Positions 1 through 64,000 of a stretch of DNA of 64,000 nt are shown piece by piece; positions within the stretch are counted from its first letter, which is position 1; each line of letters starts with the position of its first letter. The position numbers and the translations under genes were made by a program. The notes beneath the pieces were generated by a model, which saw nothing but the letters and a program-made list of their open reading frames with translations, did not search any database and was not told the DNA's origin. The stretch comes from Albula goreensis (lineage: Eukaryota; Chordata; Actinopteri; Albuliformes; Albulidae), in contig CM040746.1 in the NCBI GenBank assembly GCA_022829145.1, forward strand, positions 31,762,212-31,826,211, written 5' to 3'.

Positions 1-2253
<2,253 letters not shown>

Positions 2254-3074
2254 TCAATTTAAATCAAATTTTAAAAGTAAGATAATTTTCCACAAGGGAA
2301 CAGAGCGTATCATCTTATTTTTCCCACTCTTTCCTCTCCACAGTAGAAAATGTATTTGGTGACACTTCATTTTTTGTGGTCTTTACATACTTTGGGTTGA
2401 AGTATTGTAACAGGAGGGAGAAGAGAGAGGACAGGAAGAAGGAGGCGCAGTCAGATTGTGAGGGCATATGAAGAGAGCTGTTTACTTTAAACCTTGGCCT
2501 GCACACCAGCCCAGCCATACTAATTCTGCCACAATTTGTATTCTGTGACATGAGTCCTCTGAGCCCACTGTTGACTGATACACACCGGGTTGTGATAGAA
2601 AAGCATGTGTCTTTAAAATTGACTGGCTTCTGTAATTTTCTTTAAAACGACTGTCCTTTTGCACACGAAAACAGGGTAACAACAAAGCATGAGCGATGCT
2701 GATCATCTTCCCCCAAAACGTAACTCTGTCTAAGGATTCCACTGCAGGATGGAGAGCAGAGTTGCAGGAGCACAGACCCTTAAAGTTTGTAACCGGGCAG
2801 GTCCCCAGGTGGCTGCCAAAGATATGCGGATCGACAGTGGCAGATAAAACTCCCGCGGTATCTCTGCAGAGCTTAACGCTGCTGTAGGACCGCCTCAGTA
2901 AGCCGGCCGGGAAGAGTTAATGAAGAGCACTGTGTCCACAGAGCTCTCTCTCTGCGGAGCTCATTCCCTTCACAAACCTTGCATCGCTTTACAGCAAACA
3001 AGGCCCCACAGAGTCTGTAAGCACTCCATCACACACACTATCTCACTATCCCTCTCCTTTCTCTCTCTCCATCT

Positions 3075-3118
3075 CACACACACACACACACATGCACACA
3101 CACTCACATTCTCACATA

Positions 3119-3156
<38 letters not shown>
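3075..3156. repeat. (CA)n microsatellite
   Basis: Interrupted CA dinucleotide tract in cnksr2 intron 7. The longest pure run is at about 3123-3156. Confidence 0.95.
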
Positions 3157-3160
<4 letters not shown>

Positions 3161-5228
3161 AACCCTAGGCTGGCTTTGACAGCTCTTTAATTAAAAGAGG
3201 CACATTGATTGCAGCCATCTGCAAACGCGGAGCCCTCCTCGCCTTCCGGTGCGTTCTCTCCGCCGTTCCCACCGCTTATTATCCACCCAGCCACCAATTA
3301 CAGGCTCCCAATTAACTGCGCTAATTGGGTGCTTCACCCGGAGACAAAACGAGGGGGAGCTTTCCCACAGATTAGGGCAGGCAGCGGTCCAGGAGAATGC
3401 CAGGGAGGCAGAGCAGGGGACATGGTGACATTTATCCCAGGACCCAGCCACACTGAACAGAGCAGAGCGGACATGTCAGCACTTTTCTCAGAAAGAGATC
3501 CCTTCCTCAACCACCGGCCCCTGAGCACAATGGCCTCACAGGATCAGCTGCTGTCAACCAATCGAAAACCTTTACAGTGCACTGCATGACTGGTCCACAA
3601 AAGGGGTGGAGCCACATAGTACTAGCAGTTAAATAATTGTTTGCACCAGACAAAAGGATACCAAAGAGCCGCCCCCCCTTTTTGGTTTCAGAAATTCTCC
3701 TTACATTGCTGTACTGTTTTCACATGGAGGTGAGGACAGTGGAAAAAGTAGTAGCTGACATACTTAATCATCCCTGTTTACAGGTTTAATGCCCTGTTGC
3801 CCCCATCTCAGGACACACAGGCGGAGACCATGACATGCTGTCTCCATGTCGGCATCGGCACACCTGAGCGACAGCTGAAGTCCAGGCAGCAGCTGATGTG
3901 TGTCACATTCTGTCACCCTGCCAGAACACACTGACACAGATACCGTACCGTCTCCACCTCTCTATACTGCTCTAACTATCCTTTCCCTAGCTGCCCTGCA
4001 ATGGGCATGGTCTCCCAGGAAACAGAGCCGTTGCATAGCAACAGGATTTGCTTACCTCCACAGCCAATCAGAATGAAGTTGTTTCGGGAGCAGTGGTTTA
4101 GTTCTTGCCCTTGTCCAGGAGGAAGGGTGGGAGAGAGCTGAGGGGCTCATGGGGCGGCAGAGTGCGGGAGGTATACTGTGTCTCCCTCACAGGTCAACCT
4201 CCTCACGGTCAGCTGAGGCCTTGCAGTAGAGTAGAGTCTGCTGCAGCCTCCTCTCCTCCCTCCCTCTCTCTTCACACAGTTGCCCCCTCGATAGAGCCAG
4301 CCCCTGCCAGCTGCAAGCCTTTGCAGGAGCCGACACAGGAGGCAGACAGAGGCGAGGGGCGGCACAGCCGCACACACTCCTCTCAAAGCAACCTGTCACT
4401 CCCCACTTACTGTGTTCAGTCAAAAATACCGCTAAGATGAAGTGAGCTTGTCAGTTCAGACATGGAATGGCCCAGCTGTACACTGTGCTCCCCCCCTGCT
4501 GAGAGGGAAGTGTGGTGGGGGGTGGCAGGAGGTGGCGGGGCTGTCTCACCAAAAACACACACAAACACAGGCCAACAGCAAGGCTCAGAACCCAGACAGT
4601 CACATCTCCAGAAATGTCCACTCTCTCCTGACCACATAGGAAGAGTATTTACCATGGCAGTGATCGCCATGGCGCTTGGAAATTGGCTGGGTTCTCAGGG
4701 GGCCATTCATGGAAGCATGACATGCTTGAAATCCATGCATGTTCCATGTAGTGTAGCTTCTGTTGAGTTGATGTGATTGGCTCGACAATATTGCTTATGT
4801 CCCGAAAGTAGTAGTTCACCACTTTGAACTGGACAGGATGTGTTCATATTAGGGAGGTGGCTCACAGTGAACCCTGGCATAAAAGACGAGCTTCTGGCCA
4901 ACAGTCCAGCGTTCGTTAACTCACGCTGAGTTGGTGGTGTGGGTCCTGATACATTCTTCCCCTCCTACCCACCACACTTTCTATAAGCGGGCGTCTGCCC
5001 GCACACATACGATCTGCTGCAGATTAATCCCCTCTAACAAGTTTCACTGGGCAGGCAGGCAGCTCTTGCTGTGAAGATTAACTCATCTGAATTGAAGAGA
5101 CAGGCTTTGGCAGTGCCAGGGAAAAAGGCAACAGGGCCCACTCGGTCGCCCGCTATGGAGGCCACTCAAAACGGCGTTACCTCTGCGTTCCGAAAAACCT
5201 GCCAGTCCTACCGCCAGACCCCAGCGCC

Positions 5229-5306
5229 CATGGCACAGAGATCCCTGACACTGCATCCCATGGCACAGAGATCCCTGGCACCACACCCCATGGCACAGAG
5301 ATCCCC
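5229..5306. repeat. 30-bp minisatellite, three copies
   Basis: The core CATGGCACAGAGATCC starts at 5229, 5259 and 5289, exactly 30 bases apart. Because 30 is divisible by three, one plus-strand frame reads as a repeated MAQRS peptide. It is antisense within a cnksr2 intron and there is no sign of a gene. Confidence 0.85.
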
Positions 5307-5949
5307 ACATCAGCACAGCCACCAGAGCCTGGCCGTGCCTGCACTAAACCAGGTCAGTACCGTGGTGGCATAGCTTGGCAGACTTTTTCAATTATTTAAA
5401 ATTTTAACGTTCTCTTGTTGTGTCTATTCCCAGTAGTCACATATAAAGTCTGGCAAACAGCATTAAACAGAGCAGAACTGGCACATGCCACTTTACATAT
5501 AAATGTTATGTTTTCATTTTTTTTTTTTTGAATGGCAAAGCACAGTTTATGAACAGCAGTGTTAAGTGTAGATTAGCATGCAACAGTGGAGAATACCAGA
5601 GTACACTTCATATAGCAGACTAGAGTGTGAATTAGTACTGAGTACAGTTCAGGATGGTACAGAGTTTGATTGTGATTACACATATTATGATTTTTATGAT
5701 TACACACATATTATACATGGTAGAGCAGAGAGCATTGTGGGAAGACTGTAAACTACAGGATGAACTGTGAGGGCTGACAGAAGGAAAGAAGATGAACAAC
5801 CAGGGGCAGAGGAGAACATCAGAAGCTAGCATAGGATACGGGAGGAATTACTTTGCAAGGCAAGATCTGGACAATGAGCAATAGTGGAGGGTAAGGTAAG
5901 ACAGTGAGCCGCAGTAGAGAATGGTAGAGCAGAGTAGAATATGTTAGAG

Positions 5950-6129
5950 CAGCAGCCCTCAGTCCTGGTCCTGGTTCATTTTTAATTGTGTCTGATACAT
6001 TAAACCAATATCAGTCATCCCATATTGTTCTTTGGATCTAAAGTGGTAGTGAAAATAAATTAAAATTAAAATCAAAATAGAAATCTGAAGGCCCCAGGGG
6101 CCCTTTAGAACCAGGCTTGAGGAGCACTG
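5950..6129. mobile_element. hAT-like non-autonomous element (MITE) with 8-bp target duplication
   Basis: A 180-bp element flanked by the identical 8-mer TGTTAGAG at 5942-5949 and 6130-6137. Its ends are imperfect inverted repeats beginning CAG. The left end reads CAGCAGCCCTCAGTCCTGGT and the right end, reverse-complemented, reads CAGTGCTCCTCAAGCCTGGT. An 8-bp duplication and CAG-type termini are the hallmark of hAT transposons. There is no transposase. It sits just downstream of cnksr2 exon 7. Confidence 0.8.
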
Positions 6130-6174
6130 TGTTAGAGGACTTTGGCAAAGCATGTCAGAGGACAGTTCACTTAC

Positions 6175-6234
6175 ATTTTCAGTGGTCCCGGTGATGACGT
6201 GAAGCCCGTCGTACGTGGACTTAATATACATCCC
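6175..6234 (-). CDS. cnksr2: CNKSR2 coding exon 7 (PDZ domain)
   Basis: 60 bases encoding GMYIKSTYDGLHVITGTTEN (residues 228-247), fully conserved in the CNK family. It contains the GMYI stretch of the PDZ domain, the position of the carboxylate-binding GLGF-type loop (G-L is supplied by exon 6 and G-M-Y-I by this exon). The acceptor is CTGATTAG-type before 6234, written GATTAG|GGG, and the donor is GTAAGT at 6174. A hAT-like miniature transposon ends only about 40 bp downstream of the donor in gene orientation. Confidence 0.95.
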
Positions 6235-7546
<1,312 letters not shown>

Positions 7547-7675
7547 TCACGGAGACAGAGAGAGAGGAGGAGGACATAGAGTCAAAGACAGAGAGAGAGA
7601 GAAGGGGGGAGAGCAAGAGAGAGAGAGCAGGAGAGAGAGCAAGCGAGAGATAGAAAGCCCAGGATTACTCCACAT

Positions 7676-7905
7676 GCAGACACTCTTCCCTGCATCTGCT
7701 CCCTCCCAGGCATTTGTACTGAACTCTGGGATTGTGGAGGGCATATTTACCACAAGTGTCAACAACACCATCTGCATTCACGATTAAAAACAACAGAACG
7801 GGGAACTCAGGGACTACTTGGCAAACAGTAAGACTGAGAACATGATCTGTTCATCACAATGTCACAGCGATGGCAAAGCTTGCAGTGTGTCCGGGCCTGC
7901 CTACA
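7676..7905. repeat. Dispersed block, copy 1 (second copy at 26960-27165)
   Basis: Starts with CTTCCCTGCATCTGCTCCCT and runs through TGAACTCTGGGATTGTGGAG to AATGTCACAGCG. It aligns over about 220 bases in the same orientation with 26960-27165, with many substitutions and small indels. Both copies are preceded by GA-rich DNA. Not recognised as a named repeat family. Confidence 0.7.
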
Positions 7906-9194
7906 GCAGGTGCGGCAGATTTATTGGGCGATTCACATTTACACTTTATATATCTTCCCTGATGTGCTTCGGCATGTCTCACCAAAGGGACCGCTGCGGA
8001 CGTGTCTCAGTGTTCCTGTTTCTTGTTCATAGTAACTCTCTGTACATTGTGCAGTGTGAAGTATGATTTGTTTTTTTAGGAATGGGGCAAGTAGCCAAAA
8101 CATGAAGCATTCGATTCTTACAGGGGGCAATGCCACGGTACGGAGCAGAGAATGACCTTGTGATGGCCGGTTGATTAATTGAATTTTTTACTTAAACATA
8201 ATACACCGATGGCATTCTAACATAAGAATTGGCTTCTACTGAAATTAATCTTTACATTTGTTTATATACTGTCTTCTGCAGAATTGAATCTTTGTTCACA
8301 ACTCTTACCATAAATGTTGACCCATTTTTTGGGTCTATTAAGACGTGTCTTATGCTGGGTTTTTCTTTAAATTCTTGTTTTAGAATCCTGCATTTCTTAT
8401 CAAAAAATCATTCAAATAATTCAAATCAACTGGGATTTTAACAAAGGAAATACATGTGTAATTTTTCTTTCTTTTAGCTGTATGGTAAATAATTACAGCT
8501 TCCATATCTTATAAATGTTCTTTCCTTTCAAGTCATTTCAAGTTATACAGTATTTTTGATATTTACTGGTTGAATTTATTGAAGCTTTTGGACTTAAACA
8601 CTCTCAAGTGTAGGATGCGGGATTTGAACATGCACGCCAAGTTTCCTAATGATTATGTCACACTGGCTATTTTCCAATATGAAGACAGGCAATCATCTTT
8701 CATTCAAAAGAGGGTCGCGTAAGCTGTAGGTTTACCCTCCATACATTTACACAACAACAACAGCACTAAAAGAAACTGCTTCATGAAATTATCAACAAAT
8801 CTAACCCGGGTTTCAATGAGCAATTCCAGGCCTGCGGTGGTCCAAGAGACAGTCTTTGATTGGCTGCCCCAGCTCATCAGCAGCGATTAATCGGCTGCTG
8901 ATGAAGGATGTTGATACGGCCGTGTGTAAAGTGCCACGCTCAGAGCCATCGTCAGCAAATTGCTCATCAAGTCACTGACATGAGCTCACAGAAAACACCT
9001 AGGGGGCCCACATCCATTCTGGACACACTATACAAACACAGGGCGAGTATGTGATTGCATGTGCCAACACTATAAAAATATAGCTTCAGGGACACCCACA
9101 GTTCTGTGTACAGTGGGGAAATTTGTGCTCAGTGTGGTCATGGTTCAGGGTAGTGGAAGTCCCATGAGCCAATGCGCAGCTGTCTTTGGCATGG

Positions 9195-9410
9195 CTGGTT
9201 AGCCTTGTGATATTAGGGACAAAGTGCTGGGATTGAAACCAAAGGGTTGCAGGTTCACTGCCATTGTACTCTTGAACAAGGCACTTCACCTGAATTGCTT
9301 CAGTTAAATATCCAGTGTAAGTCAGGATTGCAGAAATGTGGAAATGCCAGTTAAATAAGTCTCTTTGGATTAGGGCATCTCCCACATGCCTAATGTAAAT
9401 GTCAGTTGGT
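9195..9410 (+). mobile_element. tRNA-derived SINE (V-SINE-like), diverged
   Basis: Contains the typical fish SINE segments in order. A B-box-like GGGTTGCAGGTTCA is followed by CTTGAACAAGGCACTTCACC, AATTGCTTCAGTTAAATATCC, and a tail resembling the AAGTCGCTTTGGATAAAAGC ending (here AAGTCTCTTTGGATTAGGGC). The A-box half is eroded. Assignment to a specific SINE family needs a library comparison. Confidence 0.7.
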
Positions 9411-10036
9411 TGGGTACCTGCAGTACACATACACGGTCCATACCACGTGTACAGTTCTGTTCTCAGTTTGAAATATTACTTCATAGCAATAGGTGATGGA
9501 GCAAGTGACGGGCCAAGAAGTATCATTTATAACTAATGGGGGATTTTTGTGTGTGTTTGTAATGGAAAAATGTATTAATGGGAAGTCTGGAATGAGTCTC
9601 TTTTAGTAAGACCAATACTTCCTGCCTCAGAAGAAAATATGTCTTTCTAAAGATTTTTTAAGTTTTAATACTTCAACCATTGATCTCATTTTCGATTTAC
9701 TAGTTAACATGAAACAGTAGAGCGAGGTACTAATAATACTTCATAAAAGACTAGCGGATGTATGAGAAATAAAGCACAGTCTCTTTGAGAAAGCAGGACA
9801 TGCTCACTCACAGTTCTCTCAACTCTCCCATCTCTCTCTCTCTATTTCAATGCTGTAGGCAGGAATCTCAAGGGGACAAGAGAGCAGAAGTGAGGCTTTG
9901 CATTATTGAACACCGACTGCCAACCAAAGAGCTTAAAAATGCTGTTTTCAAGAAATATACAGGAACTCTCATACGTAACCTATATAACCACAGAGTTTCT
10001 TGTCAAGCACAACATTAATTGAACTGTTGTGTTTTG

Positions 10037-10040
<4 letters not shown>

Positions 10041-10071
<31 letters not shown>
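10041..10071. repeat. (GT)n microsatellite
   Basis: A pure TG dinucleotide run of about 30 bases in cnksr2 intron 5, next to the SINE at 10118-10295. Confidence 0.95.
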
Positions 10072-10072
<1 letters not shown>

Positions 10073-10117
10073 TACCTGTCTGCAGTGGAAATGTAAGCAC
10101 AGAAATGCTAAATGAAA

Positions 10118-10295
10118 TCATTATTTTTGGCAGACACCCCTATCCTTACCAAATTTAAATTTCCGCCCTCTTATGCAGCTAGATATTCACTGAAGCAATC
10201 CACATTAAATACTTTGCTCTGGGTAGTAGTTCATAATGGAATGAAACCAGCAACCTCTGGGCTAAAAGCCCATGTTTCTAATCACTGTCACACTG
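10118..10295 (-). mobile_element. tRNA-derived SINE, diverged, minus orientation
   Basis: The reverse complement contains GAGGTTGCTGGTTTCATTCC, GGATTGCTTCAGTGAATATC and an end resembling the GGATAAAAGTGTCTGC tail. It is the same family as the copy at 9195-9410 but in the opposite orientation. Confidence 0.65.
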
Positions 10296-10927
10296 AATGC
10301 CAACTGAACCTAGAAGCAGCAGTTACCGTTCATCATATGAAACAGAGACAACTTCAGCACAATCACTCACACACAAGCATTCAGATATGTCATGACCAAA
10401 TATGCAAAAATACACACATACACACACACACACACACATGCTTCAGCTAGCTATGCCCTTGCTCACTGTTGTTCTGCATGTAGCTTAAACTTCACTGGTT
10501 CCCTTACGCTCCCAAACAATGGCCACTGGTCATGTAGGCAGCATGTGGGCCAGTGGTTTGAGCATCGGGGATGGCCAGCTCAAATATCTGATGAGATTTA
10601 GTAATATCGAATTGCTCTTGAACATGAGGAGCTGCTTAAACAGATTACCCTATACGGAAAATATATTACCATTTTTACATCAACCTGTTAAAGGGTAGCA
10701 TGTCAGCTACTCAAATTATGAGTATTATATATCATGATATAAAGTAACCAGTAACTTGTCCCAATACCATCCACCAGGAAGTGATCTACATACACAGCTT
10801 GATTAATATTTTGGACAAATGCACTAATCTGAGAGCAGTTGTCTTGTCAAAAATAGGCATCTTTCACTAGCTATTTCTGCTGTGAGTTTCTACTGGGAGG
10901 CACAGACACCGGAGCAGTGTAACTCAC

Positions 10928-10969
10928 CACATGAAGAATCTTGTTTTCCGTCTCATACACGGTGCAGTC
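10928..10969 (-). CDS. cnksr2: CNKSR2 coding exon 5 (CRIC, 14 codons)
   Basis: A 42-base exon encoding DCTVYETENKILHV (residues 174-187), identical or nearly so to vertebrate CNKSR2. The acceptor is TTCCCTACAG and the donor is GTGAGT. It is too short for ORF-length detection. It was found by looking for the expected CNKSR2 segment between TIVQQ and CKTLSG, and both borders preserve phase 0. It forms the C-terminal part of the CRIC domain. Confidence 0.93.
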
Positions 10970-12282
10970 CTGTAGGGAAACAGAACACAGTCCAGTTCAG
11001 AGAAACAAAGTGCTGAAAACACCAGCGAGTGGCAAACAAACACAGAAATCATGATACAATCCAAAGCCATAAACAATTTTCAGCTTGAGATTCCTGCTCA
11101 GAGGGAATAGTGACATGAATGATAAGAGAGAGATAGCACGGAGAGAAGAAATATGGGAGGAATGATATCAACAGAAGGAGAGGTGTCTGAAGGAGGAGAG
11201 ATACAGAAATGGCAGGAGAGGAGGTATGGAGCTTGGGGTTTCGTGATCTCTATAAAAGGTGGATTCTCAGTGAGCTGTCAATCACTGACTAGTTTGACAA
11301 AGAACAATATTTTGCTCTCCACAGCAAAAATAAAAAAATATATATTGGTTGAAATCAAAGACTTACTGATGGTAGCTTCACCCATTTTTGGTTTCAAGAA
11401 AGATTAAATTCCTGTAACAAATATATAACATATACTGGAGAAGAAGAGATCTCAGAAAGAGTAGAGGCTTCGGTGGGGAAATATGGAGGGAGAGATTAGG
11501 GAGAGAGAGGGATGAGGTGAAAGAGAGCTTTGAAAGAATAGAAAGAATAAGACCAGGTATGTCCTCTCCGTCTTTTGTCTTGGAGGGGAGTGGTCCAGGT
11601 CATTGTAACCCTTCCCCCTAAGATCACTAGACATTTAAAACCAGTTTTTCAGCAGTATGCTAAATCCAGGCTTCCTCAAAACCATGAAGAACACAATGCT
11701 AGAAATGTCTGTTTCTAAGTGCCATTCCATATTTGATTATGTTTTATCATATTACCTACCGATTACCATTATATATCCAATAAATGCCTTACAATCTAAT
11801 CTTTCTAAAGTGAGTCCACACTCAGGTATTAAATTGACCTTGATATTGTTCTTCATTTATGCCTGTACACCAACATAGTCATACACACACACACACACAC
11901 ACAAGCACACAATCGCCCGCAGTCACACACATGCACATAAAGACCAGCAGCAACCATGTGCTGAAGCTGAGACTGGCCAATGTTTAAAAATGCTCCCCCT
12001 GAGGTTTTACCCCCTGGTCCAAGGTAGAGCACAGTGTGTACCCCAGCTCAGCCAGCACACAGACATACAGAAAAGCAATCAGTGGACGAGCCAAACAAAC
12101 ACAATATGTACCAGAGAGCGACAGTCTGCCCTGCCGCATACAGAGCATCCTATCCTCCTCCTGAGAGGCTACTGCACCATGCTGCTTTCAGGGTTTGTAA
12201 AGAGGGCATCACTCCGGGAACAGAATGTATCAGGACTCTCTCACTCTGTGCCCCCTCATCTTCAGTTACCCAAACCTTCCTG

Positions 12283-12322
<40 letters not shown>

Positions 12323-12323
12323 G
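12283..12323. repeat. (GT)n microsatellite
   Basis: TG tract with one TATA interruption at its right end, in cnksr2 intron 4. Confidence 0.95.
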
Positions 12324-12797
12324 GCGGGGGTGCGGGGACAGTGGATGTTTTTCACCACCAGTGTGTTGACAGAGAAGCTCCCTCAGGTCTAAGTGTCTAT
12401 GAGAAGTCAAGAGCACATGGCAAACAGTGCAGGGGGGTGGGAGTGAGGGCTAGGGAGCCCTGTGGAGAGCAAGGCTGTCCTGTGGATGGAGACGCTGTCC
12501 CGGGATGAGAGATGCTCAAGGTGCCCTATGGGGGGGTGAGAATGGAAGGTGAGGTCAGTACAGGCAGACGGATACTCCAGCCAGCCTCAGTGAAAGCTGC
12601 CCAGGGGAGGGAGGGCTCAGTATGGAGCTTTATCCAGCTAGCCCCTGTGAAAAGCACCATAACCCAAATGGTGTCTCAAATCTGCCCAGACAATGTAGCC
12701 ATAACAGAATAAATTCTGCGCATCAGCTGAGCTCTTACTTACCCATTGTGCTGCACAGCACAAAAGCATGGAGGCCTAGCAGTGTTTGTGCATGAAG

Positions 12798-12961
12798 GTG
12801 TGTGTGTGCGTGTGTGTGTGTGTGTGTGTGTGCACGTGTGTCAGTGTAAAAACAAATACGTGTGCATACATATATGTGTGAGCATGTGTGTGCATGCATT
12901 TATGAGGATGTGTGCATGTGCCTGTGTGTGTGCATGCATATTGGTATGTGAGTATGAATGG

Positions 12962-12993
<32 letters not shown>

Positions 12994-13029
12994 ATGCACA
13001 CTGGTATGCGAGTATGAATCGATGTTTAT

Positions 13030-13096
<67 letters not shown>
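12798..13096. repeat. Large compound (GT)n tract
   Basis: About 300 bases dominated by TG dinucleotides, with a pure run at about 13036-13094. Two copies of a roughly 55-60 base interruption (core GGTATG.GAGTATGAAT) lie near 12942 and 13001, so part of the tract expanded as a larger unit. Alternating purine-pyrimidine DNA of this length could adopt Z-form. That is a general property and was not observed here. Confidence 0.9.
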
Positions 13097-13098
<2 letters not shown>

Positions 13099-14563
13099 TA
13101 AGTGCATGAGTGCATGTGCATGAGAAGTATGTACAGACTAACGCACACACTTGAGAAAGGAGGTCATGAGCAAAAGCATACTTAGCTGTGATGCAGCTCA
13201 ATGTGATTTTGTAGGTCAAGGCCTCCTGCTTTTGTCACAGCACACACACCTGATAATCGGAAAGCTCATACATGTAACTGAAAAGCTCAAAAAAGAGAGC
13301 GAAAAGCTTGTCCATGATGGAGGAAAGATCATCCATGAGAGTCACCTGAATCCAGAGCTGCCGCTGCTCTGCAGGGCTCCATCGCTTGCTGGACCTACTC
13401 TCTATAAGGCTGGCCTCCATAACCAGCGTAAAACCATGAAGAGCTCATTTCATCTCTGCAGGCTGGGTATTCCCGGTGGGAAGCGGGCACAGGAGCGTCC
13501 AGAGCTATGGCGTGAAATGCTTCCGTCCTGCATCTCTCTCTGCCAGTCGCGCTCTGAGGCGACATCAAAGGCAGCTGTTATCTCGATAATTGAGCATGAA
13601 GGTGAGGTGCGTGCAGGACAGCTAACTCACTCCTCCCAGCCCCATCCCACAATGCCCCCCTCCTCCTCATCATCCTCCCCTTCCTCCACCCAAAGCCCTC
13701 ATGAGCTGTTCATTCTGTACAATCATGTTTTTTTTTTAAGTTTTCTAATTTCTGTTTGGTACTGTACAGAGCTATATTGTATTTTATGCTGTGTGATTGA
13801 TTACTTTAGCTTCCTCTTGGCCAGAACCTCCTTCAATAAAAAGATTTCAATCTCATCAAGTCTCAACAGGATAAATAAAGGATAAATAAACAGTAAATAA
13901 AACTGCAGGCACATCGATAGGAGACCGTGCCCGCAGCTCTGTTGCCCCAACAGCCTCGTCCTGCGCCAGTCCCCACCCTGCCTGCCAACTGGCCACCTGC
14001 GCATGCTCGTCACCCCGCCCCCCCCGGCAGTCCCAGCTATCTTCCAGGCACCAGCCGTCCCCGATTAAGCTGGAAAATCCACCTGCCACAGTAGGGGAAG
14101 AGAGCTGGACAGTGGCGAGTTTCCAGGCAGCTGGAGATAGCGCCATGACCCACCAGTGTCTCAAACCCCCACTCATCCACACCCCCAACCCCCCACTGCT
14201 GGACAACTGGAGGAGGGCACCATGCCCCGTGAGTGAGAGTCATGCTGTTGGATCCTTGGATCCCCAGGGGCCGCTGGGAGTGCAGGACAAAGGAAAGCGG
14301 GCTGCAGCGGGTCCCGGCGAGTCTTCTCCGATCAAACACAACAGCGCCTACGCTGAGCCAAGCTACGCCTGCAGCTCTGAGCTTCAGAGGAAGCGGTTTA
14401 ATTTCTCCCCTCACAGTACATCTCCCCATAGGCAGACCATAAGACCGACCAAAAGTGTTTCTGGAGCCCCAGAGGATCATGGGATGATTACCATTGAACC
14501 CCTTTCCAGGTCCCTTCTCAGACATACCAAATGGAAAATAGTTTACCTTCTTAAGCATGGTTA

Positions 14564-14689
<126 letters not shown>

Positions 14690-14742
14690 TTATACACAAT
14701 ATACTATACATACTAGGCTTACAGTGTCTTTAAGTGATCTCA

Positions 14743-15105
<363 letters not shown>

Positions 15106-16531
15106 CTAAAATAACAGCAGCGTCCTTTCCCCCATCTTTCATTTCACTGCACTGAAAGGACTATCGATTGACCATGTGAGGTTGCATTGCTTTAATCTGT
15201 CCATATTCTATAGATCAGGTGAAAGAAGAAAGGGTAGGTGTCACTTTAGAGTTTTTGGATTCAGCAAGTCACCGGTCCTCTAGACAACCAAGAGGGCACC
15301 CTGTCACTGTCTTTCATCAGCATCTTTAAAAGTGTCGTCGACCAGACGTTTGGCCCATACTGGGATTCACGCAACAGAGAACAGAAAGTGATGTGACAGC
15401 ATTTGGCTCTCTTCAAACACTCTGAGGTAGTGACCTCCATCCTTCACTTCATCATGACTCAGAGAGGTCACTGCCATATTTCCTTCACCTGTATATGCTA
15501 TATTGAGCAAGTCAAAGAGGCAAGGAAGGAAGGATAGACACATGTTAACAGATTTCAGACTCAACCAGTGACTCTAGTCTCTGGAGAACCATGAGTGTAC
15601 CTACCTCTTTTAAATAGACATCCTAAAGGAAAGGGGTTTGCCCCCTACTGGTCAGAATCAGTATCAAACACAATCAGGGATTCAACTGGACAGGTAAAGG
15701 AAGTCATGTGAGGGACTGGGTAACAGTACACCATGCTCATGGTGGGCGGAGCAGACACTACAGTTCCTTACAGGTGAGAAAAAGGGGAAACTGTACATAA
15801 TTAGGACTGAGCAGATGATGAATGCACATCTGCTCACTGTTTCAGAGGGTTATGCTAACCTCTGAAATAAATATGCTTCAGAAAGATACCAAGAAGGAAT
15901 TTATTATCATCAAACTCATGTGTAAAGGACATTTTTGGTTTCGACAAGTTCAACAGGTTCTTAGAATTTTGTGGTTTTTAAGGCCACAGGAGACCTCTTA
16001 TCACTCAGAGAGAATATATATATATATGTACCTATAAATCATGGTTTATTAACATATCAATATAGCTGTCAGGCAACAATTATTGGTTCCTTCCCACAAT
16101 GCAGCTTTGGTTGTGTCTAAAGCCTTCCGGACTGGTCTGTATTCCCTTTAGAAAAGCCTTGTTTGTGTATGAGTTATTTTCTTTTTTTTCCTCCTTTTTG
16201 CCAACACCGGCTTAAGTCGCCATCATTTGGAAAACTGTCAGAAAAGCTTTTCTTATAACAGAGAAAATGGAGAACACAGAGAGGATTTTAGCCCTGCTGT
16301 GAACAACGGCGTAAGTAAGCCTCTAAGAGTGCACATTGTTTCCAGAAACATCCCACTGCTGTCTGACACGCAGGCGACGGAGGACCATGGGAGGGGTAGC
16401 TGAACAGGGGACTGTAGAGTTCAGACGGTCACAGGTTGCCCCTGCCAAGCTTATAACCTCCGCCTAGCTTGCTTCAAAACCCTTCTAGCAGGACCAGCTG
16501 AGCCCATGCACTGCCTGGTTTGTGTTTGTTT

Positions 16532-16545
16532 GCGTGTGTGTGTGT

Positions 16546-16577
<32 letters not shown>
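16532..16577. repeat. (GT)n microsatellite
   Basis: TG tract with a GGTG interruption in cnksr2 intron 2. Confidence 0.95.
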
Positions 16578-16578
<1 letters not shown>

Positions 16579-17356
16579 ATATATGCTCAATAATCAGCTT
16601 AATCGACAAGCCCCATGCCGTAGAGAGGCAGCACTGAGCAGCTTAAAACCTTCCTCTTCTTTCGCTCCCTTGCCTGTTTAGCTCGTTGCCGTGGTAACCT
16701 CGGGGCTGCGCTGCAGTTAATTGCACCCAGCCTGATATTTTCATAATTCCTTTATAATGTATTGTTTAATTTCCACCACCCCCCCTTTCCTCTGTTCTCT
16801 CTCCATTTCATTCAGAATATCAAAGCCCAGCATTGCCTGCTGCCTCTAGGCTCTGGGCTGGGTGGCACATTAAAGAATTGTTATCGTGGAAGATTAGATA
16901 AGACACAAAGCCTGACATAATTTAACAGGACGGGCCCGGGACAGTTAAAAGCCTGTGCTAAAGTATGCAGCCAACCCCTCTTGACCAGTATAAGCATCCC
17001 CTTTTTCCCCCTCTCTGCTGAAATTTCGGAGTTGGGGGGGAGGGAGGGAGAGACATTCCCTGGCTCCCTCTCCCGCCGGATGTTCCACACTCGATTGGAA
17101 CGCTAATTCCCTCATGGCAGGAGCTGAGCGGGAGCAGCAGTGTGCGGGGTGTTGGATCGACGGAGAACCCGTTAATCCCGCCGCGTGCTGCGAAGAGATA
17201 ACGTCCCTCTCTTTCTCTCGGCCTGCACCGGCGGAGCTCGCCAGGGAAAAGAGCGGGCCCACATCACGTGAGCTGCTGGGGAAGACCGAAATTACCGTTT
17301 TATTTCCAGGAGAGGCCTTCACACTTACCATTTATCTACTCGCTCATTTCTTGTGA

Positions 17357-17505
17357 ATTATATTCATACAGATATATTCGCTGAAGCAATTAAGGTTAAG
17401 TACCTAAGGGATGCAGTGGCAGAGTCCCACAAAGGGATTTGGGCCTGCAACCTTTTGATAAGTGGTTAAGTCCGTTAGCCACTACTCCAAACCACAAGGT
17501 TCAAA
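17357..17505 (-). mobile_element. SINE fragment, minus orientation
   Basis: The reverse complement shows GTAGTGGCTAACGGACTTAA (A-box side), AAAGGTTGCAGGCCCAAATC (B-box-like), GGTACTTAACCTTAATTGC and TTCAGCGAATATATCTG. This is the same arrangement as the other tRNA-derived SINEs in this window. The 3' tail is missing. Confidence 0.7.
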
Positions 17506-18023
17506 TCAAGGTTCATATTGTGGCTAAAGCTGTAATACCCAGTTTTAGAGATGAAAAATATGTCAGATGAAGGCAAAATAAATCGTTCTGTAATCTACTG
17601 AGCATACCATCTATAAAATAACCATTCCCCTTTTTATTCTTCTTCTTCATTACTATTACAAGGGGAAGAGCCTACAAGTAAAAGAACATAAGAGGCTGGC
17701 CTGTCTGGGTGTACTGCAGTGCTCATGTGTGCTCTCTGCATTCTGGCTCTTGAATGGCGGTTCTGTGTCTGCAGTATCTGTATGCAAAGGGGGCACCTGA
17801 GAGGCAGAATGCATGGGCCTGTTTGGGCTGGGTTTCCTCCCCAGCTGGCCCTGGTGCAGCGGTCATTACTCATGTCGTCCGTGTCCTCGCTGGAGTGACG
17901 TAAAGGCCACGCACGGTCGCGCTCCAGTGCACCGCGTACAGATCGATACCAGTGGTGTGTGCGGCACTGGGGCCTGTCGCTGCAGCGGTCTTGGAGGAGG
18001 AAGAAAACTAGCCTGCGCTGGCC

Positions 18024-18150
18024 CGACCATCATATCATAATAATCATCATCGCGATAATCATCCACATCATATCATCATCGTCATTATCATCATCGACAT
18101 CATCGTCATCATGATCATCATCAGCATCGTCATCATCATCATCATGTCCG
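18024..18150. repeat. Imperfect (ATC)n trinucleotide tract
   Basis: About 125 bases of ATC/GTC/GAT-type triplets with frequent single-base variation. In the minus frame it reads as poly-Asp and Met, which has no coding meaning inside an intron. Confidence 0.9.
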
Positions 18151-18306
18151 TCTGAGACACCTGAACAGGCGTTTACATGTTCTGTAAAAATGTCCATAAC
18201 CACAGTGACATACATACACACACACGTGCACACGCACACAGATACACATAGACAAAGTCACTGAGAGACAAACACTAATTAGCATGCAAAGTCACAGAGA
18301 CAAAGT

Positions 18307-18346
18307 CACACACACACGCGCACACACACACACACGCACACACACG
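18307..18346. repeat. (CA)n microsatellite with CG interruptions
   Basis: CACACG/CACACA tract in cnksr2 intron 2. Confidence 0.9.
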
Positions 18347-18900
18347 TGAGAGGCAGGCAGCAGCTGGCAGGCCCAGGAGGGCTAGGACACAGACAGAACT
18401 GTCTCTACCCCCTACCCCCCAACACCCCCACCCCCCAGCTCTATTATAGTGGGGCTGCCAGCGACCAGCGGGAGTGAGAAAGAAGCCTGTCTTGCTGTGT
18501 TTGCCCCTTCCGTCTGCATGTTCTGAATAAAAATATTCTAAAGATTTTCTGAAGCTCTAAACTAACAGGGACAAGCTTCTCTCATTCATGCACTTACATC
18601 ACTCTGACAACTAAAAATGCAAACTCACTCTACATTTAATTGCAGATTAACATTGACTGCATGGTATTGTAGACTTAGCCATAAACTGAGGGAGACAAAT
18701 GAATGAAAAACTGAATATCTGCTTCTTCCACATCTCCACAGTTTCATCTGGGTGTCACTTTCAGGTGTGGATCAATGTCCTTCATCAAAAGCACTTGTGT
18801 GTGTGTTCCCAAATGACATTAACCCTGAATCTGAGTCACCAACCATCTCAGAGATAAGGCATGCTCCTCAGATGATCCTCCAACCACACTGTCTGTGATG

Positions 18901-19207
18901 CAGACAAGCCCCTCCCCTTACACTGAAAGAGACAAACTGAGTCACTCCACTGCCTCTGACACAGACAAACTCCGCCTCTAATCTGTCTCTCACACAGACA
19001 AGCCCCTCCCCTTACTCTGAAAGAGACAAACTGAGTCACTCCACTGCCTCTGACACAGACAAACTCCACCTCTAATCTGTCTCTCACACAGACAAGCCCC
19101 TCCCCTTACACTGAAAGAGACAAACTGAGTCACTCCACTGCCTCTGACACAGACAAACTCCGCCTCTAATCTGTCTCTCACACAGATAAGCCCCTCCTCT
19201 TGCACTG
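18901..19207. repeat. 94-bp minisatellite, about 3.3 copies
   Basis: Units starting CAGACAAGCCCCTCC begin at 18901, 18995, 19089 and 19183 (the last with CAGATAAG), exactly 94 bases apart. Copies differ at a handful of positions. The period is not a multiple of three, so the similar peptides seen in three minus-strand frames come from the array and not from a protein. Confidence 0.92.
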
Positions 19208-20359
19208 ACCATGCTCCAATACTCTTTCTTGTCTCTACCTTTCCTCCACTCGTTTCCTCCCTCCTTTTCTACCCCGGAAATATGCCGGAAAAATGTGGTG
19301 GAAAGGAGGGGAGGAAATAAGTGGAGGAAAGGAGGAAAGGGGGAAATGAAATGAAAATTGGAACAGCAAATCCAATGCACCCGTCATCAAAGTTGACGTC
19401 AGCTATCGATGAAGTAGTAACTTCAGCTGATTCTGAGGATACCTAAGCCAACCATGCTTCTCATATGCCGCAAGTACTTTTCATGCATTGAAATATGAAT
19501 GTCAGTTAGTCGCATTCTGCTCATGGTTTATGTACAAGGAAATAAACAGACATGCCACCACAGTAACTAGCTGAATTGTACATTGGTAAAATTACCATTT
19601 GCAACTCAAAAACATGAATATATCGAGTCAATGTGGATATGTTTGAAAAAGCAAACGGTAATGTTTCCCTATTAGTGTAAATTATCTGTTACTGTTTAAG
19701 TCTGGCACTTATACTTAAGTGTTGTTAAATCCCCTGTGATGTTTTAGAACTTTTCAACGGTGAAATATTCAGTGGGATGGTCTTTTAATCTTACTGGTCA
19801 TGAGCACAATGATGTCACGATGAAATGTGAAAAGACTTCCGCGGTAGGATACATCAATGTATTCTTCATTTGGAGGAAAGGAGGAGGTGAGATTTTGTTT
19901 CCTACCTTTTTGGATCAGACGAGGGAAGGAAGATACATAGATCAGTTTCCGGGGCACAGAGGGAAGGAGGAGGCAAATTTGAGTATTGGAACGCACCCAC
20001 TGTATTTGATAAATTCCTCCCCTACCATTCCCTTACACTGCCTCCTCTCAAACCCATACACTTTGGCTGTGTCCCAAACCATTTTTGTTCTGTCCTTGCA
20101 AACTTGACTTGGGGAAGTCCCTTTTGAGAGCAGGATGTACCATCAGAGGCCATTTTAGGAGTGGGTCTAATCCATCACTAAGCCAAATAGTGCTGAACAT
20201 GTGTAAGCAAAAGTAAGTCACCCTTTTTCATTTGATGAAAGCCAATGAAGGCCAAATGCACATTGAATATTTAGTCTTCTCTAAGTGGAAAGGAAGCAGA
20301 GAATTTACAATGAGCTAATGAATATTTGTATCAGTATCAGTTGGTCTAAACCTATATAG

Positions 20360-20510
20360 CAGGGCTGCCTCAGTTCTAAGTAAGATCTACACTTTCCAGG
20401 ATGTTTTACCTATTACAAAATCATCACAGTACCTGATTCAAATCACTCATGTAACTGAACTCATTAAACCCTTTGGTAGGTAGATCCCTGACTGAACTAG
20501 GGTAGCCCTG
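20360..20510. mobile_element. Short inverted-repeat element (MITE-like)
   Basis: A 151-bp segment bounded by CAGGGCTGCC on the left and GGTAGCCCTG on the right (its complement reads CAGGGCTACC). The 6-mer ATATAG lies immediately outside both ends. A CAGGG terminus is typical of non-autonomous hAT-type elements in fish. The interior (TGATTCAAATCACTCATG) resembles common fish repeats of this type. It is less certain than the 5950-6129 element because no 8-bp duplication is preserved. Confidence 0.55.
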
Positions 20511-22206
20511 ATATAGAAAAACCAAAAAGCATACATTAACATAGACATCTATTAACTGGTCAAACGAGTTGTGTCCCCTCATAATTATATATTCTTTTCA
20601 TTGTGAATCCTTTACCCAAGACAGTTCGTTCAGCCTGGCCAACAGAAACATCAGCTGTGAACCACTGCTATTGGTCAGCAATCAGAAGTGTGTATATGTA
20701 CAATATATTTGCATGCAGAACAAAGGATACTGAAGAGAGTCACACCGAAAGAGAATAAAAAAGGATTAAAGGCCACTACATTCCTGTCACATATTAAAAG
20801 AGCTTTCCCAGCATTGGATAAAAACCAGATTCCTTCCAGCCAGTTCTTCACATTTGACTTTAATTATTAATTTCAGATGAAAATAGATTGCTCTGTCAGC
20901 TTTTTTTAACTTATTTATTCTCTTTGGAAAGTTGAAAGATGTTCACGTACAGATTTAACTTCATGTCTACTGGAGAAAAAAACAATGCAAAATGGAGGAG
21001 CCGAAACCAAGAAAGTGCATTTAACTACAGTCTACAGTAGGAAAACTACCAGATATGCAGTACAAAAAGGAAACAAATGTAGACAGAGAAAAGATATGAC
21101 CAGATTCCTGCCCTGTCTATCCCTTCCATCACCACTGCCAGTAAAAGGATTAAAGCTACGATGTGTGAAATAGCAGATCTCGCTAACTCATGCACTTACT
21201 GCCATCTGTTTGTGCCTGCGCATGCTTCTGCGTTCGCACGTGTGTTGTGTGCGCATGCCACGGCCATGCCCACTTTCATCTGCCAGTGTTTACCCCCCAT
21301 CCCCCACCCCCTCTGCAGAAACCTGCCTGCCCCAGGGAAAGCGCTCGGCTTAGAGCGACTGCAGGAGCCGTCGAAAGAGGGCCAACATCTTCCCACGCCT
21401 GGCACTGTGCACTGAGACGTCCAAGCATGTAAAGTGGCTTGCCTTGTTACAGCCAGAGCTTCTGTCCTGGGAGAAGATGGCCCGTGCAGATGTCCCCCTT
21501 CCCCAATGACAGGAGGGCAATGAGACGCCCCTCTCCTACCGAGACTGTATTATCTGTGGTTTGGGGGGGTGTTGACTGATACCCCTTTGATGGACTGGGG
21601 TGAGCTTCGCTACTCATCAGCACTCCTCCCTCATTCCCTCATCCCTCCGAATGACAATTAATTAAATGTGTCACACCTGCTATTAATACGCATGCAAGCA
21701 CATCCAGTCTCAGAGCAGCTCTGTGAGTATGACAGCTGTGGAGCATCTGGGCCCACATGCACAGGAAAAGAAGAAAATGGGAAAGAGAGAGAGTGAGAAG
21801 GACAGAGAGGGAGGGACAATGTTTTTAAGAAAGAGAGTAAGTACATGTCTGAGTGTTTGTGTGTGTGAGTGAGAGAGAGACACGCAGCATGCGTGTGAAA
21901 GACAGAGAAAGAAAGAGAGAGAATGGTAAACATTAAAATGACCATGTCATCCAATGAATGTGATGGAGAGTATGTAAGATTGACACAGTAAAATGAGATT
22001 TTTTTTCTCTGCAAAGGAGAGATGTGTGATACTGTTTTTTAGAAATAATCTTTTGCATTTAAATGTATTCCATCTGGCCACGTGCATTATAAATGTGTAA
22101 ATTAATTATAAATGTGTAAATTAAGGAGAAGGAATTTTCCTCTTGGGTCTCCTGGGAAACCATCAGTCAGGGATGGAAAGGTGATCATCCTGAGGTCAGA
22201 GGGCGA

Positions 22207-22208
<2 letters not shown>

Positions 22209-22240
<32 letters not shown>
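22209..22240. repeat. (CA)n microsatellite
   Basis: Pure CA run followed by a looser CA-rich stretch to about 22315. Confidence 0.95.
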
Positions 22241-22242
<2 letters not shown>

Positions 22243-22981
22243 TCACATACACATAAATATGAATGTACTAACACTCATATGCATACACACACATACACAC
22301 ACGCGCACACATTCATAGACATACAAGTACTCACGAAACACAGACCCCAGGCAGAGTTACACACAAAATGAAACACACCACTCAGCCCCCCCCTCATGTG
22401 TCCTCTCTCTCTGAATGAGACGCAGGTCACAGGGAGGGGTCCTGAGGCTTGCCCTGTGGCCCCAGCCTCTGGACCCTCATCTCTGTGTCTGCGTGACCCA
22501 CCGTGCTGACACCGAGCCTCGGAGCTCCATCAGAGCTAATGATGCGTGCGTGCGTGGAGGTGCTGCGCACGGGTTGGGCCCCAAGGCGCGGAGCAGAAGC
22601 GGGAATGGGCTTACGCACCACCGGTGCACACCGAGGTCGGCCCTCCCCCAGAGGTGGGCATGAACCACTGACCTTTACCCCCATGTGTCATGCAGCTGTC
22701 AAGAGACATACAATCAGCTGAGAGCCAAACGGGTCCCATAATGTAAGGGAACACGCAAACAGCTGGTCTATGGGGATCCGCGGATGAGCAGTGGTGTATT
22801 AGTGTTGTATCATTGCTGTCAAATGTTTCTCCTGAGAGAAAAATTTTTAGGCAATGGGAAAAACAGTTTTTATACATATTTTAAACAGTTTACTTTAAGT
22901 CATATGGTGTTTTGAATACATTTTATTGGTCACAAAACCATGAAGCACTGACGGTGCACAATTTATAATGCAAGCTTTCTA

Positions 22982-23308
<327 letters not shown>

Positions 23309-24279
23309 TTACCACACCTGCGGCAGGACGTCGAGACACGTGCTAATGTGCTAACGTGCTAATATGCCAACACGCTCCAGGAAATCTAGAGAGGTATTTC
23401 CAGGCCTAGTTCCTTCCAAACACATTTTATCAGGGCCTTCTGGTGGCATGGAGAATAGAGGCACGCTTTTGGGTAGCAGCTGTGCTGCGGTGGCCAGGAG
23501 TTTGAGCCTCCTATCAGCTATGGCTGACGGTTCTCATCAAAATAAAAAATTAAATCAAATTTGTTCACATAGCACATTTAAAACAATTGTCACAATACAT
23601 TTTATATCAGGCCGGGCCTAAGCCCCCTCATGACTGTGTGAGAACACAAGGAAATTAGCTCAGCCTCATGAGGGAAAATTGCAGGTTAAGACAGTAGTTT
23701 ATAGTAGTCCATCTGAGATTCATCTCATTGTTGACTGATGTCATCCTCTGGCCAGCGGTGCGTTTGCAGATTTGTGGAGTGAGTTTGTTTTTGACTTGGG
23801 TAAAAATATAAAAGGGAGCATTAGTTTTTTTAAAAACGAACTGGTGGCTTAGAATTACCAGTGAAAAACCACCATCTGAAGAGAGGCTGAACACAAGCTC
23901 TCCAACCAGGCCATTACAAAGAGAAAGAGAGAGAGAGAGAGAAAGACTGCATGCTCAACACTGGATAAATATTGCATTGCATACTGTATTGCATAATCGT
24001 ACAAAATCCTATTGCTTCTCAAACTCATTCCTGCAGCAGTGCGCCTCTTATTGTCATCAAACAACAACACCCCGGAGAGCATTTTCAGACTGTGCCTCGG
24101 CGTCGAAATGCAGCCTTGTGTGAAGTTACATCCAGCAGAGAAGATATGAAAATGTGCAGCCCTGCTGGATCTGTACCAAAAGCACACAGCTGACTATCAC
24201 CCTTAATGTGTCAACACTTACTGAACACAAAAAGGGAAAATTCTGTCTAATACATCACACACACACATTTTATACGTAC

Positions 24280-24315
<36 letters not shown>

Positions 24316-24328
24316 ATATATAAATACA
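24280..24328. repeat. Compound (GT)n(TA)n microsatellite
   Basis: A TG run followed directly by a TA run and TAAATATATAA. Confidence 0.95.
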
Positions 24329-25530
24329 TGACATCATACACTTGTGTGTAACGTCTCAAATCCTTTATATGGATTCTTTTAATGCTCAGATTCAACAATG
24401 CTGGTTAAATATGGGAGGGCAGACCATAGAATCAGGAGCTCTACATAGATACTACAGGAGGGAGTTCACATGGGTTACAGTCACTGAGGCGGGCTCAAAC
24501 CCTGAGAAACACCAGCTCTGTGCTTTTCAGTGGGCTGAATGGACTGGATGCCCATTTAACACTACACCCATCTCACTGCAATTCAAGGTCATGGTGTATC
24601 TATGCTTCTGTCGCGCTGCCACTTGAATACACACACACATACATGAGTGCACATGCACACATGTACATGCATACACATGTGTGCACACATTCACCCATAC
24701 ACACTTGTCCATTAAGGATTTACCTAAAATAGACGGGAATAATCGTTTCCACTCTCCACCAACACACGGAAAGTTAAAAGCACCTTGAAATAAACTCCAC
24801 TGAATTATTCAGTCTGCGTTCTGTGGAGAATGTAACTGACTGAGATGGAATGGCTTTTATAAAATAATCTGAGAAACTTCAACAGACATAGTAAAAGTTA
24901 TGAAATACCAGAACACGATGTATGACTCAACACACTGTCCAATAACTATTCATAAGAGCAGAGCATGACAACACAATCCGTGGGAAATTCCTCCAGATTG
25001 ATGACCATTGAACACATTTTAATAGCTTCTAAGGTGATGTTACTCAAATATCCCACAGAAAAATGTCACAAATCCAAAAGATTATGCCTATAGATTACTT
25101 GATCTTGTTAAAGGATGTAGTTGCAAGACAGAAATAATAGGGACACAACACTGCAATAACACAACAAGCCCAGAAAAAGAATACCAGTCTTTCTGCTTTG
25201 TACACAAAATTACTTCCTGCATCAATTATTTAAAAGACTATGGCATATTTCATTTCCACTGAAACAAATGGAGCTGTTTCTTTGTAATCACTAAAATGAA
25301 GTAACATTCATTACTATCACATCTTAGAATGCTTGACCCAATTTGTGAAGGAAATTAGTACACCTAGGACCTGATTTAGACCTATTTATTTTATTAATCA
25401 CATTATTTAAAATCTGTAATAAATTAATTTATTATCATAGAGGAAAGGTAACCACAGACAAACAATTCTTGAGTGTGTACGTGTGCATGCAAACATTGGC
25501 AGTATGTAGAAGTTTGCAGCATATTTCTGT

Positions 25531-25567
25531 GTGTGTGTGCGTGTGTGTGTGTGTGTGTGCGTGTGTG
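25531..25567. repeat. (GT)n microsatellite
   Basis: TG tract with GCG interruptions in cnksr2 intron 1. Confidence 0.92.
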
Positions 25568-26194
25568 TCTTTATGCGCATATGTTCCGCAATGTGATGTC
25601 ACCACATGAAGAATGGGACCGTTTGCCCGCAGGCTCTGCTAATAATAACTCCTCCGACTGACCCCCTCCGCCTTCCCACAATGCCCCGGGACACCACCGC
25701 CAGGTCTGGGCCGCATCAAGCTCATGCCTGATTCCCCCCGTCTCCTTCCGAATGCAACGGCAGCTGAGGCTCGCAAGCCTTTTTCCTTGGGGGAGAAACA
25801 AATAGAACGCCTTCCCAGCATGGATATTCATTCTGTAATTTGTTGCTTATCTTCGAAAGGAAGAGATGACAGATGAATTGAGTGGATGATGAAACTATTC
25901 TTTTTTTTTGCAATTTTTGGATGACAGTCTGTCAGTTGAACGATTTAGTGACAAACTGACAGACCAGACATCTATGCCTTTACGTCCTCCGTCTGCAAAC
26001 ACTGGCTTGTAATTTAAACAGATTTGTCCTTAATGTTGAAATACAGTTTGGCAAGTTCAACAAGTTTGTGGAAAGCCCAGCAATTAAGGAAACAAACTCA
26101 AACCAAACTTGTACTTGCAAATAATAAAGAAATTCTTTTACTTTTGAGGCCTCACCTCGTGTTTGAGGTAGTGTGTGAGGTCGTGGCCTAGCAC

Positions 26195-26350
26195 ATGTTT
26201 GTGACTCACATGGCCACTAGCCTTTTCTACTTCTCACACTGCAGATGTGGCTCCAGTTGCATATTCCCAGACAACAAGTTCAGCCTGTGCCCAGCTCACG
26301 ACACTGCAGGTGCCAGGCCAGCTCAGAGGAATTGGTGGAGAGCAATGAAA
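26195..26350 (+). repeat. Dispersed block 2, copy 1 (second copy at 28365-28525)
   Basis: Contains TTCTCACACTGCAGATGTGG, then GTTGCATATTCCCAGA and further on GGAGAGCAATGAAACTGG. The same order occurs at 28365-28525 (TTTCACACTGCAGATGCGGT, CACATATTATCAGA, AATAGAGAGCAAAGTGACTT). Divergence is moderate. The repeat family was not identified. Confidence 0.6.
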
Positions 26351-26689
26351 CTGGGTGAGGGCTCGCACCTTTTTCAGTGGTGAGGGCGAGGCTAAGACGA
26401 TTGCTCTCTCTCCAATGTGGCCATAGTTGGCAATGGCACTGCCGGTGCTCAGATACCCAGCCTGCACCACAGACATGCGCCTTTACTCCACCGACCACCC
26501 ACAGCAACTCGCATTTGCTTTGTAAGTCAAAATTAAGGACCAATGACAACTGAATCCTGGCCAGAGTGTTGATAGTGTGCACAAGTATGTGTTGTTGTTG
26601 TTGTTGTGAGCCTTTCTCACATTCTTCCCCTTCATAACCACACTCAGACACTCATGGTCACAGAAACACATGCCTGGCACAACCCAGCA

Positions 26690-26894
26690 ACACTGAAAAT
26701 CAACTCCCAGTGTCCCCTCATCCAAATTACACTGGAAATCAACTCCCAATGCCCCCATCCATGATACAGTGAAAATCATCTCCCTATGTCATCTCTTCCA
26801 CTCTACGTTGAAAACAACTGTCAACATCCACTTGTGAAAATTACATTAAAGATCAACTTTCTATCCCCTCATCCAAAAAACATTGGAAATAACA
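26690..26894. repeat. Degenerate minisatellite of about 38 bp, 5.3 copies
   Basis: Successive units start ACACTGAAAATCAACT, ACACTGGAAATCAACT, ACAGTGAAAATCATCT, ACGTTGAAAACAACTG, ACATTAAAGATCAACT and ACATTGGAAATAACA, spaced 37-39 bases apart with CCTCATCCA-like middles. The array is old, judging from the divergence between units. Confidence 0.8.
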
Positions 26895-26959
26895 GACTAA
26901 GAGATAGACAGTGATAATGAGATAGATAGAAAGAGAGAGACCTGAGATTATGACACACA

Positions 26960-27165
26960 TACACACTTCCTCCTGCATCTGCTCTCTCCCAGGTGTTTAT
27001 GATGAACTGGGAGTGAAGAGGGCCTATTTGCCGCAGGTGTTAACTGAGCCACCTGCATCCACTATTAAGAGCTACTACTCCACCAACACAAAAATTGAGA
27101 ATCTAAGCTGTGCTTTATAATGTCACTCCTGTGGTATTCTCGGAGCCCAGACACACTGTGAAGGA
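26960..27165. repeat. Dispersed block, copy 2 (first copy at 7676-7905)
   Basis: Contains CTTCCTCCTGCATCTGCTCT, CAGGTGTTTATGATGAACTG, GGCCTATTTGCCGCAGGTGT and AATGTCACTCC in the same order and orientation as the intron 5 copy. It follows a GA-rich stretch (26897-26942), as does the other copy. Confidence 0.7.
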
Positions 27166-28364
27166 TCAGCACTTACCGTAGCTGCGATCACCTTGCCAGG
27201 GACATGACAGCTTAAGCACTGGCCAGACTCTCAGAGGCCGTTAGTGAAAAGGTGACATTTCTCAGACACCTCCTCTCCTTAGGTAATTAGTCCCTGTGTC
27301 ATAAATCACCAATGCGATTTCACACGTTCACCTTATCTCTGCTTTTCTCAAATTTATGTCATTATTTATAAAATATCAATTGTGTCTCAAAAGTGGGTGC
27401 ACCCATCAACCTGAACTCAAAGTGGACAGGTATATGCCTGTACAGTCCAAACAACCCCACCGTAATGCATTCAATGTAGATGGTTGTCTTACAGAGGCTA
27501 CGTACAGGGTCACAGTCATTTTCACATGCATGCACATGGAATGAAACACACTAAATATCATCTGATGGGAAAGTCTGGCAGAGGGAGATCAGGGAAATCA
27601 TTCAAGTGGTGGCAACAAATGGCTGCTCATGCACAATTTAAGAGAGCCGCTGTAGTGTGCATGACAGATGACTGTATGCAGACATACACTTCATAATCAA
27701 CAGCTTTTTCCGATACCCACAATGCCCCAGACTGAATGTGTTCAATGCATCACACCCCCTTTTTTGTTCCAGCAGGTTTTGGAAGTGTCACTGTCTCTCT
27801 CCTGATTTTGTGAAAACATCGTTTTTTTTTTCCTCATCTCACTTTCCGTTTGCTGAGCAACTTATTCGGACGATCTCCTCTAGCTTCCACTAATCACGGC
27901 TCACCTGTGGCAGCAGCAGGACTGAGCCAAGAAAAAAAGGAATGGCGGGACAGTGTGGCAGATATGGCCGGCACGGTTATATAAAGGCACGATGAATAAA
28001 GAATGAAAGGGAGAGGAGCCTTGGTAGTGGATCCAGTAAGGCCTTCGGGGAGAGCTCCAGTGTGAAGCCCTGACCTACTTCTGCCTCCACAGCCATGAAG
28101 CCAGCTGCATGCTCATTTTAATTAAAGCCGCAATCGCTCACCCGCGGCCCCGCCACTCTGTGCTGTACCGCACAGTTCCTGTGCTGGAGAGACACACACC
28201 CACTGCACGCCGCCAGGGCACAGGCTGGCTCAGCTACAGGAAAAGGGACTTAGCGACATCAAAGAAACTGTGTAGCAACGCTTCTGCAACATCAGAGAAA
28301 GGGCGTAGCAACATTTGTGCAATACCACAGAGCCTCCACAACAAAATCAGCAGGTGGCCGCACA

Positions 28365-28525
28365 CGTGACTCGGATTCATGTGGCATCTACTTTTGCTAT
28401 TTTTCACACTGCAGATGCGGTGCCAATCACATATTATCAGAAGATCAACAAAGTCAGCATAATCTGTTCACAAACCTGCAAGTACCTAATCAGCCAGGAG
28501 GGGTCAATAGAGAGCAAAGTGACTT
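28365..28525 (+). repeat. Dispersed block 2, copy 2
   Basis: Diverged second copy of the block at 26195-26350 (see that entry), same orientation, about 2.1 kb away. Confidence 0.6.
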
Positions 28526-29844
28526 ATGGCTATGCCAATTTTTCTGTAATGTCATAGAAACAATTTGCATCAAGTGTAAACTTTTGTCTGTTTCAGGATG
28601 GTAAGGGTTTGAAGGCCAGAGCGAGCAATTTTAGATCTAAAGCTTGAAATCAGTATCCTATCTAATGGTATCATTTTACTCTTATCTCAGTGCAATGTTA
28701 CATTTAGGCCAAAAGATGCATTTGTCATAAAAAAAATGAGCAAGCACATTAGTCAGAGACAACAGGGAGACTCACCCACACAATCACTCCACAGAGATAC
28801 TCCAAAGAGACACTGCCACCTTCAAACTGTTGATCTGACATGCCTTTTCCTTCATTCAAAAGCAGTCAATACTCCCACATGATTTGTTAACAATACGTTG
28901 TCCAGACCAGATGTTCCTAAATTGTTGGTCAGAAAGGCTGTAAGAGGAGCTGAGGAGGGTCGTGAAATACAAGGTAATTTAGCACAAAAATAAGATCCTT
29001 TGGGGAGCAATAAATTATCTATCTGACTGCCTGCCATCCTGTCGGTCTGCCTGTCTGTTTCTATATCTGTAACTCATTATTTGTATTTTCTTTTAGATGC
29101 TATATAGTTACTGAGTTCATTCAAGTTAATTTTCTTCCTCAAATCTGTGATGACAGTGCCCTAACTTAAAACTTGAAATCCAGTAATCACCGGCTTGGTG
29201 CCCTTTGTCCTCTTTGGCTCTTTTGACTGAGGTAATTTCTGTAAGAAATTGCACCCATTCAACACATTTTTTGGGGAAAATGTAAACTAGTGACACATTA
29301 AACTTGGTGTGCACTGAAACCAAAATCTGATCAGTAAAATTGATCCTTTGATCAACTGAAGTCTCTTCACTAGTTCGAACAGTAATACTGACAAATGTCC
29401 TGAATTCAGCACATGATGACCGATTCCCCACCTCATGCCTTTTCAAGGCAATTTTTTTCTCCTGAGGAATTGAATTCAGTCACATTGATTTACTCATATA
29501 CTAGCCCTCATTTTTTCCAAGGACATTTTGGCAGAGAAGAAAGTGGTTGAATGGCAAGATCATTGTTCACAGAGTGCTAAGGTTTGAGACATATGAAGCA
29601 GCGCATTGGCTCTGGATCTAAATCACCTGTCCCTTTGTGTAACTCACACTTGACAAACTGCAGGAGATCATCTCTAGGACACGCCTCATTCAGTCCCTGC
29701 ATATGTCACACAATACCTTGTTTCTATACCCTTCCACTGACCTCTCTGGGTTTATCTAATGGGAGGCTGCCCACATACATCATTATACTTCAAGCATCTG
29801 CTTTTCAAGGGCAATCAACAGAGCTTGCATTTTACATGTTATCC

Positions 29845-29965
29845 ACTCTATGGCTTTTTATACATATATATTTGACTGGTGCAGCTGAAGCACTCACGCA
29901 GTGACCTGCCTTGACACAAAACCTGCAGCCCACTAGTTCTATACCAACTGCACTACAAACTTGCA
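29845..29965 (-). mobile_element. SINE remnant, minus orientation
   Basis: The reverse complement reads GTAGTGCAGTTGGTATAGAA, GGGCTGCAGGTTTTGTGTCA and GTGAGTGCTTCAGCTGCACC followed by AAATATATATGTATAAAA. This resembles the B-box and middle of the other SINEs here. Heavily eroded. Confidence 0.5.
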
Positions 29966-31049
29966 TGATGTTTGTACATTTTTCACAATAATCAGACGAT
30001 TTTAGTACCCTAGTACCAACAAATATCAGAGTAACCAAAAATATATGAATTCACACACTAACCCTTGTCTGTGAAACATTAGTATGACACAATGGTTGAA
30101 TGTGTCGAATGGTCCCATTAGCACGTATGGCTAGTTGATGCACTGAGTTGCTCTCTCATTGCACTTGTTCACATATAGCCTTTGACTTTAAACACACAAT
30201 CTATGTCCTCACCATCTGTTGGGTAGCTACGGTCCATGCTCTCACAGCACTGTGCAGGCTTTACAGTGAGATGTTCACTGTTAATTTATGAGTCTGTTGC
30301 TAATTTAACAGAGCCAACAGGAATCATATGTAATCTATCTGCAACTGGCAAAAGTTCTTGACCTTCATATCTCTGAATTGGAAATCTTTTAGGTGATTCC
30401 TAGATTGTACAAAACTGAATGTATTATAATTTATATGTTATATTTTATTTTATACATAGGACTCTTAACTTTGGAATGACAATATTTGTTATGCATTCAC
30501 TCCTGCATTTAAAAGCTGTTGTGGTACCTTGAAAATGCCCAGAGACAGAAAATGATCATGAAGGATAAATAAAGGAATCCGAAGATGGTATACGTCTGAA
30601 AGTTACATCTGGATTTAATAGGACTATGTCAGACTTAACACTGGCAAGTTTACTGTGTTGCAACTGACATTTGAAAGCAAAGCAGGCCTGTCACTCATGA
30701 GTTTAAACTTGCGCTCCTCATCTGTGTTTCTGTGGAAAGCGTTAAGTGGTTGCTATCTTTGATTCTCAGCCTTAACGCCTCATTTTGCTAAATGATAATG
30801 AGTTTTTTTCTCTCTTTTCAGTGGAGCATATTTAAAATGTGATGTCTTATGAGTGACAGCGTGATGAAGAAGCTTCCTTCAGTTGGCGCGGGCAAGCTGT
30901 GGACCGCTGAACAGCGTCTGAGCTGTGTTCAAGGCAGCAGACAGGCCCGGATAGACAGGCTGGCCTCTGGGGATTTCTACAAACCTGACAGGTAGCTCTG
31001 TGTGTCAAAGAAGGCTACAGACCTTGACCTGAGACAAAACAGTTACGCA

Positions 31050-31075
31050 TGTGTGTGTGTGTGTGTGTGTGTGTA
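31050..31075. repeat. (GT)n microsatellite
   Basis: Short pure TG run, with GT-rich DNA continuing to about 31190. Confidence 0.9.
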
Positions 31076-32669
31076 GCCACATATGAAGTTGTGCGTGTGT
31101 ATATAAGCATGCCTGTCCCTCTTTGCGCATGTGGGTGTGCTTGTGTGTGGGTTTGTATTTATGTGCTTGCATATTTGTGTGAGTGTGAATAGTTTCCCGC
31201 ACCACATCTGCCTGTCTGCATTTGTGCTTGTTTTATTGGTTACTGTCTGTCTTTCCACTGGTTTTCATGCATGACTGTGGGAGCAGATTTGGTCTTCTTG
31301 TCTGAATTTTAGCGTCTGTCCATCAGTGAGCATAATGCATCTTCAATTGGGATAGTTATCTGTGGAGTTTCTTGCTAATATGACATAGTAAAATGTTCTA
31401 CATCCATTCAACTCTAACAGGGTTTATATGATCCCAAGATGGATCGCATATACACTATTGGATAAATAATGTACAGTATCAGAGCTGATTTTACTGTATA
31501 TACACAGGTTGTCCTGGGACGCTGGCGTATGCCTCTTCATTTGCCCCGGCACTCACACCCCCCATGGGGTTCTGACATGCTCAAAGCATCTGCTCACAAC
31601 CGCCCCCTGTTCCAGCACAACTCAGCTCACGCCAAACACAGGGCACGGGGCACAGGTCCTGTCCAGAAGGAGGGGCAGATCGCAGCAAATATGGAGAAAT
31701 TAGGAGACTCTACCCAGGGAAACAGAGCATAACCATGCTGGAGAGACTCTGCCAGCCGCACTTCACTGTGGGTGAAATCTCTCCTCGACAGCCAGGCTGC
31801 AATCCCACACAACACAGCAGGCTCTACTGCACGTCCTTTTGGCTGTGACACCAATGTGACAGCTCTGCTAACAAAGGGCACTTATGCATCTGAACCCAGC
31901 TATGTATAAGACATCGTCCTCATATCACTTTGATTAGGAATACGGCAGTCGTTATCGTAATCAGTCACTTCAGCTCTTGAAATGGCTGCATGCTTTCCGG
32001 TGATGATTTCACGATGGTTCCAGTGGAACCACAGTGCTATACATGTGAAGGTGACATCACAAAGGCTCTGGACTCTCTCATCTCAATGGCCTCCATTGAG
32101 GACACAGTGAGGTGATGCAATGAATTAGTACCAAATTCTGTCCATTTCACTGCTTGTAAACAATGGTTACGTAACCATGACATGTTTCCAACCTGAGGGA
32201 ACAGTATGCATTATGGGTCTTTTTTCTCTGAGAAAACTGCAGTAGACAAAGCAGCTTGCAATTCTTTAAATCCACTGGCAGATGCTGCAGATTAGGTGCA
32301 ACATCGCAATGTCTTTAATGGCATTTAATGAGATCCTGTGCCCTGTTGACCCTTGATTTTACAGAACTCCCCACCCTTACTGAACTGACTGTTGCACATT
32401 ACCAAGCCACATGGCAGATTTTTCTAGTCATTTTGCGGTGCTCTTTAAAGTTAAACCTCATATCATCCTACAGCGAGTGGCAGGACTGCGTAACTGTGTT
32501 TTAATTAGAATGTGACTAACAGGTTCCACATCCCACTCCGGGATTATCAGGGAAGGGGCTGGCTGGATGACAGCTCCCTTCATCTGGGATCAACTGGCTC
32601 AGTGCCAGGCTCTGCTTTTAATTTTCATATTTGTCATTAACGTGGCAGAGATAGCATTGACTGCACGAT

Positions 32670-32670
<1 letters not shown>

Positions 32671-32737
<67 letters not shown>

Positions 32738-32848
32738 TTTGTGAGCACAAATGAATGTGTGCTTACTTATGTGTGTGTGTGTGTGCCTATGTGAGCACAA
32801 ATGAATGTGTGCTTACTTATGTGTGTGTGTGTGTGTGTGTGTGTGTTT
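32671..32848. repeat. Compound (GT)n with duplicated 50-bp unit
   Basis: A pure TG run of about 65 bases at 32671-32737. Two copies of GAGCACAAATGAATGTGTGC plus TTACTTATG follow at about 32742 and 32793, then another TG run to 32848. The interruption was evidently duplicated together with TG repeats. Confidence 0.92.
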
Positions 32849-33035
32849 GTTTGTCTCATGTTTTAATCTGTCTCTACCTGTTTTTGTTTGCCATTTGTGT
32901 GCATGTGGGTGTGCCCCAATGTCTGTCTGTCTTTGTACTCAGTGGTATGGGAATTGCATGGGGCTGATAACATAGCTACGGTATTTGTGGGTTTTTTGGC
33001 TTACCGCTGACAGACCTCTGGCAGCTGTGTGCGTT

Positions 33036-33380
33036 TACACAGCTATTACAACAAGTACTCATAATGACCCATTACAATTGCATTTACTCAGCCATTACAA
33101 ACCAAATCCTGCCAATTACCCATCAACCCTACTTTGACACAGTCAGTATAACAGGAGCTCACAATTACCCATCAGCACTAAGTCCACACGGACATTACTA
33201 AAAGCACTCATAGTCATCCATTGCATGGCATTTACAGAGTCATTGCAAGTATTCGTAATTACCCATCAGCACTGTCTCTACACAGTCATTACAAAACATA
33301 TACACATAAATACACATTAGCATTTCCTTTACTCTGTCATTACAAGTGTCCTCAATTAGCTATTAGCACTGCATTTACCA
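33036..33380. repeat. Degenerate tandem array, units of about 46-55 bp, about seven copies
   Basis: Repeated order of (C)ATTACAA, a CTCATAATTACCCATCAGCACT-like middle (shortened here to CCCATCAGCACT) and TTTACACAG. Unit starts lie near 33044, 33099, 33148, 33195, 33240, 33286 and 33338. The variation is too high for a recent expansion. It was not recognised as a known satellite. Confidence 0.7.
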
Positions 33381-35269
33381 CTGATATAAGGAGAGAGACA
33401 GGGGAAAACAAAATAAGAGAGAATGAGATGGGTGTATCAGAGGTTGAGAGAGAGAACGGCAACAGATGGGGCTTGAGGCAGAGCAAAGGATTGTTCATTG
33501 GAACCAGAAAAGAGAAAATCATTGAATTCTTTACACTAAATCCCATCAGACTGAGTAGGGACATCAGTATCAAGGTGCTAAAAAAGAAATGGTTTTCTCA
33601 AAAACGAACTGAGGTTTCATAACTTCTCATCACAAAATGGCAGGTTAGAACTGCTGTGGTGCTCTCTTTCACCATGTTGATGCTGTTCATCTTGTTCAGT
33701 GTTATTCTTGTCATCAGTCTAATCCAAACGTTGTGCATTATTGTGATGCAAATTACATCATAACAGATTGCATTAAATATCTTCCTTTGCCCAACTGACG
33801 GGTGTATCCTGGGAACTGATGTTCAATGCAGAAACAGCGTCATTATCGTATACAACGTATTATCTCGAGGCCGTCAAGGGGGAAGGATTTATCCGATGTG
33901 AGACAAAAATAATTTCTCACACCTTGTTTCACACCTAAGAGACATTTCAGAGGGTGATAGGCTTGAATTTGAATGCCAAATGTGAAAAGGCTTTTAGGCC
34001 TTTCAGTGTGTCACAGAAATTCACTCAGTTCTCCGGGCCCTTGTGTGAACTCTCCAAACACCTTGCCTCTGTTAGAAAAGGCTGCTTTCTGCTACCTTCC
34101 CCAAGGCTGGCGGAATAAGCTGCTGCATCTGGCAGTATAAAAACATTAATGGAGATGCTGGGGAGAGTCGGAGGCTGGAGTGCGGCCTGAGGCTTGTCCT
34201 GTGTATTCTTCAGCACTACTCAACACTGATGACTCTACCCATCAGACGGCATGTGACTGGGATCTTGAAGGGAGGTGTGGTCAATGACACTTCCTATAAA
34301 GGACGAGAGATGCTCCCAATGATCTGGCCTCTCTCTGTCCCGAGTAGAGCTAATTATCACTGATTTCAATGGACAAACTCGCCCAGCCGAGTAGCCAAAT
34401 TCAATATTTGGCCTCTCAATTTAAAGTGGCGGTGGGCGCTGCGTTGTTCTGGTGCATGAGGTGAGTTGCCTCAGAACTTTACTGAACACTTCTGGAGGTT
34501 TTTATTTAAAAAAAACATACTGGATATGCAGCTTATCCATGTATTTACTTGTTAGTACAAAATAATTGCTACACTTATAACTCATGTCAAACTGAAGAAA
34601 CAGCATCCAAACAGACTGAAGCATGTGTTATCCTGGAGGAGGCCATAACTGTTGAATACTGTACCTACACACTGGCAAAAAATGAATCTTACCAAAATTT
34701 ATTTAACTTTTAGTGACAAATATCAAAAAGTTCGGAATTTTGTCATATCCCACACAAAAATTGGTGTTTGCATTGGAGCTATCAGTATTATAATGGTGCT
34801 GTAATAGATACGCTGTGTAAAAAACAACATTTGCTGACATCACTTAATTTGATGAGCCTTAGAAACAGTGAAAACCCCAGACCCTAATGGCACACGCTGT
34901 CTGTACTGGTGTATGGCTGCAGGCACAGGTGCCTTTGGGGATTACACATTAGTGCAGTTATTGTGTGCCAATGCTGGTTACGTATGTCCAAGTTAACACT
35001 GCTCAGAGGAATTCTCCTCCTTGTCTGGGACCACCTCAGTATGGGCATGGCAAAGCCCCTGCACCAGCTAACCTAAGCTACATACCGTATGTTCAGACTG
35101 AGAGTAGATTCAACACACACCCTGGCCAAGAACACTTCCCTCAATAGTTAATGTGGCCTGACTATACAACCGCATAAGGAATATCTCCTGCAAACACAGT
35201 GCAGTTTATTTCAAGCTTATCTTATTATCTTTTTTTTTTTTATTTCCACAAAACAAATACAAAGCTTAG

Positions 35270-35320
35270 CATTACTGGATAAGAGCGTTGGCCCAAATGG
35301 CAATCATGTAATGTCATGTC
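35270..35320 (+). mobile_element. SINE 3'-tail fragment
   Basis: GGATAAGAGCGTTGGCCCAA followed by ATGGCAATCATGTAATGTC matches the ending of fish tRNA-derived SINEs (compare GGATAAAAGCATCAGCTAAA at 57453). No body is attached. Confidence 0.5.
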
Positions 35321-37338
35321 AGCTGTAAAGCCTAGTCAAAATATTTCCCATTTCAGGCATCCTTGATTTTAGGGTATTGGACCTTCTTTGTTAAAACATC
35401 TCAACACTGAAATCCTACCTTATCTCATTTTAGGGTAGCATTAAGCATTTTGCTCTGAAATGAGGGCCCTGGCCCGCAGCACCTCCGGTAAAGTTACGCT
35501 AACCTCGCCGCACGCTTTTTTTTTTTTCTCTGTATTTCATGTGATGTGCAGTTTTGTGCACTTGTTTTAGATCTTGGCACAGGGTTTAGAAGCCTTTTCT
35601 GTGACTCTGAACATGCTGTCAGACACTGCCAGGCAAGCAACCGTGAGTCACTGCGCTGTGAGTCACAGCTGTGGGAGTCAGGGGCTGGGACGGCTGACCT
35701 CCCTGTTTTCCACAGCCCGATCACGGTGGTCCCCACCCCCCTAAGGGAAATAATTACATTTTAATCTGACATTTTCTAATTATGGGTTTCCTCATCTGTT
35801 TATGTATTTATTTTTGTAAGTAAGAAGCCTTGTACAAATCACTGAGTGACTCAGGCAGGTTATGTTAACTCTGAATACAGCCTCCTTCTTCTGATCTCTC
35901 TGTTATATTTCACAGCTCTTTATACAACGTGCAGAGGACTGACTTATTTAGAGCTGACAATATAAAGTTAAAAAAAAGACCTCAGAGTTAAACGGAAGAA
36001 ATATTCTGGGGAAAATCATAAACATCTGTGAATGTAGTCTGTGAATATAGCACAAAATGAATTGTGTGCGTTTTTTAAAATAAAATATACCCTTAACACA
36101 GGCTTGAATTGTTTATTGTTCTTCTGCTGAATCACACAACCATCCACATGCAGTGAGACAGAGCTTTTCAGAGAGACACCTGGTAAGAACAGTGAAACTG
36201 ACAATGTGTCTCTGACAGCCATGTGTTTTGGTTCAGCCACATTTTCCTCACAGTCATCATGCTTAAACAAAGGGCAGTACAGACTGAATAAGACACTCAT
36301 TCTATACAATGCTAATACATTGTGCCCTTACATCTTAATAAGGCATTTGGAGAAGTGCCAGGGTTTTTTATTTGCTTGTTTTGATTTCTCACAATATTTA
36401 ACTATGGGGATGGGTGAAATTACTGGGAAGAGCTTTCTAGTAGAACACCTTCTAGTAGAGGGCTATGGGTTGGCAATGTGTAATGGAGTGGGAGACTTGT
36501 GTTGGTCTCCCACACTCGGTAAGTAAGCTCTTCCTTCCATTGTCTCCCACTCCACAACATAGTAAACTTACATTTTTTAGAAGTAGAACCTGCACATCTC
36601 TTCCTTTACTGTTATCACCATAGATTGCCATCATTAGCAGGGTGGTCTGCATTCTTAACATCAAGTCGTATGTCTCTCTTGTTGTACCTGAAAGTGTTCT
36701 ACTTTTCTGGCCTAATATAATTATTCATTAAAAAGGTGTAATTGTAGGTGTACGTGTAGTTGAAGGCAGAACACCCATAGCTAGTGCTGTGCCATAACCG
36801 GAGCCATATAAAATAAGGAAGTGCATAGCCTGGAAAAGAATGCAGGACTTCAACATCTGGTTTATGTATACATTTGTAGCATTGCTCTACCTTACATGTG
36901 CGATCACAAACATTACCATGGATTTTGAGGTCTATTTTATTCGTGTAAAATATTATTTAAGTATTTATGAGAAAAACTTAGTGACACAGGTTCAGACTGG
37001 AAGGCTGCAGGTGTAGACACGGCTGCTATTCCCTTGACTCTGGCACAAATTGTTTCAGTAAATAAAATCCAACTTTATTTAATATTTTGTAAACAAAAGG
37101 GCCATTTATGAGTCCCTTAACAGACTATCAGCAAAACATATAAACATACAAACAGTATCATCAATTGAGACCAAAACAACACACATGCCTTTAAAAAACA
37201 CCCCACTTTCAGGGCACGTATCTGTCCTTTACCGCATGCTATTCTTCCCATCCTGCCTTGCTCATTGAGTCGGAAAGTGTCTCCTGTTTGGTTAACAATG
37301 AGCATGCACGTGATCGTGCCAATGGGGGTTAGCATGCA

Positions 37339-37398
37339 TGTGTGTGTTTGTTTGGGTGTGTGTGTGTGTGTTCGCAAGCATGTGTGTGTGCGTGTGAG
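37339..37398. repeat. (GT)n-rich tract
   Basis: Interrupted TG dinucleotide tract in cnksr2 intron 1. Confidence 0.85.
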
Positions 37399-38509
37399 CG
37401 CATGCATGTTTTAATTGTTCATCCCTGAAAATGAAAAAGAGAACATGTCGATCTGGGTGGATGAAGTTTGGGCCAGTACATCCACCTCATCCCCCTGCCC
37501 CCCCATCACCCCCTCCCTTCTCCCTCACCTTGCTCCAGTAGGCTAGGGCTCCTTGGCAACTGTTGCTTGGCGACCAGGAGGCAAACCCTCCTTGGAGAAG
37601 CGAATCATTAGCGAAAGCCTTTCTCGGGAGCTAGGGTTTCCAGCGCAAGGATGTGGTAAAAGCACCCTATTCTTGATTTAACAAAAGCAAAGCAGCCACT
37701 CACTAGCTTTTGGAATCAAACTGAGCAAACCATATGTCTCTGGGTTTCCTGCCTCAGTTGCACACATTTATTTTCTGAATAAGCTAAATAAGAGCACTTC
37801 AAGACCAATACGCAGATTCCAACTGCCATCTGCTCAGGAGAAGGGAAACACCCCTTAATTCCCAGTCTGATTGCATTTTGCCTGCAGACCCTGATGGCTA
37901 AGGATGCCAGCTCTCCTGATGGGAATTCAGGAAAGCAGGTCAGCGCTGCTCACGGAACAGCCAGCCACAGTCAATCCAAGCGAAGCTGACACTATCAAGG
38001 GCACATCCGGTGGAGTGGAGAAGACAGCCGTTGTCTTTGCTTTGTTGTTTCCCCCCCTTTTTCTCCTCATGTACCATGAGGCCAAATTTCACACAAAAAT
38101 CTACATTTTTTTGTTTTGTCCACTTTTCCTACAATTTACGACAAAGAAGGATCACTTGGCACGATTTTGAAGCAGCCGAGAGCTCATCATGTGTTTCACA
38201 CAAATGAAGTGATTTGCAAATGCACATCAGGGGACATGTATGAAAATGCACAGACAGCCCAACTGACATTATATTTTATACATCCATCATGAGTTAGTTG
38301 ACAAGCAACTTGTTACGTCTCAAAGCAGCAGCATACGGTTAGCCAGTGTGTATTTAAGCCATTTATCACAATGACATGTGTTTCATGCCAGCTAACTAAT
38401 AGGGATTTGAATGGGTTCTTTTCCTCTCTGCAGCTTGGCAGTTCAGAATGCCTTAATGCAATATGGGCACAGGCACACGGTTGTCCTGGACACACCACCC
38501 ATTTACTTT

Positions 38510-38535
38510 ATGATGATGATGATGATGATGATGAC
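38510..38535. repeat. (GAT)n trinucleotide microsatellite
   Basis: About eight consecutive GAT/ATG triplets. Confidence 0.95.
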
Positions 38536-40250
38536 ATCATATGTTGTTTTTCATACTGGTTGTGAGAGCAAGAGAGAGAATAGAGAATGCACGATAGCAG
38601 TGAAGGGTAGCATGTTGAATAGTCTTTTATTTTAAAGATTTAGCTTTTAATTATTTAGTAAAAATACAAAATTTGCTTCAGGTAGTTGAAGCACCTATTT
38701 CACCTCTCCAACTTAACATGTTATTAGCTGCATACACATTAACAATACAATGAATTCGTTATGAAGATAGCTACAAAAAACCAGAGGGAGCAATGCACAG
38801 AGCCTCTGATGAAACAATTCCTGCTATCAGGCAATATACCTGCAGATAGCCAGCACTACAGCATGTGGTTAGCTAAGCAGACTGATAAAGATGCATTTTT
38901 AGTCAGAATTTTGTTGATGAAATTAACACGGTATATATTGCACATATCTCCTTGCAAGAATTTGCCATGCTATTCACTTAATATGTACACTGCCTGCAAT
39001 AGCCATACCTCAACACAAACTCAATAACCCCTCTGTCTGCAAATATAACAATATCATACATATAATAACTGCATATAAATTTAATAATAACTATTCAGGC
39101 TATCAATGCCATCAAATTGACGGAGGTAACACTACAAGAGTCGGAATAATTTCCTTATACAATATCTAATAATGACTATAGATGTCAACATGAAGTAAGA
39201 TGACTGTGTTTTAATAACTGTGTCATATATGTAAAGATAACTGCTGTATAAATGAATTTCTGTGTTGATCCTGAATGTCTGAAAACATAAAGCATCCATA
39301 TTTTTTATTGATTGTCATGCATGTCATGCAGAATGAAATGTATTACTGGCTGTTACCCCCTTTAACTTACAAAATTCACTAGTCAAATTTTTGTTAAGTA
39401 AAAGTATTTATCAGGTAGTGGATACAGAACATAAAGCTACTAAGGTAAGCAATAAACTGCATGACAGCCACAAGATGCCATAAGCATTCACTGTGACACC
39501 AAGGAAGAAAAGATGGTTTGTGTTTCATCTAGGGAAATACAGCATATCCAAGTCAATGGTGACTGCAGTCAAAAAACACAAATCTGTCTAGCTTTTGTCC
39601 TGTCAAAACTCAACAACAAACAACCAGAGAGAGGACGTAAGAATAGCTAAGAATCTGAGATGTTGGAAACGGATGTTTGTAGCTTTTGAAACTGGACCCT
39701 AAACTACAACAACAAATAAATAAATAAGGTGCAAATAAATGGGCAAAACTGCAAAGTTTTCAATGTTTATAATAAGGAAATAATCTGTATGAAATCTTGT
39801 TGTATTTTAGCCCACTGATGCTTGTATCTGCACCTTACCAATTGTTGTACAGTAGATATTTGCTCATTTATTATAAGTATAGTGTATTATGACAAGCCTA
39901 ATGGATATGATTGTGCATAATGTGATGCTTTTTGAACACAGTCCATTTATTGAGCATATTGTTCATGAGTGGGGATTTGTAGGCAGCTGTTAGGTTCATC
40001 ATTTATAAAAAAAAAAAAATCATAATTGTCTGCTTTAATAGCAGTGTTTATAATACCCCCGATGTTAATACAAGGTTATACAATGAAACAGAGATCCAGA
40101 GTACTCAGTAGAAGTCATTTGTTGTCATTCATGAAATTGAATGACAGAAAATGATTATATATAACTCAAAATGGATTCAAAATGGAATGATTCAAGATTC
40201 TACTCAAAGAATGAAGAATAAAAAGATGATATATTTCTGAATATATGCAG

Positions 40251-40399
40251 ATTTCACTAGAAACATTCTCAGACAATGGAAGGAATAAAATTGAAATGCT
40301 TTTATAAGTGGTGCGGTGTAGTGCTTGTACACTGGTTTTGGGCTTGGAGTCCTAAGGGGGAGAGGAGTGCAGATATTCTTGTAAAAGAAGAGGACCCCC
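40251..40399 (-). repeat. Ngaro split repeat B2 (149 bp)
   Basis: Outer 3' terminal copy of B1. Its outer edge is ATTT, abutting flanking genomic ATATATGCAG. Confidence 0.95.
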
Positions 40400-40448
40400 C
40401 TATAGGAAAACACATAATTAGGAAAGGAGGTGATGGGGAGGAGGTGGG

Positions 40449-40577
40449 ATGCCAGAAATGCAAAGCACGATGGGAGCTAGGTACGTGGTGTTTATATACT
40501 TGGGTGGAGACCGGAATTGATTATAGGGCGTTGTCTGAGAATGATTCTCCCGAACTTTGTTTTAACAAACTCCATTT
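40449..40577 (-). repeat. Ngaro split repeat A2 (129 bp)
   Basis: Second copy of A1. It overlaps the start of B1 by the four bases ATTT (40574-40577) and is separated from B2 by 49 unique bases (40400-40448). Confidence 0.95.
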
Positions 40578-40722
40578 CACTAGAAACATTCTCAGACAAT
40601 GGAAGGAATAAAATTGAAATGCTTTTATAAGTGGTGCGGTGTAGTGCTTGTACACTGGTTTTGGGCTTGGAGTCCTAAGGGGGAGAGGAGTGCAGATATT
40701 CTTGTAAAAGAAGAGGACCCCC
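40574..40722 (-). repeat. Ngaro split repeat B1 (149 bp)
   Basis: Identical over 149 bases to B2 (40251-40399). It begins ATTTCACTAG on the plus strand and ends in a C run. It lies directly downstream of the tyrosine recombinase ORF, whose stop codon is at 40776-40778. Confidence 0.95.
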
Positions 40723-40775
40723 AAAGACTGCCAGCCAGGAAGATGTAGATGGTGGGACTGCAAAGAAAGAAAACG

Positions 40776-41752
40776 TTATTGGACCAGTGCGACGTGAGCG
40801 GAATGTAAGTCTGGAATGTTGAGTCGGATGTAGGATTGGAAGGCATCGGAGGACCAGCGACCCAGGCGTTTAATTAGGTGATCTGGTAGTCCGTTTTTTG
40901 CTGCGGTGGTGGCTGCTCCGATTCTGAAAGAGTGTGAGGAAAAAACGTTAGACGGAAAACCACATGCACACAGGACTGCTTTTAAATGTTTTGGAACCAA
41001 TGACGAGTTACGATTTTGCCAGTTTTGTCAATGAATAATGGAGAGGATGGAGAACTAGGGAGGTTGACGCGGTATTGGAGGTAGGAAGATAATATTTCAT
41101 ATGGGCTAACGGGTGAGTCGAGTTTGAAATAATGGATAAAACATCCCTTGCCGGATTGATCGGTTTTACTGAACTTGAGAAAATATTGGATGATCTCCTG
41201 GCTGATTACAGTGAGATCGGATAAACAGGGATGTATACTGGGGTTGAAGTAGGTGGATGTAGAGGTGAATTCGGAGCAGCGTAAGAATCCGAAGAATGCA
41301 AGCGTGAATAAGGTTGCTAGGGTGATGTCTGTATGTGGGTCGGAGTAGCCGGATCGGAGGAAATCTATGCAGTGAGTGAGTATGGGAAGCGTTATGGGAT
41401 TTCTGGAAGTTTGTACGCCTGGGTCTAGCCTTTGGAACCCTTTCAAGAGGAGTTGGATTTGAGGGTTGTGTATGTGAGGGCAATTGGAACCGAAAAGGAG
41501 TTTGTGGAAAAATTGTATACCACTTAGGTATACTCTGATGGTGGAGGTTTTGATTCGGAGATGAGAGTGGGCGAAAGTTATGAAAGAGGAGTATGTGACT
41601 AAGCTGAATGACGGGAATTGGAGGTTGTGATGGACATGGAATGACTTAAAGCAGTTCCAGGCGGTGTAGTAAGACTGAAGTGTGCGTGGTGATGAGGCTT
41701 GAAGGATTGTGTCGAGGGAGCGCAGGTGCAGGTGATGAAGGGGGTGATTCAC
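40776..41752 (-). pseudogene. Ngaro tyrosine recombinase (frameshifted)
   Basis: Encodes the recombinase that would insert the circular DNA copy. The upstream frame (41752-40982, 256 codons) has the N-terminal helical DNA-binding part and the first catalytic Arg in FFGFLRCSEF. The downstream frame (41000-40776) has HSFRIGAATTAA (His-x-x-Arg box), LGRWSS and the nucleophilic Tyr in FQSYIR. The catalytic set R...HxxR...W...Y is thus complete, but it is split by a one-base frame change at the four-T run 40989-40992 (plus strand). It directly follows the RT-RNase H ORF, whose stop overlaps the first codons here (41749-41752). Confidence 0.88.
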
Positions 41753-43345
41753 GGGAACGTTAGCTGTGAATAGGGAGGAACTGGAACCGGGTTGGTGTCT
41801 GCTTCTGGAGCCAAGGAGTAGAATTTCTGAAATCGGAAGCGAGAAAGACAGTCAGCAATTTCATTGTAATGACCCGGAACGTGAGCGGCGCGGATGATGA
41901 ACTGATTACGAACTGATGCCCAGGTGAGACGACGGAGGAGTGGCATGATGGCGTTCGAGCGTGAGCGACCTTTATTGATTATGTGGACGGTGGCTAAATT
42001 ATCCGAATGGATTAAGACGGTCTTTTGTTTCCATTCGGCACCCCAAATGACCGCGGCGGCGACCACCGGGTACAATTCGAACAGTGCGGATGAAGATTCG
42101 GAAGGGGGCAGAAAGGAGAACTCGACCGGCCATGGGGCTGCGAACCATCGGCCCTGGTAATAAGCACCGAAGCCCACGGAGGGGGCAGCGTCGGTGAATA
42201 ATTGCAGGTCAGTGGGAGACGAAACGTGGTCGTCATAGAAAAAAGAGACCCCGTTCCATTCTTTTAAAAAGAGGTGCCACAGCCGGAGTTCTTTTAGGCA
42301 ATAGGAGTCCAGCTCTACAACGTCTAGTAAAGACGGGACGGACGAGGCTAGGGAGAGCAAGTAAATATAAATGATCTACCGTGGGGAAGGACACGCATTG
42401 CAAATTTAAATGACCGAGAAGCGATAAAAGGTCTCTTTTTGTGCAGCGGGGGTTAGACAAGTGTCCGTGCAATGCTTCGCTAATCCGGTCTATCTTTTCT
42501 TTAGGGAGAGGCCCGGAGTTCTTTTTGTGTCGAGAATAATGCCCAAAAACTCTAGAGAAGTGGAAGGACCGAATGTTTTCCCTGCTGCCAGCGGGACACC
42601 GAGGTCGTGGAAGACCTGGAGCATGGAAGCAAGGCCGGACGCCGGGGGGGACGAGGGTGGCGTAATCGTCAAAAAATCGTCCAGCAGGTGGAGGACGAAC
42701 GGAACCTTGCGGCGATTTAAAAGAATCCAGCATATAGCCTCGGACATCGAAAATCTTAGGACTGCTCTTGCACCCGAAAGCTAGACGCACGGAAAAATAA
42801 AACCGTCGCGCCACCTGGCGCCGAAAAGGTGCCAGTAAAGGGGGTCGATTGGCATGATTTTAAAAGCAGAAGTCACGTCCGCTTTGGCTAACCACGAACC
42901 CCTGCCGGCGAGTTTAATGAGCCTGATTGCGTCGTCTACAGTGGAATAGTACAAGGAAAAATCTTCGGAGGGAATCAAACTATTGACACTCGGGATTACG
43001 GAGTCATGAGGGGCGGATAGGTCGAGTATTAGCCTTTTCTTGCCGGAGTATTTTCTAGTAGCAACGCCCAACGGATTGACTCGGAATACTGGAAAGGGGG
43101 GGTTGTCGAAAGGGCCAATCATGAAACCCGACTGGACTTCTTTGGCTAGAAGAGAATCCACCACGGCTGGCTCGGCTTCCGCCGATTTAAGGTTGGGACA
43201 AATAACCGACTGGGAGGGGAGCGAGACCAGGCCGGGGGAGAAACCGATCGAGAGACCCTGGAGCAAATACGATACGAAAGAGGCGTCCGGGTGACCGCAG
43301 AGGTCGGACCGAAGCCTGGAAATGTTAACTGGGGTGGAAAGGTAG
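41749..43345 (-). pseudogene. Ngaro reverse transcriptase-RNase H (frameshifted)
   Basis: Reverse transcriptase followed by RNase H. The RT N-terminal part is open from about 43345 (NISRLRSDLCGHPD...). SWLAKADVTSAFKIMPIDP supplies the first catalytic Asp. RLAFGCKSSPKIFD follows in a second frame, and the LLDDFLTI catalytic motif (equivalent of YxDD) lies in the first frame again at about 42690. The RNase H domain (42360-41749) has LFTDAAPSVGFGAYY, the Glu-containing ELYPVVAA, VLIHSDNLATVHIINKG and AAHVPGHYNEIADCLSR. Frame changes occur near 42810, 42745, 42500 and 42370. The last returns to the original frame, so only the RT middle is scrambled. Confidence 0.88.
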
Positions 43346-43505
43346 CGTAATAGTCAAGCCTGATCGAGAGGGAGGGGACGGCGTTTAACAGGGCACACAA
43401 GAAACGAATGAGCGCCTGCGCAGAAGCAGCAAATATGGAGTAGCCTGCAGACATTGCGAACGCATTGGCTGTAATTAAAATTGTTACAAACCTCCCTTCC
43501 CCTAC

Positions 43506-45397
43506 TCAAAACGACCGGCCGGCCGCGAACATCAGCCTTCTTGGTAGAGGTAGGAGACCCGAGTCGGGCACATGATTAATAGGTCCGGGCGGCTGCGAAC
43601 CTGCCGGAGCGGGTCCAGAGGACGAAGCCACCATGGAACACAACCTAGTGGAATGTTCGGTTGAATTGCAAACGTTACAGGCTGACGGCCTCAATCCGAT
43701 AAAAACCCGTGAATACACGTCAGAGTCAAGGACCCCCCAGTATGCGCAAATATTAAACTGGGATAGCCTGGCAGCGCATTTAGCCGAGAATAGCCGGTGA
43801 TAGGTAAAAAAGTGGGACCCGCCGAAACGAACTGCTAAGTCAGCTACGATAGCTAAGTAATCGTTCAGCTCCTTTCGGCGGTGGGGGAAGGCCGAACATA
43901 TGATGTCGGTGTAGCGGCCAAATGCCAGGCTAAACTCCGGAAAACGTACCTTGGTGGAAGACGGGCCGGATGTTTTGAGGGACACAGTAACGCCATCACA
44001 GTCCAACAACCTATGCTCCAAAGGGGAGGAAGGAGACAGCAGGGAAACTAAATTAACATCCGCACCTTGTAGGACCTGGGAACGAATGGCAGCAGACACG
44101 GGAATCGGGTCGAACACGGGGGCGGACGGAGGAGGGGGGGCGGAAGTCGCCGTAGCCAGGCTATAGGCCTGGGCGCGGGGAACAGGTTGGGGGGCCAGGA
44201 TGGTGGAGAGGGGTGGGTGTGAGGGTCCGAAGATGCTGTTGAGCAGTGAGGGTGTTGCAGGGGAAGAGACGAAGGAAGCTGAGCTGGGAGGGATGAGGGA
44301 GGGGGAGCTGTGCCGGATCCCTAGGAGCGTGCAATGGCGGCGCCACCGCCGGCGACACGGGTGCCGGGGGAAGCCCGCCGACTCCGGAGGGGACGCCGGG
44401 AGCGGGGAGGGAGAGATACGGTGCCGAGTCCCTAGGAGCGTGCAGTGGAAGGACAGGCGGCGCGTCGGGCGCCGGCTGGGGCCAACCGACTCCGGAGGGG
44501 ACTCGGGCAGAGGAGGGGGGAAGGGGAGCTGTGCCGGATCCCTAGGAGCGTGCAATGGCGGCGCTACCGCCAACGACACGGGTGCCGGGGAAGCCCGCCG
44601 ACTCCGGAGGGGACGCCGGGAGCAGGGAGGGAGAGATACGGTGCCGAGTCCCTAGGAGCGTGCAGTGGAAGGACAGGCGGCGCGGCGGGCACCGGCTGGG
44701 GCCAACCGACTCCGGGGGGGACTCGGGCAGAGGGAGGGGGGAGCACGAGGGCAGCCGGAGCGCTGAGAGGGCGCCGAGATGGGGCTGCTCCGTCGCTAGC
44801 AGCAAGGAGGCAGGTGAAGGAGACGGGGCCGGACTGAGCAGCCGCGGGGAAGGAGTCGGCGACAGGCGCAGCCGAGGACAGCCCGAGGGTCCAGCGGAGG
44901 TCGCCAGGAGGTAGGGTGACGTCATCGACTCCGCGCTGAGCTTGAGCAGGGACTGTCAGGACCCCAGGTCGCAGAGAGTCTGAGTACAGGCGAAACAGCT
45001 CTGCTTTCCTTAAGTTCGCAGGAAAATAGACTCCGCGGTCGGTGAGAGCCTTTCGAAGGAGGGCCACGGTCCATCGGGGCGGCCGGGGAGGAGAAGCAGT
45101 GCGCTCGCCGACGTCGATGGGGGCAGCAGGAGACCGGGAGCGAGCCTGAGCCGAAGGGGCAGCGCCGCGGCGAGGACGCCGTTCCGGGACTCTTGAGGCG
45201 GTAGAAGAAGGAGATGCCGACCGCCGGGAAACAGGTCGGGATCTCAGCCGGCGCAGGGTCCGGCGACGGATCGGGGGACGACCTCGGGCAGGGGCCGCCG
45301 TGGCCGGGTCTCGGGCGTCTCGGGGAGGAGAAGCCGAGGAGCCGGAATCAGGGACGGGGGAGAAGTCGTCATCGGAAGCGTGAAGCAGCAATTCCAT
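43506..45397 (-). pseudogene. Ngaro gag-like ORF (frameshifted)
   Basis: Nucleocapsid/structural ORF of the element. It starts MELLLHASDDDFSPVPDSGS at 45397. Residues about 30-105 are Arg/Pro/Ser-rich, and a SAP-like motif (TVALLRKALTDRG..LRKAELFRLY) lies at about 110-138. A Pro-rich section follows, built on a tandem DNA repeat (44302-44740). The C-terminal half is a conserved-looking helical region (FSLAFGRYTDIICSAF...) with a CCHC knuckle, CNVCNSTEHSTRLC (C-x2-C-x4-H-x4-C). The first frame stops at 44564 and the second is open 44579-43506. The change coincides with a G run at 44587-44590 (plus strand) that is one base shorter than in the other repeat copy. Confidence 0.75.
44302..44740. 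repeat. Two-copy tandem repeat of about 221 bp inside Ngaro gag
   Basis: GGGGAGCTGTGCCGGATCCC occurs at 44302 and 44523, and the following sequence repeats with a few substitutions and one-base differences in G runs. It is GC-rich and encodes Pro/Arg-rich peptides on the minus strand. The period is not divisible by three, so the two copies are read in different frames. Confidence 0.85.
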
Positions 45398-45459
45398 GGC
45401 GCTGGAAGCGATCCGGAATTCAGCCAGTGCAGGAGTCGGGCAGAGACAGGAAACTGAAT

Positions 45460-45588
45460 ATGCCAGAAATGCAAAGCACGATGGGAGCTAGGTACGTGGT
45501 GTTTATATACTTGGGTGGAGACCGGAATTGATTATAGGGCGTTGTCTGAGAATGATTCTCCCGAACTTTGTTTTAACAAACTCCATTT
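45460..45588 (-). repeat. Ngaro split repeat A1 (129 bp)
   Basis: Identical over 129 bases to A2 (40449-40577). By eye no mismatch was found. It is the 5' end of the element and ends outward in ...CTCCATTT on the plus strand. It is expected to contain the element promoter. Confidence 0.95.
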
Positions 45589-47896
45589 AATGTGATTTTT
45601 GAGGATTGAGAGACAGAAAGACAGAAGAAAAAGAGATGGAATTAGTAAAAGGAGACAGACCAGGAAAAGAATATGAAAAATAAGTAAAACTAGAAAGAAA
45701 GGAAAAGACTAAATATAAGGGGAAGCAGGAAGGATGAGGTGTTGAAGGCATGTCGAAAGACAAGAAGAAGTCTTGAAGGGAATCACTTGGACTCTTTCTA
45801 GCCAAAGGGGTCTGAAGTTGCATTCCATAATGAATCTCCACATTCTCACTCATGCTTCTGAGCTCCACTCCACATTCAAAACACTTGTCTGACTGTGGGT
45901 GGAGGAAATACAAACAAAAACCTAAGTCATCTGCCATGCAAGATAGAAGCATGGTGTGTGATTGGCCAGCTGAGGTCCACACAGCTACAAAACTGTTCCT
46001 CATTTGACAGCATTACGCTTTTGGTGATCTGCTCTGACCTGCCCATTGCGCAGAGTGGACAGTGTCAGGCATGCTCACAGAATTTTCCACATCGCCAGAG
46101 AGCATCGAGTGGTACATCAAGCTGCACTGAACCGAGGGATGTGGCTTTTCCCAAAGCTTCAATTCAACACTCTGAGGAACAGCTAGTCGAGGGATATAAA
46201 GTCTTATTTTCTTTTGCACTACTACTATTTATTGTGTTTCTTTTTAACTACATCTCAGAATTAGGTTTATATGCAAACTGTACCCAAAACAAAAGCACAA
46301 TCCTGTAACTTTCTCAGAAGTCAATCTACAAACACAATTAATATTGATTGTCAGCATAACTGCATATTGCACACAGAGAAATGGAAATGGCACAGCATTT
46401 CTCCTTCCTTTTCAATAGTGATATACTATTATATTTTTAAATGACAAATGAGTACGTGTGTGTGCTTGTAAGTTGTCCAAGTATACTTTTTAACACAACC
46501 CAACTCTTGAAACAGTTGAGTAAGGGATGGAAGGTGGGAAACCGATACAATGATCTACAGAGCAACAGATCTGAGGAAAACGCAGACTGCCAATTTAGCA
46601 ACAGCTGTGAATTCTTTCCTTTTCATCAAACTTTTTTTGTCTTTTTTACTTGTATCGATGCTTTTGGCTGTGCTTGCTGCAACTCACACTCAGGGTAAGT
46701 GTTGGAATTGGTGAGAAGACACTGAGGGCCTTCAGGGCATTAGCTGTCAGAAGATACCAGAGTAATGTGGTCAGATTGAAACTGCAAAAACACCTTTCAG
46801 ATATCGCACAAAAACCTGCCCTAAAATTTATTTATAAATCTCACTTGACCTGCCCCACACCCAACCAGGAAAGGCAGGGAAGTAAATAATCATACACAAT
46901 GGATTTATAAAACAGAAAATTATGACTTGTATACTGTGATCTATAAGAGAACATTTTGTGTTTTTTATATTTTAATTTTTAACTTCATGGTGAAGTTCTG
47001 CCCATAAGGCCACCTGACTAAACCTGAACAATACCTTGTTTTCTGCTTTATTCTCTTCTTCTTCTTTCTTTTTCTTTCCTTACTTCTCTTTGTTTTTTCT
47101 TATTTTTTACCCTTCTGTGCAAATACATACATTTTTAAACATTTGGCTACTGACTGGGGGAGGAATAATTCACCATTCTGTATCATTAGTGCAGGATCCT
47201 GCTATTGCTGTGGTAGAAGGGTTTCGCAGCAAAGCAATCTGGAACCACAAAAGCCATCTGAACCACCGTGGTCGAGCGTACTGACCCAGCTAGGACTTAA
47301 ATCCCATAACACCCTGGTACTATTCCAAGGCAATCCAATCTTTGATACATTATCAGCTTCACTCTGCACCAGGCCTGGTTCTGACACCACCCCTGCACAC
47401 TGCTCTCATCCTCTTTCACTCCAACAGCACATGCCAAATTCCTACCCACTTTAGACTACAGCTCTCCAAAGAACAAGAGAGCAAAGCTGAGCAGATCCCA
47501 TAGGAACAGTGAGGATTAATGGTGTTTCAGAAGAGGTGGACTTTGTGGAATTTAGTTAATGATCCTGCTTGGATCAGCAGGGAGAGAGAGGTGGAGTTTG
47601 GGGGGACACGGTGGAAGCTGCGAAGCAGTGTTTGGTTCATTAAGCTAGACGGCCCACTTTTCCCACAGTGCACCACTCCATCTGTGCTCACACACAACAC
47701 ACTCACTTACTCATCTACTCACTCACACACATACAAATTTATTTATACACACACAGTGATGCACAGACAAACACTCTCACTCATTCAGTCATGCACCACA
47801 GTGACACACACACTCATGTATTCATATACCTACACATAGACATACTCTCTCTTTTACTATCCTACACCCACATTCAAACATGCTCACAAACATATA

Positions 47897-47931
47897 TTCA
47901 CACACACACACACACACTCACACACACACAC
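47897..47931. repeat. (CA)n microsatellite
   Basis: Interrupted CA run at the end of a CA-rich stretch (47690-47931). Confidence 0.9.
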
Positions 47932-49349
47932 ATGCTCTACCTCCAGTCCTCATAACAAGCTCATGTGGGCGCTGACAGCTTTCTAATCCCTGCTTAATTA
48001 ACTGTTTCAAGGAAATAAACACACCACTGCAACTTCTCCATAAATCCAGCATGAGTAATCTTCTGCGAGCTCCCATCCTGGTCTGCCTGGTCAGACATAT
48101 TAATGACTCATTTTTCATATTAAAAAAAGAACCATGGCTTCTCACACTGCCTGCGTTTGAATAAGCAGACCTCAACAACAGCTTAGCATTAGAAACCTTC
48201 CAATGAACCCGGGCAGGTCAGCTAAAGACCCATGGGAGATAGGGAAGCTACATATAATATAATCAATATAATCACAGCTTTGGATGATTTTAAGACAAGC
48301 CTGCGCTGCCCTAATGCTCAGTTCTGGGCCTTCATTTGCTTATAACCTTGACTCGAACAGCAAGGATCTCAGCTGCAGTAATATTACCATACCTTTGCGC
48401 TGCTGCAAATTGCAAATCACTCAAATTGCTGTGATGGAATGTTTTGAGTGCTATGGGCTCCTGTTTGACCTGCTATTGGGGAAGGAGGGATGGTCTCCTT
48501 CCTGTTCACTCAGTGTGTCCGTGCTGAGTGTGAGTCGTTTGCTACAGTGCTGTTGGTGCTTTGAGGGGCTGTGGGGCTTTGGGGCTTTGGGGAGGGTGTG
48601 AATCATGCTGCCGTGCCCTTCCCTGATTGTGCATGAAGACTTGGAGCAAAGTACGACGCTCCACGTTTTCGAGGCCCCAGTACCGCTGCACCCCTGCACC
48701 CTTGCTCTGATCCCACGACGCCTCCCGTGTCTCCACAGCAATGGGGCTCGGGATTGGTTACCATGGCGACAGCGGCAGCGGCGGCTGCTCTGTGAACCTC
48801 AGAGGCAACGCCACATTTTTCGGTTTGAGGGCTGGAGCCATGCGGGCACCAGGGAGAATGAGAAGGCCATTGAGTCATCGAGCATCCTTCTGCCACCCTT
48901 TCGTCCCTTGCAGCCCCCTCCTCAACAACACAAGGCCCAGTTTAGTCACAGGCACTCCAGAAACACAAGGCACCGTGAGAGGAGACTCAGGGAATACAAT
49001 TCAATTTCCACAGACACTGGTGTCTCCACGGCTTGCCTCTGTCACACCAGGCTTGCCTCTAATTGAATCTTTACCGGTGGGACGGCATCTCCTCTCCACT
49101 CCTCTCCACTCCTGTCCCTCAGCCTGCTGGGGAGGAGGCTTTGCGCTCCTATCAGAGCCTCCAGCCCCTCCTGCACAGGGCCCCTCCAAACTCATACCCT
49201 CAAGGCCTCCCCATCCAGCCCTCCTATCTTGCCCTCGCAGTTGGAATCAAAGGTATAATCCACAGACTCCTGAGTGCCTCAGCTGGCGAAGGTGCTCACT
49301 GTGGTGCAGGCCCGGCCCAGCAGTGGCATTTGCGAGCCACAAGCCTTGG

Positions 49350-49916
49350 CTAAGTGACTGGCTGTCTACAAACAGGAGTCCCACAGTGGCAGGACATGAC
49401 TGGCTTCATCTCACCAAGCTCCAGATTTAAGCTGGTCAGAGCTCCTCCAGCTATTGCTGAATTTGTTACACATATTGATGACCCTGGACTCTGCATGGTA
49501 CACATGTTAGTAAACTCCTTCTGAAGGCATTTCCTAAGACAGCTCCTGCAGTATCTTCCTGGGTCAGGTAAATTGGTTATTAATATGTTGGTATTTGGGA
49601 CTGCTACAGAATCATTTGTAAATCTGGCCAGAAAAGTTTTACTGGTAAATCCCCTTAATATCCAGATGTCTTGACAACCTAAACAGCCACTAGAGATTCC
49701 AGAGACTGGTAGACAGTAAGGAGGCTGCCTACACCCCAAAATGCTATACATTAAACATTTACACTTTGTGGAGTCAAGAGGAACACAGTCTCTGCAGTAT
49801 ATCAAGCAATTTGCCATGGTTCTCTGGCTCAGTGCCTGCACTTTTGAACCAAAAGTTAAAATGGAGGAACTCCTTTGTTTTAAATATTTTAAAAATCTAA
49901 TCATGAAATCCCCCAA
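49350..49916 (-). other. Unrecognised 188-codon open frame
   Basis: An open frame of 567 bases in otherwise AT-rich intron, same strand as cnksr2. The putative product is cysteine-rich (about 15 Cys, e.g. YCRDCVPLDSTKCKCL and CHCGTPVC) and has no motif I recognise. It could be a decayed mobile-element fragment or a chance ORF. There is no splice or promoter evidence for a gene. Confidence 0.2.
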
Positions 49917-50365
49917 ATCAGGAAAAGGAGATGGGAGTAAATAACAACCTTAGCAGTCTTGGCACACTTCTTCCTACTCATCCTTGACATCCAAGCAGAC
50001 CAAAGAGCAATGTGAATCAGACCAGCCTCATAATTTGGTAATTTAATTCAGCCACTCATGCGTGAGTAGTAATGGCTGTCAACATTCTGCGAGGTGGGCA
50101 AACCTCTTATTTCAAAAGCACATTGATTAATGATGGCATAGGGCCAAATCTGACCATTGGGCTTCATCATTAATCCTCTGGATAGTTACTGTATGTGAGT
50201 AGTTTCAGGCAATATTGTATGTATTTAACTACCCTGATTATTTTAATACTTGGCGCTTTAATTTCATGCTTGAATTCTTCCCTGTGTAGGTCTAGTGCAT
50301 CACACAGCAGTCAAAGCATCCACATATCCAGTTCATGTCTTTCTGTATCGGAATGTTAACTGCAC

Positions 50366-50366
<1 letters not shown>

Positions 50367-50401
<35 letters not shown>

Positions 50402-50406
50402 GTCTA

Positions 50407-50466
<60 letters not shown>

Positions 50467-50512
50467 GTGACTGTGTGTCTGTATTTGTCTGGCTGTCTGT
50501 CTATCTATCTGT
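50367..50512. repeat. (TCTA)n/(TCTG)n tetranucleotide microsatellite
   Basis: Two TCTA runs separated by a TCTG run, followed by a looser TCTG/TCTA stretch after 50467. Confidence 0.95.
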
Positions 50513-52006
50513 AGGTTTATTTAAATGCAAGGTACAACTCTAGAGAAATACTGCTCACGAAAGATAAACAGCTATACAGCAACCATTGTTGTTTAGCTGG
50601 AAAAATTGCAACCTCAGAGGATGACCTTAACCTAGATCCACCAATATTACTCATATGGTGCCTAAGCATTAGACAACTACATCAAGTGAAATGAGGTGAC
50701 ACCTCTGTATTATATTATCTGAACCTGTTCTCATTAATGAAGAAATCTTGAAAATGTATTGTTGAATCCTATTATTATGATTTATTAGGAGAGATAATTA
50801 CATGCTTTATAGTCAAACCTGAAATGATTTTTATTTGAATTAAGAGAGACATCAACCATCATATGTAAGTCCTCAAATGTAGGCGTTCACACAAAAATGA
50901 AAAAAAAAAATAGCCATTTTTATGTGTTGTTTTTTATGTAAACATTTGGAGGTTTGAATTTCAATGTGAAGTGGGAACATGGATAGCACAGTCTGCATTT
51001 AAAAGATTTTGGCATCCTTTGACTAACATAAGTCATGCAAATGCCTCACTTGCATGCTGCTGGAATTAAAGAAAGTGGATGAGGTCTGCACTCAAAGCAA
51101 GCCCGCTGCAGCAGCACTCACAGAGCAAGCCTGACTCAGTGCCAAAGACCCAGCATCAAAACACTGCAAGTGGTCCACAGCACATATTAACAGCATAAGT
51201 CTTAAATCCACACACCAGCTGGTGCCATTAACAATATCTATCTGAAACCAATTTGGATTAGCATGTCTGTGTCAAATGAACAGACTTACTTTATGCGCTG
51301 CAAGATATTTCTTTGTGCACTGCCGAATGGTTCAGTCACCATGCACTCCAGAAACTACACCTCACAGGTTCAAGCCTGAGGTATGACATCAGCCAACTTT
51401 AAGCAGGAGTTTGCAGAACTAAGCCTGGTTCTGCTTTGCCAGGAATGAGCTGGTTTTACAGCAGCCAGGGTCCTTTGGCCAGCTAATCACCTGACTCCCA
51501 CAGACACCAGTGTGAGATATAACTCAGATCCCATTAGGGCCAGCATTCCTGGAACACTGTGTGGCCAGTAATGACCAACCCATACATCGAAGGGGTGGCT
51601 GAATTAAACTTGGTGGTAAACTGGAGACACAATTGCTGATTCCAAACAGGGTACAGATCTAGGGCTGTGAATTTAAAAAAACATCTATTTCTATTTCTTC
51701 AGGACAGCTACCCATAAATCAGTAGTCAACCTCAATTCAGGTTATCAGCATCAGACAATATAATAACAGAAACAGCTCATGACATAATGTCATACAGGGC
51801 TGCAATTTGAAGGCAGATCCTGTTTTCTTACTTACATGCAGAGAGCAGAATTACAAATGCAAAGCAAGCTCACTTTATACCATTTCTACACTCCCTTTAT
51901 TGTATACTGTTAGGAACATAAGAATTTTAGAAGTAGTAATGACAGGAACAGGTCAGTCATAGCAAATATACTGAAAACCATGATAACAAAAAAGGAATGC
52001 AATTCT

Positions 52007-52045
52007 TCTTCTTCTTTTTCTTCTTCTTCTTCTTCTTATTATTGT
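52007..52045. repeat. (TTC)n / (TTA)n tract
   Basis: CTTCTTCTTC run with one TTTTTC interruption, then TTATTATTG. Confidence 0.9.
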
Positions 52046-54019
52046 TATTATCAATGGGTCAACCCAAAATTTTCTGTCGCTCTAAGGTCTGGGATGTCGA
52101 TCCACAGTATTGCATTATGGGAAGATTAAAGAGATTTAAATAGGTCAACTTTTTAAACTATATCATTATGTTACTCCTTTTTGAAAAATCTACCCGGAAA
52201 GTCACATGAATCACGATTCCATTAAATTATATTAAGCCTAAATGCTTGACCACTCTAAATGTTAATAGCATGGTGGTTTCTCTGGGATTTAACAAGATGT
52301 GAGAGTGTAGCCTATGGCTAAATAGTCAAAGTTAACTTCAGTTTGGTGGTTTGATCATTACCAAGTGAGTAGTTACATGGTATTTGCTCAAGTTGTTCTT
52401 GTCATTTTAACCTAAACATCTGGTGCTCGAATTTAATGGTTTAACTAGATAGGACTGCGTGTATGTACCTTAAACATGCTTGTATCTTAAATAAAATAAC
52501 TGCTCTCACTTGTAGACCACTGGTATTAAATGAACTACCTCAGATATATTGAAAATAATACATGTAGAAAATCATAACCCAATGAAAGTACATGCACATT
52601 TTCAGATAACTTTTCATATTTTGTAACACAGGCCTGCTGCTTCTTGTAATTATGGTCTATAATAGCCTTTATAGCAGAAGATTATCTACCCCAGTATCCA
52701 GCAATGACAGCCCAGTTAAAAGACAGGAATATGTCATTTGGAGATTATCACATGCTCAATACAGCCACGTCCTTAGGTACTAAAAGCAAAATGTGACCAT
52801 GAATGAGTAACTTTATGGACAATGTCTTTCAGCACTCTTCTGAACTTAAGAAAATTTTTGAAAAAAATAAATAAATAAAAATAAAAACACGAAGGACAAA
52901 TTAGTTAAGTGTCATATCTAAGGTAGTGTTCCTTGCACGTGCGGCAGCATACAATACAAAAGCATGCATAATAGTAAAATCTACATGCACTAACTTTTCT
53001 TCATACGTGCAGTGACAAATCTAATGCATATTCGATATCGATATTCTGTCCCTATCCAGTCATGCTGAAAATCATTATATTAACCTTGTTCGTTATGTTA
53101 ACTATGTTCGTTTCTCCATGTAGAAATGGGGGAATGGGAGTGGCCGGACGGTGCAGATCACTGACGCATTCAGGTTAGCTTTCTGTAATAAAACTAAATA
53201 CCATGCCCTCCACATGCTGTTACCCGCGCTGTTACTTAAAATGGATTCACCAAGCGCCTTATTGTATAGTTGCCTATGTATCCTGTCCCGACATGAGTGT
53301 GCGCCAGCTGTGTGAGTGTGTGTGTGCGCGCGCTGGTGTTTAATAGCCTAATCTTTCCCCCCTATTCGTGTTTCAGCAATCTCACACAGAGCACGGTTCC
53401 CGCCAAGTCCACACTCTTGAGAACTACACTGATCCGCAATATTTTTTCCCATTAATGGATCTCTGTGCTGTCCATGGTGCTAGCCTTTAATGCGATTGCA
53501 AACTGCAACAGCGCCAAGACGGAGAGCCAGCGGAGGAGAGATGGAGACAGAGGAAGATATATAGCTACATACAGAAACACAAATGACCAACTGCCAGGTT
53601 AAAAATGTAACGTGTAGCATGTCCTCAGATTTGCCACTGAACCAAAGTCACCGTGTAAACGTGCCTGGCTAAACGAAAGACCCCGTCAAAGAGGGGTGCA
53701 TTGACCACACACCCACAATTCAGACCATCTGATCTCTGCATACCAGACAGACCATACATTCATGAGGATGATAGTTACATCATTAAATCATGCGCTTCAG
53801 ATCAGAGCAGGTTATGCACATTGACATACATGGGATCATATAACTTGCATTACCTTTAGAAAGGAAACGCATGTGGAACCTTCATGATTACTGGTTTTAT
53901 CGTCTAAAATGCAGAGGGCTTACTGTGCATACACATTCCATACATCCACTGAAATTGATTTTGACAGATGCGTACAAGCGAAACACTAATAATTAGGGCG
54001 AAAACGTGTACATGCCTAC

Positions 54020-54083
54020 CTTTCATCCAATCCAGAACTTGCTTGGGTGTCCATTTACTTATAGGTTCCATCACCAGTGCCAT
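54020..54083 (-). CDS. cnksr2: CNKSR2 coding exon 1 (start codon, start of SAM domain)
   Basis: First coding exon of connector enhancer of KSR 2, a membrane-associated scaffold that links Ras/MAPK signalling to the synaptic cytoskeleton. It encodes 21 residues plus one base, beginning MALVMEPISKWTPKQVLDWM, which closely matches the known vertebrate CNKSR2 N-terminus and differs from CNKSR3, which lacks the MAL start. The ATG at 54083-54081 has a good context (A at -3, G at +4). The exon ends with AAAG before a GTAGGC donor at 54019. The split Gly codon is completed by exon 2 at 23277, so the phase matches. A GTG-initiated extension to 54095 is open but has no support. The exon starts the SAM domain. 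Confidence 0.95.
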
Positions 54084-54600
54084 AATCGATGTCACTCAAT
54101 CTTCTGAATTCACGCCAACGCAAACGTATGGGTTTTACTTCGCGACGAATAGCGTATTACCGCAAGTACAAGTACAATCGTAAAACACGGGTAAATCTTA
54201 AACTATTGTTCAAAGCATGGCTGGCTGTATGTTGTGTGGAGAGGATGCAGTGGTGCAATCCACGCGCACACGCACGCTTTCTCTTTTTCGTTCCGTATGT
54301 CTCTCCCTCTCTCAGCTGCTCACTCCCCCGATACCAGCCGACCCTCGCAGTTGTACTGTAGAGTAGAGAGGTTGCTGTGAGCGAGCAAGTCTAGCATTCC
54401 CTCCTCCTCCCTCTCCTGCACGCTGCAGCATCACACCACGGGCCGCTGTACGCGAGACATGGGGAATGGTGCAATACTAAACATTGTACTCCACTGGCAG
54501 CCCAAAGCGTGACGCAAAAGCAGAAAAAACAGCACGAGTGAAGAAAGTGCAGTTTACGTCACGTAAAAGAGGGTATCACACCTTGAATGAGACATGGGAG
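54084..54600 (-). promoter_or_regulatory. cnksr2: Probable cnksr2 5'UTR and promoter region
   Basis: Sequence immediately upstream of the cnksr2 start codon. It has raised CpG content at about 54090-54560, unlike the AT-rich DNA on both sides. A TTACGTCACGTAA element at 54554-54566 is a close match to CREB/ATF binding sites, and a CGTGACGCAA element lies near 54508. A pyrimidine-rich tract covers 54285-54330 and 54395-54420. No convincing TATA box was seen, which is usual for CpG-type promoters. The transcription start cannot be placed from sequence alone. Confidence 0.45.
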
Positions 54601-55631
54601 ACCTTCACAGCAGGGCAATTTAATTAGCTAATTTACTATATATGTTGTAGGCTATGCAGTTTCATATGTGAATGTGAATGGCATTTGGTGTGCACAAATA
54701 TGATATCTCAAACGAAAGAAACGACTTTTAAGAATACATTTTTATGCATTCACCGACGAAGAATTGTTCTGTTCTTCCGAATGTCATATCCAGTACCGAA
54801 ACAAATTTTCTTGTTTAAACAATGTTACAAAAGATAACATATTTACAAATGCTTGATGTTAGCTCTGTTGAATAAAGATATTTTAGAATATCTCAGTTCA
54901 TGAACAATTACATCAATTTCCTTTGAACGAAAAAAATAATAGTATGAAAGGTGGTTTAAAAATATGAGTCGAGGTGAATCACGAGATACATTTAAGCAAT
55001 TGCATGAAAACCTTGCCTTCTAAATTCGTTTAATCAAAAACATTAAATTGATAAGCACATACGTCGCTATAATCAATCTATGATCTCTATGATAACGTCT
55101 CCCCGGTGGAGAGCAGAGTATGTTGGAGAGAGACTATAGCTCTATTTTACAGAACAGCGGTGACCTACAACAGGCAACGCGTACCTGTGGAGATCACTGT
55201 CAGCTTTACCATTAAACACGTTGAAGTGTGAGAGTAAAATATTGCGTCATTAAAAGAAACCCCCAGCTCTGCAGAGTGCGTTTGTCAGCATGCATATAGG
55301 AGGGTTGGAGTAATTTGAGACGGAGACGTATCACTTCCTCACACCAAAGGCAGTGAAGCAAATCGGCTACAATCTGGACAGTAACTAATAGCGCCCCCTA
55401 CTGTTACAATATACAATTGCTTTTCATGGTTACGTCATATTATATTACAGAAGTTTCTTATTGATATTTGTTCTGTTTCAAGCTGAAAAATCACAGTGTG
55501 CAAGTAATTAGCTCAGCTGGGCAAAGTCTGGCTACGTGACAAATAGAATTTTTAAAATCAAGTATGATTATTGTAGAAATGTATGAATGACTGGATAGAT
55601 GGATGGATTGATGGAAGAATGATAAAATATA

Positions 55632-55790
55632 AGATATTATTACTATTATTATTATTATTATTTGTATTATTTGTAGTAGTAGTAGTAGTAGTTGTTGTTG
55701 TTGCTGAAGTAGTAGTAGTAGTAATAGTGGTGGTGGTGGTGGTAGTACTAGAGTAGGAGTATTAGTAGAAGTCGTAGTAGTATTCTAGTA
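55632..55790. repeat. Compound trinucleotide tract (TAT/TAG/TTG/GTG)n
   Basis: A run of TAT triplets passes into TAG, TTG, TAG and GTG/TAG triplets, with increasing irregularity toward 55790. Confidence 0.9.
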
Positions 55791-55834
55791 TTCTTCATGC
55801 TTAACTTGATTTTAAAATCTGCTCACTACAGGAT

Positions 55835-55895
55835 CAGTACAACAGGTTAGGAGTTGATATCCCATGCCTATATGAACGCCTAACCTGTTGTACTG
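55835..55895. other. Long near-perfect hairpin
   Basis: The arms CAGTACAACAGGTTAGG (55835-55851) and CCTAACCTGTTGTACTG (55879-55895) are perfect 17-base complements. Inside them GTTGATAT and ATATGAAC add seven more pairs around single mismatches, leaving a 9-base loop (CCCATGCCT). The 61-base fold has the size of a short pre-miRNA or a small inverted-repeat element. No known miRNA was recognised. Confidence 0.6.
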
Positions 55896-57268
55896 TAAAA
55901 TATATATTCTCATTTTTACAGCCTTTGAGTGTGCCTGACCTTTCATGCAGACAGCTGATGCTGGGGCGCTTTAGAGGCAATAGCTCCCCTGCAATCTATG
56001 AGGAAGTCTGTGGATGACTCAGCAGGTAGAACGATGTCTCTTACATGACCAGTGCATTCCAACAACACTGCACAGCAAGTGAACATCAACCTGCTACCAA
56101 ACTGCTTTTCTGGCTCAGTTAGGAATGTGAAGACATATATGGATGTTTTGCATTTTTATTTTTGGCTTCTTGTTTTCTGACACATTCTGCATACATGAAT
56201 AAAAGATTGCAAGTCGCTGAACTAATGCAGTATTTTTTAATGGAAGTTAAGAATAAAAACTGTAGCATTTTTTATTTCTGTATTTATTTTCTTTGTTTAT
56301 TTGATCAAAAACTATTTTGAAATTCTTATAGTTTCACCAGTAGCATGGCTGACAACTTTGGTATGATTTGAAATTATTATGTTAATTTATTTGTATGTAT
56401 AATCTTGGTTTATCTGTATCAATGCAGTTCCTCTCCAGCCCTCACATGCATTGTACAGCCCTACTGTCTAATAACAAAACCAGCTACTGCAGCTATCCAA
56501 TATGTAATCTCATGTGTAATTAGTTGTGGTGAAAAAATAATGTGCAGCTCTACATGGTTATATGTTGTGACATATTAATTAAGTTAAAAATAGGTCACAA
56601 TTAAAACAATATTCCTGTCATGATGTCCTCTTTAATTACACCCACATACATGTCATGTATAACGAAACCAGGTTGAACACAATACTGTGGCCAAGATTAA
56701 AATGAAACATAATAAGTTTTCAGCCGCAGGTTTAATTAAGTGGTTAAGCATTTATTTCCACTTTTTTTACTATCTATACTTTGAACAATGCATCTGCCTA
56801 CTTTGTTTCCAGTTGGGAAAGAACTACCAAACAGAAAGAAAAAAAAACACTTGCAAATAAAAGGCATTGTAGTGTGACTCACTGTATTGGTTTTTGGGTT
56901 GAATTTTATAACAGCCATTTCATTAGCTGTGTTTCTGTGGCTGTCCAAACTGCCTGCATGAACAGGAAACATTCACAAATCAGACTAAACATATGTACTG
57001 AAGCTACTGCAGATTTGCTGGATTATAGCAGTGAAAACCAGTTATTGCTTTTTCTATTATCTGTATCTGCAAATATAATAACTCTGCTCCTGGGCTGGCA
57101 AAGTCTGTCTTCTCTGTAGATTGATAATGGTGCTAGCAGTATTGACAATCTGTGCCTCTTTTTTATATTTGCAATGACAATAACCCATGAAAAACTGTGA
57201 TGTTAGTGATATTATTTTTATTATCTTTAGGGAAGGAGCTGCTAATCTGCCATAATCCTCCAACTCAA

Positions 57269-57491
57269 GGGGCAGCCTATAGCCTAGTGGCTAAAGTACA
57301 TGACTGGGACCCCTGAGGTTGGCAGCTCAAGTCCTATTCCAGCCACATGAAGAACACCATTGCTGTTGGGCCCTTGAGCAAGGCCCTTAACCCCACATTG
57401 CTCCCAGGGGGGATTGGCCCTTGGTTAGTCTAATCAACTGTAAGTCGCTTTGGATAAAAGCATCAGCTAAATGACTGTGTAATGTAATGTA
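57269..57491 (+). mobile_element. tRNA-derived SINE (V-SINE-like), complete
   Basis: Begins GGGGCAGCCTATAGCCTAGT with an A box (TAGCCTAGTGGCTAAAG) and a B box (GGCAGCTCAAGTCC) from the tRNA promoter. A central domain with CCCTTGAGCAAGGCCCTTAA follows, then the tail GTAAGTCGCTTTGGATAAAA and the AATGTAATGTAA end. The order head, central domain and LINE-like tail matches vertebrate V-type SINEs as I know them. Confidence 0.85.
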
Positions 57492-59220
57492 ACTTCATGT
57501 CACAATAATTCAAGAAATAGTGACTCTTTATGTTTCACAGTATTCTACCTTATGTAATTGAATTTCTGGTTTAAAGTTGATTAAAGGTTAAGAAAGGTAA
57601 ACATATTAGCTAAAATACAACAGTTCTGTCAGGAAATTTTAACTTGGATTTCCTTTTTGGGGTACTTGTAAAAAATCCAATAAAATGTAAATATTGAATT
57701 AATTGGTGTATTGGGGCATGCTCCTGATAAACAGTGGGCATATATGCCTACACTACAATAGAATAATGGTAACAGATTATCAGTATTAACCTAAAATATA
57801 ACTAACATTGAAATATTTCCATTACACAGAACAATGCCAAAAAAGGGAAAGGAGGCAAAACTGCATACAGTCTGAATTAGAGCATAAATATGTCATTATT
57901 AGTAATGACTTAGTTTGGTGTTTTGTTTTATTTTACTTATTTTGTTAATGACATGTGAGGTAGGGATACTTATGTCCCGTTATGGTTCTTCACACTTCCA
58001 TGTTTCGAAAACAAGTAGGCTTGGTGCCATACTTTATCAGGTGCACAGCTCTCCGTCTGACATTTTTAATTTTATAATTGTACTTTGAATGCAAGTAGGA
58101 ACAATCCAATAAAGAAAGCATCTTTGGAGTACCTTACCTTCAGTGGCTATGGCATATACACCCTGAGGGCATCTCAGTGGCATTCCCAAGTAATGCACAG
58201 GTGAAATGATGTGCCCCAGGGCTTGGAAGAGAATTCTGAATTCTGCATCTGTGCCAACTGTGGCAAGGTATTCTGTGGAGTAATGCACAACTGGCTACTG
58301 TGCCCAGTGTGAGGCAGGGTTACAGTTGGCAGGCTATTTCTGTTCTGCTGATTGGCTCAGTTGATTGACAGCAGAAAGGAAATAAGAGTCAGCTATGTAC
58401 ATGCATGTTTGGACAATATATACTATTCTTTGGGCTCAAAATGGGAAGATGATGTTGTAAAATTGTGGAATAGTGGTGCAATTCAAATGAGAGATTAAAT
58501 ATAAAAAGGACATTAAAGGTTGTGTAAAAAAATACAATCATGACACACCTATGCAATAAACAACAGACAAAAAACCACCATGGAGTGTCAGCTCCTGTAC
58601 ATTTTTATTGTCTCAGTTGGGAACATGCAGCCACAAGCTGTGGCTGGTAAACAGTTGAAAAATCAAACAATACATATTGATATACAGCACCATAACACCA
58701 AAAGAAGAGCAAACTCTCTGATAAAGAAACATGTTTAAAAAGGTCAAAGGTCAGAGTGAACAATGTAGCTATGCTTTCTGGAAAAGAATAGAAATAAGCA
58801 CAATACCATTAAACTGAACAGATATGAGAATATTTCACTCATTCAACAGAACGTCTCAGTAATTTATTAGACAGTTTCACATGAAACATTTTATTTTTTG
58901 GAAATTAAATTACCCTTGGTGTTTAAAAACGAATTTCAACTTTATTTAATAAGATTTTTTATGAATTTAGTCGTAGAAGGTCATATCTGTCAGGGCAAAT
59001 TTCTAGAAATAAATTAGAATTTTATTTTTATATCATGCAACAAAAGATCCTTACTGTGAATGTGTTGTTTGAATGAAATACAGGCTGCTATTATCCACCT
59101 TAAGCCAGGCAAAACACAAACACGTGATTTGATCTAAATACATTTAACACAGTAAAATATCATACGGTAAAACATACTGATTTACTCTGACTGAACTGAA
59201 GACTTTCGTGTGGACTAAGA

Positions 59221-59400
59221 CAAAAGTCGGACTGTATTTGCGGTCTCTATGACCTCCCCTTTCACTCCCTCCCTCTCTTCCTCCACAAAGTCAATGATGG
59301 GCGGGACAATGGTGCTCAGTTTTCAGTCGGTTACGACTGTCACAGCCCTGATCTCGAGTAGCTATTGGCTCCTGTCTGTGTCGACGTCACAATCATGATT
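59221..59400 (+). promoter_or_regulatory. hdx: Probable hdx promoter
   Basis: A CpG-richer segment ahead of the putative first hdx exon. It has a GC box GGGCGGGA (59299-59306), an inverted CCAAT box (ATTGG, 59364-59368) and a CRE-like GACGTCAC (59383-59390), all within 100 bases. The arrangement is typical of TATA-less promoters. The start site was not determined. Confidence 0.5.
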
Positions 59401-59500
59401 AGAATTGATGATCGGACGTTTTGATTTCATTGTCTGGCGAAGGGAGTCGGGAAGAAATCTGCTGAATTCGAGCGTTCGTTTGATTTGTCAACAAAACAAG
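59401..59500 (+). other. hdx: Putative non-coding first exon of hdx (5' end approximate)
   Basis: DNA downstream of the promoter elements ends in AACAAAACAAG followed by GTATCT, a plausible donor at 59501. HDX in other vertebrates has a non-coding first exon. The 5' limit is arbitrary. A second possible donor, GCAG|GTAGCC, lies near 59696, so the exon may be longer. Confidence 0.35.
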
Positions 59501-61141
59501 GTATCTAACAAATTAATTATCTCCATCTTTTCCATTGCTTTCGACGGAGGTTCACAGTGCTCCGGGGGAATGGCTCGGGCTGTATATGCAGCTCCGCTTG
59601 GGTGGGAAAACCGCAAAAGATATTTAAAGAAAAAGTTTAGTTGCATTCAGACGCATGGCCTCCAGGGCCTGGCCTGTAATCGTATCTTATCCGCAGGTAG
59701 CCCGCTGTATATTAGCTCCTCTTGTCTTTGTTATTGAGATGTAGCGCTTACCCGTAGTTAGCTGGTTTGCTGTAGCCGAGCCGGAAAGTTATCGCTCTGG
59801 TTTCCTGTCCTCGCTTTCTATTCCGGCGATCAGTATTGCCCTTGTGGTGAACTGGGTGGATGTGCGTTTTATTCATCATCAGCGCTCTTTGTAATGTAAT
59901 CAATATTACATACAGCGGCCATGCGCACTGAGTCTTTCCAAAACCGGAGGAAGGAATAGAGTAACCCTTACGTTGCCTGCCTTCTCATTGAGAACAAAAT
60001 GTTATGATATGGACGTTGCTTAAACATTACCAAGCTAAGTTAACTTCATCAGTATGAAATCGGGTTATTTGTTTCACTGCTAGCTAGCATGGCTATATGC
60101 TTTCCGTAAAATGATTTCAAGCTTGCAAGCTAACTACATCTAAATGTTAGAAATTCAGCTGGGCTGTGTACATCATGCTTACTACCTTCCTACGATTCTT
60201 ATGTTTACATCAACTAGTTAACATTCACTATCTACCTTGCTATGATAAATCCATTAGAAAAGAAGAGCTAACATAGCTAGCCAGCTAGCTATATCTCAGG
60301 CAAATTGATACATACTGTGGCTAATCATTTGGACACTCGAATGCCCATCTTTAAACTTAAAAAGTAACGTGGGATTTGAATCAAAACAAAACGTAATTCA
60401 ATGGTCTGTTCCGCAAAGTATATATATTTGTGTCCAATATTAGTTATGTAACGTATAGCTAATCACTGCAATTATCCAAATGTTCACCTCACATTAAAGC
60501 CAGCTACGAGCCAGACGGCATGGATCAGTGATTTTACATGTTAATGCTTTGAACTGATTGCGTCAAAAATGTCTTGCCTGAACTCTAAGGGGTGCATGTA
60601 TCGCAAGTTTACATCCTGAAACTGCAGAAGCATATCGTAAGGGTCAGTAAATCATGAATATTCTCATGGCAGAATCACTTTACTGTCGTGTCCGGAAATT
60701 CAAGCCCTACATGTTTGTGTTGCTCAATGGTTTTAACCATTTTAATTAACATTAACGTTAAATTATATATGTAGTTTCTCGATTACTATTTTAGGAATGT
60801 GGCGGATAAAGCGATGTAAATCTTGCTAAATGTATCATTACAGTAACACAGAAATCAACATGTCAGGACAGACATTGTAGTGCAAGCCCCTGAAATTCCC
60901 TCTGTTGTAGCCCCCTGGGCACAAAATGAGCTCTTTGAGTGGCGGTCAGTGCAAACGTGGAATCCCAGTCATTGTACTCTTTAAAATGATAAACGACCAT
61001 TATTTAGTTTTGTAACATGGTTTTGACAGTTTTTTTTTTTTTTTTGATAACATGTGTTTGGAAAGATGAATCTGAACATTTGACTGGATGCCAATGTGTC
61101 ATCACTGGCCTCTGAACTTGTCCCTGTGTATTCTTCTACAG
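59501..61141 (+). other. Putative hdx intron 1
   Basis: About 1.6 kb. The first 500 bases are CpG-richer and the rest is AT-rich with poly-T at 61029-61045. No gene was recognised. Confidence 0.45.
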
Positions 61142-61526
61142 ACCCTACTGACCCACATCACGCCAGAAGGAGAAGCGTTTAGCATATTGAGGCAGTGGCA
61201 GTCGCACCCTGCAGGACAACGCAGGACCCCATGATGTTAGGATCAGGGATGTAATGTTAGCACCGTAGCCAGGTGGCCCCAAAAATTGTATTACCCAAGG
61301 ACAGCTGAGGGGAGGCTGGTTTTCTGTTGGCTTGTGCGATGGTGGAGGAATCCCCACTCGCCTGACCAGCCGTTCTCGCCAGCTGTCCGTTTCTCTATGT
61401 GGAGGGGACAGACCGGCTTGGAGTCTCGTCACTGAAAGCCTGGTCTCCCCTGGATTACCTGAAGCAATCCACTCCTCCTCTTCTTGAAATATGGAGGCTT
61501 GGCAGGAGAAAAGGAGTGTTCAGAAT
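61142..61526 (+). other. hdx: Second hdx exon (5'UTR, possible alternative start)
   Basis: Bounded by a strong acceptor (TGTATTCTTCTACAG before 61142) and a perfect donor (GTAAGTAT at 61527). It contains several ATGs with short frames. The last ATG (61491) opens MEAWQEKRSVQN and runs without a stop to the donor. Splicing to the exon at 62954 keeps it in frame with the known HDX start. A TGA lies two codons upstream of this ATG, so the frame cannot extend further. Confidence 0.65.
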
Positions 61527-62953
61527 GTAAGTATATTAAGCCTACTACACTGTGGAAGAGAGTGTCAGGTTAGCACAATGGTACAAATCTAATAAAGTGT
61601 TTCTTCTAACTCTGTTTCATCAGGTCCTTGTTCTGTTTTTTTATAAATATTCCACACCACCACCTCCCCCATTGACTCCCATGCAGTTTTTCAGGGACGT
61701 TCCCACACTCCTCCTTTTAAAATCCTCCACTTACCATATGCATTTGCCATGGATTGTTGAAAAACCCTATGTCCCACTTCCATTTTGGGGAAAACCTTTC
61801 ATCTTGCAGTCTTGCTTCTACCTAAGAGAGTCATGATTGGGTAATGGGGTTTCAAACTGCTGAAACAAGGTGGAGGTACAGTCTGTATCAGCGACTCATT
61901 TGAATCAATCTTTATGGTTTATAGTTAAGCACAAAACATTTTTATTGGTTCAGAGAAGTCATTGATTTATCAATGGTTGTATCTCCACTCATAATGGTAT
62001 TCATGAAACCTCAGTAAAAGGGCGATGTTAAGTACCTTGTACTATGTGGATCTGCAGTGTTTTGTCTATCACCGCTTTTAATTTATTTTGTTCTCCATTG
62101 CTCTACACTGCCCCACATACTTTCAATCATATTCTACATGTAGCAATAAAATATTCAAAGAACATTTGAATATTAGCTAATAGAATGGGTCATTGATTTT
62201 TACATGTAAAATCCCTGATCTGTGCCATCTGGCTCGTAGCTAGCTTTAATGAGGCAGCCTTTGGTCTAGTGGCTAAGGTACATGACTGGTACCCCTGAGG
62301 TTGGTGTTTCAAGCCTCGGTCTTGCCACAGCAAAAGAACACCATTGCTTAACCCCACATTGCCCTTGGCCCTTGGTTAGCTTAATCCAGGCATGCTATGA
62401 CTATAATGTAATGTGAGGTGAACACTTGGGAAACTTCACTGATTATTTCTTTTTAAAATGACATTTATAGATTTTTATTTATATATAACTTCACCGGCAA
62501 ATTGACAGACATTCTAGCTAATCATTTGACCACTCAGTCTTTATAGGAGTTGAGTTACCCATTTGTAGCTCCTTCCATCTTGCAGTTTGTTCAAGTATCA
62601 GTTTAATTACTAAATGGCTGTGAGAAATGTGGCTCAGATTCTAGTCTCAATGTATTTACCCCAGCAAGATCTAAGTTTTTCTGCAGTGATGACATCAAAA
62701 AGAAACAGCAAAGCATTATAAGCACATTACTTTGTAAACAATTGAATTAATATGTTGAATTGTATGCATGAAACATGTGCCAAACCAGTGGCTCATACAA
62801 AACTGATTTCTAAGTGCTTGGAATGTAAAACCAAACACATTCTCAGAATTGTATCATCTAATGCAATTTCCGTTCATGCCTTTTAAATGGTAAAGGGGAT
62901 TAAATTGATAATCTGTCATGTCTGTAACCCCCATCCCCACCTCCTCCCCTCAG
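61527..62953 (+). other. hdx intron before the homeodomain exon
   Basis: About 1.4 kb, AT-rich. It contains a second, internally deleted SINE (62251-62415). No exon was recognised. Confidence 0.6.
62251..62415 (+). mobile_element. tRNA-derived SINE, internally deleted copy
   Basis: GAGGCAGCCTTTGGTCTAGT and ACATGACTGGTACCCCTGAG match the SINE at 57269 closely. The central CTGTTGGGCCCTTGAGCAAG segment and most of the CGCTTTGG tail are missing. Same orientation and family. Confidence 0.8.
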
Positions 62954-63100
62954 ATGAATCTGCGCTCTGTCTTCACCGCCGAGCAGCAGCAAATCCTGGA
63001 GCGTTACTACGAAAATGGGATGACCAATCAGAGCAAGAGCTGCTTCCAGATGATCCTTCAGTGTGCCCAGGAGACCAAGCTCGACTTCAGCGTGGTCAGG
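62954..63100 (+). CDS. hdx: HDX homeodomain exon (start codon of the known HDX protein)
   Basis: 49 codons beginning MNLRSVFTAEQQQILERYYE and ending KLDFSVVR, closely matching the N-terminus of vertebrate HDX, a nuclear protein with two highly divergent homeodomains. It carries helices 1 and 2 and the start of helix 3 of the first homeodomain. The acceptor TCCCCTCAG directly abuts the ATG, so all 5'UTR must come from upstream exons. The donor is AGG|GTAGCT at 63101. Phase 0 on both sides. Confidence 0.95.
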
Positions 63101-63452
63101 GTAGCTATTGAGATGTGCACATTACAGGGCTGGGGTCATAGTTCATTGAGCTCCTCTATGAAGCTCCTCTATAAACAGGTACCCATCTATTTATGATATT
63201 TTTTGTCAGGATGTAGAACCAAAGTGAACAACAATGGGATTGGGAGCAAGAAAGAAGGGAGAGGGTCATTTATACACCACTGATTAGAATAAATTATATA
63301 ATTGCCATATATAGCTAGGCATACATTCCAGAAGGGATGATAATAATAATATTAATGTTAATAATAATAATAACAGTTTTTAAGTAGTTACAACGTTATA
63401 ACGTATTTCATATGTGGAGCTTATCAGATGCTTCTCATCTCCTTCTCTGCAG
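63101..63452 (+). other. hdx intron between homeodomain exons
   Basis: 352 bp with GT...AG borders. It contains an (ATA)n trinucleotide tract at 63336-63378. Confidence 0.85.
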
Positions 63453-64000
63453 ACATGGGTTGGCAACAAGAGGCGGAAGTTGGCATCTAAGGGTGAGCCG
63501 AACGGGGTGGTGGGGCACGGTCCGGCAGGGCACAGTCTGGTGGGGGCTGGCAGCGGGGGGCTGGTGGCGGGCATGGTGCTGACGCCGGAGATGGTGGCCG
63601 CCCGTAGCGTTCAGCGAGGCACGGCAGTTACGCATCTCCTCCCACCGGTTGCTACCTCCTCCTCATCCCCCTCACCCTCCTCCTGCTCCCCCCTCAGTGG
63701 AGGGAGTGGGCACAGCGGTGGCGGCAACAGCAACAATAACAACGACGTGATCGTCACAGGCATCTACTCCCTGAACCGCAACCCCTCCAGCCGGGCGGAG
63801 CCAGCCTTGTCTTCCGTGTCTCATGCCCGGGCCGCCACCAAAGCCCCGCCCCCGCTGCGGGCCGAGGCGGAGCTTCCCATCCAGATTCACGTTCGCCCCG
63901 TCACCTCACACTAACAGCCCGCCCCTCCATGCCAAGGCGGTGTCTCTGCCCAGGAAGACCCTGCACCAGGCTCTGCCCAGGGGCCTACACTGTACAGCCA
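63453..64000 (+). CDS. hdx: HDX long exon (rest of homeodomain 1 and linker; continues past window)
   Basis: The acceptor CTTCTCTGCAG precedes 63453. The exon starts TWVGNKRRKLASK, the recognition helix of the first homeodomain with the divergent WVGNKRRK in place of WFQNRR. A Gly/Ser/Pro-rich linker follows, with NNNNDVIVTGIYS, a motif shared with mammalian HDX. The frame meets TAA at 63912-63914, giving only 153 codons here. The frame one base later is open from there to the window end and looks like the expected continuation, so an extra base or other error near 63880-63912 is suspected. The second homeodomain would lie beyond the right edge. Confidence 0.85.

Follow-up and report, generated by a model that had tools for sequence, protein, structure and literature searches.

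A recently inserted Ngaro-like retrotransposon of Albula goreensis, with a circle very probably broken at the single bond AT^TT and no need for ATTT in the target

The 64,000-nucleotide stretch of the Albula goreensis genome analysed here (the window; contig CM040746.1) very probably holds a recently inserted tyrosine-recombinase retrotransposon of the Ngaro-like kind, whose circle was broken at the single bond AT^TT and whose target need not carry ATTT. As read from the sequences, ATTT would be the circle's own junction, the crossover would lie at AT^TT, and the outermost bases of an inserted copy would be those of the target, because of the edge counts across the family and because of an ATTT-less empty site at another copy, L026 (see below).

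The coding strand of the window element was the minus strand, on which the order was A1–ORFs–B1–A2–spacer–B2. A1 (45460..45588) and A2 (40449..40577, in which the A side of the recombination site has its internal copy) were identical at 129/129 positions, B1 (40574..40722) and B2 (40251..40399) were identical at 149/149, and inspection of the flanks showed that identity ended precisely at these bases; all four repeats lie on the minus strand. The original prediction had placed them exactly to the base. Its report of ATTT at both outer edges and as a 4-base A2/B1 overlap was likewise borne out: ATTT formed the first bases of B2, the last bases of A1, and the overlap itself (40574..40577), which was read as the preserved circle junction with its bond at 40575|40576, AT^TT on the plus strand of the window. 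Under the family edge rule (see below), bases 40251-40252 (AT) of B2 and 45587-45588 (TT) of A1 would be target-derived, placing the crossover bonds at 40252|40253 and 45586|45587, respectively. The 49-bp spacer between A2 and B2 (40400..40448, minus strand), described earlier as a variation on the usual layout, was indeed present, but it was not peculiar to the window copy, being matched in 30/30 family loci. Two arms of an inverted repeat, 40531..40548 on the A side and 40582..40599 on the B side, paired at 17/18 positions and flanked the junction. The split direct repeats (A1–ORFs–B1–A2–B2) were of the Ngaro-like kind; inverted terminal repeats with an internal complementary region, as in DIRS1-like elements, were not found in the window copy, its terminal repeats being direct and split, and inverted similarity beside its junction extended over 18-29 nt only. 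The element was a new and recently inserted Ngaro-like member. A shared stretch of at least 4 bases at a blunt random join was expected at 2.2-2.4% of window positions, and because of this chance level the single copy was by itself weak evidence.

Four coding regions were recognised, all on the minus strand: (i) a frame piece at 40779..41027, representing the C-terminal part of a putative tyrosine recombinase (PF00589, E 0.0048; at 17.1 bits, short of the curated cut-off, 27.1); (ii) a piece at 40985..41851 in a different frame, assigned to the N-terminal part of this putative recombinase, with weak SAM-like matches (E 0.11 and 0.14); (iii) a reverse transcriptase/RNase H region at 41752..43353, composed of several interrupted frame pieces with motifs recognised by eye and with no family match in a Pfam search at E up to 10; and (iv) ORF1 at 43506..45487, gag-like by position and made of two overlapping frames, the first of which carried a HeH/LEM domain (PF12949, E 6.2e-7). 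The N-terminal piece had at least 140 matches in the genome (135 of 268 listed, 10 loci then examined). A methyltransferase domain, the lack of which sets Ngaro-like elements apart from DIRS/PAT, was not found by Pfam scans, which also missed the reverse transcriptase; searches of viral contigs for relatives found none, and PDB searches gave nothing relevant. The frames of the window copy, recombinase included, were interrupted, and this copy could not have made its own proteins if the frame breaks predate insertion.

The edges of copies of the same family (family 1) were compared within the same genome, 40 of 847 candidates being scored; B matches starting after base 6 and A matches ending before base 122 were left uncalled. 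Internal A2/B1 junctions read ATTT in 27/28, and the overlap, the loss of which had been named beforehand as an outcome against the original prediction, was retained in other copies. Outer B edges had the form NN^TTCA, with TT in 51/51 and ATTT in 12/51, where 14/51 came from a pattern search that demanded TTCA and cannot reveal its loss; outer A edges had the form AT^NN, with AT in 38/40 and ATTT in 20/40. The exceptions to this rule were one internal junction and two outer A edges, those of L079 and of a diverged fragment on C18. Solo copies (B-spacer-A) and B-then-internal copies were also present, and either homologous or site-specific recombination could have produced them. Both edges were paired for 38 copies, the two A edges not starting with AT being omitted, and the four junction bases were numbered x1 to x4 with the bond between x2 and x3 (circle AT^TT). 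Where the target base at x4 was other than T, the circle T was retained on the B edge in 16/16 copies, and where that at x2 was other than T, the circle T was retained on the A edge in 23/23.

Two pre-insertion sites were recovered from paralogs. The L026 empty site was uninterrupted in 21 paralogs (40 of 263 scored, 20 of those 40 retrieved), reading AGTA in 17/21 and ATTT in 0/21, with A at x1 in 19, G at x2 in 21, T at x3 in 20, and A at x4 in 20, each of 21; no bases were duplicated and none lost upon insertion. The reading of x3 as a circle-derived base, hinted at by the first two paralogs, was ruled out for L026 by 20 of its 21 paralogs. The second site (L011/L054 versus L044, one paralog) was also contiguous, with nothing duplicated or lost. 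Insertion without target site duplication, another Ngaro-like feature, was thus observed at two other family copies, not at the window copy. It had been proposed that circle and target were joined at a shared ATTT core; the split-repeat element and the circle junction kept at A2/B1 stood, but the obligatory ATTT in the target did not, given that 39/51 outer B and 20/40 outer A edges were not ATTT, that no L026 paralog had it, and that a related family had the junction AATT (see below). The expected ATTT at every outer junction of other copies gave way to different outer bases, and the claim that the empty site carried ATTT would probably hold for the window copy by the family rule, but failed for L026.

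The preferred target was AAAnnnCAN^TWA, resembling the A side of the circle. Base counts were T in 33/38 at x3, A or T in 38/38 at x4, and A in 27/38 at x5 and, on the left side, A in 32/51 at x1, C in 18/51 at x0, and A in 31/51 at x-5. AAA, C, and A were found at identical places in the circle sites of three families. Symmetry scores did not stand out for a target palindrome with the crossover at its centre, and this reading was dropped. The inverted-repeat arms covaried between the three families compared, in a comparison that sought arms resembling fixed outer bases, leaving pairs 1-5, 7, and 8 biased to pairing and the others unbiased; within family 1 the arms were too conserved to give usable covariation. 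These paired changes would fit a folded strand as well as two copies of one protein-binding site.

Family 2 (40 of 443 matches scored) had the circle junction AATT (AA^TT); its outer A edges ended at AA in 29/29, its x4 was A or T in 29/29, and its target was unlike the circle at x3 in 12/29, the join still being there. Outer B edges of families 2 and 3 read NN^TTCA in 10/10 loci, 7 seen as repeat boundaries and 3 obtained with a pattern already containing TTCA. The bases of circle and target were placed one-sidedly beside the bond at x4 and x2 of family 1 and at the A edges of family 2.

In the proposed insertion model, the element's own putative recombinase would act on a circular cDNA, recognising a half-site AAAnnnCAN^T present in both circle and target, and the inverted repeat that flanks the junction, with its covarying arms, would contribute to the site of binding or folding. 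In the copies compared, the left edge kept target bases up to the bond, followed by TTCA..., and the right edge kept ...CTCCAT, followed by target bases. The circle junction would be restored in every cycle from the internal A2/B1 copy. The one-way segregation of bases would match the footprint reported for strand-biased bacterial tyrosine recombination. By analogy with integron cassettes and strand-biased bacterial elements, it is conceivable, if rather doubtful, that Ngaro-type (perhaps all DIRS-order) elements use single-strand exchange at a fixed bond within a circle junction able to fold, the substrate probably being a single-stranded circular cDNA and host replication finishing the join; such an exchange, if true, would explain the non-matching targets, the one-sided bases, and the inverted repeat kept by paired changes in three families.

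Other explanations were weighed against the fixed-bond reading. The classical DIRS-type model, in which the short junction of the circle recombines with the same word in the genome and the target must carry ATTT, is very unlikely: it fits the window copy, an identical 3-bp sequence is described for DIRS1-like elements in the excerpted text of PMC3266345, and ATTT stood at both edges in 10/38 paired copies, more than independence predicts, but ATTT stood at neither edge in 18/38 and in no empty-site paralog, and the L002 site read AC^AA. Right-edge TT accompanied left-edge AT in 10/10 copies, versus 10/28 of the copies with any other left edge (Fisher p 0.0005); an ATTT match in the target helps or is favoured, and preference for full ATTT targets accounts for this link between the two edges only in part. 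The ATTT match is refuted as a requirement and survives as a preference. Recombinase-free insertion, in which a linear cDNA would be end-joined to the chromosome, would agree with the lack of target duplication, yet is scarcely credible in view of ends exact at 51/51 B and 38/40 A edges, targets without lost bases at both sites examined, the likeness of the target motif to the junction of the element itself, and the preservation of the internal junction.

If both strands were exchanged across a longer overlap and mismatches were always repaired in one direction, circle and target bases would come to lie one-sidedly in just this way, but repair would have to be fully biased at both junctions, a 50:50 outcome having a probability of 1.5e-5 (x4, B edges) and 1.2e-7 (x2, A edges), which makes this account unlikely. 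Tyrosine recombinases generally use 6-8 bp. Exchange of both strands by tyrosine recombination across no more than one base, namely x3, is a tentative possibility: x3 is mostly T in circle and target (33/38 in family 1), and this exchange and a single-strand one are indistinguishable from genome sequence alone, but 12/29 family 2 targets unlike the circle at x3 were joined there nevertheless, and the spacer of bacterial strand-biased elements is given as 6-bp in the part of PMC10214605 consulted.

With the crossover bond fixed by a many-copy footprint, together with a pre-insertion site and a target motif, the insertion model becomes testable, the idea of an obligatory identical word of 3-4 bp is corrected, and exact element boundaries are gained, terminal bases otherwise assigned to the element being target DNA. 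Relative to the published identical-3-mer model, the fixed-bond rule is a refinement, and it may already be familiar to specialists; the replication and integration mechanism of DIRS-1 is described as proposed and not fully proven in the excerpt of PMC5633606.

According to the portions of PMC9210276 and PMC8547959 available, the Ngaro-like elements described (Xenopus DIRS-53_XT and Cafeteria types 1-4) share the A1–ORFs–B1A2B2 split direct repeats with the window family, and solo AB repeats are reported for those of Cafeteria; unlike these elements, the window family had a constant 49-bp A2-B2 spacer, and in the same portions there is no mention of a fixed crossover bond or of outer bases derived from the target. 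DIRS1-like elements, as presented in the excerpts of PMC3266345, likewise preserve a short circular junction internally and insert without target duplication, but they have inverted terminal repeats, and that paper takes their junction to recombine with an identical 3-mer in the genome; in the list given there, start or end was unlike the 3-bp junction in 8/26 elements, and 8/8 of these agree with a bond fixed just behind the first base. Bacterial strand-biased circularizing integrative elements, from the passages of PMC10214605 at hand, similarly place circle bases preferentially on one side and target bases on the other, with imperfectly matched inverted repeats where the circle is joined, but they are DNA elements with a multi-protein system, a 6-bp spacer, and no reverse transcription. 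Integron attC, in the sections of PMC2727003 seen, resembles the window family in having one exchange point that adjoins a foldable inverted repeat, and exchange there involves one strand only, as may be the case in the window family with its putatively foldable repeat; the geometry of attC differs.

Two pairs of split repeats delimited the element (40251-45588, coding strand minus), identical within each pair: (i) A1 (45460-45588) and A2 (40449-40577), 129 bp each, and (ii) B1 (40574-40722) and B2 (40251-40399), 149 bp each. A2 and B1 overlapped by the four bases ATTT, B2 began and A1 ended with ATTT, and a 49-base spacer (40400-40448) separated A2 from B2; the original prediction had placed the repeats, overlap, outer edges and spacer correctly to the base, and its Ngaro-type assignment agreed with this Ngaro-like anatomy. 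At least four shared bases were computed for 2.2-2.4% of blunt joins at random window positions, and therefore this single copy was unable to decide whether ATTT was a crossover core shared with the target.

The host genome (932 Mb) was searched with the A2-B2 region (best 40 of 847 candidates scored) and with an edge pattern (77 places), and duplicates were removed before edges were counted. Core bases on the window plus strand were designated x1-x4 (ATTT), with the bond at x2|x3 (marked ^ below). Among the matches listed for family 1 (the window element and its close copies), the internal A2/B1 junction was ATTT in 27/28; outer B edges had TT at x3x4 in 51/51 and full ATTT in only 12/51 (14 of these 51 came from a pattern already requiring TTCA and the other 37 did not), and outer A edges had AT at x1x2 in 38/40 and full ATTT in only 20/40. 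Both edges were available for 38 copies (17 longer and 21 solo B-spacer-A), which carried ATTT at both edges in 10, at one edge in 10 and at neither in 18. ATTT at every outer junction, as had been anticipated, was thus not found.

The origin of a base was visible only where target and circle (the inferred circular DNA copy) differed. The circle T was kept on the B edge in 16/16 copies with target x4 not T (probability 1.5e-5 under a 50:50 outcome) and in 5/5 with target x3 not T, and on the A edge in 23/23 whose target x2 was other than T (1.2e-7); the C that the circle has at x5 was present at 1/38 A edges. These one-sided bases at x2, x3, x4 and x5 therefore fixed the bond from both sides.

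The flanks of the solo copy L026 belonged to a repeat, and its insertion point was read in 21 uninterrupted paralogs (L043 plus 20 more from 40 listed). The empty site had x1 A in 19/21, x2 G in 21/21, x3 T in 20/21 and x4 A in 20/21, reading AGTA in 17/21; although empty sites had been predicted to carry ATTT, none of the 21 paralogs of this pre-insertion site did. Filled L026 had the left edge AG^TTCACTAG and the right edge CTCCAT^TA; target bases therefore remained on either side of the bond, with no duplication and no loss, in a target without ATTT. A second empty site (L011/L054 versus the single paralog L044) was likewise contiguous. On the edge counts and the L026 empty site, a fixed-bond rule took the place of the proposed shared core, with the outermost bases coming from the target; by this rule, the element proper would be 40253-45586, 40251-40252 and 45587-45588 would be target DNA, and the empty site of the window copy would have been ATTT.

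Scored with flanks as background, the targets were A-rich at x-6, x-5 and x-4 (A in 28, 31 and 24 of 51), with C at x0 in 18/51, A at x1 in 32/51, T at x3 in 33/38, A or T at x4 in 38/38 and A at x5 in 27/38. AAA, C and A recurred at matching positions on the circle A side of family 1 and of the related families 2 and 3, and the simplest reading would be that one recombinase half-site serves circle and target alike. Left AT was accompanied by right TT in 10/10, versus 10/28 for other left edges (p 0.0005); full homology was therefore favoured, yet dispensable.

The recombinase search gave 140 matches (33-100% identity among those listed), and 10 divergent loci were read. The circle junction was CAAACAACAA^TTCAGTAG in family 2 and AACTCCAT^TTCAGTAG in family 3, and outer B edges were NN^TTCA at 10/10 loci (seven being repeat boundaries and three located only via a pattern containing TTCA). 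Of the best 40 of 443 candidate family 2 A-repeat matches, 29 were outer edges and 10 were exact internal junctions, the remaining one (L140) being an internal variant; in these best 40, outer A edges had AA in 29/29, followed by TA (9), TT (8), GT (5), AT (3), AA (3) or GA (1), and x4 was either A or T in 29/29. The fixed-bond rule was therefore also valid for circle core AATT.

The junction was flanked by an inverted repeat whose arms lay 31-34 bases from the bond on the A side and 11-13 bases from it on the B side, except in decayed L070. As folded single-stranded DNA, the junction surpassed every one of 200 shuffles in stability, whichever strand was folded (z -4.5 and -5.3). Of 13 pairs, 11-13 were kept in 19/20 distinct junction sequences and six in L070; arms were near-invariant within family 1, and paired changes between families occurred at pairs 6, 9, 11 and 13 (and pair 12 in one sequence), which would fit a folded strand as well as two inverted binding sites.

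Besides complete and solo B-spacer-A copies, the genome contained outer B running directly into the internal region (L071, L072, L075, L076, L078 and L082) and, in L003/L032, a tandem carrying an additional A-B junction. A was joined to B via ATTT between internal regions in L067 (279-1127) and beside internal regions in L032 (reverse complement, 1229-1499); in each, a junction of circle-like or tandem type has become fixed in the genome. The variant forms can be accounted for by unequal recombination between repeats, and recombinase action may also have produced them. Eight paired copies of 2.88-3.04 kb (G000 C18:23725757, C23:2533984, C6:1260135, C2:30497819, C7:35032960, C15:34799911, C18:540669 and C3:28398045) had the same ends and were apparently a shortened subfamily.

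In the window element, gag-like ORF1 encoded a HeH/LEM domain (44567-45487, minus strand; Pfam PF12949, E 6.2e-7), possibly the DNA-binding portion of its protein; a putative C-terminal segment of tyrosine recombinase matched PF00589 below the curated cut-off (frame piece 40779-41027, E 0.0048); and reverse transcriptase and RNase H were recognised in the reading frames by eye alone, their frame pieces giving no Pfam match. A GC-rich tandem array (44288-44742, period 110/220 bases) lay inside ORF1 and included the overlap of two ORF1 frame pieces. A1/A2 and B1/B2 showed 0 differences across 278 positions, by which the insertion looks recent. ORF1, the reverse transcriptase region and the recombinase had interrupted frames, and some relatives had a longer, uninterrupted recombinase frame; the breaks would either predate the insertion, the copy then being mobilised by proteins of other copies, or have arisen after it, or be assembly errors. 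The element sat between two open frames seen in translation, at 22982-23308 (minus) and 62912-63193 (plus), which we take to resemble exons for a CNKSR-type SAM domain and an HDX-like homeobox, respectively; on these two frames alone, the host would be placed among the vertebrates.

For DIRS1-like elements, PMC3266345 describes a 3-bp circular junction that recombines with a genomic sequence identical to it, leaving the target unduplicated. In its Table 3, the start or end was unlike the junction in 8/26 elements having a 3-bp junction (one start at base 1 and seven ends at base 2 or 3), and all eight were compatible with a bond fixed between the first and second bases, in a comparison that was post hoc and small, with 18/26 uninformative. 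For strand-biased bacterial elements, PMC10214605 places the circle spacer preferentially on one side and the target spacer on the other and ties this to single-strand exchange; integron attC recombination likewise involves one strand plus replication, according to PMC2727003. The footprint here is also compatible with an overlap of 0-1 base instead of strand-biased exchange, a possible but rather unlikely origin, and with biased repair, which we consider improbable. In the genome sequence, the footprint was of the type seen with strand-biased bacterial elements.
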